From Tridacna crocea (taxonomy: Eukaryota > Mollusca > Bivalvia > Cardiida > Cardiidae): a DNA stretch of 64,000 nucleotides. Shown here piece by piece: positions 1 through 64,000 of this stretch. Position 1 is the first letter of the stretch; the number at the start of each line of letters is the position of its first letter. The stretch covers positions 40,334,728-40,398,727 of the forward strand of contig OX031069.1 of NCBI GenBank assembly GCA_943736015.1, read 5' to 3'. The position numbers were made by a program, and so were the translations under genes. The notes under the pieces were generated by a model that saw only the letters and a list, made by a program, of their open reading frames with translations, ran no database searches and was not told the origin of the DNA.

Positions 1-19
1 AAAGCCGCCGCGTAGAAAC

Positions 20-440
20 GTCGTATGCTTCATATGACGGTAATTTGACCTTCTTGTCACGTTTTCAAAATGCACGTTCTTTTCCAGCGGTTTTCTTGCT
101 CTTTATTAACGAAATTCTTCTAATTTTTTCTTCTGCTTGGAACATATGCTTAATAAAAAATTACAATTATTAGAGAGGTTATTTGAAGCCATTGCAAATT
201 ACTAAATTAAATGTTTTTTTTTTTTTTATTTTGTCATTTATAAAAATAAAGTCTATTTCCTGTTTCGGCTTTTTTTTTTTATTATTTCGCTTTATTTACA
301 AAACCACGATGAAACAAACTGTGTATCAGAAATATTACGCAACAAGAAATAAAATTAGACAGAAATTCTGTAGCAGTCTGCCTTTTAAACTCACTACTGT
401 TGGAGAGGTCTGATGACATCTCCGATGAGGGAATTACTTG
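20..440 (+). repeat. Dispersed repeat family I, copy 1
   Basis: Shares an ordered series of blocks with 15820-16205: a pyrimidine-rich TTCTTCT stretch, AATTATTAGAGAGGT, TCTATTTCCTGTTT, a T-rich run, AAACCACGATGAAAC and CTGCCTTTTAAACT followed by GTTGGAGAGGTCTGAT. The homology is clear but interrupted by indels. No TIR and no coding potential are visible; the 76-residue and 71-residue frames here are low-complexity. Confidence 0.7.
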
Positions 441-881
441 GTTTTTATCCTTGATTTTCTTGCAGTGAACAGCTATTTTCCCGAGAGAATATTTCAAGTA
501 AATCTAGTTTGATTGTTTTATAAATCAATATATATACGGAGTTCCTAGTGATTAAGAATAGAGTTTGATTTGAATTACATTAGGACCTTAAACATGCATC
601 ATAAATCATTGTTGTAATTATCGCAACATCCCCAAGAGAACCAAGGATAAAAACAAAGGGATACAGGCGAAAGGACCACTGTGTTATTTGGTTACCGTCA
701 GTGTTTATCTGGTAAGGGAGATGAGATAAGTCAATTGACAAGAATGCCCCCCCCCCCCAATCCAATACATAATTATAGATCCATAGATCCGCTTTAATTA
801 ACAACCAACTAAAATTTGAGGTAGACACGTCCTTTAACTTACAAAAAATTGAACAATAAGACAAAGTTTAGACCTTTGTCA

Positions 882-930
882 GCCTAAGCCGACTGCGCAC
901 GCTGACCTGGGTCGATATCTTTTACAGATG
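882..930. repeat. Family D fragment (GACCAAGGTCAGCCTGCGCA type)
   Basis: Degenerate copy of the D palindrome seen intact at 57034-57122. It carries GCTGACCTGGGTCGATATC followed by TTTTACAG, and ends a few bases before the TTAA that starts the next element. Confidence 0.55.
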
Positions 931-932
931 GA

Positions 933-1152
933 TTAACCCACCGACTTTTGACTACCGTGAGAAAGGAGCCTTTTGAAAAACATTGTGGAAAAAGGAGAAA
1001 ATGCTGGTAACCAGCATTTTCTTCTTTTTCCAAAATGTTTTCTACCCTTCCAAAACCAAGTTTAATTTCTTTCAGTCACATCTATTTTGCCGTCTACAAA
1101 TGCTTTCACTTTTGGCCAGGCTACAATTTTGTCGTTTGACAAAGTTATTTAA
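933..1152 (+). mobile_element. Family A MITE (TTAA-flanked foldback)
   Basis: Starts at TTAACCC and ends near TTTAAA. The central hairpin has arms AACATTGTGGAAAAAGGAG and the imperfect complement CTTCTTTTTCCAAAATGTT around GCTGGTAACCAGC. The right flank has the family's GTCTACAAATGCTTTCA and TTTTGTCGTTTGACAAAG blocks. Non-autonomous: there is no ORF of its own. Confidence 0.8.
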
Positions 1153-1280
1153 ACCCACTTTTCATAGGTTATATTATGTATCGCACCAGTAGAAAAAGAC
1201 ACCAAAGGAAAATACTCTGCACGCTGACTCGAAGCTAACACAAGCAGACTTTCGCAAAACAGAATTTGCATAAAAACGAA

Positions 1281-1376
1281 AAGTGTTATTTCAGATTAGT
1301 CTGGGCGGACTGCGTAGGCTGATCCGAGATGACATTCTACGCAAATAACCGAATGCCCCTTTTCGCATGTTGCCTG
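1281..1376. repeat. Family C fragment
   Basis: Contains TTCAGATTAGTCTGGGCGGA, then CTGATCCGAGATGACATTCT and ACGCAAATAACCGAATG with CCCTTTTCGC. These match the right arm of the C element at 2490-2758. Confidence 0.65.
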
Positions 1377-1621
1377 CCATTTACAGAAGGATCAGATAAA
1401 AACATCACAAATGTTAGATCTGACGGTTGGAGCCAGGGTTACGAACTTGACTAATAATTCAATTACCGTATCTATTGATAAAGGCGCTCTTTCGCTAAAT
1501 TGATGACCCGGATGTCTCCTGAGTCTGTTCATTTTAGATAAGAGCAACAGCTCCGTGAAAAAAGGGATTAAAATACATATACAACAAGTATCGACCCAGG
1601 TCAGCCTTAGCATCACTGCTT
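1377..1621. other. Unassigned spacer with short D fragment
   Basis: Nothing recognisable except ATCGACCCAGGTCAGCC near 1590, a short piece of family D. Confidence 0.4.
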
Positions 1622-1970
1622 ATTCTAACATGACACGTGAATTCGGCACTTTAAACGCAGTGCAGCGAAGCGTGGTAAAATTCACGTTATTCTATGAAGA
1701 GTGATGTCATTTAGTATAAGGTGACGTCATTCTGTAAGAAGTAACTAAGTAGGTTATTCAATGGAATACAATCTGCATCCGTGTTTTTTACTCTTAGTGT
1801 GATTCTTCTTTCTGTCGAGGTTTATCCTTCAATAAACCACGTTGTGAGTTATGAGGCGCAATAAATAACCCACTCGGGCTATCGCCCTCGTGGATTATTT
1901 ATTGTGCCTCATAACTCACAATGTGGTTTATTGAACGATAAACCAGCATAGAAAGAAGATTATTTCTTAA
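1622..1970 (+). mobile_element. Family K element, copy 1 (long foldback)
   Basis: The left part carries CACGTGAATTCGGC, GTGATGTCAT and TGACGTCA (1722-1729). The right part, about 1830-1945, is a long inverted repeat with arms CAATAAACCACGTTGTGAGT and its complement, around a GGGCTATCGCCC centre. The same two parts occur in the same order at 59780-59905 and 60370-60535. Confidence 0.75.
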
Positions 1971-2256
1971 TTATTCACAAGAAACCGTAATGTTTGAGTC
2001 ATAAAAGTATTTCCGGTGTGCATTGAGTCCAAATTATTTGCTATTGGTAAATTGATGTATGTGTGAGAACCATTTTGCCTCATAATTAAGGTAGATCTAG
2101 ATCTACTTGATGGACAAAATTGATTAAATATGTGATCCATATTTTTTGATGATTCATTTGATATAATACATTACAAACCCTTTTCTATAAGATGGTGGCT
2201 TATAGTTTTTTTTTTTTTTTTTTTCCATTTCTAAAAGAAGTGGATTGGCAGTATCG
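1971..2256. other. AT-rich spacer
   Basis: No gene seen. Holds a small TAGATCTAGATCTA palindrome near 2092 and a long T run at about 2207-2224. Confidence 0.4.
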
Positions 2257-2410
2257 ACCGCGACTCACAGACCTTTCACAGACCTTTTGCAGAAAGTGTA
2301 GATCAAGATCAGACTGCACAGAACGTGCAGTCTGATCTTGGACCTGCACTGTCCGATATAAATGAGATATGCTTCTCCAAAAACATACCTTTCACGTAGC
2401 AAAGTTTTTT
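2257..2410 (-). mobile_element. Family B MITE
   Basis: The core hairpin reads GTGTAGATCAAGATCAGACT, then GCACAGAACGTGC, then the complementary arm AGTCTGATCTTGGACC. The left flank is CGACTCACAGACC, the complement of the GGTCGGTGAGTCG flank in other copies, so this copy is reversed. Confidence 0.8.
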
Positions 2411-2489
2411 GGTTAATTCGAAACCACTTGGATCTACGCGGTCCGTTAAGGAGGTATTCCCCCTCCCCCCCCAAAAAAACAGTCTTGAT

Positions 2490-2758
2490 ATGGAGTGCAG
2501 CACGCGAAAAGGTGCATTCGGACATTTGCGTATAGTGTCGTCTCGGATTAGCCTGCGCAGTCCGCGCAGGCTAATCCGAGACGGCACTTTACGACTACAT
2601 TAGATTTTGTGCTACAGTAGGCTTGCGTAAAACAGAAAATCACATAATATCGGAAAGTGTCGTTTCGGATTAGCCTGTGCAGACTGCAGACGCTGATCCG
2701 AGACGACACTTTACGCAAATGTCCGAATGACCCTTTTCGCGTGTTGCAAGCCAATTAT
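2490..2758. mobile_element. Family C composite foldback
   Basis: Two GC-rich palindromes (about 2530-2590 and 2655-2715) sit inside outer inverted ends. The left end has CACGCGAAAAGGTGCATTCG; the right end has AAATGTCCGAATGACCC followed by TTTTCGCGTG. The inner palindrome is GATTAGCCTGCGCAGTCCGC with its complement. The same double-palindrome layout recurs at 48590-48812. Confidence 0.8.
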
Positions 2759-3118
2759 AGCATTACTTTGGGTTTTGATATAGGCTTGATAATTTCATTT
2801 AATCTAATTAGCAAACTAAGGGGTAAGTACAGAGTGATGATTACGATACACCTGTATAGAACATGCAGAAATTTTGTGACTGCCAATGCTGTGATTTGCG
2901 TTTTTCGGCGTAGTTGTATATGCTGGCTATTGATCTACTTTCTGATATTAGTCTTGAATAAATAAATACTACCCTGCGATTGGTAGAAAAGAAAAGTAGA
3001 AAATGTTTATTGTGTGAGTTTCTCCTGGCCTCTGCGGGCCTTTTAGTGGTCTTGCTTTAGCTGCAGGTGCTTCTTCTCCACCAAAGTGTTGGACTAGCAT
3101 CATATCTTGAATAACAAC

Positions 3119-3203
3119 ATATAGTCGGTGTACTTCGAAAACCTCGTAACTACAGCTTGTTACAAGCTGTAGTTACGAGGTTTTGGAAGTACACCGACGA
3201 TAT
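3119..3203. mobile_element. Family E palindromic mini-element, copy 1
   Basis: Near-perfect palindrome of about 84 bp centred on CAGCTTGTTACAAGCTG, with arms TACTTCGAAAACCTCGTAAC and terminal GTCGG/CCGACGATAT. No internal unique sequence remains. Confidence 0.85.
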
Positions 3204-3396
3204 CTAATTCAAAATTTCCCCTCTAACAATGTGACGAAAACCAGGTAATCACAACAATGGTTACTTTTCATTATTTCTCTGAAACTGAACCACAAAAAGA
3301 GTTTCGTTATTTATGTTCCAGTACCTCCACTTATGTTGTCCACATTTTTGTTAAAGTTCTTGTAACCGGAACCTATTCCACGTTTTACATCAACAG

Positions 3397-3486
3397 ATAT
3401 ATCGTCGGTTTACTTCGAAAACCTCGTAACTATAGCTTGTAACAAGCTGTAGTTACGAGGTTTTCGAAGTAAACCAACGATATACC
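3397..3486. mobile_element. Family E palindromic mini-element, copy 2
   Basis: Only about 190 bp from copy 1. Begins ATATCGTCGGTTTACTTCG and ends CGAAGTAAACCAACGATATA. The two arms differ at a few positions. Confidence 0.85.
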
Positions 3487-4400
3487 TTTGCTGCGTCAAG
3501 GGAAATAAGCAAACTGTTTTCACCTAAAAAAAATCACACCTTATAGGACAGTGTACATCTGAATGTCTTTGTCCGCATCAGGTCATAGTTATCAGCCGAG
3601 CAGTGAAATTCATGTACAAGAAGAGGGTTAGCGTACGCTTTCATTACTTCTAATTAGTTTTTGTCATGGACTCTGCACCCAGATGTCATATATCCCTTGT
3701 GTGCGGCACTCTCTCACTACTTTTCACTACCAATGACAACAATAACAGCCTTTGCTGATTTTGTCGTCCAAAATCAGACTTCAAAAAAGTGCACCCTGAT
3801 TATGCATAAGCACCGTCCTATACATTATAGATGAATAAGACTAAAATATCAATTGCATTTTTAGTGTTCTAAGACCTTCAAAACATGTCAAGTTTACTGA
3901 GCTGGCGCCAAGAGTTTACCCTCCCTCAAACAATTCCCTTTTACAGCGACCCGGAAGGGAAAGCCGGTTGCAATCATTTGGAAATAGGAACAAAGATAAA
4001 TTGGCATTACCTTCTTTTCCCATGCTTCTTTGCATATAAGACAAAGACTGTTATATGAGCACAATTTCATACGGTCTAGAAATGCTTTCAGTTCGGACCG
4101 GTTCAAACTTTTGCTGATTCAGAAAGAGTTAAAGTCCTTCATAAAGAAAGGAAAACCACCAATAATAACAAAATCCACTTCCGTTCTCATCTACATATAT
4201 GGTAATTAGGGCCACTTACGCTCCTAATAAATGCAAATACTTTTGGAATACGGCATGCCTATTACTAGAATTGGTCTACGTAACAGATCTGGTTGACCTT
4301 ATGTACGATACTACCAAGATGACATGAACAGTTTCCGCCAGTCAAAAAGATGCGTGCATTGGGTTTCTTACAGCTGTTTTGGATAGAACTTTTCCTGTTC
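3487..4400. other. Unassigned sequence
   Basis: I see no gene, no long inverted repeat and no match to the other families. The 70-residue minus-strand frame at 3894-4106 has no recognisable features. Confidence 0.4.
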
Positions 4401-4408
4401 TTTGGACA

Positions 4409-4436
4409 CTATGGTTCTGTGCAGTCTGATCTTGAT
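4409..4436 (+). repeat. Family B right-arm fragment
   Basis: Only GTTCTGTGCAGTCTGATC and TTGAT of the B hairpin survive, directly abutting a family A element. Confidence 0.6.
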
Positions 4437-4654
4437 ACCAAACGACAAAATTTTAGACTGATCAAAATTGAAAGTATTTGCGGACGACAAAATAAATGTG
4501 ACTGAAAAAATTAAATATGGGTTGGGAAGGGTAGAAAACATTGCGGGAAAAGGAGAAAATGCTGGTTACCAGCATTTTCTCCTTTCCCACAATGTTTTCA
4601 AAAGGCTTCTTTCACAGGGTCGTTAAAAGTCGGGATTGTGTGGTAATGGGTTAA
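4437..4654 (-). mobile_element. Family A MITE
   Basis: Reversed copy: CCAAACGACAAAATTTTAGA and GCGGACGACAAAATAAATG precede a strong hairpin around GCTGGTTACCAGC. Ends GTGTGGTAATGGGTTAA (TTAA 4651-4654). The left terminal TTAACCCTTTA is missing, cut at the junction with the B fragment. Confidence 0.85.
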
Positions 4655-4983
4655 TGTAAGCTTAACAATTCTTTAGAAAGGATAGACTAGGATCAAAACT
4701 AACGTGGCTATGTACCATCGTATATCATGACGTTATTTAACATGTTGACACGGATACAATACTGAATTTTACTGAAAGAGTACTACGCAGAATCAGTCAG
4801 CATTTTGGCCAAGGCTGGATTTGCAGCGCACATGTACGAATACGTTTGATTCAGTATTGTACCAAGGCATCTTGATTGACCTCCTTATAACCTCCACACT
4901 TTTCCATTCAATTTAATAGACTACGTGCTAGTGCAAATGACGATATTTGGGACTCTAGAAAATCCCCATTCTAGACTGGTTCT

Positions 4984-5061
4984 AAAACATCCATTTTCGG
5001 GACTCTGCAGAGTCCAATGTGAAAACATCCATTTTCGGGACTCTGCAGAGTCCAATATGAA
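4984..5061 (+). repeat. Two tandem 38-bp units
   Basis: AAAACATCCATTTTCGGGAC followed by TCTGCAGAGTCCAAT is repeated twice with a 38-bp period. Each unit contains the small palindrome GACTCTGCAGAGTC. Confidence 0.85.
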
Positions 5062-5435
5062 TGAAGATGTACTCACGTGCTAGAGTTAAAGTGGCTTCAT
5101 TGGCTGTTTTTCCCTGGGTGTGAAATAAAGATATTTATTTCAGACAAACGCAACAAGACATGTTATTAAACTGTTATCATTATCATAAAAAGTCACGAAG
5201 ATTTTACTCTTTGCATAATACCTTTCGATTTCTTGCCTCTGTGTTCCTCGACCTATTATAAATGAAGAAGAATGCCAGTAGATAATAAATCCGCAACTTA
5301 ATCTGATGTAATTTCAATGCTTCTTTCACCGGACAAAACTGACCTTATGGGACAATGATCATCCCCGATTATACTACAAATTACATGTAGTATGATCTGG
5401 ATCATTTCTTGAAGTCACTTATCGAAGTCTATGGG
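5062..5435. other. Unassigned sequence
   Basis: No gene or repeat recognised; ordinary AT-rich sequence. Confidence 0.4.
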
Positions 5436-5670
5436 TTAACTCATCCCCCAAACGACAAAATGTTCGACTTATCCTAATTGACAGCATCTGCAGACGACAT
5501 TATATGCGACCCCAAAACTATTCTTTCTGGTAAGAAAGAAATGTTTGTAGAAAAAGGAGAAATTGCTGGTTTCCAGCCTTTTCTCCTTTTTCTACAACAT
5601 TTTCCAAAGCCTTTTTTTCTTTTCTCACGGGTCTTCAACACTCGAGATTATGTGGTAAAAGGTATAAATG
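5436..5670 (-). mobile_element. Family A MITE
   Basis: TTAA at 5436-5439, then CAAACGACAAAATGTTCGAC and a hairpin with arms GTAGAAAAAGGAGAAATTGC and CTTTTCTCCTTTTTCTAC. The right end GTGGTAAAAGGTATAAA has lost its TTAA. Confidence 0.75.
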
Positions 5671-5946
5671 GTTTATCCTGCAGGGGATAGTTTTGCTTAT
5701 CATATGACACAACATGATGTTATCACGTTTCAAAGGACAGTAATTGCTTCGTCAAATGCTTTTTCTGCGAATGTTTTTTTTTTTCTCCTTACATAGTGCC
5801 CATCAATGAATTTACCTATTACTTCCTAACCTGAATTATATAACGAACAAAACAGAATATTCCGTATTAAATAAAACCAGATAAATCCGCGATGGATTAT
5901 TTCTTTGCTAAGTAATTCCGATTTTTAACGACCATGATCGAGATAA

Positions 5947-6125
5947 TTTTGAAAATATTGTGAAAAAAGGAGACAGTGGTCGTAACCAGTATGTTCTCCT
6001 TTTTCTACAACGTTTTCTGCTCTTTCTCATTAAAGTCCTATCCACGATTCCACATTAATTCTGTCGTCTTTAAATCCCGTTCATTTAAACACGTCTAAAT
6101 TGTTTGTCATTTGGAGAAGATTTAA
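5947..6125 (+). mobile_element. Degenerate family A MITE
   Basis: Hairpin arms are GAAAATATTGTG plus AAAAAAGGAGA and TTCTCCTTTTTCTACAACG, around GGTCGTAACCAGT. The right flank TTGTTTGTCATTTGG is the family's degenerate end. Confidence 0.6.
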
Positions 6126-6142
6126 AGTCTGTTATATGAATA

Positions 6143-6212
6143 CAGGTGAAACATTGTGGTAAAAGGAGAAATTGCTCGTTACGAGCAATTTCTCCTTTTT
6201 CCACAATGTTCT
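6143..6212. mobile_element. Family A hairpin core only
   Basis: Near-perfect palindrome: AACATTGTGGTAAAAGGAGA with its complement around GCTCGTTACGAGC. The centre differs from the common GCTGG..CCAGC and the two arms changed together. No flanking family A sequence. Confidence 0.75.
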
Positions 6213-6483
6213 TAAAGTGAATGTATCAATCAGAAAGAGTAGGAATAATTTGTTAATGGCATTGAGTTTTGAGGCTGGCTGTGTTATTACATAACATCAA
6301 TTATCGTATTATATTTCAAAGGATTCTATTTCGGTTGCTTATTACTTTAATGTACAAGTTGTATCTTTAATAATAGTGCTTTTCGATAAATTAACAAACA
6401 AACAAACAATGATTATGCAAATTTAAACAACCCACCGTCGGTGGTTTTACATATTTACTTAAACTTTTATCATCGCAGTTGAG

Positions 6484-6675
6484 TGTAACCCTTTCCTAAA
6501 CAATCCCTGGTTTTTACGGGTCAGGAATAGAAGGAACCAGCATTTTCTCCTTTTCCCACAATGTTTTCTACCCTATCATATAGAAAAATCACCTTTTAAG
6601 CAATTGTAAATTTGTCATCTGCAAAGTGCTTTCAATTTGGTCTTGTCTAGAATTTGCCGTTTAGGTAAGGGTTAA
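6484..6675 (+). mobile_element. Internally deleted family A MITE
   Basis: Left end GTAACCCTTTCCTAAACAAT and right end GGTAAGGGTTAA (6672-6675) are kept. Most of the left hairpin arm is gone: AGGAACCAGCATTTTCTCC joins directly to the right arm. Confidence 0.75.
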
Positions 6676-7101
6676 GAATGTATTAAAGCAGTATCTCGCA
6701 AATGAGTTTTTTTTTTTCCTTTTTCGCATCAACAATAATGATAATAATAATGATTATAACCTTTATCATTGTTATTATTGTAATGGTGGTGGCGCTTCCA
6801 AAAATGGATGCAAAGCCTTTTAACTTAAGGTGTTATAAAGGAAATTCACGCAAGAAATTTGAAAAGGCTAATGGGCACGCCATTTTATGTTGTTTATTCT
6901 ACTAAATGTATTAAGTGAGACGATAACACTTACACTTACATTGAAATAAACAAAATAAAGCCAGAAAACATAAAAATTCCACCCCGATGTCAAATGCGTT
7001 AACAAGAACCGTTACAATTTTGCTACGAAGCTGACAAACACAACTGAAAAATGAAGAATCTATATTAAGTGAAGATTTGCTCGTTTGGTAACAGGTTTTT
7101 A
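6676..7101. other. Unassigned sequence
   Basis: Contains a short AATGATAATAATAATG-like run near 6735-6760. No gene recognised. Confidence 0.4.
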
Positions 7102-7260
7102 TGATTGATTGATTGATTGATTGATTGGTTGGATGGTTGGTTGATTGATTGATTGATTGGTTTGTTTGTTTGTTGGTTGGTTTGCTGCTTGGTTGGTTTA
7201 TTGTTTGGTTGTTTGTTAGTACGATTGGTTGTTAGTATGGTTGGTTAGTTGGTTGGTTTT
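7102..7260 (+). repeat. TTGA/TTGG microsatellite
   Basis: GATT units (GATTGATTGATTGATT) change into TTGG and TTTG units across about 160 bp, typical of an ageing tetranucleotide repeat. Confidence 0.9.
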
Positions 7261-7324
7261 TGCCGCTTTCAAACTGAGTTCATTCATATCACGAGAACAG
7301 CTCGTGAACATATCCATGTACTCT

Positions 7325-7881
7325 GAAACGAACTTCTAAACTGCCATTTTCTTTCTCCTATAAACTGGAGCAATTATAAAAAATGTTGATAAAAACAAAT
7401 TGTGACATATCTGGACGTTAACCATGGTATTGTGACGAAAAGATTTTCGATTTTGCCAACAGAAAGATTAAGTCTCTTTTTCAAAAGAACAAAAACTAGT
7501 CGTTTGCGCATGCGTAGTGACTACCAGCCAAAACAGTTTAAAAAAGAGAAGCATAGAATACTGCTCTTTTGTAGGCAATGAGAAAAAACATGAAAATTAT
7601 TTTTTTGTTAAGAAGATATTATCTAAAAAAAAAAAAACAAGCATGAAGTTTTCAAAAATTTGATATTTCAAATTATAATGTCGAATGAATGAACGACAAA
7701 TTAATTTCCTCCGCGATGAAATTGAATGAATTCTCGTTAGAATTTGGCTCAGGTATGTTTTCAGACCGGCCAGTTATTCTGCAAAAAATGCAAATAACCT
7801 ATCCCTTTTATAGGCAGCAGACGCGAGAAAATGTCAATGGGATGTTATAGTTTAAAATTGGCCGTTTAGAAGTTCGTTTTG
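7325..7881. mobile_element. Candidate TIR-bounded element, about 556 bp
   Basis: Left end GAAACGAACTTCTAAACTGC and right end GCCGTTTAGAAGTTCGTTTT are about 26-bp inverted repeats. The interior is AT-rich with no long ORF. Target duplications are not clear. Only one copy was found here. Confidence 0.55.
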
Positions 7882-8195
7882 AACAGTGTCATTTCTGGAT
7901 TTTACCAGTGGTAGACAGGTCCCAACGCGTGGCCTCTAGGACGCAGGTCTTCAACACTAGGAAAACATTCAAATGACTGTATGGCTTTATCTAATTGGAT
8001 TTAACGATAAAAAAGTTAACTAACACCATGAAAAATGGAGAGATTCTAATTTAGTGATAACGCAAATGACGCTATGATTCAATATCCATTTATGAAGCGA
8101 CCATGAGTGATATCTGATTGCTGATAAGCGTGTTTTACTGTGATCAAAAGAACCTCATTAATCCTTCAGGCGCCCGGGGAATGTATGGTTACTTG
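7882..8195. other. Unassigned sequence
   Basis: No gene or family match recognised. Confidence 0.4.
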
Positions 8196-8267
8196 ATCGG
8201 ATAGTGTAGATCAAGATCAGACTGCACAGAATTTGCAGTCTGATCTTGGATCTACACTACTCGATTC
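8196..8267. mobile_element. Family B hairpin core
   Basis: ATCGGATAGTGTAGATCAAG with the complementary TTGGATCTACACTACTCGAT, around CAGACTGCACAGAATTTGCA. The flanks typical of the family are missing. Confidence 0.75.
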
Positions 8268-8285
8268 ATGATATTTTAACGTTCG

Positions 8286-8359
8286 AAAATGTTTCAATGT
8301 TTCCAAAAGGCTTCTACCTCAAGGTCGTCAAAAGTCGTCAGTGTGTGGAAAAGAGTTAA
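8286..8359 (-). repeat. Family A end fragment
   Basis: ATGTTTCCAAAAGGCTTCTA, then AAGGTCGTCAAAAGTCG and GTGTGGAAAAGAGTTAA. This is one end of a reversed family A copy without its hairpin. Confidence 0.65.
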
Positions 8360-8804
8360 TTAGCAATGATCTTATGCATCTATATGAGATAACTTGCTTG
8401 AAATAAAGCATCATAGAGTTGCATTAAACACCCTTTTGTTAGAGCAAGCCTCAAATTAATTTTACGCTTACATATCTGCAGGCTGCATCAAGGTTAAATT
8501 CAGTAATATCGACATTTAATTTTGACGCATTTCTGAACTTTAGGTTAAACTGTTCAGCTGAATGCATCGAAATGCGCTCTAATTTAGATTTACGATTCTA
8601 ACCTTGGAATAAAGTTCCTTAATGGGGTGTGGATTACTCATGCAGAATCGAAGAGGGGGATTAATTTGTCAACTATTTGAGAGAATAACGATGCATTTTA
8701 TCCCGGATATTTTTATTTTCCAAAAACCGCCTTATACTTGGACTCTTGCTGAACAAACCAAAAAGTAGACTGCTAAATACCTAACATAAAACTTTCAAGT
8801 CCAT

Positions 8805-8965
8805 AGTAACAACACAAGTTTTACAACTTCAAAGGTATTTTTAGAGGAAGAATATCTCCATATCGGACAGTATAGATCAAGATCAGACTGCACAGAACGT
8901 GCAGTCTGATCTTGATCTATTTTGTACGCAAAAGGTCGGTGAGTCGAGCTTAGCACGTTATAACC
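8805..8965 (+). mobile_element. Family B MITE, first of a tandem pair
   Basis: TTCAAAGGTATTTTTAGAGG, then TATCGGACAGTATAGATC, a hairpin around GCACAGAACGTGC, and the CGCAAAAGGTCGGTGAGTCG right flank. Confidence 0.85.
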
Positions 8966-9119
8966 CAAGCTTTTCTATTTCAAAGGTATTTTGAAAGATC
9001 ACTATCTCCTTATCGGACAGTTTAGATACAAGATCAGACTGCACGTTCTGTGCAGTCTGATCTTGATCTATGCTGTCCGCAAAAGGTCGGTGATTCGAGA
9101 TGAGCACCCAAAGGGTTAA
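8966..9119 (+). mobile_element. Family B MITE, second of a tandem pair
   Basis: TTTCAAAGGTATTTTGAAAG, then TATCGGACAGTTTAGATAC, a hairpin around GCACGTTCTGTGC, and GCAAAAGGTCGGTGATTCG. Ends AAGGGTTAA; this TTAA (9116-9119) is also the first base of the following family A copy. Confidence 0.85.
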
Positions 9120-9285
9120 TCTTCTACCAGACAATCAAGACTTTTGAAAGACTCCAAAAGAGATTTCTTTTTTATACAGTGGGAAAAGGAGCAAAATGCT
9201 ATTCATCAATATTTTGCCCCTTTTCCAAACTATTTTTTTCTACCCCTTTATTGACAAATCCGGTCCAATTTAAACAGATTTCATT
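9116..9285 (+). mobile_element. Divergent family A MITE abutting family B
   Basis: Starts at the shared TTAA, then ACCAGACAATCAAGACTTTT. A looser hairpin follows: GTGGGAAAAGGAGCAAAATG versus ATTTTGCCCCTTTTCC. The right part is degraded, and a further AC(A/T)TTGTTTTCTATCCC piece sits at about 9298-9315. Confidence 0.65.
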
Positions 9286-9428
9286 TGAGGTCTCCCACAT
9301 TGTTTTCTATCCCTCAAAGGATGAATAGCATTATTTGAAGGATACAGAAACTAGCATTCATAGGTTTCTGCATGAGCTGAAAATTTTTCAAACTAATCTA
9401 CAAAAATGTTAGAAAGCCAGCCTTTGAT

Positions 9429-9733
9429 TGAATGACTGCGTGGTGTTTAACGCCGTTGTCAACAGTATTTCGGTTAAATCGCGGCAGCTTGTGCACCTAT
9501 CCATGCTTTCCTGGGGTCTCTTTTACCAGTACTCCGCACAAACTTCTTTCCAAGCCGTTGGCTGCTTTCTCACATAACCATCGTCGAAACAACGATCAGC
9601 GGTGAGACAGGAATGAATCCTGTCGCAATGACTATCATCAATCCCCGGAAAGAAATTGGCCGAGCCAGGGATCGAACCTACGATCCCTGTTCTAAAGTCC
9701 TGCACACTATCGACTGATCTACCGGGGCTCGGT
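9429..9733 (-). mobile_element. tRNA-derived SINE
   Basis: Read on the minus strand it starts with a tRNA-like head: box A-like TAGATCAGTCGATAG and box B GGTTCGATCCC. The body follows, and the 3' end is CAACGGCGTTAAACACC. The head gives the Pol III promoter; there is no protein. A near-full-length copy, related to 14811-15125 and 18532-18838. Confidence 0.85.
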
Positions 9734-10219
9734 ATCGAGCCTTTGGCGAGCTCAATAACATTTTTGTAGATGAGTTCAATGAAAATTTACTTCAAAAGCC
9801 AACGAGCGTCAGATTCTTCTTGTTTCATCACGTAGCTCTATCTCAAGAATTATAGTTCATGACGTGTTAAGATGTAGGCTTAAATGTGCATGTGTGTTGC
9901 AATATACATAAAGCATATTTGTTTCTTTGACAGGTTTATACACCACAGACCAAAAATAGTTCTAAAGAAACTTGCATAGAACGGTTTTGTTGCACATCAG
10001 ATACTAAAGTTTGCAGCTTTGTCACGATCATGTTTTGGCAGTTGATTTCAAACTAGAATCTTGGTCTGCAATGTTTTAGAAAAGAGGCGTATATATTTAC
10101 AGCGCGTTGACTAAATACCGTGCTTTTTTTTAAATCCTACTCGCGTGTTAGACAAGAAAATACGCAATGGCTGCCTTGAAAATAAGTGGAGTTATGTGAT
10201 ATGTGATACAATTTAATTC
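9734..10219. repeat. Family L-like fragment
   Basis: GCCTTTGGCGAGCTCAATAA, then CTTCAAAAGCCAACGAGCGT plus CAGATTCTTCTTG, correspond to 23180-23270. CAAGAAAATACGCAATGG and GTTATGTGATATGTGATA correspond to 23415-23470. The blocks keep the same order. No ORF. Confidence 0.6.
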
Positions 10220-10280
10220 GTCGTCTACAGATGCTTTAAATTTAGACAGACTTAAAAAGTTTGTTGTCTGGTAAGGATTT
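10220..10280 (+). repeat. Family A right-end fragment
   Basis: GTCTACAGATGCTTTAAATT, then GACAGACTTAAAAAGTTTG and GTCTGGTAAGGATTTA resemble the family A right end. Confidence 0.5.
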
Positions 10281-10348
10281 ATGTAGTGGAGAATCACTTG
10301 GGTTCTTTGTAATGTTAAATATCTGTCCCTGGAATATTTCCTTCGGGC

Positions 10349-10559
10349 TTAATTCTTTACCCTTTATCACACAATGACGACTTTTAACACTCCTGAAAGA
10401 GAAGACTTTTGAAAACATTGTAGGCATTTTCTCCTTTTCCCACAATTTTTTCTTCCCTTTCAAAGAAAAATCATTTTATATGAGTCACACTGAAACTGTC
10501 ATTAGCAAATGCTTTCAATTCGGACAGGTCCAAAATCTTTTCATGTGGTAAAAGATTAA
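10349..10559 (+). mobile_element. Family A MITE with truncated left arm
   Basis: TTAATTCTTTACCC start and TTATCACACAATGACGAC. AAACATTGTAGG joins straight to CATTTTCTCCTTTTCCCACA, so the left hairpin arm is deleted. Ends CATGTGGTAAAAGATTAA. Closely related to 22285-22514 in its flanks. Confidence 0.75.
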
Positions 10560-10611
10560 ACCCCATCATAACAATGATGCGGCTGAAAAAAAACTGAGTC
10601 CGAGTTGGTTA

Positions 10612-10868
10612 CTTGGTTGTATTTGGGTTTAACGCCACTTTAACAGCTAAGCTCATTTCATGGCGGTCGGTGACGCACATGTGTTTCCTGGCTTTCACAC
10701 ACCGGTACTGACACAACTTCCTTTTCAAAGCCACCGACTACTTTTCTCACTTGCTTCAGCAAAGGTGAGAGGCAAAAATACGCCGGAAAGAAAGTTCGCC
10801 TTAATCGGGTATCGAACTCACAACCATGAGTCCGACACGCTCACCACTGAGCCACACCGGCGAGCAAA
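10612..10868 (-). mobile_element. tRNA-derived SINE
   Basis: On the minus strand the head reads GTGTGGCTCAGTGGTGAGCG (box A-like) with GAGTTCGATACCC (box B-like), then a body with CTTTCTTTCCGGCG. The tail is GTTAAACCCAAA-like. Same family as 21935-22190 and the plus-strand copy at 12330-12800. Confidence 0.8.
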
Positions 10869-11069
10869 CTGAGTCCGAAAAACGAGTTTTTTTTTTTCTT
10901 TAATCGCACCATACCCCAGTCGAGTGACAGATTTTTGATATCACACACCAGCAGTTGATTATCCTGTTTATTATATCCCTAATTCACCTTATTGTTTAAT
11001 TTTAATGATTATCAAGAATGCGACACAATGTGTATGCTAGCATTCTAAACCTTCATCATCACTAATGAT
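10869..11069. repeat. Family L-like fragment, second piece
   Basis: CGAGTGACAGATTTTTGATA, then CAGTTGATTATCCTGTTTAT and TATATCCC match 23660-23730. Confidence 0.55.
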
Positions 11070-11460
11070 AGAGAGGATATTTGTTTCTTTCGGTGAAAAA
11101 TCGAAAATTATTTCATCGAGATGAAATAATTTTCGATCTTTCACACACACAAAAAATATTCTATTTATTTCATGCTTATAACCCTTTCATGGGAGGAGCT
11201 TTATCAAAATCCAGTACATTTATTTTCCGTTATTCCCCGTGGCGTACCCCTCCCGCATAGCAACGTATTACAATATTACGTCAAGCGCCAGAAATATAAG
11301 GTATATGACGTCATATTTCCCTTCTGGTTGTCAGGCACGCGCAATTTACCTAGGCAACAAGAACATGAAAATCGGTATTTTCACTGGCGATACAAGTGTA
11401 AGATGGAAAAATATTTTCACTGCTATTTCTCGATATCCTACCGGAAAGCATGAAATAAGA
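11070..11460 (+). mobile_element. Family F element, copy 1
   Basis: Starts AGAGGATATTTGTTTC. A foldback follows: TCGAAAATTATTTCATCGAG and its complement. A conserved unique part then holds TTTCATGGGAGGAGC, CGTGGCGTACCCCTCCCGC, GTATATGACGTCATATTTCC and ATTTACCTAGGCAACAAG. Ends TATCCTACCGGAAAGCATG plus AAATAA. No long ORF of its own is credible. Confidence 0.8.
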
Positions 11461-11528
11461 TATCATTATTACCATCACTAGTGGTGTTCTTCACTGTAAA
11501 ATCCTAGATATTCACTGATAGGAGTATA

Positions 11529-11962
11529 TAGAGGATATTTGTTTTTTTCGGTGAAAGATCGAAATTTATTTCATCGAGTGGACACCATCGGTAATATTTT
11601 CACGAGTGGCGATGGTGTTCACGAGATGAAATAAATTTCGATCTTTCACCAAAAAAAAAAAAACGAATATTCTATTTATTTCATGCTTTTAACCCTTTCT
11701 GGGAGGAGCTTTATCAAAATTCAGTACAGTTCTTTTCGGTTATTCCCCGTGGCGTACCCCTCCCGCATAGCAACGTTACGTCAAGCGCGAGAAATGTACT
11801 TCTTGGTATATGACGTCATATTTCCCATCAGGTTGTTAGGCACGCAATTTACCTAGGCGACAAGAACATGAAAATCGGTATTTTCACTGGCGGTACAAGT
11901 GTAAGATGGAAAAATATTTTCACTGCTATTTCTCGATATCCTACCGGAAAGCATGAAATAAC
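11529..11962 (+). mobile_element. Family F element, copy 2
   Basis: Lies 70 bp from copy 1 in the same orientation. Has the fuller foldback with GTGGACACCATCGGTAATAT, ATTTTCACGAGTGGC and the reverse arm. The same unique part carries TGACGTCA at 11811-11818 and the same GGAAAGCATGAAATAA end. Confidence 0.85.
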
Positions 11963-12329
11963 ATAGAAAATAAGCAATAAGTAATAACAAGGCTTGAGCA
12001 ACAATGCTCCAATTCCCAAGGGACACCAAGACCTTGCTATGACCTGCCTTGTTAAGTTCTTTTATTTACAATGCTTATAGCATTCAATATTTTTCTCCGT
12101 TGACTTTTGCTTTTCATTGCTGTTTGCAATAAAATTGTCGAAAATGACGGGACTTTTCTCACAAGGTTAGCTGATTTGACCGATTGACCTGAACGGATTT
12201 TTAACATATTTTGCAGATGTTCTAAATTCCTTGATAATTAAAGCCGATGTTAACACTGTTTTCTTGTAGAACAAATACATGTCTTTCACACATGAATTAA
12301 AACTATTATTGGAATCACATTGACTCTGC
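11963..12329. other. Unassigned sequence
   Basis: No gene or family match. A short inverted arrangement (AAGGCTTGAGCAACAATGC, later CTTGCTATGACC) is weak. Confidence 0.35.
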
Positions 12330-12800
12330 CCGGCCAGGTAGCTCAATGGTTAGCGACACTCGATCTGATGGTTGCAGGAACGATACCTGGTTGTACATAG
12401 CAAACTCTCTTTCCGGTGAAATGCAGAGAAATGGCCCTCCCCTACAAAATGACCCGGGTCATTATAATACGTAGAGAAATGACACCAGACGTCATTTCAC
12501 TACGTAGAGAAAATACCAGGGTCATTATTCTACGTAGAGAAATGATCCGGGTCATGCCTCTATATACGTACAGAAATGACCCATGGAACATTCCTCTACC
12601 AAAATAGAAATGACTCATGGGTCATTTTATAGGGGAGGGTCATTTCTTTGCATTACATTGGCAATAATCTCTAATGCATGCGAGAAAACTAGTCCGTGGC
12701 TATGGTAGAGTGTTTTGTGTCAGCACTGGTGTGAGAAAGTCGGGCAAAACACAAAGTAAGTACACTGACCGCCATGATATGACATAAGCTACAATAACGG
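12330..12800 (+). mobile_element. tRNA-derived SINE split by a family J element
   Basis: Head CCAGGTAGCTCAATGGTTAG with box B-like GCAGGAACGATACCTGG; then AACTCTCTTTCCGG, where the J element begins (about 12414-12662). The SINE body resumes with CTCTAATGCATGCGAGAAAA and ends with CACTGACCGCCATGATATGA. The two halves together match the minus-strand copies. Confidence 0.75.
12414..12662. mobile_element. Family J nested-palindrome element
   Basis: Terminal inverted repeats GGTGAAATGCAGAGAAATGG and GGTCATTTCTTTGCATTACA. In between are repeated TACGTAGAGAAATGA units and the palindromes AATGACCCGGGTCATT and GACTCATGGGTCATT. Inserted in a SINE. Confidence 0.8.
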
Positions 12801-12879
12801 CTTATATTCCAATACACACACAAGAAATACTATCTCTACCAAAAAAAAATGCGTTTTCTCTATACGACCTAGACCAAGA

Positions 12880-13135
12880 CGGGCTTTTTTCAAACATTTA
12901 GGGAAAAGGAGAAAATACTGTCGACCTGCATATTCTCAATTTCCGACAGTGCCTTCTTCCTTTTCATAGATACCAATTGCACTACTGCTAGCTAGCATTT
13001 TCTCCTTGTCAAACAAAGTTTTGCTACCCTTCGTAGACAAATCTCATTACTTAAGTCACAATTATGTTGTTTGCAAATACCTTTAAGTGTCACAAGTCTA
13101 AAATATTGTCGTCTTTGAAGGAATTATAACATTGG
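12880..13135 (+). mobile_element. Degenerate family A MITE
   Basis: GGGAAAAGGAGAAAATACTG, then GCATTTTCTCCTTGTC, TTGCTACCCTTCGTAGAC and GTTTGCAAATACCTTTAAG follow the family A order, but the hairpin is broken by extra sequence. Confidence 0.5.
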
Positions 13136-13219
13136 TAGATACAACAGCACTCATGACAAAACTGATACATTGCTCGTGGTACGTATCATCCAACAATTCT
13201 GTAATTCTCGAGATCTTTT

Positions 13220-13300
13220 CTGGAGGTAAAAGTAATACAACTTTTGATTGGCTAAACCATTTGGTTTAGCCAATCAAAATATGTATTACTTTTAAATCTG
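13220..13300. mobile_element. Family R palindrome, copy 1
   Basis: AAAAGTAATACAACTTTTGA, TTGGCTAAACC and ATTTGG, then the complementary arm CCAATCAAAATATGTATTAC. Related palindrome at 25105-25175. Confidence 0.75.
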
Positions 13301-13369
13301 GAAAATTCTGTAGAGTCAACCATAGAATGCTCTTCAGAATGGCTGGTCTATAAGGATCATGTTCTTTAT

Positions 13370-13575
13370 TTGATGACAGCTTTTTAGACCGGTCTACATT
13401 GAAAGTACATGCATTTGCAGACAACAAATTCAACGTGGTACAAATGATAGATAGCATCCGTCTCAGAAAGAGATGAAAATATAGCTCGTTTTTCAGAATT
13501 TTTGTCCTTTTTGCCACATTGTTTTCAGAAGGCTTTTTTTTGATAGGGTCATCAAACCAAAAATTATTTAGTTAA
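13370..13575 (-). mobile_element. Degenerate reversed family A MITE
   Basis: GACCGGTCTACATTGAAAGT, GCAGACAACAAATTC, then CACATTGTTTTCAGAAGGCT in the reversed family order. The hairpin is mostly lost. Confidence 0.5.
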
Positions 13576-13867
13576 AAAAAGGGGGAGGAAAAACGCCGTT
13601 AAACTCGCTGTAACATTTATTGCATTTTCAAATCTAGAACGGAGAAATATTCCTACATTTATCTCTATATTGTTTTAACAGTTGCTCGGCTCTATTCGAT
13701 TAGAGCAAAAGTAATCCAATTTTGATGAAACAATTTTGCGTGAAGAAATTACTCTGAGATCTAATTAAGTCATTCTGGACTACCTTTAGACTGGCTTTGT
13801 AACATGTTTATCATAATTACAACCAGCATTGACTGCCTATTTTCATCTGCAGCAAAACCTGCTTCAT
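13576..13867. other. Unassigned spacer
   Basis: AACGCCGTTAAACTCGC at about 13594 is a likely SINE tail piece; the rest is unrecognised. Confidence 0.35.
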
Positions 13868-14096
13868 TTAACCCTTTCCAAAATAAGCCCTGGTTTTCAC
13901 GTGTCTGCAGTACAAGTCTTTTGAAAACACTGTGGGAAAAGGGGAAATTGCTCGTAACGAGCAATTTCCCCTTTTCCCACTGTGTTTTCTACCTGATATG
14001 AGAACTTTCTACCAATTTCATCAAATTTAAAATTGTTGCCTGCAAACTCTTTCAGATTGGAAGAGTCTAAAATGTTGTCGTTTGATAAAAGGTTAA
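13868..14096 (+). mobile_element. Intact family A MITE with variant hairpin centre
   Basis: TTAA at both ends (13868-13871 and 14093-14096). A strong hairpin AACACTGTGGGAAAAGGGGA, TTGCTCGTAACGAGCAA, then the complement CCCCTTTTCCCACTGTGTT. The arms carry a paired change from the usual A and TGG.CCA to G/C and TCG.CGA. Confidence 0.9.
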
Positions 14097-14540
14097 GGTC
14101 TACGGCCCATTACTCTCACATTAAAAGACGATGTCTGCGCATATCATATTCTTCGAAGATTCAACCTGTTTTATATGACGCATCACTATCCCCAAAATTG
14201 GGCAGCCTGTAGTAATACGCGATATAAAGTAGCAATAGAGAAAATGGTTTTTATCGATACGTTTGAGGAAAAATTAGGCCTGTTTTAGCCTCAGATTTCT
14301 CTAAACTGCTGAGCATAGCTTTGAGAATCGCACGAGGTAGCGTTTTATTGAGTAAACATTTATTTTACTTTAGAAATTCAAAACAACGGTTGTCGCGTAG
14401 GAAAGTGGTTCGGTTCTGTACCCATGATGCCCATATTAGATAGATGAGTAGTTATAGAATGCCATCAAGCGGAAGATAATGCCTCTAAAAGATGGAAGCT
14501 ACTGAGATTGGCCGAATGGCCTTTACGAAAACGTCGATGT
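14094..14540. repeat. Family H repeat interrupted by family G
   Basis: The left piece (14094-14130) has CATTACTCTCACATTAAAAG; the right piece (14486-14540) has GAAGCTACTGAGATTGGCCG plus AATGGCC. Joined, they resemble the uninterrupted copy at 24348-24430. Confidence 0.7.
14131..14481 (+). mobile_element. Family G element, about 350 bp
   Basis: Shares the G body: TCATATTCTTCGAAGATTC, TATATGACGCATCACTATC, GATTTCTCTAAACTGCTGA, GGTAGCGTTTTATTGAGTAA, end GGAAGATAATG. Flanks TAAAAGACG and TAAAAGATG are a probable 9-bp duplication with one mismatch, with a few extra bases on the right. Confidence 0.8.
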
Positions 14541-14654
14541 TTATTTACTTATGATTTGGGGCTCTTATACCTTAATCCCTTTGCAAACAATCCCATATTT
14601 CAAGTCTTATTCCCGTTAAATAAGTGAAATAAATAAATCAAGCCATTACTATAA

Positions 14655-14810
14655 AAACACCGTCGTTATTTCAAAGGTATTCGGGGGGGGATATCTTCGA
14701 ACGGCTAGTGCAGATCCAAAATCAGGCTGCACGTTCTGTGTAGCCTGATTTTGATCTACACTGCCCTAAAGAGATCAGAAAATCTTGCTCAGCAGACTTT
14801 GGGTACATGA
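14655..14810 (+). mobile_element. Family B MITE
   Basis: TTTCAAAGGTATTCGGGG, then TAGTGCAGATCCAAAATCAG, centre GCACGTTCTGTG, complement CCTGATTTTGATCTACACTG. Arms carry paired G/C changes. Confidence 0.8.
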
Positions 14811-15125
14811 TTGAATGATTGTACATTGTTAAATGTCGATTTCAACATTATTCAGTCATATCGCGGTGGTCAGCGCACCCATCCACGCTTTCCTTGAGTC
14901 TCTTTAACAATTACTCAGCGCAATTTTTGTTCTAAATCCACCGGCTGCTATCCCACATAGTCAGCGTTGAGAAAATATTCAGAGGTAGGATGAAGCCTGT
15001 CACAATGACTATCATCAATCCTCGAAAAGAAATTGACCGAGCCAGGGATCGAATCCAGGACCCCCTGTTCTCCATTCCTGCAGGCTACTGACTGAGGTAC
15101 CCGGGCTTGGCTTTGGGCTGAGGAA
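14811..15125 (-). mobile_element. tRNA-derived SINE
   Basis: The minus-strand head includes GGTACCTCAGTCAGTAG and the box B GGATTCGATCCC. The body matches the SINE at 9429-9733 along its length. A T run follows in the plus-strand flank (15136-15158). Confidence 0.8.
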
Positions 15126-15324
15126 GCGGGCATGGATTTTTTTTTTTTTTTTTTTTTGAGAAAATGCAGGAATTTCTTTTCTCTCCCTTCAAAGACTGTT
15201 CTTATCAATTGAGACAAGTTTTATTTGCTGTAAATTCCAGAAGCCTAGACGTTTTACATCTTTTGTCTTTTCTCTAAATTTTCTATGAGTTTATTTGGCA
15301 ATAACAGAAAAGGAAACCGTCAGT

Positions 15325-15375
15325 TTCAAGTTACAAGCTGTAGTTACGAGAATTTTTAAGTAAACTGATGATACA
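15325..15375. repeat. Half of a family E element
   Basis: Only the right arm survives: GTTACAAGCTGTAGTTACGA, then AAGTAAACTGATGATAC. Confidence 0.7.
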
Positions 15376-15429
15376 CTCGTCACCTAACAACACTTCTTTT
15401 GCTTTTCTACGTATATAGAGAACACTGAC

Positions 15430-15690
15430 TACAGACGTCAATTTTGGTCCAGGTGAGCCCCCAAAGCGCAGTCAATAGCTTTTAAGACTTGAGAATATCG
15501 GTCGCTGACTCGAATTTCAACCTCGGCTCAAGGACTGATGATTGTCAGTGCGACAAATTTCTTTCCTATTTCACCACTTGTCATTGATTTGACAACGATT
15601 ACTTGGGAATGCAGTCACTGACTTGTGAAAAACATCGTGTTTAGTACGAGAACTGGTAAAAGATACTCCAGGACGGCATAAAAAAGGCAC
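15430..15690 (+). mobile_element. Degenerate SINE
   Basis: GCGCAGTCAATAGC as a box A remnant, CTGACTCGAATTTC as a box B remnant, then a body with GACTGATGATTGTCAGTGCG and GGTAAAAGATACTCCAGG, the plus-strand form of the SINE body. Confidence 0.6.
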
Positions 15691-15819
15691 TGATCTCCGC
15701 TATATATATACAAGTTGGCTTCTTTACAAAGGGAGCCAGGAGAGATCAGCATCAATGTTTTCGAACAATTTATTGGCTTTTAATTTCAATGAATTTGGGT
15801 ACATGTAAACAAAATAGTA

Positions 15820-16205
15820 AAACGGCCGCCGAATCGAAACTATGCTGTACGTGACGTTCAGTTGATGCTCTTGTCGCGTGTTCAAGTCTCATGATCTTGT
15901 CCAGCTGTCTTCTTTCTCTCTCTTTTCTTTTGAAAAATTGCAATTATTTGAGAGGTCATTTGCAGCAATGGCAAACTAATATAACAAATCTTCTGAAATT
16001 CGTCATATAAAATTACGTCTATTTCCTGTTTTTTCGTTTTTTTCGCTTTCTTTAAAAAACCATGGCAAAACAGAATGCATATCAAACCATTTCGCAAGAA
16101 AAATGGATTTAGAAATCGATTTAACAAATTCTATGGCAATCTGCCTTTTAAACTGACCACTGTTGGAGAGGTCTGATAACCTCTCATTTGTGAAACACGT
16201 GAAAA
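15820..16205 (+). repeat. Dispersed repeat family I, copy 2
   Basis: Collinear with 20-440: AATTATTTGAGAGGTCATTT, TCTATTTCCTGTTTTTTCG, AAACCATGGCAAAACAGAAT, CTGCCTTTTAAACTGACC and GTTGGAGAGGTCTGATAAC. No ORF is shared between the two copies. Confidence 0.7.
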
Positions 16206-16221
16206 CTAGGATAGATATAGG

Positions 16222-16527
16222 ACCCGTGTAACGCAGAGAAATGACCCTCCCTTACAAAATTACCCATGGGTCATTTCACTACCTAGAGGAATGACCCGGG
16301 TCATTATTCGACGTAGAGAAATGACCCCAGAAGTCATTTCACTGTATACGTTCATTTCACTATATACGTAGGTGAATGACCCGAGTCATTACTCTACGTA
16401 GAGAAATGACCCGAGAAATCATTTCAATGCGTTCAGGAATGATCCGGGTAATTATTCTACCCTCGTGGGGTTATTTCTCTACATAGATGAATGACCCAGA
16501 TCGTTTCTCTTCATTACACCGGCAATC
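16222..16527. mobile_element. Family J nested-palindrome element
   Basis: GTGTAACGCAGAGAAATGAC at the left and TCGTTTCTCTTCATTACACC at the right are inverted. The interior has about six ACGTAGAGAAATGACC-like units with ACCCGGGTCATT and ACCCATGGGTCATT palindromes. Confidence 0.8.
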
Positions 16528-16888
16528 CCTTTATCGAACAATCCCTCCAGCATTGCTTTGGACACCTGAGAGCAGCAATCTCCAAGGCACCATAAGCATT
16601 GCTGCTGTATTTTTCTCAATGGAAACTGTTCATTCTTACAAAAAAAAAAAAAACCCGCCGGATACCACTATTTTCTAACTGTCTCAAAAAGTTCTAGAAG
16701 ATTCCTGTCTTACAAGTAAAGGCAATGATGGAGTGATTTTGCTTGAAGTATTGGTGGTTTGTCAGAAACACAAACAAAACATTTGCAAAATGAACGTTGT
16801 TTTGGTCAATACGATATGCACAGGCTATCAGTTTAGATTCAAAATCTGATATTCACATACTGCAAAATTCAAAGCAAAGAAAATGTGT
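16528..16888. other. Unassigned sequence
   Basis: No gene. An A run at 16640-16652. Confidence 0.35.
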
Positions 16889-17455
16889 CTTACCCTTTAC
16901 CACATGATCCCGAGTTTTAACGCCCTTCAGAAAAAATGCTTTTGAAAATTCGTTTCGGGAAAAGGAAGAGCATTCTCTACTTCCTGTGCAGTTTTTTTTT
17001 TCACATCCTAGCAATGAGAAATCCAGCCTTTGAGAAACATTTAATTTATCCAATCGTTGCCTGCTCATGTCATATTCTTCGAGGATATATATGACACATC
17101 ACTCTTCCTGATATCGGGTAGACTATAGTAGTACGCCCCATAAAGTAGCAATGGAGAAAATGGCTTTTATCAATACGTTTGAGGAAAAATCAGGCCTGTT
17201 TTAGCTCCTGATTTCTCTAAACTGCTGATGATAGTTGAGGGAATCGCACGAGGTAGCGTTTTATTGAGTAAACGTTTATTTTAGTTTGAAATTCAAAGTA
17301 AAGGGTTGCCGCGTAGAAAAGTGGTTCGGTTCTGTGCCCAGGATGCCAAAATTAGATAGATGAGAATTTATAGAATGCCATCTAGCGGGAGATAATGTTT
17401 ATCAAATGCTTTGGGTTTTGACAAGTCTAGAATTTCGTCGTTTGGGAAAAAGTTG
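16889..17455 (+). mobile_element. Family A MITE split by a family G element
   Basis: The left piece (16889-17053) has CTTACCCTTTACCACATGAT, CGAGTTTTAACGCCC and a worn hairpin; the right piece (17398-17455) has CAAATGCTTTGGGTTTTGAC, TCTAGAATTTCGTCGTTTGG. The G element sits between them. Confidence 0.75.
17054..17397 (+). mobile_element. Family G element inside family A
   Basis: TCGTTGCCTGCTCATGTCAT start and CTAGCGGGAGATAATG end. Flanks TTTATCCAA (17045-17053) and TTTATCAAA (17398-17406) are a 9-bp target duplication with one mismatch. Confidence 0.85.
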
Positions 17456-17802
17456 AAAAAAAAAAATATTTAAATAGGTGCATTTCCTGAAACTTAGCAA
17501 TCGCACGCTAGTCTTAATCGTTACAGATTCTCCTAGAAACATTAGGCTAAAAGAGAAATCCGCTTCAACCACGTTGTCATAGCAACTGCTTTCGCATACT
17601 GTTGCTATCGCACGTGATTAAGTTATCGCCATATAAATCCACAACGCGCATGTTGATAATGTAGATAATGATTTTTGCAAGGACACTGAACCAATTACAT
17701 ACGACGCGAATGCGGGACCTGATCTTTTTGCCATCCTCGAACCATCAGTCGATAGGAACACAGTGTTTGAAAAAATAAACACGCTGTGACTTTTTATATC
17801 AA
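17456..17802. other. Unassigned sequence
   Basis: No gene or repeat recognised. Confidence 0.4.
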
Positions 17803-17805
17803 CCC

Positions 17806-18035
17806 TTAACTCTAAACCAAAACAGCAAAATTTTAAACTGGTCCAAATTGAAAGTAGTTGCAGACGACAAAATCAACATCACTAAAAAATTGAAATTTGT
17901 TCTGGAAGGGTAGAAAACATTGTGGGAATAGGAGAAAATGCTGGTTACCAGCATTTTCTCCTTTTCCCATAATGTTTTCGAAAGCCTTCTTTTTTCTGGG
18001 CCGTGAAAACCAGGGATTATTTGGGAAAGTGTTAA
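17806..18035 (-). mobile_element. Full-length family A MITE
   Basis: TTAA at 17806-17809 and 18032-18035. Hairpin AACATTGTGGGAATAGGAGA with its complement around GCTGGTTACCAGC. Flanks GCAGACGACAAAATCAACAT and AGAAAGCCTTC-like sequence. One of the best copies. Confidence 0.9.
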
Positions 18036-18089
18036 TGTGTTCCAACGTTAACTTTTTGTGAAACGTTGAAACCAATAGAAACGGCATAA

Positions 18090-18233
18090 ATTTGTTCTCT
18101 TTCCAAGGTTTTTTGGAAACAATATCTTCTTATCGGACATGGTAGATCCAAGATCAGACTGCACATTCTAAGTCTACACTTTCTACTTGTCTGCGAAAGA
18201 TCAGTGAGTCGTGCTTAGCAATCAAAGGGTTAA
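18090..18233 (+). mobile_element. Family B MITE with broken hairpin
   Basis: ATCTTCTTATCGGACATGG, TAGATCCAAGATCAGACTGC; the right arm is shortened to AAGTCTACACTTTC. Right flank TCAGTGAGTCGTGCTTAGCA, ending AAAGGGTTAA (18230-18233). Confidence 0.8.
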
Positions 18234-18531
18234 AACAGGGGCAATAAAGTATTTAGAGTTGAAAAGGCCCGATGGAACTTTGTCCCGGGCGCGATACGAT
18301 GGCGTAAATATGTCCTTATGGTACTGATTTTCCACAAATAATGTTCTCTAGTATTAAATTACAAATGGTTTTCCCCTGATTGTATCCGTTTCGTAGACGT
18401 TTATGTAATTTGCAAATGGCAATAACGCTGCAACAACTAGATATCTTTCTCAACTAAATTAGCATACGCGCAAACCGACATGACAAGTGCATTCCCATAT
18501 TCTCATCCACTCACGTTTTGTTCGATTAGTT
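18234..18531. other. Unassigned sequence
   Basis: No gene recognised. Confidence 0.4.
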
Positions 18532-18838
18532 TGGCCGAGCCCTTGAAGCTCAGTCGGTAACCTGACGTCGTGGGCTTGATTCCGGGCTCGTCTTTTTCAT
18601 ATCGAGGTTTGATGACAGTCGTGGCGGCAGGATTTGTTCCTCTCCCATCGCTGGCCATTATTTCGACAATCGCTTTATGGGAAGGTAAGCATAGTTATGG
18701 TTTGGGGGTAAAATCGTGCGGAGCACTTGTTAAGAGACTCCAGGAAAACATGAATAGATACACTGGCCACCGCGATATAACTAATAAATGTTGAAAACGG
18801 CGTTAAACACCATGCAATCAAACAAGCAATGATTGGTT
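18532..18838 (+). mobile_element. tRNA-derived SINE
   Basis: Head TTGAAGCTCAGTCGGTAACC with box B-like GTGGGCTTGATTCC. Body GATGACAGTCGTGGCGGCAG and ACTCCAGGAAAACATG. Tail AACGGCGTTAAACACCATGC. Full length; the 74-residue frame inside it is spurious. Confidence 0.85.
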
Positions 18839-19074
18839 ACTGCTATTTCTTGGTCCTCAGTCCTGTCTATTTTTTCTCGGCAGTTTTTTGAAAGCTGTCG
18901 AACACTTCACGGTATCACGGATGGTTGAGGACACCTTTGGGGTATAGTACTTTTGGCTCATACTAAACAAAACATGTAATTATGGTCCGTATTCAACAAC
19001 CATTCTCATCGTGTGAGATAGTGCTTAAGCGGTATTGCATCAGCCTTGCACACTCTTTTAGAGGGTCGATTGCA
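18839..19074. other. Unassigned spacer
   Basis: No gene or repeat recognised. Confidence 0.35.
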
Positions 19075-19158
19075 CTATAATGGTAGTTTAAAGTTAAACC
19101 TAGGTTAAACCATGAGTTTATCATGCCTTAACCTAGGTTTAAGTTTAAACTGCCGTTA
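19075..19158. repeat. Inverted repeat around CCTAGG
   Basis: TGGTAGTTTAAAGTTAAACC plus TAGGTTAA pairs with TTAACCTAGGTTTAAGTTTA plus AACTGCC across a roughly 19-base loop. Short MITE-like hairpin; no second copy seen. Confidence 0.7.
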
Positions 19159-19277
19159 TGTGACCAGCCCCTAGGAAAGTTTCTGCGTTCAATTCACTGA
19201 TAGTCAAAAATCAGCGGAGTCAACCAATGGGACTACCCACGTCACGGCACGAGAATTACTGAAGGTTTCCATGACAC

Positions 19278-19535
19278 AGTCGGGGAGGGGGCATGTGGAC
19301 ATGTATTAAGGGAAAAACTCTAACAATGACTCGACGTCAAAATTGCTCATGGTAGACGTCATTATTGTATAATGGATTTGTCAGAAATTCTTAGGAATTT
19401 AAAACTTCAATCAAAACCAAAAAATGCATGACAATAGTGGGGGCATGTAGACATATACTAAGTGAAAACCATTTGCAATGACTCGACGTCCAATTTGCTA
19501 TTTATTGTATAATGGATTTGTCAGAAATTGTATCA
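19278..19535 (+). repeat. Imperfect tandem duplication, about 150 bp
   Basis: GGGGGCATGTGGACATGTAT, ACAATGACTCGACGTCAA, TTGTATAATGGATTTGTCAG, AAATTC recur as GGGGGCATGTAGACATATAC, GCAATGACTCGACGTCC, TTGTATAATGGATTTGTCAG. The second unit is shorter. Confidence 0.8.
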
Positions 19536-19707
19536 ACTGCTTTAACAGTAATGTCTAAGTTCTACATATCAAATGAAATTTTATTACGTCTGCAAAAGTT
19601 GGCAGCGTTCATTTCAATGTAGATTGAAATGAGTAGAAAAAAATGATCCTAAGAATAAGAGCATATCATTATGTACTATGAAATATTCTGTAGAATGGTT
19701 TATCAAT

Positions 19708-19955
19708 GCCAGTGTAATGCAAACAAATGACCCTCCGCTACAAAATGTCTCAAGGGTAATTTCTCTACGTTGAGAAAACCCAGGTTATTATTTTACGTGG
19801 GCAAATGACCCCAGAGGGTCATTTTTCTACGTAGAAAAATGACCTGGGTCATTCCTCTACGTAGAGAAATAACCCCATGAGTCATTTCACTACGTAGAAT
19901 AATGACCCGTGTCATTTTGTAGGGTAGGCTCATTTCTCTGCATTTCACCGGGCCT
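19708..19955. mobile_element. Family J nested-palindrome element
   Basis: CAGTGTAATGCAAACAAATG at the left and GCTCATTTCTCTGCATTTCA at the right. Interior units TACGTAGAAAAATGACC and TACGTAGAGAAATAACC. Confidence 0.8.
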
Positions 19956-20910
19956 AATTCTTACAGTATCATGAATAATTTATAGGATCTAACACAAGTC
20001 AACATTTGAAATAAGGTATTATTAAACGAGTTTAGAAAAATGTTAAACTAACCTCAGGCGCGCTCAGAAATCTTTGCAAGCAAGGTTGAGAAAGTTTTTC
20101 TTCAAGCCAAGGAAAGTCAGTTTCTCTTTATGACATAACGAAAGCTGGAGAATTTTCGGTCAAAATAATGCATAAACATGCATGCACACGCGGTTTGTTT
20201 ATTAAAGTTTGTCTCAAAGACAGGCTCGACCTCTAACGTTGATTTATTCAGCTATATTCAAATGAGTGCGTGTTTCTTTGAGATTTCAGTTTTAACTTTC
20301 ACAGTATTTGCAATTCATCGTGACTTTACCAAAACGTCAGCTTTTATTTATGGAACAAAAAACATCGTTGATGCGTGAGTATTCTAATGTATGAGAGGCA
20401 CAACACATATATTTAAACCACTGTAAAAATGGGAAAGTCTCCCAAAAGTCACAGAATGTGACAACAGTTTTTTTTTTTAATTCGAAGTATCGGATACAGA
20501 AACGCGTTTTTACCTTTGGACTGATTATCATTGGGTTTTCTTGAATACAATATAATTTAGAAATGCGCAATGTCGAAACGACTGAGAAAAAAAACAACTT
20601 TAAACTGCTGGTTGTTTTCCTTTCACTAGTTGGCCTTCAATAAAAACACAACAATGTCACGATGCATACCTTACTTTTTGGACTATTTCAGATCAGCCAG
20701 GAAACAGAAGTCGCATAAATCCAAGGTGAATTTTGCCACTAGACCATCTGTCAACTAAAAAAGAAACCTTATTTCCCACTTTAACCAATATTGGTTTTGA
20801 CCGCATAAAGAACTATTTCATCTGGCGCGCTGGCTTCCGATACGTTATCAATTTAAGCGATACAGAGCAAGTTGTGCGGCGTAATTTTTTTCCGATAAAG
20901 GGACACAATG
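19956..20910. other. Unassigned sequence
   Basis: No credible exon or repeat family. Short frames at 20178-20378 (plus) and 20337-20597 (minus) show no recognisable motif. Confidence 0.4.
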
Positions 20911-21126
20911 TTAACCCATTACCACACAATCCCTATTTTTGACGACCCCGAGAAAGAAGCCTTTAGAAAACATCGTGGGACAGGAGAACATGCTGGTTAC
21001 CCCAATGTTTTCTACTCTTCACAAAACAATTTTAAAAATTTTCAGTTACTTTTACTTTTATTTTGTCATCCGCAAGTGCTTTCGATTTGGAATAGTCTAA
21101 AATATTGTTGTATGGTACTGAGTTAA
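20911..21126 (+). mobile_element. Family A MITE missing the right hairpin arm
   Basis: TTAA at 20911-20914 and 21123-21126. CCATTACCACACAATCCCTA start; GTGGGACAGGAGAACATGCT then GGTTACCCCAATGTTTTC: the right arm has lost its CATTTTCTCCTTTTCCCA segment. Confidence 0.85.
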
Positions 21127-21185
21127 CTCCTTCATACATGGTTTGATCCCGGTGTAAATACAATACCTAACAGCTGGTTCAGAGA

Positions 21186-21325
21186 GAATTCTCCTTAGCT
21201 CAGTGGTTATGGTTTTGGGTTTTCGTCCGGGAGTTCTAGGTTCAGATACTGCCCTGTCCCTGTATCTCTTTTATGCATTTGTTCATTTTTTTTTTATTAC
21301 GGACTTTGTTCGTAAGAAAAGAAAG
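21186..21325 (+). mobile_element. tRNA-like SINE of a second type
   Basis: CTCCTTAGCTCAGTGGTTAT is a good box A; TAGGTTCAGATACTGCCC is box B-like; then CTGTATCTCTTTTATGCATT and ACGGACTTTGTTCGTAAG. The reverse complement of this order occurs at 62247-62400, marking a family distinct from the other SINEs. Confidence 0.7.
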
Positions 21326-21521
21326 GATGTTTTTAATGTCAATATGGCAAATGTGAATGACAGAAGACATTTATCAGATGTATATATCGGGCGGGGAGTT
21401 GGAACGTTGAAACAAGGGACTCTTCATCGCAGAATTGGTGAGGCACTTGGTGTGCAATTTCCTGTTACCACAAGAGCTTAGGCGACGTATCAGCAGTACA
21501 TATGAATGGCTAACTTTTTAG

Positions 21522-21606
21522 CATGTCGTCGGTTTATTTCCAAAACCTCATAGTTACAGCTTGTAACAAGCTGTTATTACGAGGTTCTCGAAGTAAACCA
21601 ACGAAA
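21522..21606. mobile_element. Family E palindromic mini-element, copy 3
   Basis: GTCGTCGGTTTATTTCCAAA, CAGCTTGTAACAAGCTG, then GAGGTTCTCGAAGTAAACC. More diverged than the copies at 3.1-3.5 kb. Confidence 0.8.
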
Positions 21607-21934
21607 GCTTTTTTGTGTTCGTTTTGGAAAAAAAAAGACAATAGTTTTAGTGACGATCCTATTTAAAATGAGAATAATATCAAAAGAGTGCATAACAACT
21701 ATAAGCATGTATATGATAATAACAAAGCACAAGGTACAAGTTCAGCAAGAAAAGAATACTAGAAAATTAACTGCAATCTAAGATATGTTCGGCAATACTC
21801 TTGAAGCTTAGCAAACTTTGAGAAGTATCTATTGTTTACAGTTAAAGCTTGAATTGTCAAAACTGTAAGAGAAAAAAAAAGTAAATGCATGAAAAGGGAA
21901 CTGATTTGCTTGACTAATTAATTGGTTTATTATA
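21607..21934. other. Unassigned sequence
   Basis: AT-rich, no gene or repeat recognised. Confidence 0.4.
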
Positions 21935-22190
21935 TTGGAGTTTGACCTCACTTTTCAGCTTGGGTCACATCACGACGACCAGAGCACCTACGCACTATGT
22001 TTCCTGACTTTCTTCTCAGCACTGACAAAACTTTTTCTCTAAGTCACTGTATACTTGTCTCGCATGCGTCAGAGGTGAGAGGCGGAAAATCGCCGGAAAG
22101 AAAGTTTAGTTCAATCGGGTGTCATACCTGCGACCAGCAAGTCACGAGTCCGATGCCCTAACCAATGAACTAACCGGTCGGACAACTGAT
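21935..22190 (-). mobile_element. tRNA-derived SINE
   Basis: Minus-strand head has TTAGTTCATTGGTTAGGGC and GTATGACACCCG in the box B position (degenerate). The body shares CGGAAAGAAAGTTTAG and GAGAGGCGGAAAATCG with 10612-10868. Confidence 0.75.
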
Positions 22191-22284
22191 TGTGATTGGG
22201 TACAGATGTAACAGAATATCAGGCAGTGTCGGTTCAAATTGTCCGAGGTCGGAATTTGTCTTTTCTTTACATTCGAACAGATCT

Positions 22285-22514
22285 TTAATCCTTTACCACA
22301 CAATGACGACTTTTAACGCCCATGAAAGAGAAAGCTTTTGAAAACATTGTGGGAAAAGGAGAAAATGCCGGTTGCCAGCATTTTCTCCTTTTCCCACAAT
22401 GTTTTCTACCCTATAAAAGAAAAATCATTTTATATGAGCCACATTTAAACTATCATCTTAAATTGCTTTCAATTAGGTAAATTCTAAGATTTTTGTCGTG
22501 TGGTAAAGGGTTAA
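22285..22514 (+). mobile_element. Full-length family A MITE, first of an abutting pair
   Basis: TTAA 22285-22288 and 22511-22514. Hairpin AACATTGTGGGAAAAGGAGA with a perfect complement around GCCGGTTGCCAGC. Right end GTCGTGTGGTAAAGGGTTAA. Confidence 0.9.
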
Positions 22515-22716
22515 TTAACCACACAACCACAGCTTTTTAAGACCATTAGGGAGAAAGCTTCAGAAAACATTGTCGGAAAAGGAGAAAATTTGGTTACCAG
22601 CACTTCTTTCATTTCACACAATCTTGTTTATCCTATGATAGACATATTCAATGTAATTTGTTGTCTGCAAATGCTTTCAAATTGGACAAGGCTACAATTT
22701 AATCGGTTGGTAAGGA
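22515..22716 (+). mobile_element. Family A MITE, second of an abutting pair
   Basis: Begins at the very next TTAA (22515-22518) with CCACACAACCACAGC. Its hairpin is worn: GTCGGAAAAGGAGAAAATTT versus CTTCTTTCATTTCACAC. The end GGTTGGTAAGGATATAA has lost the TTAA. Confidence 0.75.
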
Positions 22717-23139
22717 TATAATAAAAAAAGCTGTATGGTCTGGTCGGGAATCCACCTTCTAGCACTTAGATACCGGTACATTTTAATCAACGTAAGCATG
22801 ATACGGGATAATTAATAATTAAATACAGCCCCTACAGATATTGCCTCAAGTAAGTAACCACAGAGCCGAATTACAGACCAAATCATTCAATTTATAACTG
22901 TGACCGCATAGTACAGTGTTGGGTTTGAGATAATGGCTGATGCTGAAATAAAATAAGCCATGCTTTGTGAGCAAGGGACTTTATGTATCTACCCTTGGAG
23001 TACGGAGGGGTACCAGACTAGAGTTTAGGATCCACAGAAAATGTGATGGCTCGCATGGTATGATTAGACACGGATTGTATAAAGCTTCCTTTCGCCAGAA
23101 CATGACTTGTATATAGGATCAGACATGAGTGGGCCTTTG
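22717..23139. other. Unassigned sequence
   Basis: No gene or family match. Confidence 0.4.
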
Positions 23140-23770
23140 AGATAAGTTTCATTAAACGAGTCATGGGAAATGTTATTAAGCGAGCCTTTGACGAGCTTAA
23201 TAACATTTCCCTTGACTAGCTTATTAAAATCTTACCTCAAAAGCCTACAAATGTCAGATTCTTTTTATCACATATTTCACAAAATATAGATCAAATGATG
23301 CAAGAACATTCATAAATGCACCCGCGGTATTTTCCATTCACTTGTATGAAATGCGTACAAAATGACGTCAAAAATGACGTCACACAAATGTGATATCAAA
23401 CGTACACGCGTGAGATAAGAAAATTCGTAATGGGTATATCACACTGAAAACAAGGGAGGTTATGTGATAAATAAATATTCCATGCTCAGGAAAAAGGGAG
23501 TTTTGAATGTCTCCTTTATGTCGTATACAAGCAAATCATCAAATAATCATGGATCTACGATAGCTGGTTATTTTTGATATGAAAAATATCTCACGAGGAT
23601 GCGTTGTTGGGCGTTGAAAAAACGAGTGTGCAGCACGAGTTTTTTTAACGCCTTAAGACGCATCCGAGTGACATATTTTTCATATCAAAAATAACCAGTT
23701 GATTATTCTATTTATTATATACCTTATTAACATTGTTATTTTTAATTTTTCATTTGAAAGTCGAATTCAA
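23140..23770. mobile_element. Family L composite foldback
   Basis: The left part has an inverted pair GGGAAATGTTATTAAGC and GCTTAATAACATTTCCC (about 23165-23211). The right part has GGTTATTTTTGATATGAAAA with its complement TTTTCATATCAAAAATAACC, and GGATGCG/CGCATCC. Two adjacent TGACGTCA octamers lie at 23363-23370 and 23375-23382. Fragments recur at 9734-10219 and 10869-11069. Confidence 0.7.
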
Positions 23771-24347
23771 TACTTTGGATAGAGAGAAAAAATCAGGGAC
23801 ATAGTGCGGATAAATACATAATTCAAAAGAACAAAACGAGACTAAGAAAAATAGTAAGATTGTCTGGTTGAAAATATAGAACTTACAATTAACTTTATCT
23901 ATAAGCGCTTAATGAAAAAAAAGTAGTTCCTAAATTACGGCATGCAGTGAAAGTGAAAGTTGATATCGCCACTAGTGACTGGGAAATTCCAGGATTTCCC
24001 AGCTAGGTATATAATAAAATGTAGTCTGTATAAGAACCGACTGGATTGTGGTGTAGACTGGTCCTCAAAAAGCGGAAAAGGTTAGTCTCAGATCAACCTG
24101 CGAGCACGGTATATCAGAGTAAATGCCATACGAATACATGGACATAGATTGACAGCAGTTTGTTTGTTATGTACAGATTGTGTAGAGTTGGCTCTTGCAG
24201 TACGACTGACTTGTGATCGTAAAGTAGACAACATGCCTTTTCTCCAGGGATGTAAACTAATTATGGTATTGTAATTAGAGACAGAGAGAGGAGACTATAT
24301 CGTTTATCTTCTTTTACAATTGAATGAATTATTTCATGTTTATTTTA
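23771..24347. other. Unassigned sequence
   Basis: No gene recognised. Confidence 0.35.
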
Positions 24348-24430
24348 AGGTCTGCCCTCCCTGAGACTCATATTAAAAGACGAAAGCTGTCGAGATTGGC
24401 CGAATAGCCCTCACAAAAATGTTGCTGTTA
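24348..24430. repeat. Family H repeat, uninterrupted copy
   Basis: CATATTAAAAGACGAAAGCT, GTCGAGATTGGCCGAATAGC, CCTCACAAAAATGTTG. This corresponds to the sequence split by family G at 14.1-14.5 kb. Confidence 0.65.
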
Positions 24431-24589
24431 CACGATGGTTACCGATGAGTTAGGGGGTGGTAACTTTTAATTTTAAAAATACAAAGCTTTACTGCAAATG
24501 ATGATATAAATAACATTTTTAACGCTTTCGATTCACAAATATTACCTTTCATCGTTATTTCTTAGCCCTCAGTTCAAAAGTTAAAAAAG

Positions 24590-24880
24590 CTCAGATCAAG
24601 TCAGTTTTGTATTATTTTTTTTTTTACACTTCATAGTTTGCTTACCTGATGAACGAACAGCTTGTGTTAACTGCAATTATTTGTTTTACATTTGACAAAA
24701 TAAAATAACCATAACTAATTATGTTATAATTTTCACTACTTAAAAAATATCCATCCATTCCACTTTTATGACAACTGTCTATGAAAACTAGAAATAATAC
24801 GCTGTAGGCTACTCACTATGTTTGTCTCGTGGGCGGCTCATTTAGATCGACGCCGCCATTTTGAAAGTTGTGTTGGTAGT
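24590..24880 (-). repeat. Family U repeat, reversed copy
   Basis: TAGTTTGCTTACCTGATG, ATTTTCACTACTT, GGCTACTCACTATGTTTGTC, GGCGGCTCATTTAGATCGAC and GCCGCCATTTTGAAAGTTGT. The reverse complement of these blocks occurs in order at 55905-56180. Confidence 0.65.
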
Positions 24881-25104
24881 GAAGTTAGGTAAACGGGGCT
24901 CCCGAAACGGAAATTGCTTTTACATGGATTTGGCCCGAGTACATGACTGTATATATGGGGCATATCATCCATTTAGACCGCGAGGAATTTCTTTGCTGTA
25001 GAATAAAATCCCCTTTTACAGGGGACCAACCATACCCAATTTCAGTTATAGTCTTACTCAAAATTAAGAAAGTAGGCCTAATGCAACTTCTGGCGGACTA
25101 AGCC

Positions 25105-25175
25105 ATTTGAGAAGTAACAAAACCTTTTATTGGCTAAACCATTTGGTTAAGCCAAACAGGAATTTTGTTACAAAT
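25105..25175. mobile_element. Family R palindrome, copy 2
   Basis: AGTAACAAAACCTTTTATTG, GCTAAACCATTTGGTTAAGC, then CAGGAATTTTGTTAC. The inner GCTAAACCATTTGG core is shared with 13220-13300. Confidence 0.7.
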
Positions 25176-25194
25176 AAGAATAGTTGGTAAATAC

Positions 25195-25570
25195 ATGGAG
25201 AATATTTGTTTGTTTCGGTGAAAGATCGAAATTTATTTCATCGAGTGGACACCATTGGCAATATTTTCACGAGTGGCTCAGATGTTTCACCGAAACAAAC
25301 AAAATTTAACATTCTATTTATTTCATGCTTTTAACCCTTTCTGGGAGGAGCTTTATCAAAATCCTCGTGGCGTACCCCTCCTGCATAGCAATACACTACA
25401 ATATTACGTCAAGCGCGAGAAATGTAAGGTAAATGACGTCATATTTCCATCTGGTTATGAGGCACGCACAACTTTCCTAGGCAACAAGAACATAAAAATC
25501 GATATTTTCACTGATGGTACCAGTGTTCCCCCGCTACTTCTCGATATCCTACCGGAAAGCATGAAATAAG
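25195..25570 (+). mobile_element. Family F element, copy 3
   Basis: GGAGAATATTTGTTTG, GGTGAAAGATCGAAATTTAT, CATTGGCAATATTTTCACG, shortened foldback, then the unique part with TGACGTCA at 25434-25441, and the CGGAAAGCATGAAATAA end. The upstream promoter-like unit of the copy at 11.2 kb is partly deleted. Confidence 0.85.
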
Positions 25571-25589
25571 GACCCTTATTTAATCATAT

Positions 25590-25770
25590 GTAATGTGGAA
25601 TCAGACAGCACAGACTCACTCTCTCGGGACGTAATGTGACGATTTCATCATCATTAGAAAGATGGGCTCATCGTTTTAATCTCTTTTGTTATTGATATAA
25701 TTCTATTTCTGTTTAGTGTAGCAATACGAAAAAAAAAAACGGAATAGTCAAAAATAAATTCACGATTTCT
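25590..25770 (+). repeat. Family M dispersed repeat, copy 1
   Basis: CACTCTCTCGGGACGTAATG, GATTTCATCATCATTAGAA, TTTTAATCTCTTTTGTTAT. Collinear with 26520-26770 and 32060-32330. Confidence 0.65.
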
Positions 25771-25874
25771 TTTTCATGTTTTTGCTTTAGGTATATTTTC
25801 GTACAATTTAGACTGAATAAATCGAATGGAAATTTCCAGAAAATAGTATAAACTGAAATTTGTAAGAGCAAAAT

Positions 25875-25910
25875 GTTTGTGTATGTGCGTGTGTGTGTGG
25901 GGGTGTGGGT

Positions 25911-25946
<36 letters not shown>
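25875..25946 (+). repeat. GT dinucleotide repeat
   Basis: GTGTGTATGTGCGTGTGTGT changing to TGGGTG units and then pure GT to 25945. Confidence 0.9.
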
Positions 25947-26194
25947 CTTTCTTTTCTTTTCAATAAAACCTCACTTATATTGTTCTGTGTAGTTTGATCT
26001 TACTCTTCAAAGTTTATACAAAGTGAAGGGGGGGGGAGTTACCTTCATAAGGCACACTCTGGTAATTTTTAAGCGAGTATAATGCATCTCAAAAGCATGG
26101 ATCAATAGAATCATTTTTTGTCTAAAAACCTCATTAGGTCTAAATCTTGGAGTAGACTGGTGCTTTGACATACAGAACATTGACAAATAGCAAA

Positions 26195-26245
26195 AAGTGT
26201 TGACCAAGGTCAGCCTGCGCAGACCTTGGTCAATAGTTTTTGCCG
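26195..26245. repeat. Family D fragment
   Basis: GTTGACCAAGGTCAGCCTGC followed by GCAGACCTTGGTCAATAG: a shortened D palindrome. Confidence 0.75.
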
Positions 26246-26314
26246 ATGCATTTTTATTTTTAAACATATTGATTTTACATGTATTGCGAAACAAGTTCTT
26301 ACAAGTTATATTAA

Positions 26315-26490
26315 TCTCTCTCGATTCTGCTTCCTGGGAACTACAGCAGTACTCGCGCCGAAGGTGTGGGCCTATGAAATATCCAGAAGTTGACGCCCGC
26401 TCCAGGGTATCAAACTCAGGACCTTTAGGTTATGAGGTCGACGCTCTACCTCACGACTACGGACACCACATGCATTTAACACCATTTTCA
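26315..26490 (-). mobile_element. Probable tRNA-like SINE remnant
   Basis: On the minus strand CGTGAGGTAGAGCGTCG and CCTGAGTTTGATACCCTGG look like box A and box B. The body resembles no other SINE in the window. Confidence 0.5.
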
Positions 26491-26519
26491 CAGAGCATTG
26501 GTCATGTATGCCCAAACTT

Positions 26520-26770
26520 TTGAGTGACGCCGGAACAAAGAATCGCTAAAGACTGGCTACAAATGATAAAGGCATGAGCTGGTCTTGATATTTTAAAGTT
26601 CAGAGTTAGTGATGTGTGAACGTGAAGCATTCGAGACAAAATAGTTCTCTCGGGACAGGGGGTAATGTTTTATACTGCCATTAGAATGACGTTTTCATCT
26701 CTTTAATATCTTCTACGAAATAAATAATTCCAATTTTCATTTGTTTTAGGTCTACCAATATACATTTATA
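26520..26770 (+). repeat. Family M dispersed repeat, copy 2
   Basis: GACTGGCTACAAATGATAAA, GTGAACGTGAAGCATTCGAG, GTTCTCTCGGGACAGGGGGT and TCATCTCTTTAATATC match the other M copies. Confidence 0.65.
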
Positions 26771-27985
26771 TAAAATATAAAATCATTATACTGGTAAGAA
26801 TATTTCAAAATCCAAATGATTAAAAGCCTGTTATTCTTTAATGGAAAGCAAACGAGCTACAGCTCGTTTGAAGGTAATAGGGACCCCCTGTATTTTGAAA
26901 TATCTTACAAAATGCGTTAGGTATTGTGCTGAAAATTTGCCCATATATTAACAATACTAATTTCAAAGTTTGGGTGAAACTTTTAGAATTTTTTGATAAC
27001 TTAGTCTTACATTGCACTCAGTGCAATGTTATAAAGACAACAGCTTAAAGATCAATGGTGGGAGGGTTGCAGGCTACTCCGAGTAAAGGGTGATGAAAAC
27101 AGATGAATGCAAAGTTCTACAGTGAGGCTGGTTGTCTATCTTTTGAAATTAAAAAAAAATTAATTGCCTTTGAGGCCCTCATCTCATCTTTTATTTGGGT
27201 GTTATTTAGTTACAGTTAAGTCCAAATGTGATAAAAATAAGAATACAAGTAGCCTAAATTTCATTTTTGCCATGTAAAAATATGGCGAATATCATGATAT
27301 ATACATGTAAAGGTGCAGTTCGTATAAGTTCCAGTCAATCGCACAACAAAAAGGAATTTTGAAAACAGAACAAATCCTACCATATCGCATTATCTGTTTG
27401 TTTACATCGATGATTGCCGAAGATAAGCTGACTTTTTGTCGTAAATCCCGGCAGTGCTCAGAAAATAGTGACGTAAGCAACACGTCATTCAATGCGTCGA
27501 TACAAATAAACTTTCATTCACTGGCCAATACCTGATCGTTTAGTCCCAATTATATGCTTGAAAAACATAAGTTTGTCAACATTGTAAACAGAAACGACGA
27601 CACAGGCTGATTATCGCTTATTCATTTATCATCAATATAGGAAGAGTTCACTACATCTAAATATGAAAACAGGTTCAGAATGAGCAATCTTACTCTCCGA
27701 TGGCATGCATTCGAGGTGGAAGTTTACATTAATGCTATGTAGACTATCCCGTCATATATGCTCGCTGTAAGTTTACGCGTCCGCGACCAATATGAACTAC
27801 AAAGAACAGAAGGCACTTATTATTGTCATGAATTAACTTACCATTTCATTAAAAAAATTCATTCAGTTTGGTCAAATAAGTCGTCATATGCCGGTTTTGA
27901 AAGGGAATTCCAGTCTCTTTCGGCGTTTGGAAGTGTGTACCCAAACAACAGCCATCTTGGATGATGGCGTCATATATTCGCGGTA
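26771..27985. other. Unassigned sequence with two small hairpins
   Basis: Small perfect hairpins AACGAGCTACAGCTCGTT (about 26851) and CATTGCACTCAGTGCAATG (about 27012). No gene. Could include one terminal part of the Pogo-like transposon, but no TIR was found. Confidence 0.4.
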
Positions 27986-27989
27986 AATG

Positions 27990-29785
27990 AGAAAACTTGT
28001 GTATGGTGATCTGAATATATCATTTATTTACTTCATGGAAGAGAAAATTTCACCGGAAAGTTTTTTAACAAGAAAAATTGCTAGCAAAAAAAAAGGCAAC
28101 AGTTCAGAAAAAAAAATTACATTTATTTCTAATGGATTGTCTATTATGCATCCATGCAATGAGGGCAAAGAAAGGTATCCCTCTTCTCAGGAACCTTACT
28201 TTAGAGCAGTACTGCAAATGAGTCCAATGGAAACAACTGTCGCACTGTGCCCACTTGATAAAAAATGGGTTGTAACAATCCCTGGCCTCCGTCGGATAGA
28301 ACAAATTACACACACAGCTACAAATTTCTTTTTAGGCTTCTTTACAGCCTTAGTAATCTTTTTCGCGTTAAAGAAGGCCTCAGTTTTATCCCTTGTACAC
28401 TCATCAATTGGTAGGTTGGATGACTGAGGGGGTTAAGGGTATACTGGTGTTTGTATGAGAAGGGGGGATAGGAATGTCTCTTGTAAGGGCATTGGAGTTT
28501 GGGGTAAGATCATTTCTTGGTTTAGATACCGGGAGTTCTTCAGAGATTTCTGGGGCATTTGGGGTTTCGGGTGCTTCTGAGTGGTAAATAACTGCAGGTG
28601 CCAACTGTGAAGAAGAAAATACCTGGTTGTTGAAAGGGTAACTGCCTGATTTATGAAAACCTGACATGATGTTTTCTGGACAAAGTGCTTTCTAGTAGGG
28701 TCTTGATGTCAGCTTGGCAACCTAATATAATGTATTAATTCTTGGGTTTTGATGTAGGTAAGACTGGCATTCCCTATAATAATGACACTTTAAAGGGCCA
28801 AAGACACCAACATCTTGTGGTTGGGTTAGGTGGCTGGTGTGCGGTGGAAGTACAAAAAGAATAACCCGTCTTCTACTAGCCTACTCAGTAAAATGTCAGC
28901 AACAAATGAGACCTATGGCAATCATACAAAAGTAAAGTGGGCTCACAAACATTGCCTTGTTTAATGACTGCGTGTTTTGCAAATTGACCCATATATTACA
29001 CATTTTATTCCGTTGGACCAACCAGAATCTGACATCATTCCATCTGAACGGACTGTGGCACCAGCAAAAAGCTCGTCTGTCCATCTTTTTCCCTGGAACA
29101 CATAGAATGGCGGTATGCGATTTCCCAGGGCATTGGCTCCTGCGATTATTGTAACATTTGCAGATCTAGGAAAGGTTATCGCTTGAGGATCTTTGTTTTT
29201 CAGCACACAATTTTGGGGGTGAATGTTCAGTGCTGATTCCAGTCTCGTTAAGATTATAAATAGGCTCAGGTGCATTGAAGAGAAAATTCTCCTCTTGAAC
29301 AGTCTCGAGCTCCATGAAATACTTGCTAATTGTTTCTTTGTTTGCATCTTTTGCACTCGTAGTGTGAAGTTTTTGTGGTTTGACCATTTTTATATCTGGC
29401 CAACGCTTTGAAAAACCATAAAACCAGTGATCACGTATTCCATCCTTTGCCCCAACTGTTTTTCCAAGGGACCTTGCAAAGTCAGCTGCCATGAATTGAA
29501 TATTCCCTTTAGTGTAACCGTAGCCAATATTTGCCATGTATGACATGTGCTCAACCATTTTACTCTCTTCTAAATTAGTGAAAATTCTCTTTGGTGCCAT
29601 ATGAGCATCTAGTGGCTGTTTTCCCCGTGTACGATCACGTAAGTTGGATTCCGGGACACTATACTTTCGGGAAGCCCTGTAGACAGATGTTCCACCTTTT
29701 GTGGCTTCAAAGGCTCTAAGAAGGTTAGCTTTATCATATGGCTTATCAATGTTTGCTTTGGTCTCATCCTGAAGGCATTACACAT
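27990..29785 (-). pseudogene. Pogo/Tigger-type (Tc1/mariner superfamily) transposase, degenerate
   Basis: A transposase of the Pogo class binds TIRs and cuts with a DDE/D nuclease. Read on the minus strand, the frame opens near 29785 with DKPYDKANLLRAFEATKGG and YRASRKYSVPESNLRDR, a psq-type helix-turn-helix. FTNLEESKMVEHMSYMANIG and DWFYG-like sequence (HWFYGFSKRWPDIKMVK) form the CENP-B-like domain. The first catalytic block reads IYNLNETGIS, where Asp is expected, so the aspartate seems lost. A one-base frameshift near 29190 moves the DDE domain to the frame with ANVTIIAGANALGNRIPPFY. Further breaks follow; VILFVLPPHTSHLTQP plus QDVGVFGPLK (28789-28870) is the conserved C-terminal DDE segment. 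The tail encodes FHKSGSYPFN, then CVIC and WAQCDSCFHWTHLQYC, a PHD-like Cys/His cluster. No continuous ORF survives, so it is inactive. Upstream of the frame is CCTTCAG, possibly an old splice acceptor. TIRs were not found. Family call confident; detailed clade is inference. Confidence 0.85.
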
Positions 29786-30019
29786 ACTTTTAAAGGACCA
29801 GTGAAAATCAAACACACAAGTTTCAGTATGTGACTTAATACTTCCACCAGCGCCTTGACAGTAACAAAAGGCTCAAGGGGAGATAAATCCTCAACTATGA
29901 GGTGCTGACATTTCAAAATTGCGTTTTGCTAATCTTTTCAGTAAATGATCAATGTATGTGCCAAAGTTTAATACAATTGCATCAATACTGCAGGAGTTCG
30001 TGACACAAAATTAATAGTA

Positions 30020-30095
30020 TTTTGTACACAGACGGACATACAGACGGACATTGGGCCGGACAGACGGAAACACAGACGGACGGACAAATTATCTG
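30020..30095 (+). repeat. CAGACGGA-type simple repeat
   Basis: ACACAGACGGACATACAGAC, GGACAGACGGAAACACAGAC, GGACGGACAAA. Degenerate octamer units often found inside larger mollusc repeats (general knowledge). Confidence 0.75.
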
Positions 30096-31360
30096 ATGGG
30101 GTGATTCCAGTATACCCCAAAAACATTCGTTTTGCAAGGGTACCAAAATGACAAACCGTATACTGCCTTACATAGCACCATATGTGATGTGCATTGTGGC
30201 CCATTTAATCAACATATTTTGAAATAAAATGCCTAAATTACTTTTAGAACTTATTACCTGCTCAAAAAAATATTCAATTCAATCCCATATCTGCTTTTTA
30301 TTTGAGATTTATAGAGTGTTCATTTTTTTTTTTTTTCAATGTAAAAAATAATACAAACATGACATATTCAAATAAAAATTGCAATTTGGCACTTTTTTTT
30401 TTTTTTTTTTCCCCGGGGGGGGGGTTGGGGGGGGCAGGAGTCAAGGCCGTTCACGTGACTTTTTTTTTTGTTTACAGTTTTGTGCAGCCGAACCGTATCG
30501 GACAGAATTCGATAGGATTTGTATATTTTCAAAGGGAAAACGGGGTTTATTTTTCTATGCAGTCTTCAAGTAGGTGATAAAGGTACTAAATTAGAATATC
30601 TACGTTGTTTTTTTAATTGTTTACTCACCTATAAATGAAACATTCTTCCTTTTTACTGTGTAACAGATCGGCGCACTCCTGTAACGGTTTTGCATCAATA
30701 AACAACCGATAGGTGCCGCTAGTGTTTGTTTATATCGGGAAAATACCGTTACCGCGAGGATATGACGCCCGCGAGCATATGACGTTACAGTATGTAATAG
30801 CACAAATGAGATGCAATGTTTTCACGTTACGTTCCTTTAGACATGGTTCGAATATCCATGCAAAATAACGAAGGTAGTCTCGACCAGTGGCGACCCCGAA
30901 ATCGACATATTTCTCCATGCATTTTCGCACATGTATACCATTGCAACCAATGCAGTAACTGACACATTCGGATGTTCTCCGATCTTATATGATATTATAT
31001 GTGTTGTGATGGGTTATCTGATATATACTTTCTAGATATAAACGGTGAAAATTACCTACTTTGGACTTTACCCGGGCTTTAGGGATTCAATATTGGATAC
31101 CTGCACACACTTGTCTACACTTTGTTTTCTCTTCCACGCCCAAACAATAGATGTTTTATGTAAAACTCAGTCAAACATTTGCTCATATCATGTTGTATAA
31201 TATACAACAATAAAATGAAGAAGACTGAATGTTATGAATTCAGGTTGCACTCCAATAACATGCTTCACAGTATTGGTGTGCATAATTTTCTTACGGTCAA
31301 AGGGGCACGTTGTCTTTGAGAGAACCATCCTCCGATTGTGACCAAAACCAAATTAAGCTA
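30096..31360. other. Unassigned sequence with homopolymer runs
   Basis: T runs at about 30323-30336 and 30393-30410, the latter followed by CCCC and a G run. No gene recognised. Confidence 0.4.
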
Positions 31361-31975
31361 AAGTTAGATAAACTGATAAATACATTGCAGAAGAAAACCT
31401 TAGGACTTTAAGTGTAAGTGTCAAGAGGTTTCGAACATATCTTAACAAAAGTAGTGGAAGATATGAGACTATGCTTCAACTGTTTAGATCAAAAGTTGCC
31501 CAGGGAACAGACATTAAGAGAACGTTGGACAAATCGTTTCAGACTTTAAAGGTAAGTGTGGAAGTGACGGAAGCAGGGTAAAGAACTATATTATTTGTTC
31601 AAAAACTATTTAAGGGCCTCATTTCTTAACCAGAGTAATGTATAATGAATACATGCACTATCCAGTTAGGTTTGTTGTTTTGGTCACTGTGAGAAACCAT
31701 CAGAGAAAGTTAAGCTTCAGAACAAGTAAATTAGCATTGCTGGGATTGGCAAAATACTCTCTTTCTTGCCGAAGAAAACTTCTAACTTTTCGCAAAGAGG
31801 GTTTGTCGGTTCATTGGAAAAGATTTTGAAAAAAATCACAAAATTTGATTCAAAATGCTTCAAAATTCAGGGAATCTGTATGAACTTCAAACTACCAAAA
31901 GCTCATTCAAAACGAAAATCTGTAACTGTATTTTCGAAGAAGGGCAAAGTGATCAGCAGCAAAAATTAGTGATTA
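31361..31975 (+). other. Protein-like remnant of unknown origin
   Basis: A Met-less frame at about 31377-31580 reads KYIAEENLRTLSVSVKRFRT, then SSGRYETMLQLFRSKVAQG and KSFQTLK, rich in charged residues and followed by GTAAGT, a donor-like site. About 100 bp on, LSFRTSKLALLGLAKYSLSC and RRKLLTFRKEG lie in one frame, and a neighbouring frame carries KKITKFDSKCFKIQG. This may be a decayed mobile-element protein, but I cannot name the family, and chance is possible. Confidence 0.3.
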
Positions 31976-32059
31976 AATGACAGTGAACCTGGGCTAGGCA
32001 TTAGTGTTTAATTTTTCTGGGAAGCCGGACTTTTTTTTTTAAGAATGATGCACTATCAC

Positions 32060-32330
32060 TTCCGGCTTGGCACAGAGAAAAAGCAGACCAGAATTTGGCT
32101 GCAAATGATGAAGTTATTTATGGTTTAAAGACCTTGAAATCGTCTGGTCCAGGGTGAGTGACAAGTGAACATGAAACAGATGACACGGTCTTACTCTCTC
32201 GGGAAAAAAGGTAATGATTTTAGTGTCATCAGTGAATGGAATCCGTGTTTTTAATCTCGTTTGCGACCAAATAAACAATTTCTATTTTTTGTAAAGTTTA
32301 ACAGTAAAAAAAATCACACACACACGTGAG
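32060..32330 (+). repeat. Family M dispersed repeat, copy 3
   Basis: AATTTGGCTGCAAATGATGA, GTGAACATGAAACAGATGAC, TTACTCTCTCGGGAAAAAAG and TTTTTAATCTCGTTTGCG match the M copies at 25.6 and 26.5 kb. Confidence 0.65.
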
Positions 32331-32404
32331 AATTATTGGAAAAACGTCGATTTTTAGGCGATCGAAAATATTTGTGTGCAGAAAGCTGAGGATTCATCTA
32401 AAGC

Positions 32405-32868
32405 TTTTCAACAGTTTATCGAGAAACAATGGTGACTTATGATTTGATATTTCATGGTAACGACCTGAGAAAAATATCGATTTTGTATTTTTAACTCTTT
32501 GATTGAAGGCGAAAAAAAGTTGTTTCCGCACATTATTTTACAAGGTATTTAAACAGCGCGCCATTCAACCAAAGGGGAATATGACTTAATTTACGTGCTT
32601 TTACTCTACATTTCTTGCGCTTAACGTTATTTTATAACGAGTCGTAATGCAAAGGGGGTTGGTACTCTACAGGGAATTACCGAAATCAAAAGTTGGATTT
32701 TGACACAAGTCCCCAAAACGGTGGTTTATAGCATGAAGTAAATAGAGATTTTTTGTTGTCGGTGAAAGATTGAAATTTATTTCCACGAGTGAACATCGTG
32801 GTTAATATTTGCACGAGTAGTGCATTTTACCAATGATGTTCACCCAATGAAATAAATTTCAGTCTTTA
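32405..32868 (-). mobile_element. Family F element, reversed and diverged
   Basis: Runs from GATATTTCATGGTAACGACC through AGCATGAAGTAAATAGAG to a foldback GGTGAAAGATTGAAATTTAT / AATAAATTTCAGTCTTT with ACATCGTGGTTAATATT. The TGACGTCA of other copies is lost. Confidence 0.65.
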
Positions 32869-32870
32869 TA

Positions 32871-32956
32871 ATTATCGTCGGTTTACTTCGAAAACCTCGT
32901 AACTACAGCTTGTTACAAGCTGTAGTTACGAGATTTTTTAAGTAAACCGACGATAT
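32871..32956. mobile_element. Family E palindromic mini-element, copy 4
   Basis: ATTATCGTCGGTTTACTTCG, CAGCTTGTTACAAGCTG, TAAGTAAACCGACGATAT. Nearly perfect, immediately next to the reversed F element. Confidence 0.85.
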
Positions 32957-34240
32957 CTTCTATCTAGTTAACTAAAACGTAACGCTGGGGCAGTTGTATG
33001 CTCAATAAACTTTAATTCTATAAACGACACTTCTGTTAATTAGTTCTGCAAAACTATAGATGATGGAGCGAAATATGTTAAAATACGATATAGAAAGGGG
33101 AGATAGTTTCTTGTGTAGGGCCTGAAATTTTCTACATCATTTTTTAATGGCACTCGTAGATTTCTGTGTAAGTCAAAGTTACAGATTGAAACAATTATCT
33201 ATTTATTTACCTGCACAAAAATCCTTGATAGTGACCACACTGAATGAAGAGAGCAGACGTGCGTATCCAACAATGCAGAAGAAGGGATTCAACTGAATTT
33301 CTAGATCAATTGACTACGTACAGTGCTTTGGGTCGTCAATAACTCTTAAAAAGCGTTGTGAAGCCCTTGATATACAAAAGCTATATACGACCCTGTCGGC
33401 TTTGATACTGAAGAATTTAGAGGTGATGCCATACTGTTATTGCACAGCTGCTGTAAATTTTAGTGACGGTATGGGAAATACACCTCGTTTTGTCGTGCAT
33501 AATTCATGGGAGGAAGCCGTCTCTGGTTGCCCGTAATGCCTTTTGGGAATTCGACAGAAAATTGCTTTCATAGCAATGACATACGACGCTCGCCATCAAC
33601 GTTCCTATTTCATAACAGATCTGAGGCATATCACTTTAGTCGAGCCTAAGTGTGATTAGCAGCACAAAGTTTTCACAACTTTTTTGGTGTGTATTAGACT
33701 GTGTAGATGTCTGGATTTGTATGGAATATAACTCTTATCAAAGAGTTTTGAGCTATCTGCTTTAGTGGTGTTCCTTGATGGGTAAAACAATCGCGCGTAT
33801 ATATATATATATATTTTTTTTTTCGGCCACGCTGAAGATCCCACTTAAGGATCAAATGATAACCGAATGGTAGAGTTGTCATAAATCGAGGTTGTCCGAG
33901 CCACTGGTCGTTTATTGATGCATTTAGTCCCAAAATGATTTTATAGAACCATACACCTTACTGATAGCAAGCGTCTGACTTGTATCCAAATAAAGACGAA
34001 GATTACAGTTACAGCGAAAATGCTGTTAAGAACTGACCTCTTTTCAACTTGATATTTTCATGTATAAGGTCAAGATAATTCGCACCAATGGCTTAACTGA
34101 ATGAGTCGTTTTGTCGAGAAAAGGTCAAATTTCAAGTCACTGTATAAGGTAATTGGTATTTGATTGTCTTAGACTGAGCGTCTACTTGTTCATATTTAGC
34201 AAATACTCTTTCCAACTTCTTATTTTTTTTTTTTTTTTTT
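32957..34240. other. Unassigned sequence
   Basis: TA repeat at about 33797-33815 followed by T run; T run at 34223-34240. No gene recognised. Confidence 0.4.
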
Positions 34241-34244
34241 GAAG

Positions 34245-34395
34245 CGGATTTCAAACGAGATTAAAACAAACCATGTACTGGTCAGGTAAGCAAATTGTGA
34301 ACTGTCAAAATTCATACATTGTAACGTTAAAAGGATACAGCCGTGACAAGTTCCCAAGTCCCCTGCGACCTGACTACTATACAATGTATACTAGT
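34245..34395 (+). repeat. Family U/S fragments
   Basis: GTCAGGTAAGCAAATTGTGA and CATACATTGTAACGTTAA match family U at 56.1 kb; AGCCGTGACAAGTTCCCAAG plus TCCCCTGCGACCTGAC matches the right arm of the S inverted repeat at 53.7 kb. Confidence 0.6.
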
Positions 34396-34521
34396 ATTTA
34401 CTAGTATTTACTTTGTGTTAAGGAAGGAAAACGGTGTTTTCAGGTATGCTACCGTGCAGCAAAAGTCAATCAAGCTGAAAGTTTGGGTTCAGGGGCATAA
34501 AACTACTTTCGTGAACTAGAC

Positions 34522-34873
34522 CGTTGTCTACGCATCTCATATTCTTCGAAGATTCGACCTATCTTATATGACGCATCACTCTCCACAATATCGGGGAGAT
34601 TGTAGTAATACGCGCTTTAAAGTAGCGATGGAGGGAATAGCTTTTATCAATACGTTTGAGGAAATATCGGGTCTGTTTTAGCTCCAGATTTCTCTAAACT
34701 GCTGCTCATAGCTGAATGAAACGCACCAGGTAGCGTTTCATTGCGTAAACGTTTATTCTAGTTTGAAATTTAAAGTAACGGTTGTCGCGTAGAAAAGTAG
34801 CCCGGTTCTGTACTGAGGATGCCCAAATTAGATATATGAGTATTTGTAGAATGCCATCTAGCGGGAGATAATG
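34522..34873 (+). mobile_element. Family G element with perfect 9-bp duplication
   Basis: CGTTGTCTACGCATCTCATA start and CTAGCGGGAGATAATG end, flanked by GAACTAGAC at 34513-34521 and 34874-34882. The ends show only a weak inverted match (CGTTGTCT / CATTATCT on the other strand). Confidence 0.9.
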
Positions 34874-34882
34874 GAACTAGAC

Positions 34883-35334
34883 AACAGTTTACTGTAATAT
34901 CATCTTTTTGTATTACCGGGAAAACGAAATAAAAGTTTGAATGTGAAAAATAGGTTAAATTTTTAGACAAAATGTAAACTTGTTCGTGACGAACAAAACA
35001 CTGTCTGGGTTAATGCAGAAAAGGCTTTCATCCAAGTGTATTCCAATTATCTAGATTTTAGGCTATTCAGTTTCGCTTGTAAATGACCGAGACTTATAAT
35101 TAGCCGGTTCCCCGGCGTGTTGTTTCATTTACAATTCGAGAACAAAATGACATTTCCTAGCCACACTCTTAATTAATCAATGTCTACTTCCCACCCTATA
35201 TATTTCGTAACCTTTATCTCGCTTCAATCTGAAATTATTTACACATTTGTTTATAATGAACAGTTTAGACCTAGGTCAGTGTGTACGGAACTACAGTCAT
35301 TTTTGAAAAGCCCTTCACCATAAAGTAAGAACAC
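34883..35334. other. Unassigned sequence
   Basis: No gene or repeat recognised. Confidence 0.4.
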
Positions 35335-35515
35335 GTGACCAAGTGAAGGCAAAAGGTAACCGATGGGGGTCAAATGAAGGCAAAAAATAAACGACATAAT
35401 TATGTCAAATGAAGGCAAAAAGTAAACGAGAGGTCAAATGAGGGCAAAAAGTAAACGACAGAGGTCAAACGAAGGCAAAAAGTAAACGACAGAGGTCAAA
35501 TGAAGGCAAAGTTAA
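35335..35515 (+). repeat. About six 30-bp tandem units
   Basis: GAGGTCAAATGAAGGCAAAA then AGTAAACGAC, repeated with small indels. The array stops at the TTAA that starts the next family A copy. Confidence 0.9.
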
Positions 35516-35762
35516 CCCTTAACCTGCTAAATTACGTAGCCAATTACTCCATACATACTCCTTTCTACGCATTGCTTGTAGGAGCCTTTGGAAAACATTG
35601 TGACAAAAGGTGAAATTACTCGTGACGAGTAATTTCACCTTTTGTCACAATGTTTTCTATGATATCAAAGTGTCATATACCCATCAGAAACTGCTTCATC
35701 CTTGCTATTATTTAGGGTCAATTAGAGATACCATTGAAATGCCTTGTGGGGTAAAGGGTTAA
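35512..35762 (+). mobile_element. Family A variant with a different perfect hairpin
   Basis: TTAA 35512-35515 and 35759-35762. Hairpin AACATTGTGACAAAAGGTGA, AATTACTCGTGACGAGTAAT, TCACCTTTTGTCACAATGTT. The palindrome is perfect although its sequence differs from the standard A arm at about seven positions. The flanking sequence is poorly related to other A copies. Confidence 0.85.
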
Positions 35763-35983
35763 CTTTTACCAAACGACAAAATTTTATAGTGGTCCAAATT
35801 GAAAGCACTTACAGACGACAAAATAAATGTGACTAAAGAATTGAAATTTGTTTTAGGAAGGACAGAAAACATTGTGGGAAAAGGAGAAAATGATGGTTAT
35901 CGGCATTTTCTCCTTTTTCCACAATGTTTTCATAAGGCTTTCACAGAGGTGTTAAAAGTAGGGATTGTGTGATAAAGGGTTAA
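35759..35983 (-). mobile_element. Full-length family A MITE sharing a TTAA
   Basis: Uses TTAA 35759-35762 as its left flank and 35980-35983 as its right. CCAAACGACAAAATTTTATA, TTACAGACGACAAAATAAAT, hairpin around GATGGTTATCGGC (one arm mutated). Confidence 0.9.
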
Positions 35984-36019
35984 ACGAAACAAAAACCGAT
36001 AATATACTTTTTTGAATAT

Positions 36020-36170
36020 TGCTCTTTGAAACATAATGCTTTGAAGAAAAAAAATCATTATTGGACAGTGTAGATCTTAAATCAGACCACACGTGTGTAC
36101 GTTCTGTGCAGTCTGATCGATCTACACTATCCGCAAAAGGTCATGGAGTCGCACTTAGCAGCGTCAGTAT
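36020..36170 (+). mobile_element. Family B MITE
   Basis: ATTATTGGACAGTGTAGATC, centre with an added ACACGTGTGTACG, then TGCAGTCTGATCGATCTACA and TATCCGCAAAAGGTCATGG. Loop enlarged by a small insertion. Confidence 0.8.
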
Positions 36171-36824
36171 TAATTCATACAATTACAAGGGATGCATATT
36201 ATTCTAAGTTTGACAATGTGTCAAAGTATCCTTGGTCAAAGTTTCAAGAGCTATTAGATAAATAAAGAGTAAAACTAGAATTAAAGATAGGTAACATCCT
36301 TACAGTTAGAAAAAAAAGTCAACACCTTTACAGTTAGGAAAAAAATAACCTTTGATACGCTGTTGAATAGTTCAGATTTTGGTCTGCAAATACGAATCGC
36401 TGATGTATATGGTATGCAAACACATTTTATATCCATTACCGATGTATATACATGTAGTATAGGGGATATATATATATATATATTGGCAGTCCTCCACTTA
36501 CAACCGGATGTTCTACGTCTAAAACATGGTTTCTTTGATGGCTCCCAGAAAATGAAATGCATTTTCTATCAGTCGAAATCTGTGCACACTTACATGGGCA
36601 ATATTATGAAGATACAAAAATGATCATGGTTCGATGAAATAATGGATGAAATGTGTTAAACGCTGGCTGAAAACAATTAAGAGGTGTACCCTTAAAAGTT
36701 GTCAACATTCAATCACAGATTCTAGGCTACATATCTTTCACAACCACCTTCCTCTTTACATAGCAATGTGTTGTTGTAATACTCTGTCATGTAATAACGA
36801 GTTATTGTCCGGAATATTATGGTT
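36171..36824. other. Unassigned sequence with AT repeat
   Basis: TATATATATATATA at about 36467-36482. The 93-residue and 86-residue frames overlap on opposite strands and look random. Confidence 0.4.
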
Positions 36825-37000
36825 TGTATAGCATTGCGGATGTGGAGAAATTGTTGGCAGCCAGCATTTTCTCCATTTCCCGCAGTGTTTGATAACTCAT
36901 TAAAAGAAACCCAAGCATTTGATCCAAACTTAATTTGTCCATTGCAAAAGCTTTTAGTTTTGGACAAGTCCACATTTTCCAGCGTGGAAAAGAGCTAATT
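36825..37000 (+). mobile_element. Degenerate family A MITE
   Basis: GCGGATGTGGAGAAATTG, GCCAGCATTTTCTCCATTTC, CCGCAGTGTTTGATAACTC, then GCTTTTAGTTTTGGACAAGT. The left end is lost. Confidence 0.6.
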
Positions 37001-37250
37001 TCCAATGTTTTAATGTGTATGACATTGTGAATGGAAAGAATTTGCTGACGGCCAGCATTTTACTTTTCCTTCACTCTTACTTCTCTTTTCCATTATAATT
37101 ATAATTATTATCCGTTTTTTTTTTGTCTCATGAAAACAATTTGCTCCTTAACCATATTTAATTGTCGACTCCAAATGTTGGAGTCACAATTGAACTGCAG
37201 CCCGCAAATACTTTCAATTTGGACAAGTCTTCATTCGTAGATGGTTATAC
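37001..37250 (+). mobile_element. Very degenerate family A MITE
   Basis: GACGGCCAGCATTTTACTTT, later CCCGCAAATACTTTCAATTT plus GGACAAGTCTTCATT. Only end and half hairpin remain. Lies directly after the preceding A copy. Confidence 0.5.
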
Positions 37251-37309
37251 CAGATTTGTTAATATTTGTTTAATTAATTACTTTTTACCAGTGTCACTTA
37301 TCTAACTCT

Positions 37310-37465
37310 CTTCCTAATGTCAACCTACAAGTAACATGTTACGAATTCATTTGTAAATTGGTTCATTGTCATTTTTGTCTGTATATGTATTGTAACAATT
37401 TATATGTATAGACTAGAAGCTGTACAAGCTTATGTCGAATAAAAATATGTCTATGTCTATATCAC
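37310..37465 (+). mobile_element. Possible LINE 3' tail
   Basis: GTCTGTATATGTATTGTAAC, GCTTATGTCGAATAAAAATA and a short repeated TATGTC at the end resemble the 3' UTR and simple-repeat tail of a LINE. No coding part adjoins it. Confidence 0.35.
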
Positions 37466-37910
37466 AACAACAGCTCATTTGTTCATATATCCTCCAATGC
37501 ACTATTGCTAGGCTTGGGCTCTCAAATTACTTGCCTAAGGAAGTTTCCACGAAAGCTCCGGCACTCCTTGACTGTTATTTAGTCAATGAGTACGGGCCTA
37601 GCCTAGTTTGTCACATTTTGAAAGCAATACTGTTTACATTATCAGTTCCATTAATTGAGTTTGGAAATTTTCACTGCATCTGGCAGCCATTGTCAAAGAC
37701 ATATTTTTTGAGGTAACATATAGTGTTTTTAATGTCGTGTTCAGGCTTTAAGCATGACAGCTGGAAGTGACAACAGTAATGGGAATTGCAGAAATTATTA
37801 CAGAAAAAAAAGAATACCTAATAATTACGACAGCACAGAGGTCTTGCGTGACTCTATTATTAACCCTCTATACCCAGCTGCAAAACTTATAAGTAGCTGT
37901 AAAACTTGTA
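37466..37910. other. Unassigned sequence
   Basis: A 94-residue frame (37432-37716) begins in the tail described before and has no recognisable domain. Confidence 0.4.
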
Positions 37911-38143
37911 TTAACCCATTACCACACAATCCCTACTTTTGACGCCCCTGAGAAAGAAGCCTTTAGAAAACATTGCGAGAAAAGGAGAAAATGCTGGTAA
38001 CCAGCATTTTCTCCTTTTCCCACAATGTTTTCTACCCTTTCCAAATATTTTTTTTCAATTTTTGATTCACATTCATTTTGTCGTCTGCTAATGATTTCAA
38101 ATTTGACAGATCCAAAATTTTGTAAAATGGAAAATAGGTAAAG
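37911..38143 (+). mobile_element. Near full-length family A MITE
   Basis: TTAACCCATTACCACACAAT, a strong hairpin AACATTGCGAGAAAAGGAGA with complement around GCTGGTAACCAGC, then GTCGTCTGCTAATGATTTC. The right TTAA is lost (AAAATAGGTAAAG). Confidence 0.9.
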
Positions 38144-38644
38144 CCCCATACACTCTTTGATGAAAAAATGAGGCATAGAAGTCAAAGTAGGCCGCCCTTG
38201 GATAGGTATACACCACTTTCAGAAAAGATAACAAAACTTTGTTTACTACACCGAAGCTCTGCTAACTCCCTGGCTTTTAACTGCGGCTAACTTACCTTCT
38301 GCTGACAGTGAAGATCAATATGTGTCTGAACAGGACGTTAACGACATGGACATCCACTAAAAAAACACTTTTAAAATAGCAAAACTTGGGGTTTTACTAT
38401 CGGCTTAAAAATTTCATTCCACTTATTAAGTAGGATAAGGCTCAATGGGACAAATACCAGGGGAGAAGAGGGGGGGAACCTTCATGCACATTTCATGACA
38501 GGACCCGAAATATGGTAATGAGGTGTGGGGTAATTTGCATACTGGAGGAATGTTTTAGACTTACAAAAAAAAAAAGAGGAAAATTCATATTTAGTCCGAA
38601 GTATTTTCATTTCACGGTTCGATGGGGCTGGTTTTTTGATACCG
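38144..38644. other. Unassigned sequence
   Basis: No gene or repeat recognised. Confidence 0.4.
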
Positions 38645-38725
38645 ACGCTTTGTTAGAACTACTTTTGAAATAAAATGGATATTTCAAATATCCATTTTAT
38701 TTCAAAAGTGGTTCTAACAATGCTT
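38645..38725. mobile_element. Near-perfect palindrome, family Q
   Basis: TTGTTAGAACTACTTTTGAA plus ATAAAATGG pairs with CCATTTTATTTCAAAAGTGG plus TTCTAACAA. About 34-base arms, one mismatch, almost no loop. Ends 3 bp before a family A TTAA. Confidence 0.85.
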
Positions 38726-38728
38726 TGT

Positions 38729-38957
38729 TTAACCCTTTTCCAAACAATCCCTGGTTTTTACGGGTCTGGAATAGTAGCCTTTTGAAAACATTGTGGGAAA
38801 AGGAGAAAATGCTGGTAACCAGAATTTTCTCCTTTTCCCACAATGTTTTCTACCCTATCATAGACAGAAATCATCTTTTCCGCAAGAGTTGAAATGTCGT
38901 CTGCAAATGCTTTCAGTTTGGTCTAGTCCAAGAGTTTGTCGTTTGGGAAAGGGTTAA
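38729..38957 (+). mobile_element. Full-length family A MITE
   Basis: TTAA 38729-38732 and 38954-38957, TIRs TTAACCCTTTTCCAAAC and GTTTGGGAAAGGGTTAA perfectly complementary over 17 bases. Hairpin with one centre mismatch (AACCAGAATTTT). The best copy for defining the ends. Confidence 0.95.
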
Positions 38958-39675
38958 TTTCTGCTTTGTGCGCCAGTCTGTAAGTCTCCTCTTTTATCCT
39001 TCGCTTGGGTGACAGGAATCCCCGTAAACATACAAGCGCCATTATCAATTTACCATCATCCATTTTTTTTCCCGACATCTTGATGATTTTGAGCAGAGAA
39101 AATGCAAAAAATGGGGAAAGTTGGATTACAATGTACAGCAGAAGACAGCTGCCAGACATACTGTTTGACTTGTTTGTGAACGGGTAGAAACGGTAGGTAT
39201 GAAAGGAACAAAATATTATTTCTTAGCATGTTTTCTTTTTTCTGCAATATGGCAAGAAGGGAAATTGCTGGTCACAATTTTGTTTAGCCAGTCTGAAGTT
39301 GTATTCCTTTCAAATTCAGAAAATGTAAGATAATAAGATAAATTCTTATGAAAGGTTGGTAAAAACAGGCTCAGACTGAACTAAAAGTGCATTTTGATAT
39401 TGGATCTTGTTTTGTCAATCCCACAGATAAAACTTCTGCTGGGTTACAGTTGACAGTATTTTCAGCCAATGCAAGGATTACATATTTGGCGATAAAAGAT
39501 TTAGTACTACGCATCATTGAATGGTTCCCGGCAAGAAAAATCCAGAGAACAAATTGAACTTTATATAAGGAGACTTATCTACAATGGTATAGGGATTGGA
39601 CTTAAAAATATAAAGAGTACAGTTTTCAAAGATCAAAAATAGGATTGAATATGTTTCATTATTGCATAAAACGTG
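38958..39675. other. Unassigned sequence
   Basis: Overlapping frames of 60-78 residues on both strands; none recognisable. Confidence 0.4.
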
Positions 39676-40384
39676 CCTTTTCGGGCCGTTATAAGCATGT
39701 ATTTACGGGTAAAAATCGGGCGGTTAACGGAAGAAAACGTGTATTAATCAGTAAATTCACGCGCCGTTAACGCCCGGGTTTGTACTATCAATATCCTCGA
39801 TTCGGGCCTACCTTGTAAACAACGTTTGTCCTTGTCAGATTTTCCCTAGACTCCGACCATCAAACTGTAGGAATTCGTACCATATTCGATCCTTTCCATG
39901 GCATGTCTTTGATGATATTAGTACACCACAAACAAACCTTTGCACAGAATCTCAGTTTAATCGAGATCTGAACAAAAATTCACCTGTGAAATGTACTCTA
40001 AACCAGCTACATCCCACCCACTTTTTAACGTGATCGGTCCGCCTCGCTTGATGTATATCGAACCCTCTGTCGCCTTCAGTTACAGAAATTCGTAACCACG
40101 CATTCATCCTAGTTGTAATCGTCCAAGTGTGTGCAAGTTTATTCCACATAAGTCCAGTGTACACGTATTAAAAATCAATAAAAGTGTATTTACAGAGAGA
40201 GAATCAAAACTGGCATACAGGACTAACGGCCCTTTCCTAATCGTAACAAAAACTTCTTCGCCGACTTCCGGTTTTGACCCATTTGCGTACAGTACATTTG
40301 AAATTCGCTTATTTGCATTTTTATGGAAATATTTTTGCTATCTGTGCAAATTATTATTAGAATACCTTTACTTTATGCAATAAT
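39676..40384. other. Mostly unassigned, with a CCGTTAACG-rich stretch
   Basis: GGGCGGTTAACGGAAGAAAA and GCGCCGTTAACGCCCGGG form an imperfect inverted pair at about 39716-39777, similar in style to the following foldback. Confidence 0.45.
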
Positions 40385-40530
40385 AGCGTTAATTCACGTT
40401 TTTTTCGGTCGTTAACATTCGCAGAGGCCCTCAAAATACTTAAACACCCTCGTGCTTCGCACTCGGGCGTTAAAGCATTTTTCGGGCCTCTTCGAATGTT
40501 AACGACCTCAAAAACGTGAATTAACCCTAT
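40385..40530. mobile_element. Long foldback element
   Basis: GTTAATTCACGTTTTTTTCG, GTCGTTAACATTCG, AGAGGCCC pair with GGGCCTCTTCGAATGTTAAC, GACCTCAAAAACGTG, AATTAAC. Loop contains CTCGTGCTTCGCACTCG. Confidence 0.8.
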
Positions 40531-40689
40531 ATTAAACATTTATGCTGGGGAGTCATACGAGAATACTTCATAAAGCGTAGATTATTACATGCCATTTCAA
40601 AGCTATATTGCCCGCAATATCATTGAATATTAAAAGTTGCGCAGATTTAATCTGGATAATAGGATGAGAGTGTTAATAGCGAATGAAAG

Positions 40690-40970
40690 CCGATGTAATG
40701 CAGTGAAATGGTCCTCCTCTACAAAAGGACCCGGGTCATTATTCTACGTAGAGAAATGACCCCAGAAGTCATGTCACTATGTAGACGAATGACCAGTCAT
40801 TATTCTACATAGAGAAATGACCGTTTGGGTTCATTTCTGCACGTAGAATAATGACCCTGGTCTTTCCTCTACGTAGAGAAATAACCCATGGGTCATTCCT
40901 CTATGTAGAGAAATGACCCATAGGCCATTTTGTGGGGAAGAGCCATTTCTCTGCATTATACCTGCACCCA
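40690..40970. mobile_element. Family J nested-palindrome element
   Basis: CGATGTAATGCAGTGAAATG start and GCCATTTCTCTGCATTATAC end. Several CTACGTAGAGAAATGACC units. The right end and flank are duplicated 240 bp downstream. Confidence 0.8.
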
Positions 40971-41068
40971 TAATGACGGGTGTATACGTATTCGTCTATA
41001 TTAGCAAGATGTTCACATTTCAGACAGCTTCATTGACTTTCCTCTTTAGGTGTTGGCTCTTGTACTTC

Positions 41069-41430
41069 CTGACCTTTTACAACATAAATCGGGGTTTTAA
41101 CGATCCTGTTGAAATGGACGTTTGGAAACAGAGCGAATTTCTCTATGTAGAGAAATGATCAATGGGCCATTTTGTAGGGGAGGGCCATTTCCCTGCATTA
41201 TACCTGCACCCAAAATGACGGGTGTATACGTATTCGTCTATCTTAGAAAGTCTTCCATATTGAAATGGGCCTTTGGAAAAAGAGGGAAAGTAGAAAATGC
41301 TGGTAGTGAGTATTTTAACCTTGACTCTAGATGCTGCCTTCATTCTCAACATTTTAGATCATTTGATTTGTCGTCTGCAAATGCTTTCAAATTGGAAAAA
41401 TCTAAAATTTTATCGTCTTGTAATGGTTTA
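41069..41430 (+). mobile_element. Family A MITE split by a duplicated J end
   Basis: GACCTTTTACAACATAAATC, GGGGTTTTAACGATCCTG at the left; then 41137-41250 duplicates 40897-41010 (J right end plus GACGGGTGTATACGTATTCG); then GGGCCTTTGGAAAAAGAGGG and GTCGTCTGCAAATGCTTTC. The A element was interrupted after insertion. Confidence 0.65.
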
Positions 41431-41602
41431 AACAGATTAGTCCATAATAGGCGCCCATTAGTTATATTTTCAGTGCTCTTTTGGGCAAGCCCAGAAAGAT
41501 TCTCCTGTATTTTCTTCATGTTGATACTTGGCATCCGAGGAGTTAAAACAAAAAGGTTACCACGTGGTAACTAATGAAATCCATCATAGAAGAAATACAT
41601 TA

Positions 41603-41835
41603 TTAATCCTTTACCACACAATAACATGTTTCAACCACCTTGACGAGAAAGTCTTTGGAGAACAAAATGAGAGAAAGAAAAAGGAAAATGTCGGTACCCA
41701 ACCATTTATTATTCTCTCTCGTTTTCTACCCTTCCAATGAAAAATCTCAGTCTTTGAGTCATACTCAATTCGTCGTCTGCAAGTGCTTTTAATTTGATGC
41801 AGTCGAGAATTTTACCGTTTGGTAAAGAGTTTTAA
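41603..41835 (+). mobile_element. Family A MITE with rearranged hairpin
   Basis: TTAA 41603-41606 and 41832-41835. AAAATGAGAGAAAGAAAAAG and ATTCTCTCTCGTTTTCTACC replace the usual arms. Outer flanks are typical: CCTTTACCACACAATAAC and GTTTGGTAAAGAGTTTTAA. Confidence 0.8.
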
Positions 41836-41954
41836 AATTCTTTGTCGTAAAATCCCGTATTCTGAGGGAAAACCCTTTTTCATACCAATGTGGAAAAGGA
41901 GAAATTCTGGTAAATAGAAGAAAGGAAAACTATCATGCTGCTAAAAGAAAAAAA

Positions 41955-42697
41955 TTAACACTAGCTTTTTTTTCTATTTCAAAGCCATGGGGGTGGAGAT
42001 ATCTCCTTGTCATACAGAATAGATTCAAGATATAGAGGATATTTGTTTTTTTCGGTGTAAGATCGAAATTTATTTCATCTCGTGGACACCATCGGTAATA
42101 TTTTCACTCGTGGCTGCGAAATTTATTTCATCTCGTGGACACCATCGGTAATATTTTCACTCGTGGCGCTGCGAAATTTATTTCATCTCGTGGACACCAT
42201 CGGTAATATTTTCACTCGTGGCGCAGGCCACGAGTGAAAATATTACCGATGGTGTCCACGAGATGAAATAAATTTCGATCTTTCACCGAAAATGAAATAA
42301 ATTTCGATCTTTCACCGAAAAAAACAAATATTCTATTTATTTTATGCTTTTAACCCTTTCTGGGAGGAGCTTTATCAAAATTCGGTAGAGTTCTTTTCCC
42401 TTATTCCCCGTGGCGTACCCCTCCCGCTCAACGTTACGTCAAGCGCGTGAAATGTAAGGTATATGACGTCATATTTCCTATCTGGTTGTTAGGCACGCGC
42501 AATTTACCTAGGCAACAAGAACGTGAAAATCGGTATTTTCACTGGTGATACCAGTGTAAGATCGAAAAATATTTTCACTGCTATTTCTCGATATCCTACC
42601 GGAAAGCATGAAATAAAGCGCGATTAATGCAGTCTGATCTTGATAGACACTGTCTGCAACAGGTTTGTGAGTCGCGCTTAGAATCCTTTGGGTTAAT
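41955..42697 (+). mobile_element. Family B MITE split by a family F element
   Basis: The left half has TTTCTATTTCAAAGCCATG, GAGATATCTCCTTGTCATAC, AGATTCAAGAT; the right half (42619-42697) has TGCAGTCTGATCTTGATAG, ACACTGTCTGCAACAGG, GTGAGTCGCGCTTAG and GGGTTAA. F occupies the middle of the hairpin. Confidence 0.85.
42016..42616 (+). mobile_element. Family F element with triplicated foldback arm
   Basis: TAGAGGATATTTGTTTTTTT start. Three tandem copies of GAAATTTATTTCATCTCGTG plus GACACCATCGGTAATATTTT (about 58 bp each) precede the reverse arm, which also carries a short duplicated GAAATAAATTTCGATC. Unique part with TGACGTCA at 42464-42471; ends GGAAAGCATGAAATAA. Confidence 0.9.
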
Positions 42698-42729
42698 GCA
42701 CACTCATTGAATTGCCTGCGCCTTAGAAA

Positions 42730-45700
42730 ATCATTTGGCAAAATATTTTCTCCGATTCAATTGCCTTGGATGCAAGTCTACGGCTGTGGCAGTAAAATTG
42801 TTCTCGCAGAGTACAGTTACGCTCCTCAATATGCTTCCACCTCACATATCCATGGAAGAAAGCAAACTGAACCATCTCATCTCTCAGTTACACACTCCTT
42901 TTCGTTTAGCTGGTGATTTCAATGGGAACAGTACCACCTGGGGCTGTGATAATAATAACCATATGGGTCTTTACTTGTAAAAACTTATCTTTCACTTTTA
43001 CATGACACCAATTCAAAAACATATCTACATCTTAGCACTGGCACTTATTATTCTCTCGATCTTTCTTTATATAGTCCAGCCATACTTAAAGTTGATCTTA
43101 GTGGTAGTGACCACTTTCCAACCTTCATTCCATCTTAACAACCATCATTTGAACGTTCAAAGAAATGGGAACTTTCGAAAGCTATTTTGGAAAAGCTTGA
43201 GCTATTTTGTGAGCAAATAATCATCCGTGATAAACTTGAGGATTGTGAACCCATCATTACAGATTGATGCTGCTAAGAAGTCTGTCCCTCGGACCTCGAC
43301 ATTAAACAGGCCATTGCATTGATGCAAGAAAAGAGGCTCTGAGAAAGTTTAACGGGAGATCCACTTTGAAAATCTTTCACATTTCTACATTTCAAGGACA
43401 AAAGCACGTCTTACCATAAAGAACAATAAACGGAAGTCTTAATGGCAATATGACTTCATTTTAAAAAGGTCTGGGACATGATCCATAAAATAAATGGCAA
43501 AGGTTCTTCTCCCGTCAACCACCTAAACATCAATTACTAAAGAACTAGACACTCTTCTTGATATTCAAGATGCCTTAGCAATACTCTTGCATAAAAATAA
43601 AAATCTTCTGAAAACTGGTCTAAACAATTCCAGAAGAATATGGCCAAAGAGGAAAAGAAGAAACTGAACTTCAAATCAGACAACAAAACCTCTACTATAA
43701 AATATTAGTCTGAAAGAACTGAAGTCTGATTTTAGCAAAGCCCATGATTCTTGTCAAAGCTGAGACAAAGTTCACTATCAATGACTGAAGCACTTGCCAT
43801 TCACATATCTTACCGTTTTATTCGATATTTTAATGATTATAAATTTAATTCTGGCAGTCTTGAGACCTCTCTCCTTGAGACAGGCGCTGGTTCTTAGAAA
43901 GCCACAACCTTATTGTTGATTTTCAGAGTTGTTTTCGCCGCAAGAGAAGAACAATTGATCACCGTATCCCCATGGAAACTTTCGAGAAGCATTTATTAAA
44001 AAACAACATGACGAGCAGAGTCTGTATTCTTCGACCTTGAAAGTGCTTAGAACAGGAAATGGATGTATCACGGGGTCGTATTCTATCTGTTACTCTTCTC
44101 ATCAGTTACATCAACAGCATTGTAAAAGCTATAAACCCAAAAGTATACTGCTTTCTATGTGTAGACGACTTTGTCATGTATTTCAGGGCTAGAAGCACGA
44201 ACACCCTAGAGAGACAACTACAGCAATGTTTCAATAAACTCTAGTCTTAGTCTGATGAAAATGGTTTAAAGTTTTCAACAACCAAAAAACAAAGTGAATG
44301 CACTTTTGTAACCTTCACAATCCAAACCCTAATCCCTACTTGAACAAAAACACGCAACGCATTGATGCTGTCCGTGAATTTAAATTTCTCCATGTCACTT
44401 TTGACTCAAAGCTTTCATTTATTCCAGACATCAATGTACTCAAAAAGAAAGGTAAAAAGGCCCTAAATCTTCTCAAAGTTGTCGCCCATTCTGATTGGGA
44501 ATCTAATTAAAATGTTCTACGCTTATATCGTTCTATTGTCCTCTCCAAATTGGACATGGATTCATTGTCTATCGATCAGCTCTTTATTTTATCCATAATG
44601 AAGGCTTAGGTCTTGGCCTTTGAACATTTAGAATTTCTCCGATTAATAGCATGTATGTTGAGACTAACGAACCATTACTTCTTGCAAGAAGGCAAAAGTT
44701 GACCCTTCTAGACCCTTTAAAACTTTAATCTTCATAATCGTATTTATAAGATTGTTTTAACTCTCACCATAAACGTCTATTTGAAAGGAAATCCAATGCA
44801 ATACCCCCTTTTGGTATTCACATGGAGCCTCACATAAGTAATCTTAATGTGCATTTGGATAATATTGCTCAACATAAAATTCCAGAAATTTCACGGTGGA
44901 CAGTGGGAACAGCAGAATTTCGTTTTGACCTCACTTCTGATAAGTAAACAGAAACAGACCAAAGCACATTTAGAGTCTGATACAACGAGAACAATGAACA
45001 TTACTTCTCTTTCAAGCCCGTTTACACGGATTGTTCCAAAGATGGTGGCTGAGCCCCGGAAGCTCAGACTGTAAAGTGCAGGTCTGACAGTTGTTTCAAC
45101 GATTATGTTGGGAAGAAAATTGTGCGAAGTTCTGGTAAAAGAGACCCTAGGAACGCATAGATAGGTGCACTGTCCGCCGCAATATAACTGAAATAATGTT
45201 GAAAACGGCGTTTAACCCATACGTTTTAAAGATGGTGATACAGCTACAGCTGTATACGGAAGTAAAATTGAAATAATTATGTCGCCTTCCTAATAAGTCG
45301 TCCGTCACTTTCGGCAGAAGTGAAAGCAAGTGACCTGGTCCTTGATCTAGTTGAGCAGTCTGAATCTACATGATTCGTGGTCTTTTTTGTTTCATGTTCC
45401 TCACCCTTGCATTTGCACAACAAGAAACTTGAGAATGTATCTGTCAGCGATGTCCTTTAACGCATTTCAGTTTTGGTTCAGTCTAAACAACTTCAGTCTT
45501 CTGCTGGATCCCCTATCCCAGGGACAAAAGGGGCAATGAAAAGGCTGAGGTACCTACCATGTCAGCATTGTCCCTTTCCCAATCCATTAAAAAGTTTCAT
45601 GAAAAGATTTTAAACCTGTTGTAACCTATATCCAATCTTCTTGGCAATAACAACGGGATGCTAACATGTTTAACAAGTAACTTTCAGTTAACCCGGTCAT

Positions 45701-45900
45701 ATGTGAATGGTACCCAGGTCCACTCACCGAGGGGAAGGAAAAGTTGGACGCACACGTTTAACACATGCTTCTTTCAACTCGTTCCTTACATTTTAGTGTT
45801 GACAGCATGAGAGCTCTCTTTGATTCTGTCAACACAGGCATTCATTGGACTTTACATAAAACTATGATATTGTTTTAAAACTTCCTATTCCTATTTAGTC
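42730..45900 (+). pseudogene. Degenerate Jockey-like LINE (EN, RT, RNase H)
   Basis: LINE ORF2 proteins nick target DNA and reverse transcribe their own RNA. The fragments lie in family order but in several frames with many stops. Endonuclease: FRLAGDFNGNSTTWGC (about 42900-42950) with the GDFN motif, then SGSDHFPTFI (about 43100-43130), the SDH motif. Reverse transcriptase: FQSCFRRKRRTIDHRI plus PMETF (43921-43983), GRILSVTLLISYINSIVKAI, CVDDFVMYF (VDD at 44161-44169), the catalytic YxDD-like motif. Thumb/connection: FDSKLSFIPDINVLKKK and LNLLKVVAHSDW (44400-44500), ISPINSMYVETNEPLLLARR. RNase H: YTDCSKDG (about 45024), interrupted by a SINE, resuming FKDGDTATAVYGSK. Near the 3' end, FSVDSMRALFDSVNTG resembles the family's terminal segment. 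No 5' end or gag-like ORF1 was found, and the 3' end is unclear. Certainly inactive. Jockey-clade placement rests on motif wording and RNase H; a related RNase H-bearing LINE clade is possible. Confidence 0.85.
45048..45227 (+). mobile_element. SINE inserted in the LINE RNase H region
   Basis: Head CCCCGGAAGCTCAGACTGTA, short body AGACCCTAGGAACGCATAG, tail AACGGCGTTTAACCCA. Target duplication AAAGATGGTG at 45038-45047 and 45228-45237. About 180 bp, shorter than the 300-bp copies elsewhere, so internally deleted. Confidence 0.9.
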
Positions 45901-47163
45901 TTTTTCTTCCTATCACTGCATACCATCTATTCTGTTTCCTTTACAGAATCATTTTATTATAAATCTTTCATTAAAATATTTTACATCCGATTTATATCAT
46001 TTTTTTTTTTTCACTTTATATTTTATCTTAATGATATATGATTTTGCGTGTAAATCAGTGAATATTTTTTTCTAATTCTATAAAAGGTCACTTTAGTTTA
46101 GTCGCTGGTACTTGAAAATACAAGATCGTCTGTTTGGAAATTTCATCCGGATACTGTATATAGTTGCAAACATTCAAATAGAGAAGTTTTATCAAATACA
46201 AATAATTCTAGCAAAACTATTGCCAAGGACTGCTCAAGGCATACCAGTTCTCAATAATCCTTAAAACACGTGAAAAAACCCGTTTGCCTGTCTGCCTACC
46301 TGTCCGTCCGACCGTCTGTCTTTCAAGAACACAGTGGTTCCAGCTTAGAAATGGGACTTTCTTTAAACCTTTAAGCTGCAAACAAAATTCACAGTAAGAT
46401 TATTACAAGATCTATCTCATTATGGTTTGCACGACAACACGACACGATAAAACAGCCATATATTGAGCTAACGACGTCGGCTTGCGAAACGCTTTTATTG
46501 TCCCATTACGTTACAGATGGCTCATGTGGATTTCAACTTTATAGACATTTTCTACATTAGATGTCTTTTCCCATCTTTTTTTTTCCTTGCAGCGGACCAC
46601 TTCAAAATACATCATGGTCGCAGTATTTTTCTCGTTATTGGTTCTTTTTTTTTTTTGTATTGCAATTTTTTTTTCTACTAACTCATGTCATTCATAAACT
46701 TGATACTACAACAGAACAGATTATTTGAATAAAATTGCCCTTACTGTCGACAAACGTTATCATTTTGGATGATTTATATGGAATGCTATAGTCTGATAAA
46801 GAGTTAATAACTTAGACTGCTATGTCGGGGAAACTGATTATGTATTAGAAAAATGTTTATTTGTCGCAGATTAAAAACTGTTTGGCGAAGTTGTCTTGTG
46901 TGCATGTTATCTCAGAGGACATTGTACATGTAAGTCTAGACTTTGGCTTGAGTCTGATTAAATCTATCTACAAAAGCAAGATCTTCATTTCTCGGAAAAA
47001 AGGAAATATACGAGGTGGCTCCATCTTATATGCACTTTTTACTTGGTTTTAAAATTGCATTTTTTTTTTTGCCAGGGACTAACCTGTGAACTTAACAATT
47101 GTCAAATTGGCGGATTGTCATCTTCACAGTGAGTTCCATATTTTTACATGGCGTGATTTAGAT
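45901..47163. other. Unassigned AT-rich sequence
   Basis: Contains a degenerate CTGT/CCGT simple repeat at about 46285-46325 and T runs near 46000, 46577, 46648 and 47060. The first part may be LINE 3' UTR. No gene. Confidence 0.4.
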
Positions 47164-47369
47164 TTAACCCTTAAAGTGCTGAATTAAAACAAGGGACATT
47201 TTGAAACATCTGTAATATATTGTTGTACCAAAGTTATTTTGGCCAGAATATGTAACAAAATAGTGGACAGTGTAGATCTGAGATCAGACTGCACGTTCTG
47301 TGCAGTCTGATCTTATTCTACACTGTCCACAAAAACAAGTAAAGGCGGTTCCAGCGCTTGAAAGGTTAA
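47164..47369 (+). mobile_element. Intact family B MITE with TTAA at both ends
   Basis: TTAA 47164-47167 and 47366-47369. Outer TIRs TTAACCCTTAAAGTGCTG and CAGCGCTTGAAAGGTTAA match over 18 bases with three mismatches. Inner hairpin TGGACAGTGTAGATCTGAGA with its complement around GCACGTTCTGTGC. 206 bp. Confidence 0.9.
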
Positions 47370-48585
47370 CATAATAGCATTATTACTGTGTTCTTTACAG
47401 CAAAGCACTATTCTTTGGCTTTTTGGTGTGTGGCGGAGGGGAAGGGGGGGTATGGGGGGCGGCGAGGCGTGTTTGCCAGGCATGTACAGGCGCATCAACC
47501 GGTTAACACTGTATGTGAAACCAAAACTACATATCGTGTTAATCTGTTGTTTTTTAATTAATTAAACCACCAACATCTAGTTCTATTTACCTTTGTTGTT
47601 CTGGTGGTTTTCTTTTATTCTAGATTCTCTCTAGTGTAGCCACAGGCCTCACATGTTTATGTTCATAAATTTCGTTCAGCGCAAAGTAATAATCGGTACG
47701 ATTCTTGAATTGTCCTGATCAAAGTAAGACTTTCCACTTTGTTGCACTATGCTACAATTATACAGGTACAATTCTGAAATTGCACAAGGGATTTTAGAAG
47801 CAAAAAGACCAATCGATTTCCTTTTCCCAGAAATTTCGATATCAATTTTTCTTTTATCACCAGAATATTGAAATTTAGCCATGAGCTCTATTAAGCTTTT
47901 TCCTTGGTCTATGATTTGCCTCCATAATAACTGAGTGTGGCTCTAAGATCAAGAATAAACGAAAATCGGGATATAACTTAAACTGGAGATGCGCTTTCAC
48001 CATGTCCCCACTATACAAGGTGAATTTATTTCTCTTATATGAAAAAACGCTGCTGCTAACAATAAGGTACATGAGTAAATTATCTTGTCTCCTACTACAG
48101 ACAACCTGACCAACACCAATTAATGTAAACAGCGTCTTTACTTTATAAGATAAAATTCTCAATGTGTCCACTATTCACAAATTGCGCAGGAGCAGTCCTA
48201 GAAATGCACTGTGCATATAGGAAAGAGAAAGCCTTACAGTATGCAACCGGAAATTCTCACTTTGGACTCTAGACTTGTGCTTTGCGCAGAACATATTTTA
48301 GAAGCCTGGTTTTTTTTAATCAATATACTGCAATTGGAAGATACATACTAAAAAAGAATAAGCCTTAATGTTTATTGTCATTTACTACATTAAAGTGTCA
48401 GTAATTCTACCTTTGACATCAGAGACTTCGACAAAGTTCCGCTGTGGATTTTCAACTAACAACTGAGCGCTATTGATTGATTAATTGCATTATACTCAGT
48501 GCAACCCAACCACTTGCAGTATGGTACGTGGTGATGTGATTTTCATGGGTGAATTGGTCCACGATAAGTGACTCTTACTACATGG
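47370..48585. other. Unassigned sequence
   Basis: A 98-residue minus frame at 47875-48171 and a 68-residue frame beside it have no recognisable motif. No repeat family identified. Confidence 0.4.
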
Positions 48586-48589
48586 CCTG

Positions 48590-48812
48590 CTTCACGCAAA
48601 AAAGGAGCTTTCGGACATTTGCGTAAGGTGTCGTCTTGGACCAGTCTGTGCAGTCCGAAACGGCACTTTCCGATCATGTGCGATTTTCTGTTTCACGCGA
48701 GTATTCTATTGATGTAAACTGCCTGCGCGGACTGCGCAGAAAGATCCAAGACGACATTTTACGCAAATGTCCGAAAGCCTCTTTTCGCATATTCCAGACC
48801 AAATATATAGAC
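48590..48812. mobile_element. Family C composite foldback, copy 2
   Basis: CACGCAAAAAAGGAGCTTTC plus GGACATTTGCG pairs with CGCAAATGTCCGAAAGCCTC plus TTTTCGC. Inner GTGTCGTCTTGGACCAGTC and GATCCAAGACGACATTTTAC. Confidence 0.8.
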
Positions 48813-49148
48813 TGCATCCAAAGCGTACATGGGTTTCACCATAAAGTCTAAATATAACAGTCAGTTCTTTGGGAATGAAAGTTGCTTTCAAAATTGGTAT
48901 CATAGTACCATGAAACTTTAAGCTAGTTTATGTCTTTCTCTAATTTCTTTATATGGTAATATGCTACTTCTCTTTGTCATAAGTTGGTTTTTAGATTGGG
49001 AAAATATGTGGCAGTTCAGTAGAAAAAGAAAAGAGATACGTGTTATATACCTCCTTTGTCCTTGATGTGTTAAATAGAGGTCCTAAAGAATTTGTGAAAG
49101 TTTTTTGCGATATCTTATCCGATAGGCAAAATCATGATACTTTCCTAA
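48813..49148. other. Unassigned sequence
   Basis: No gene or repeat recognised. Confidence 0.4.
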
Positions 49149-49255
49149 TGTAATTCTACTTGAACAAAATTCCTATCAAGCCGTTGGCTGCTACGCCATA
49201 TGTCTAAGGATGAGAGAGAAAAGGATCCTGTCTCAATAAAGATAGTCAAAAATGG
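49149..49255 (-). repeat. SINE body fragment
   Basis: AAGCCGTTGGCTGCTACGCC, GGATGAGAGAGAAAAGGATC, CTGTCTCAATAAAGATAG correspond to the body of the SINE at 9429-9733. No tRNA head. Confidence 0.55.
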
Positions 49256-49319
49256 ACGGATAGAATACATAGTGATAAAGAATTTGAAATATTTAAAACC
49301 CTACATTTTCGCTTGTCAC

Positions 49320-50290
49320 CTGCTTTATGTTGGCGTTTAGCGCAGAAAAATCCATACAGTCTAAAACAGATGAGAACAGTTGCCAAAGTTATCTGTTAAA
49401 AGAGGGAACATTTGAAATGTCCAAATTGTGATCACAATACCTATGATAAAAAAAATCAGCCATATACTATTTGAATGTACTGATAAAGCAGTCTTGACAA
49501 CAAAAAAAGATTATATCTCTTATATCAAGGATCATATTTCAATAGATCTTCATAATTATATGATACATATTAGCCCAGTACTTTTCATAAAGTATTTACT
49601 ATGCTTCATGGATGAAAACATTAAGTCTCTTTTATCCGCAGATAACTACGCAAAGTTCATGTTCGCAAACGCATGTCTTCTGTATACAAACTACACGTAG
49701 TTAGAACGACATAAAGATGTTTATTTAAACTGAAAATTTGGCTACTAGAGCGATTCCATTTCGCCGGAACAGCTCTCCGTAGATATAATCCAACATATTT
49801 GAACATCAAGTGTTATATTTTGTACAAAGATTTTTTTTCTCCTTTCTGTAATTATAAATGCTTTGGTAAATGTATGACAACCCTTCTGTTCACACTATCC
49901 TATATTCTTCCTCTTCCATGTGCTTTCACCCCCCCCCCCCCTTTCATCCATGCTACCCATCCGCTTCTTTTCCTCCTATCTCTCCTTTGTCATTTTTACT
50001 CATCTGCTTCATATTCTCATTCTTCTCTTTCTTATTTTTCTCTTTCCTCTGTCCCGGTGCCCTGTCTGTCGGCCTGTCGGTCAGTCTGTCTGTGTCTGTA
50101 TCTTTGTTTCTGTCTGTCTCTCGCTGTCTGTCTCGGCCCCCCTTTTTTTTCTCAAACCTTTTTCTAACTTCATTTAAAGATTGCTATTGTTAATTTTCTT
50201 TTCTTTTTCTCTAAATTTTGTTTGTATTGTACATGAACTCTTCAAAAAATGGAGGAATAAAAAGAAATAATAATAATAATAATGGTTGAT
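49320..50290 (+). mobile_element. 3' remnant of a second LINE
   Basis: KCPNCDHNTYDKK (about 49418) and, one frame away, KISHILFECTDKAVL (from 49441) give the CPxC...H..FEC layout of the zinc-knuckle that closes many LINE ORF2 proteins (RVT zf). The frame runs to the stop at 49700. Then comes a 3' UTR with a pyrimidine-rich block at 49905-50160 and an AATAATAATAATAAT tail at 50266-50284. The whole reading order supports a truncated LINE; the clade is unknown. Confidence 0.6.
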
Positions 50291-50679
50291 TTCTAGCCCA
50301 GTACCTCACCGAATGAGCGACCGGACTCAGCTTACAGATCCCTACAAATGAATCAGTCAAGTACAGCTGCTACATGTTCTTTGATACCAAATATGAATTA
50401 ATCACCTGTTTAAAACATTACCTAAACATCAATAGATTAAACCTTATTAAATGTATTGCTTAGCTGTATCATACACAGGTCGGCATTGACATAATTTGCG
50501 GGCTGGTTATAGCTGTAAACTATTGGTATAGAACGTTTGACTGATCTATTATCAAAAGTCATCTGTATAGTTCAACACTTAGTCAAATTGATGCCCACAA
50601 CTTGGTTGTAAGTTCTTCACCACTGTACTTTTCTTTATATTCATATTGTGAAGTAGGACGTGCTTTCACGAAAAACCAA

Positions 50680-50895
50680 ACTCTTTACCAAATGACAAAA
50701 TTTTCGACTTGTCCATATTAAAAGCATTTGCAGGCAAAAAAAAAAAAAATCAAATAAGCATGACTCAAAAATTGAAACTTGGCTTTAAAAAATTATAAAA
50801 TATTGTCGGAAAAGAACAAAATGCTGATTACCGCAGAATAACTCTTTTTCTTATATGTGGATTTACAAAGTCCACTGGACGGGGTTAAAAGTGGT
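50680..50895 (-). mobile_element. Degenerate reversed family A MITE
   Basis: CTCTTTACCAAATGACAAAA, TTTCGACTTGTCCATATTAA, AAATATTGTCGGAAAAGAAC, GACGGGGTTAAAAGTGGTA. The hairpin is largely lost. Confidence 0.65.
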
Positions 50896-53045
50896 ATTTC
50901 ATGCTAATTTGTCCATAATGTGATTGACACCCCTATATACAAGAACGGACAGTGCTTCGTTCCCAGGCATAAAATGGGTCTAAAATATTTCATTATATAG
51001 TAAAAGACATCAAGCAATACATGCTTATAACACTGCAGCAGTTGTTGTTGATAATATTTGAATGACAAATACAAATGAATGTTGAGCAGATACAACCGTT
51101 ATCTATACTATGATGAAAAAGAAACGCTTGGTATCATACGAGATATTGAACAAGCTTTGAGTCTCCATATGCAGTCAGTCACTACTTTTTTTCATTTCCT
51201 TTTGGCCAGACTGAAATGAAATTTCGTCAAAATATTCAAAAATTCAGTGGTAAACATGAAATCATAATTTAAAATTCTCAGTCAAGTTGTACACCACTAA
51301 ACTACCTTGAAAGGTTGCCCTGTGTTTCTTTTTCGTCCTAGTATATATCCACATGTATATGTATTTGCATTACGATAGAGAATCCTACCAAACGCAGTCA
51401 GTTGTTAGGTTTCATATGGAACGAAGCTATTGCAGTAAGGAAGAAGTGATGTATTGTAAAAGTATTTTCCATTTAACGCAAGGTTTACAGTTCTACGACA
51501 CCATTACTTCGTGTCTACAACAAAACGTAATTTTTAAGACACAGACAGAACAACCTCTTTAATTCTAAATCGGTACCACCGGTCGGTAGATCATAGGGAT
51601 ATGCACTGTGGTGACCATGCTACGAAAGCAAATATTTCTTGTAGTGTAAATACGATATTTGCTTGGCATGAAGTACTCTCATGTACCATATTAGTTAGCA
51701 TATTGCCAGTTTGGTAAACATGTTGATTTATGTATACGGTGGTGCGAACAACACGCACTTGTTCTGAGAGGTTTTAATTTACAGAGGTTGTGCTAGAAAT
51801 GATAATACGAATCGATCTAAAGGACCTTTTCAAAATTCGATTAGAATCTGGCAGTTGTATTGCTTATAAAAGGTTTTTGTATATATGCAGCTTAGGATGC
51901 TGACACATAATATCATAACATGGACTTGCTCCTATTGTCTCTTTTTTTTTAAAAACAAAATGACAAATGTTTCAATAAGCACCTGTATTAAAGTAACATT
52001 ACTTCTTAGTACAACTCCCCTTTCTTTACGAAAAAGACCTCCTATCCATACGGTTTACTAGTAGACATTTGAGTCTTAAGCTGAGGAAAAGGGATAGAGG
52101 ATCGGGGACATTATATCTAGAGACGAAAATGATCTACGAAAGTTATGAATACCGTAGGTGCGTAACATTCCCTTTGTTTGCTGATTTCCTACTCAAATCA
52201 ATATCAAATGAAATTTACATGCAAATTGTAAATCATTCATTCTATGACACTCGTCCACCACAAATATGCTCAACACGAGGCAAAATATTTCCCTTGTTTT
52301 GCAACACACCACCGACTGACTTATATGTTGTTAGCTCAGCGATTGAATATTTTATAACAACTCTATACATTGTAATGCACCCGGTACGTTTTCTACATTT
52401 TAGCTTACTTCCCATATCACTTCTGTATAATTGTGCACTATTATAATAGGGCCATTAAAGGGTATCTGTTCGGATAGATTTCATCCCCCTACAGGACACT
52501 GTTATTTGGAAATTCTAAGTCTATTTCCACGTGTCGCATCATTCGAAAGTGTTGCGCATCGTTTTTGTTTCTAAATAACGTTTAACACAAGAATTGTCAA
52601 AGATAATCTGCGTATGCGTTCTTTGTCCTCGATAATATTGTACATGTGGCTCTATTTTAGATCGCTGTATTATGTGAGGTATTTTGTTAATGCCCCGACT
52701 TCCGGGATATTTTGTTCCAAACATACATTATTTCAAACTCTCTTGGACTGAAAGCCATTTCATATATATTTTAAGCTTCAGATAAAAACATGGAAGCAGA
52801 GTACCAATCTGTCCATATATTAATATCAAATAATGAGGATAACATCATAAATGTAGGACAAGATCATAGCCAAATTAGAGTCAATAAGACGCGGTTTTTG
52901 TTTGACCTTTGGATGTAATTAAAAAAGTATCAAATAATCTAAGAGGTGTTTCAGGTGTCTCATCACTCATGTGTGTGGAAAGTATTTGAAACTGTTGTAA
53001 TTTTCGTCTGAAGCAAACAGTCTGTAGTTGAGTGTAAGTTCATAG
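50896..53045. other. Unassigned sequence with one 125-residue frame
   Basis: The frame at 52069-52446 (plus) has no domain I recognise and an AT-biased, hydrophobic composition that fits chance. No repeat families detected. The quietest 2 kb in the window. Confidence 0.4.
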
Positions 53046-53400
53046 CCCTGTCACGCTCTGATCCACGGTAAAACTTTAACAATTAAGGCGAAATAGTGTA
53101 CACTTTCTTTATGCGGTGGGCCTAGAAGAGCTAACAAATGCAATGAAAATGAATATTTTTGAATACCTGTCCATTCCGATAATATTAGTAAGCCAATGAA
53201 TACTTGAAAGTAAACAAGAGCAATAAATGCCCAAAAGACATAGACCTTCAACTGTGACCTTGAAAAGGGGAGAAATATTTCCGTGTGCGTCACACTCTCT
53301 TGTTATCCTCAATCATTCTGTGAAGTTTCATCCAATTTGTTTGGTTAGTTTTCGAGTAATCGTTTAGACATTATTCGTTGTGGACAATCCGATTATAATA
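53046..53400. repeat. Possible dispersed mollusc repeat remnant
   Basis: AACTGTGACCTTGAAAAG, GTGAAGTTTCATCCAATTTG and TTTTCGAGTAATCG resemble wording common in mollusc intergenic repeats (recollection only). Confidence 0.35.
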
Positions 53401-53439
53401 TGTATTCTTGCCAGGTAATTAAAATGAATATTACATTTC

Positions 53440-53650
53440 ATCGTGTGATCCATCATCAGACTGCACATTTATGCACCAAACTGCACGTTTTAGTGACTTC
53501 AGTTTCCATGACATCAGTTTTCATTGAATTGCAGCACTCAGAAGGAAATTTATATTTCGTCAGCATACACGATTCTTGAGATTATAAAACAGGAAAATTT
53601 CGCTTAATGCGCTTTGAAAGGGTAAAACTTTGCAGTATAATAAATTCGTT
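53440..53650 (+). repeat. Family T dispersed repeat, copy 1
   Basis: CACCAAACTGCACGTTTTAG, GACATCAGTTTTCATTGAAT, CAGCATACACGATTC, TAAAACAGGAAAATTTCGCT, GGGTAAAACTTTGCAGTAT. Matches 56315-56490 in order. Confidence 0.75.
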
Positions 53651-53657
53651 GTACAGT

Positions 53658-53792
53658 CAGATGGCAGGGGAAATGGAAACTTGTTCACAGCTGTGTCGAA
53701 TCATGTCGCCCCAAGCCTTCAATTGGGGGCAACATGATCCACCACAGCCGTGAACAAATTTCCAAGTCCCCTGCAACCTGACCGTACAACTA
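53658..53792. mobile_element. Long inverted repeat, family S
   Basis: GGCAGGGGAAATGGAAACTT, GTTCACAGCTGTG, ATCATGTCGCCCC pairs with GGGGGCAACATGATCCACCA, CAGCCGTGAACAAATTTCCA, AGTCCCCTGC. About 50-base arms, roughly 12-base loop. Confidence 0.85.
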
Positions 53793-54150
53793 ATATTGTC
53801 CAAAAAATCATCAATAAGCCCCAAAATCATTCCTAATACAAATATTTGTGCTGACTACATAAATGAGAGAAGAGTGTTGTCTGCATTTCTGTCATGCATT
53901 ATACAAAGCAAATATTTACACACAATCAATTTGTCTGAAACCGACTGAGATACACTGTTCCTCCTTTGATATGCAGATATATTACCAAAAGCAATAGTTC
54001 CACTAAAGTCAGCCTTAATCTCAAATAGTAAGGGAACGTGTTTCGTGTATATGAGGGTTATCATTATGCATGTTGCACAGAGTTAATCTAACTGGACAGT
54101 CGAATTGACCTTTCTGTAAATGCAAGTTTGAACATTACGCCCCCCTTAGT
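53793..54150. other. Unassigned sequence
   Basis: No gene or repeat recognised. Confidence 0.4.
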
Positions 54151-54735
54151 AACGCTTTATATTGGTTGTCAAGCCAACCAGAAATTGTGTCGGACTTTTT
54201 TGTTTACATGACGCCCAATGATGCGTTTTCATTGGCCGATAAGACGTTGGTAGACCTGTTAATCAAAATCCGCAGAAAGGTCAATTCAATAGGGGACCCA
54301 AATCGTGTAAACAATTCTCTGTGTATCATCTTCGCGAGCCAAGTTTACGATCACTACGTGGATCTTACCTTGGCTGATTGAGCCCGATTTCGAGAGTCCT
54401 GTGATGCGCCCTCTATTGGATACTGGTTATTACTCCCCTTTACATCATGTTTCTAAAAGCAAATGAAATATCGTTTTACAAACCGCTTACGAATACACAT
54501 GAAGCGATAAGCAGACATTCACGTGGGTTTCCATGTTTTACCTATTATTCGAAAGGTAGAGACTGTGTTCTATTTTTATCAAAGATGAAATGCTACGAGC
54601 GATTTTATTCGATGCAGCTAGAGCTGGCTGCATCCAATGAAAAGGCGTATCGGGGGGTTGTAAAAATCAAGCTCAATCCGCCAAGGTAAGATCCACGTAG
54701 TGATCGTAAACTTGGCTGGCGAAGATGTCTGTCTA
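54151..54735. repeat. Wide inverted repeat with unknown interior
   Basis: CATCTTCGCGAGCCAAGTTT plus ACGATCACTACGTGGATCTT at about 54328-54370 is repeated inverted as AAGATCCACGTAGTGATCGT plus AAACTTGGCTGGCGAAGATG at about 54687-54729. Arms are about 47 bp with few mismatches, spacer about 310 bp. Frames of 71 residues (54166-54381) and 80 residues (54447-54689) are open but unrecognised; the first runs into the left arm and the second stops just at the right arm. Confidence 0.75.
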
Positions 54736-54784
54736 TAGGTGTATGTTTTTCTAAAATGCATGGTAGATATGGTCACAGAATGAC

Positions 54785-55625
54785 AATTATTTATTTCATG
54801 CCTTTCGGTAGTTTGTAGAAAAGTAGTGATGTATTATGGATTGATATTTCATGGTTACCAATCGTGAAAAATACCGTTTTCATATTTTCTAACTCATCAT
54901 TTGAAGGCGGAAACGGAAGTTTCAGCACACTTATTACATAGGAAAACAGCGTTGTCTGTGCATGTCATATTCTTCGAAGATTCGACTGTCTTATATGACG
55001 CATCACTAGCCCCGAAAGCGGGCTGACTAATATTACACTCTATAAAGTAGCAATGTAGGAAATAGCTTTTATCATTACGTTTGCGGAGAAATAAGACATG
55101 CATTAGCTCAAGATTTCTCTAAACTGCTTATCATAGCTGAGTGAATTACACAAGGTAGCGTTTTATTGAGTAAACGTTTATTTTAGTTTGAAATTCAAAG
55201 TAACGGTTGTCGCGTAGGAAAGTGGTTTGGCTCTGTACCCACGATGCCCAAATTAGATGAGTATTTATAGAATGCCATCTAGCGGGAGATAATGGGAAAA
55301 CAGCGCATGCCATTTAACCAGAGTGAAATACATGACGTGATTTACCCGTATACATCTTACATTTCGTGCGCTTTACATAATTTTGCGATGGGTTCTTATA
55401 TGGTGGGAGGGGGTATGCCACGTGGAATTACCGAAAACAAATACATGCATACTAGATTTTGACGAAAGTTCCATTCAATATGGGATTTAGAGCATGAAAT
55501 AAATAGATTATTTATTTTTGGCTAGATATGCAAATTTATTTCATCTTGTGAACATCACCGGTAATATTTTCACAAGCGACGCAGCCTCTCGTGAAAATAT
55601 TACCGATGATGTTTTTGTAACATTG
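54785..55625 (-). mobile_element. Reversed family F element carrying a family G insertion
   Basis: TTATTTCATGCCTTTCGGTA at the left is the complement of the F 3' end; GAGGGGGTATGCCACGTGG and AGCATGAAATAAATAGAT follow after the insertion; the foldback is AACATCACCGGTAATATTTT / AAAATATTACCGATGATG. The CRE-like octamer has decayed to TGACGTGA. Confidence 0.75.
54950..55294 (+). mobile_element. Family G element with perfect 9-bp duplication
   Basis: CGTTGTCTGTGCATGTCATA start and CTAGCGGGAGATAATG end; GGAAAACAG at 54941-54949 and 55295-55303. 345 bp. Confidence 0.9.
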
Positions 55626-55720
55626 TTTCAGTTACATAGCGGCTGCCAGTGCATCTATCCAAGTTCTCCGCATGATATTTTTCCAAACCACTGGCTGCTT
55701 TTCTATATAACTAATGTCCA
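55626..55720 (-). repeat. SINE body fragment
   Basis: GCGGCTGCCAGTGCATCTAT, CCAAACCACTGGCTGCTTTT, CTATATAACTAATGTCC correspond to the SINE body read on the minus strand. Confidence 0.55.
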
Positions 55721-55904
55721 AAAATGGTTCGCGGTGAAAGAGTATTACATTGCATGGAGCGTTTATCTCCTTATTATACTACAAAGAAATTTCTCGAGAT
55801 CTGATTGGTTAATATGCCCGAACATATATTCATATACACTGGCAAAATCCGCGTGCAAACAGTTTCCGTTTCGAAAGCCCGGTGTATATATATAACTATT
55901 CTTT

Positions 55905-56180
55905 CAACACAACATCCAAAATGGCGGGGTCGATCGATATGAGCCGCACATAGGACAAACATAAGTGAGTAGCTTGCATCATACCATTACTGGTTTCCTA
56001 GGTTGGTTGTCATTAAAACGGAAAGAATTTTCTAAATAAATGAATTCATCTTATAATTATGTTCTCGTTTATTTTCAGTTTAAAACAAAACGATACACGG
56101 GGTTAACACGAGCCATCCCATAGTTAGTAAGCAAATTGTAAAGCGTTGGCACTCACACACTGTAACGTTAATATAATGAA
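55905..56180 (+). repeat. Family U repeat
   Basis: CAACATCCAAAATGGCGGGG, CGATCGATATGAGCCGCACA, GACAAACATAAGTGAGTAGC, AGTTAGTAAGCAAATTGTAA, CACACTGTAACGTTAAT. Inverse of 24590-24880. Confidence 0.65.
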
Positions 56181-56314
56181 ATAATGGTCGTTTGAGACAA
56201 CTAATTGTCGTTTATTTTTGCCATCAAATCATTAAAATGCACAGCTAAATACCGTTAAGTTGTTTAAATCCATGTTAAAAATAAAAAAAAGTCGAATGTC
56301 TAGCACAGTGACAC

Positions 56315-56490
56315 CATCATTCATTCACCAAACTGCACGTTTTACCATAGTTTCAGTGATATCAGCTTTTATCGAATTGGAACTCAAAAGGGAAACTTTA
56401 TTTCTCCAGCATACTGAATCTGCCAAACCATAAAACAGGGAGATTTTGCTGAGTATAGATTGGAATGGTAAAACCTTGCAGTATCATTAA
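56315..56490 (+). repeat. Family T dispersed repeat, copy 2
   Basis: CACCAAACTGCACGTTTTAC, GATATCAGCTTTTATCGAAT, CCAGCATACTGAATC, TAAAACAGGGAGATTTTGC, GGTAAAACCTTGCAGTATC. Confidence 0.75.
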
Positions 56491-57033
56491 GTCCTTGATA
56501 AGTTTCGAAGTCCGAGCCACCTGCATGAACGGCTTATTTTGTTTTTCCGGTCCGACACTCGATCAAGAATTTTCCGGACAACTAAATTCTCGTCTAAAGA
56601 CCTGCGTTTTAGAGAAAATTGACATTGACCTTTCTGTTTACTTAAAGTGGAACATCTAACTGTAACATCTTGTATTGTAATTGAACCAGCAGACAAACGA
56701 GGTCTCATGAATGGCTTCGTACAATTGACGAGATGACTTTCAAGTTAAGAGATATCACAGTTACTCTTTTCAGATATACGAGTACATGCATTTTGACTTC
56801 TGTGAAGCTTTGAAGACTTTTACGAAGCTGTTGCAAATGAGGAGGCTGTTTTCTGCAAACAGATGATGCAACACAAGTCAAATTGATTCTTTCTTTCCAC
56901 GTATTTGGAGAGCTTCAATGTTGCCTGTATGTTTACTTGATCTCAATATCGACTACGAGTTTGATTCTTAATTGCGAAATGGGTGATGGTCTATTTTTAG
57001 ACAAATATACTGAGCTCTGATCTATGGAAAAGG
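56491..57033. other. Unassigned sequence
   Basis: No gene or repeat recognised. Confidence 0.4.
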
Positions 57034-57122
57034 GTTAAATGCATCTGCAAAAGGTATCGACCAAGGTCAGCCTGCGCAGTTCGCGCAGGCTGACCTTGGT
57101 CGAGACCTTTTGCAGTACATAG
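57034..57122. mobile_element. Intact family D palindrome
   Basis: CTGCAAAAGGTATCGACCAA, GGTCAGCCTGCGCAGTTCGC, GCAGGCTGACCTTGGTCGAG, ACCTTTTGCAG. A near-perfect palindrome that follows AAGGGTTAA. Confidence 0.9.
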
Positions 57123-57598
57123 CTCTATTATCTATATTTAAAACGACTAGTATACCTTATGAATCAGTTGATTGTTCGACAAAATTGATTTTGTAGGGCA
57201 AGAATAATAAAGATTATGCTGACTTACATGAAGGAGATGTATTAAAACCCCTTTACCTAGAGCAACACTCAATTCTATACCGACAGTATCTGATAAAGGT
57301 CAAGGGCAATTAGAAAGCCGTTGTAGGTGAAAAAAGTTCAGGAATGAAAATTGCCTGAACTTGGTGTCTGGCTCTAATATAACAGTGAAACACGTTGCAG
57401 ACTGCTGAAAAAAATGGCGTTTTTTATTTGTTACAAAATTAACCTATATACTGCTAAATCAATTAAATGCAACTTTCAAGGCGATAGTATGAACCCAAAT
57501 ATGGCTATTTTAAAAAGACATTTATAGATACAGCTAGGATTAACAAACGCTGTTAAAACTTTACGGTGTTGTAACCCAGTCATCTGTGTAAACGGAGG
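57123..57598. other. Unassigned sequence
   Basis: No gene or repeat recognised. Confidence 0.4.
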
Positions 57599-57985
57599 TT
57601 AAGGTAAGACCTGTGCAATGGAAAACAGTTCTTTCCATTAAAATATCATCCTGAAATTAAAGCTATAATTAAAAATGAGTATCATTGAACTACTTTCACC
57701 AATTCATTTTCTCCATTTTTCCTTCTTTGAATTATCATTTATAAATTTAAAACCACTATATTCTCAATTAAAAAAGAGATTATAATTAACCCCCCCCCCT
57801 TTTCAGCAAACTAACAAAGGTATAAAAAAAAAATAATTTCAAGATAGACATAAACGGAATTTCTGATCCGTTAGAAATGTGCAAAATATTATTTCTGCAT
57901 AAATCCTTATTTATCCATATTTATCCACCAATTAGAATTTTTGCCCCATGTTCACCGGAAGTGCATTACACAGGTCTTACCTTAA
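57599..57985. mobile_element. TTAA-flanked MITE of a second type
   Basis: TTAA at 57599-57602 and 57982-57985. TIRs GGTAAGACCTGTGCAATG and, on the other strand, GGTAAGACCTGTGTAATG. 379 bp between; the interior is AT-rich with no ORF and a C run at about 57792. Confidence 0.8.
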
Positions 57986-58256
57986 AATAAATCAATATGA
58001 GGTGTATGAGGTAAAGAAACTGTAGGGATTTGTCCTAAATGTAAACCGGAAACTGTGGTTATTATGTCTATAGCAAGCTGCAATAGAATGAAATGCATTT
58101 TCTATCTGCCATAATCTGTGCAACCTTGCAACCACCAGGATTAGTATTTTGTACAAAGATTCAAGAGTGATTACAGTTCCAAAAGAAATAAAGAAGAAGA
58201 TAAAACGATTGAAAACTAAATGAAAACGAGTGAAGATGTATCTTTAAACGTTTTAT

Positions 58257-59085
58257 GTTCACAGAAATTGATTCCATCAAAAACTCTTGTTGCCGTGGCA
58301 ACCAAATGGAATTTTTTACGAAATTCTTAAAAAAAGTCTTCTTCTCTGAAACCACTAGCCAAATTTTAAAATGATTTCACAGAGATGTACCTTGGGTGAC
58401 CCTTTTCAAAATTGTTTGCGAAATTTTGATCCGCCAAGGAACATGGCTCTGGTGAATGGGGACTACTTGCACTATAGGGAAATGAAGAAATTCTTAAAAA
58501 TTCTTCTTCTCTGAAACCGCTAATCAGATTTTGAAACAATTTCATAAAGATGTTTTTTGGGTGACCCTTTTCAAAAAGTTTTCGTGTAATTTTGATCCGT
58601 CAAGAAATATGGCTCTGGTGATTGGGGGCTACTTGCACTATAGGGAAATGAAGACATTTTTAAAAATTCTTCTTCTCTCGCACGGCTGGTCAGATTTTGA
58701 ATTAATTTTACAGAGATGTTCTTTGGGTGACCCTTTAAAAAACTTGTTTGTGAAATGTTGATTCGTCAAGAAACATGGCTCTGGTGAATGGGGTCTACTT
58801 GCACTGTATGGAAATGGAGAAATTCTTGAAAATTCTTCTTCTCTGAAACCGCTGATTAGATTTTAAAATAATTTCACAAAAATGTTCCTTGAATGACCCT
58901 TGTCAAAAAGTGTTCGGGGAATTCTGATAGGTCAAGAAACATGGCTCTGGCGAAAGGAGGCTACTTGCACTATATGAAAATTTAGAAACTCCTAAAAATT
59001 CTTCTTTTCTGAAACTGCTGGCCACATTTTGAAAGGACTTTTACAGGTGACCTTTAGAAAATTGCTTGGCAAGATAATGATTTTG
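58257..59085 (+). repeat. 166-bp satellite-like tandem block
   Basis: CATGGCTCTGGTGAATGGGG recurs at 58442, 58608, 58774 and 58940, a constant 166-bp spacing, with AAATTCTTCTTCTCTGAAAC and GGGTGACCCTTTTCAAAA at matching offsets. About five units, the first and last partial. Stop codons occur throughout. Confidence 0.9.
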
Positions 59086-59769
59086 TTTCCAGTGTTTCAA
59101 TACCTAAAAAAAAAAGAATTGGTTATGTCCTCATAAAAATTCAGGTGAGAGATCCAGGGTCATCTCGGCCCTCTTGGTATTTTCTTTTAATATATCCTTT
59201 GACGAGCTTCATAAGATTTTATGATTTTCATGTAAGTATCGTGTTTTTTTCACTCGTTTCTTTTGATTCCTTGAGTTTTTGCCCCCACGAGCCCAACTTT
59301 TACAACTGAGCTACGCAGGACTTCAGAGAAAACGATAAGAGACCACTTTGCTATAATCAAGAAACAATTACTGAAATTAATCGAAACTTACGAAACAAAT
59401 AACTGGCGTATTTGCAACCAACATCAGTAAGTAGAATATTTGGGGACAATATAGAAAATGGTTAAAAACAAGATCTTCAGGCAAACAAGCCTTTTGACCT
59501 AAATGATGTCTGTAATTAATATGAGGGATTTCATTATTTTATTACGCACGTCAGCCCACGGTAACCCTACGGCTACCAAAAGTTATTAGCACGAAGATGA
59601 GCTTATATACTCGAAGGTTTCCGAATGAGTAAACTCTGTACCAAACGAGATTTATCTTCCTCCTTGGTCGAGAAGCGGAAAATGATGATTCATATTTTAG
59701 TCAATTCACTTTCGTTGATGAAATATCGGAGGGTGGAGACACGGAATACCCACGACCGACTTGCATGAA
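59086..59769. other. Unassigned, with a tRNA-like and an L-like piece
   Basis: CCTTTGACGAGCTTCATAAG (about 59197) resembles family L; GCCCAACTTTTACAACTGAG plus CTACGCAGGAC (about 59290) looks like a minus-strand tRNA-like head. Otherwise nothing. Confidence 0.4.
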
Positions 59770-60535
59770 ATGACGTCACTTTATATAAAATGAAATTTAT
59801 TCTATCATGCCACGTGAATTCGGCTCAATAAACACAGTGCAACGAACGCTTGATAAATTCGGCGTCATTCAATATGAAGTGACGTCATCGTATGTAAACC
59901 AAGTCGCCTTTGGCTATTCAAGGTCTCGTCTCTCCAATATCTCATTAATGAATGTCAGTTGACGTAAACAAATTAACGTTTTTTTTTTTAAATGACAACT
60001 ATAGAACTATTTAAAATGCTAAAAGCTGATAAATCAGGTATCTGTTCATGGTGTAGATAATTCAAAATTGGCAGCTGCTGCATTGTAGATGAGACTGGGA
60101 GTTGGTGAAGTAATATTCAGAGCATGCGAAACGACTGCGAGTCTCATGCTTGGCCTTACATTTATTCCTCTTTGTCATTTGTACAAAAAAAAAATGATAG
60201 TAAAATTGTGAAGTTTTTTGTGTGTTTGAATGTGTGTTTATTGTCTAAGGTTTTATTGTTTTCTTTTTTTAATATTTACCGACCAGGAGTTTTGTTTTGG
60301 TTAGTAACTGGAATAGCCATGGTTTATTCGAGGCAATGTTATCGGAATTCGTTTTCTAGGAATCGAAATAATCTTTTTTTCTATCGTGGTTTATCTTTCA
60401 ATAAACCACGTTATATGTTATTAGGCGCCTTGAATAAATCACACGTGCTATAGTCCTCATAGACTATTTATTGTCCCTCATAACCCACAGCCGTAGTTTC
60501 TTTAACAACGAACCACAGTGGAAAGAAGATTTCTT
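59770..60535 (+). mobile_element. Family K element, copy 2, in two parts
   Basis: Left part 59770-59905: CCACGTGAATTCGGCTCAAT and TGACGTCA at 59771 and 59880. Right part 60370-60535: CAATAAACCACGTTATATGT, GACTATTTATTGTCCCTCAT. About 460 bp of unrelated sequence lies between them; in copy 1 the gap is about 100 bp. Confidence 0.7.
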
Positions 60536-61394
60536 TCCAATTTTACCTCGGTTTTGTTGGACTGTGTTTATAGACCTGAATTCACGCGTCATGTTCGAAT
60601 ATTTGTTTTTTCCTTGACTAAGGGTAAAATAGTCAAGTCTGTATGACTTTTCCTCACGAAATATGAATTCTCCCCAAGTGAGGTAATATCGACCCAGCTG
60701 CAGTCCACGCCTGCTGACCTAGGTTCGAAAGTGTTTCCCATCCGTCAATCTTTGCATTTGTACTTCAAGACACAGCCTGTTGTAAGACGAATTAGATTTT
60801 ATAAATGTATCATGATGTTATTAATTGCTTGGTTCCATAAATCTAGGAAATGTACTAAACGCTCTCTTGCAAGAACGTTGTTCAAATATCGGTACGCGGC
60901 TGCAGCCACTTCAGCTTTTTGCTTCTTTTTTTTCCCATAATGTGTTCAAAAATTATTTACATTTCGGGCGTAGGCCTATATACTTCTTTTCTGCTTAATC
61001 CGTTGACAAGGAAAGAACACCCTCTAATAATAAACGCGTCCTTAGATCATAAATTATTTGTAATAACATCCCTGGAGAGGGTTCCGTCAACGGCTAATTT
61101 GGAAACAACTCAGGACAAACCCACACACAGCTTCGTACGACGACGAGATGTCAAGACAATTGTCTGCCTTATGACAAATGTATCCTGTGATAATGAATAT
61201 ATAAAATCAGAATTAGAAGTTATATCGTCTTTTATGTTCTTTATTCTTGTTGTTAAGGCACGACGGTTGAGCACATATGTGTAATTAGCTTAATTCCTTC
61301 ACCTTTCAAGTACTGAATAAATTGAATGCGGTTTCTCTAAGGCAAATACAACTTTAATGCAAGATCGAGAGAGAGTTCAGTCAAATTCAACAAT
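60536..61394. other. Unassigned, with a D fragment
   Basis: ATCGACCCAGCTGCAGTCCA plus GCTGACCTAGG at about 60690-60725 is a worn D palindrome. The 121-residue frame at 60919-61284 has no motif I recognise. Confidence 0.4.
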
Positions 61395-61592
61395 AAAGCA
61401 ATGGGAAGTGTACATCAAAGATCAGACTGCACGTTCTATTCAGTTTAATCTTGATCTACATTGTCCACAAAGATTTTGGTGTCTTCCCCAAAGGTTTCGG
61501 TTTCGGTGTCATCAATAGCACGTTCTGAGCAGTCTGGTCTTGATCTATAGTGTCCGCAAAAGGTGAGTTGCGCTTAGCAGTCTAGGGGACAA
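61395..61592 (+). mobile_element. Two partial family B copies in tandem
   Basis: First: GTGTACATCAAAGATCAGAC, GCACGTTCTATTCAGTTTAA, TTGATCTACATTGTCCAC. Second: AGCACGTTCTGAGCAGTCTG, GTCTTGATCTATAGTGTCC, GCAAAAGGTGAGTTGCGC. The second lacks its left arm. Confidence 0.75.
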
Positions 61593-61914
61593 TACATCTC
61601 CGTGAATTCAGCTCTTTAGGGAGAACAACAACAACAAAACCGTTAAAAAAAATACCGTCCAAATATTCTATTTTCAGCTCTGTTTCAGAAATTCTTGTCA
61701 CCCCGAAAAATAATCAATCATATTTTTCCTCGATTTATTTCTTAATTACGCCTCCCCACGCCCCATTTGTTCATTCTTTCCCGCTGGGTTACAAAATGAA
61801 ATCGTTTTTTGTTTTATTTTCTGAAGGGCAAATGCAATACAGCAAAACCTTGTTTTGTCCCGAATTGCAGTAATTGCATAAATGAATAAATCAAGTGTTA
61901 CGAACACAAAGTAC
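61593..61914. other. Unassigned spacer
   Basis: No gene or repeat recognised. Confidence 0.4.
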
Positions 61915-62010
61915 CAAATACAGAAATGCATTGCAAAAATACAGAAATGCATTGCAGAAATACTGAAATGCATTGCAGAAATACAGAAATGCATTGCAGA
62001 AATACAAGGA
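61915..62010 (+). repeat. 21-bp tandem repeat, four units
   Basis: ACAGAAATGCATTGCAGAAA units with a 21-bp period, one or two substitutions. The period is a multiple of three, so the minus strand stays open through the array, but this is a repeat and not a gene. Confidence 0.9.
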
Positions 62011-62400
62011 CCAGGCAGGATTCTAACCTAGGACGCCCGAACGAAAGGCCAACACCATAACCAGTGTGCAAAAGAGGATTCTCCTTAACGCAGTTGTTAC
62101 GCATTGTATCTAAACTGGGATGAAGCCATGCATGAAGGTGTTGTCTCCCGTAACGAATCTAAAGGTCATCATTTAAAGATGACTCAAAGCCTTATTAGGC
62201 AAATGGGATTAATGGCTCGAAGACCAATCCCGGACGTTCCCCCATATTTACAAACGAAGTCCGTAACAAAGAAACAAATTAAGAAATGCATAGCAGAAAT
62301 ACAGTCCCATCTTACGAACAAAGTCCGTAAAAAAGAAACAGATTAAGAAATACATAGCAGAAATATAGGAACCGGGCAGGATTCGAACCTTCTGGTGTGG
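62011..62400 (-). mobile_element. tRNA-like SINE pieces of the second type
   Basis: On the minus strand TGGTGTTGGCCTTTCG and TAGGTTAGAATCC (about 62010-62070), and AGGTTCGAATCCTGCC (about 62375-62395), give box B sequences, the latter a perfect match. A 62-bp duplication (62254-62304 and 62316-62368, GTCCGTAACAAAGAAAC type) lies between. Related to 21186-21325. Confidence 0.6.
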
Positions 62401-62482
62401 ATCTTCTAAACTTCGAAAAAAACGAAGAGTTTGTTCGCATGAGTTCGAATGCCTCCAGATGCGGTTATAAGGTGGATGACGG

Positions 62483-62630
62483 TTTTAACATTTAGACTGC
62501 TAAACGAGACTCACTGTCCTTTATGGACAGTGTACATCTGGGATCAGACTGCACAGAACGTGAAGTCTGAACTTAGATCTGCACTGTCCAATAAGGAGAT
62601 TTCTTTTCGCCAAAAGTACTGTTGAAATTT
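62483..62630 (-). mobile_element. Family B MITE
   Basis: TTTTAACATTTAGACTGCTA, GAGACTCACTGTCC, TGGACAGTGTACATCTGGGA, centre GCACAGAACGTG, AGATCTGCACTGTCCAATAA. The flanks place it reversed. Confidence 0.85.
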
Positions 62631-62770
62631 AAAAAAAATGTGTGAACCATCGGCCTAAATTTTTCATTTCTTTTATCTAGAAGGATAAGTAGTAAAGTAT
62701 GGTATGCTGAGCCTTGCGAACGACGCCCGTCCTGGAAGGCTTCACACTGATGAAATTCATATATCCAAGA

Positions 62771-64000
62771 TGTCTACTGTGCCGCTCGTTTCTTTTGTCT
62801 ACAGTGCCACTCGTTTCTTTTGTCTACAGTGCCACTCGTTTCTTTTGTCTACAGTGACACTCGTTTCTTTTGCCTACAGTGACCCTCGTTTCTGTTACCT
62901 ACAATGCAACTCGTTTCTTTTGTCTACAGTGCCACTCGTTTCTTTTGTCTACAGTGACGCTCGCTTATTTTTTGTCTACAGTGCCGCTCGTTTCTTTTGC
63001 CTACAATGCCAGTCGTTTCTTTTGCCTACATTACCAGTCGTTTCTTTTGCCTACAGTGCTGCTCGTTTCTTTTTGTCTACAATGCCGCTCGATTCTTTTG
63101 TCTACAGTACCACTCGTTTCTTTTGTCTACAGCGCCGCTCGTTTCTTTTGTCTACAGTACCGCTCGTTTCTTTTGTCTACAGCGCCGCTCGTTTCTTTTG
63201 TCTACAGTACCGCTCGTTTCTTTTGTCTACAGTGCCGCTTAGTTCTTTTGCCTACAGCGCCGCTCGTTTCTTTTGCCTACAGTGCCGCTCGTTTCCTTTG
63301 CCTACAGTGCCACTCGTTTCTTTTTCCTACAGTACTGCTCGTTTCTTTTGCCTACAGTGCCGCTCGTTTCTTTTTGTCTACAATGCCGCTCGTTTCTTTT
63401 GCCTACAGTGCCACTCGTTTCTTTTTGTCTACAATGCCACTCGTTTCTTTTGTCTACAATGCCGCTCGTTTCTTTTGCCTACAGTTCCACTCGTTTCTTT
63501 TTGTCTACAATGCCACTCGCTTCTTTTGTCTACAGTGCCACTCGTTTCTTTTGTCTATATTGCCGCTCGTTTCTTTTGTCTACAGTGCCACTCGTTTCTT
63601 TTGCCTACAGTGCCACTCGTTTCTTTTGCCTACAGTGCCGCTCGTTTCTTTTGTCTACAGTGCCGCTCGTTTCTTTTGCCTATAGTGCCGCTCGTTTCTT
63701 TTGCCTACAGTGACAGTCGTTTCTTTTGCCTACAGTGCCGCTCGCTTCTTTTGCCTACAATGCAACTCGTTTCTTTTGCCTACAGTGCCGCTCGTTTCTT
63801 TTGTCTACAGTGCCGCTCCTTTCTTTTGCCTACAGCGCCGCTCGTTTCTTTTGTCTACAGTGCCACTCCTTTCTTTTTGCCTACAGCGCCGCTCGTTTCT
63901 TTTGCCTACAGTGCTACTCCTTTCTTTTGTCTACAGTGCCGCTCGTTTCTTTTGCTTACAGTGCTGCTCGTTTCTTTTGCCTATAATGATGCTCGTTTCT
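62771..64000 (+). repeat. 25-bp minisatellite, about 49 units, open at the window edge
   Basis: Unit TTTCTTTTGYCTACARTGCC then RCTCG. Some units gain one T (26 bp). Since 25 is 1 mod 3, three units make a 25-residue peptide repeat. All three frames are stop-free for long stretches, giving a 271-residue frame at 62870-63685 (VSFAYSAARFFCLQC type). I treat that as an artefact of the repeat: no start context, no codon bias independent of the unit. Confidence 0.95.

Follow-up and report, generated by a model that had tools for sequence, protein, structure and literature searches.

Shared TTAA junctions and a paired palindromic core among short elements of probable piggyBac type in Tridacna crocea

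In a 64,000-nucleotide stretch of contig OX031069.1 of the bivalve Tridacna crocea (assembly GCA_943736015.1, positions 40,334,728 to 40,398,727; hereafter the window), short repeated elements lie so close together that one TTAA can serve as the flank of two neighbours. This locus raises the question of whether such junctions arose by insertion of new elements into the TTAA of old ones, and whether these sites were preferred as targets. The elements concerned belong to two families, A and B, and to a partial relative of A designated A1, and they are very probably old, non-coding piggyBac-type MITEs that inserted at TTAA, with later copies using the TTAA of older ones. Their surroundings appear to be for the most part non-coding eukaryote DNA. 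ARAGORN detected no tRNA in the window, and Rfam, at gathering thresholds, matched nothing there. Bacterial-type frames of at least 120 aa number only ten, the longest of which (271 aa) lies in low-complexity sequence. At 62689-64000 the sequence is repetitive and several overlapping frames stay open; SFLLSTVPLVSF-like peptides recur in their translations.

Copies of A were located with a profile of 229 positions built from ten of them. The search of the window returned 55 rows, from which 21 matches of the palindrome to its own opposite strand were dropped and two rows were merged; the list compiled by hand from this profile holds 31 A stretches in 64 kb, with A1 counted apart. Some of these stretches belong together as a single copy that has been split (16891 and 17402, perhaps also 41071 and 41269). 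Full elements measure about 186-251 bp. TTAA is present at both ends of, for example, the A copies at 13868, 17806, 20911, 22285 and 38729, and the last of these (38729..38957, plus strand) is a well-preserved, stand-alone copy in which neither the TTAA nor the CCC/GGG of either end has decayed. The copy at 17806..18035 lies on the minus strand and is followed, a few bases past its TTAA, by a B copy on the plus strand (18048..18233), whose presumed start is the best guide to the left end of B. Another repeat family of about 350 bp has four copies that are 82-84% alike (14129-14481, 17055-17397, 34522-34873 and 54950-55294), two of them beside 9-base direct repeats (GAACTAGAC and GGAAAACAG). 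Its copy at 17055 lies inside an A element, and that A copy is therefore the older.

TTAA 35759-35762 is bordered by an element end on either side, that of A1 to the left and that of A2 to the right. A1 (35512..35762, plus strand) reads TTAA-CCCTTAACC ... GGTAAAGGG-TTAA and terminates ...GGGGTAAAGGGTTAA at the common site. Its left part and palindrome core are of A type (profile columns 21-138 at 35556-35673, nhmmer E 1.3e-16), and in the core at 35591..35657 a single base separates two perfect arms of 33 bp, while the right half is unrelated to A. A2 (35759..35983, minus strand) is a complete copy of A (nhmmer columns 1-224, E 6.6e-63) whose end at the common TTAA is GGTAAAAG, where the A consensus has GGTAAAGGG. 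On the outer side of A1, a short tandem repeat of about 31 bp (35340-35510) stops one base short of the TTAA. At 22511-22518, A3 (22285..22514, plus strand, E 3.1e-63) and A4 (22515..22721, plus strand, columns 11-223, E 6.8e-34) meet as TTAATTAA. A3 terminates ...GGTAAAGGGTTAA at TTAA 22511-22514 and the adjoining A4 reads TTAACCACACAA, an end without CCC; its right end has decayed to ATAA. Given a deletion of the CCC and one substitution, A4 may truly use the TTAA of A3. At TTAA 9116-9119, the right end of a B copy (8934..9119, plus strand, left end presumed), which reads CAAAGGG-TTAA (...CCCAAAGGGTTAA), meets the left end of a decayed A copy (9116..9350, plus strand, 3' end approximate; nhmmer columns 2-142, E 4.4e-10), with profile position 2 at 9117. 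Ends resembling this B terminus also occur at 18230 and 42693.

Three TTAA sites (9116, 22511 and 35759) thus have homology-supported ends on both sides. The original prediction had described two family A elements on one TTAA at 35759-35762, two A copies meeting at 22511-22518, and a B end and an A start on TTAA 9116-9119. The latter two are borne out, with the qualification that the right-hand copy at 22511-22518 has no CCC and with the B-like ends elsewhere and the A profile match as support at 9116-9119; at 35759-35762 the junction stands, although the left element is only partly A. A fourth common TTAA, of the order A then B, is probable at 35980-35983, the outer TTAA of A2. Here the B copy (35980..36173, plus strand) has its core at 36055-36142 and its right-end TTAA at 36170, and taking the B copy at 18048-18233 as a guide to length (about 190 bp) would put its start at 35980. 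Each of these four junctions combines one intact and one decayed end. A more recent insertion next to an old copy should leave this pattern, although four junctions are too few to prove much. The exact arrangement GGG-TTAA-CCC occurs nowhere in the window.

Further candidate junctions are found at a decayed CTAA at 36995 (A and A) and near 8935, where a second B copy (8790..8938, plus strand, ends presumed) meets the next B at a decayed TTATAACCC. At 933, a palindromic repeat designated family I begins at the TTAA of an A end. The three copies of family I lie at 878-939, 26190-26253 and 57037-57115, two of them directly at a TTAA with a CCC end opposite. At 21123, an A end adjoins a repeat with a second copy at 61979-62142; that copy has no TTAA at the corresponding point, which counts against this candidate. 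Several sites were dropped as common TTAA sites, namely 5436 and 10556, where no repeat starts on the far side, and 37860, where no partner was seen. The TTAACCC of a family C at 11689, 25331 and 42350 was likewise rejected as an end, as the same sequence runs on both sides in all three.

The association of TTAA with element ends can be assessed for the window as a whole. CCC adjoins TTAA on 30 of 942 sides (471 sites), where a second-order Markov estimate predicts 6.0, and the control GGG does so on 7 against 6.3. Sides that resemble an element end (10-base end score of at least 6) make up 34 of 942 (3.6%) at TTAA, compared with 0.4-1.0% at seven control A+T 4-mers. TTAA-bounded elements with CCC ends are strongly supported by these two excesses. 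The predicted presence of TTAA at copy ends, checked for A in the window, was recovered at 11 of 17 5' ends and 12 of 18 3' ends reached by the profile (the latter comprising 9 exact and 3 one base off; hand counts), which includes TTAA itself and so favours reaching intact ends. Several of the ends reached carry a decayed TTAA, and the DNA outside them is unrelated between copies. The termini of the A consensus, CCCTTTACC and GGTAAAGGG, match by eye over 10 bp (CCCTTTACCA) and more weakly inward, and the ends of A1 match by eye over 9 bp with one mismatch, again more weakly inward; the terminal inverted repeats of piggyBac-type MITEs are described as 12-19 bp long (PMC2872659).

More than one superfamily duplicates TTAA, Sola3 among them. 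Kolobok also does so, and the Kolobok-related T2-MITEs of Xenopus resemble the present elements in their TTAA target and in their abundance (PMC6004289, PMC9587614). Kolobok termini are given as 5'-RR...YY-3' (PMC9587614), and those of the Xenopus elements as a terminal RR (AGGRR) (PMC6004289, PMC9587614), whereas the termini in the window are CCC...GGG. Among animal piggyBacs, by comparison, CCCTT is reported as the commonest terminal motif, alongside CCCAT, and TTAA as the usual duplication (PMC10813416), and most coral piggyBac-type MITEs described have CCCTTT ends (PMC2872659). Terminal CCC together with TTAA is thus likely to mark piggyBac-type MITEs and not Kolobok, and mobilization of these elements by another TTAA superfamily appears very improbable.

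The elements differ from the animal piggyBac superfamily as described (PMC10813416) in being without a transposase. None of the 94 open frames of at least 75 aa scanned with Pfam, out of 102 in the window, contains a piggyBac transposase domain; of the other eight, six are low-complexity frames within 62689-64000 and two overlap each other at 49870-50190. The Pfam matches obtained were HTH_psq and five weak ones (E 0.0016-0.007), none of them piggyBac. The proposed piggyBac-type targeting of TTAA is accordingly favoured by terminal CCC, TTAA at homology boundaries and published motifs, while the scan of those 94 frames gave no piggyBac transposase. As a separate observation, apparently broken transposase-like frames are present on the minus strand at 28899-29777, where a Psq-type helix-turn-helix is the clearest Pfam match (frame 29169-29777; HTH_psq, E 1.9e-4). 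We take these frames to be pogo/Tigger-like.

Whether TTAA sites are shared more often than chance predicts depends on the null model. When 17 left-side labels were permuted over the 471 TTAA sites against 13 right-side labels, 0.47 shared sites were expected compared with the 3 secure ones observed (P 0.010). Permutation within blocks raised the expectation to 0.60-0.73, with P values of 0.030 (4 kb), 0.031 (8 kb) and 0.019 (16 kb). A wider set of 19 and 18 labels, which also took in the B ends rated probable and site 14572, interpreted as a 5' end of A-like sequence, gave 4 observed against 0.73 expected (P 0.005; 0.008-0.015 in blocks). Both permutation tests drew on hand-compiled lists of ends, from which 46804, 54083, 57035 and other end-like sites without a family were absent. 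Simulated sequential landing of 30, 41 or 50 elements produced 1.9, 3.6 or 5.4 truly shared sites, of which 0.68-1.63 were detectable after thinning for decay; with element number and detectability assumed in this way, the probability was 0.03-0.22 for at least 3 sites and 0.005-0.08 for at least 4. Overall, 0.5-1.6 detectable shared sites would be expected if elements landed on TTAA at random, compared with 3 secure ones, or 4 with the probable one, at P 0.005-0.22 depending on the model.

Sharing of TTAA exceeds chance against random DNA, and the case for sharing beyond random use of TTAA sites is weak. One explanation would be that a TTAA beside an existing element acts as a hot spot and arrays are built actively, for example by transposase bound to the old end attracting further copies. 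The permutation results point in this direction, whereas the landing simulations do not demand it, and both tests were post hoc, the junctions having been noticed first, and drew on a single 64-kb window; such a preference seems rather unlikely. We read the sharing instead as what targeting of TTAA would naturally produce where elements are crowded, perhaps with a mild excess. Of the original proposal that new elements land in the TTAA of old ones and build arrays, the mechanism is upheld by diverged neighbours of mixed orientation, while the count against shuffled placement (P 0.005-0.031 by permutation, up to 0.22 under simulated landing) does not establish that arrays are built by preference. 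Later copies evidently used TTAA beside earlier ones; a preference for such TTAA does not follow.

Arrays of adjoining elements might also result from tandem duplication or slippage, as put forward for the CMITE arrays of corals (PMC2872659), and two B copies do lie head to tail at 8790-9119. A1 and A2 are, however, inverted relative to each other and match at 76% over 76 bp around the palindrome, and A3 and A4, although in the same orientation, are only 77% alike over 129 bp. In view of the orientation and divergence of these pairs, A1/A2 and A3/A4 are separate insertions. The B-A and A-B junctions join different families, and the units and spacers of CMITE arrays attributed to slippage are, by contrast, highly similar in the published account (PMC2872659). 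Tandem duplication is therefore disfavoured for the A-A and A-B pairs on the strength of the sequence comparison, and would be a very unlikely origin of the junctions. It might further be supposed that two abutting MITEs travel as one larger element via their outer ends. As such a composite would predict, palindrome family I has an A end beside it at TTAA 933 and, at TTAA 57035, an end-like GGAAAAGGG, but the third copy of the family has no TTAA at that place, and the A-A, B-A and A-B pairs each occur once in the window. At 4430 and 8258-8295, A copies are fused to B palindrome sequence at a joint without TTAA; these could be counted in favour of composites and may represent either chimeras or later deletions between neighbours. 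Composite transposition is regarded as very improbable.

Separate insertion at TTAA would proceed as is expected for the piggyBac family. A transposase encoded elsewhere would recognise the CCCTTT... ends and excise the element, which would then insert at a TTAA and duplicate it. Each insertion would leave two copies of TTAA, both targets again, so that in a crowded locus some later copies would land on the flanking TTAA of an older copy and share it. It is directly observed that the copies end in CCC and TTAA, that their flanks are unrelated, that junctions are shared and that neighbours are diverged and mixed in orientation; which class of transposase acted, and in what order the copies landed, is inferred.

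The more unusual feature of these elements is internal. The palindrome of A spans 67 bp (profile columns 56-122) and is closer to other copies than the flanks are in all 15 near-full copies with a complete core (Wilcoxon P 3e-5). These 15 were selected by length and complete core, an earlier comparison of seven copies picked by their core having been biased; A copies in general were found largely through the core, which biases toward core conservation. A1 retains the core and the left part despite its unrelated right half. Across 24 copies (672 pair cells), 24 cells have changed on both arms and yet still pair; when arms were exchanged at random between copies 5000 times, such cells averaged 7.8 and never exceeded 21. 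Overall arm pairing is 0.778 compared with 0.735 in the shuffles. Six of the 24 paired changes relative to the A consensus come from A1, which has no unpaired change; as copies are related by subfamily, the cells are not independent, and A1 and the copy at 13868 have two changes in common. Predicted RNA folds of the cores reach -50.7 kcal/mol for A1 (z -14.4), -36.3 for A2 (z -10.2) and -48.9 for B at 9009-9085 (z -12.4). In the B family, the palindrome loop is present in both orientations and is inverted between the neighbours at 8890, a copy oriented by its own flanks, and 9041 (GCACAGAACGTGC compared with GCACGTTCTGTGC), as if the hairpin had flipped.

Either constraint in the source elements or correction between the arms could produce the core pattern. 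A more far-reaching and doubtful suggestion is that the palindrome is a separately maintained module carried in differing TTAA bodies (A and A1), whose arms are mutually corrected by template switching or fold-back repair, so that its pairing and sequence are preserved as the remainder of each element drifts. Such a module might serve mobilization, for example as a transposase-binding site, and make its neighbourhood a preferred landing site. The piggyBac and piggyBat transposases are reported to bind palindromes, but these, at 19 bp and about 14 bp, respectively, are far shorter than the 67 bp of A (PMC11707139). Other long palindromic repeats of several families are scattered through the window (1804-1959, 2496-2748, 3119-3203, 12417-12657, 19709-19951, 23564-23698, 38647-38723, 40383-40530, 42172-42277 and others).

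Relatives were searched for by exact pattern, with no hits in a collection of genome contigs and none for three patterns in viral contigs, both the wrong place for eukaryote sequence. A 17-mer found in 19 viral contigs was judged a chance occurrence, the best of the BLAST matches listed, for two of five queries, covering 28 bases at 89% (E 0.002), and there were no phage matches for 35500-36000. Searches of an open-access library of papers, made by topic, did not turn up the A and B families. Among described systems, the Stowaway-like DcSto MITEs of carrot belong to a different superfamily, with TA as its target. They are reported to insert preferentially in clusters, a likeness to the present locus (PMC3695323). 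The closest precedent in its features is provided by the CMITEs of the coral Acropora (PMC2872659), which have TTAA, mostly CCCTTT-type ends, a short non-coding body and side-by-side copies. As described, they also have an internal region, with a published core of 60 bp, that is more strongly conserved than the remainder and common to families with different ends (PMC2872659), as the core is to A and A1. They differ in their length of about 100 bp, compared with about 186-251 bp and a 67-bp palindromic core here, and in array units that are highly similar, in contrast to the diverged neighbours of mixed orientation in the window (PMC2872659).

A, A1 and B, themselves without a transposase, are likely to be new families of an already known type, the piggyBac-type MITEs. 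Families of TTAA MITEs dense enough to abut are now documented, and no landing preference should be claimed from shared TTAA sites until they have been compared with a null that takes TTAA into account. The conserved core, whose palindromic arms co-vary, resembles the conservation of the CMITE core, which is unexplained in the coral account (PMC2872659), and allows that question to be put to the test in another genome.
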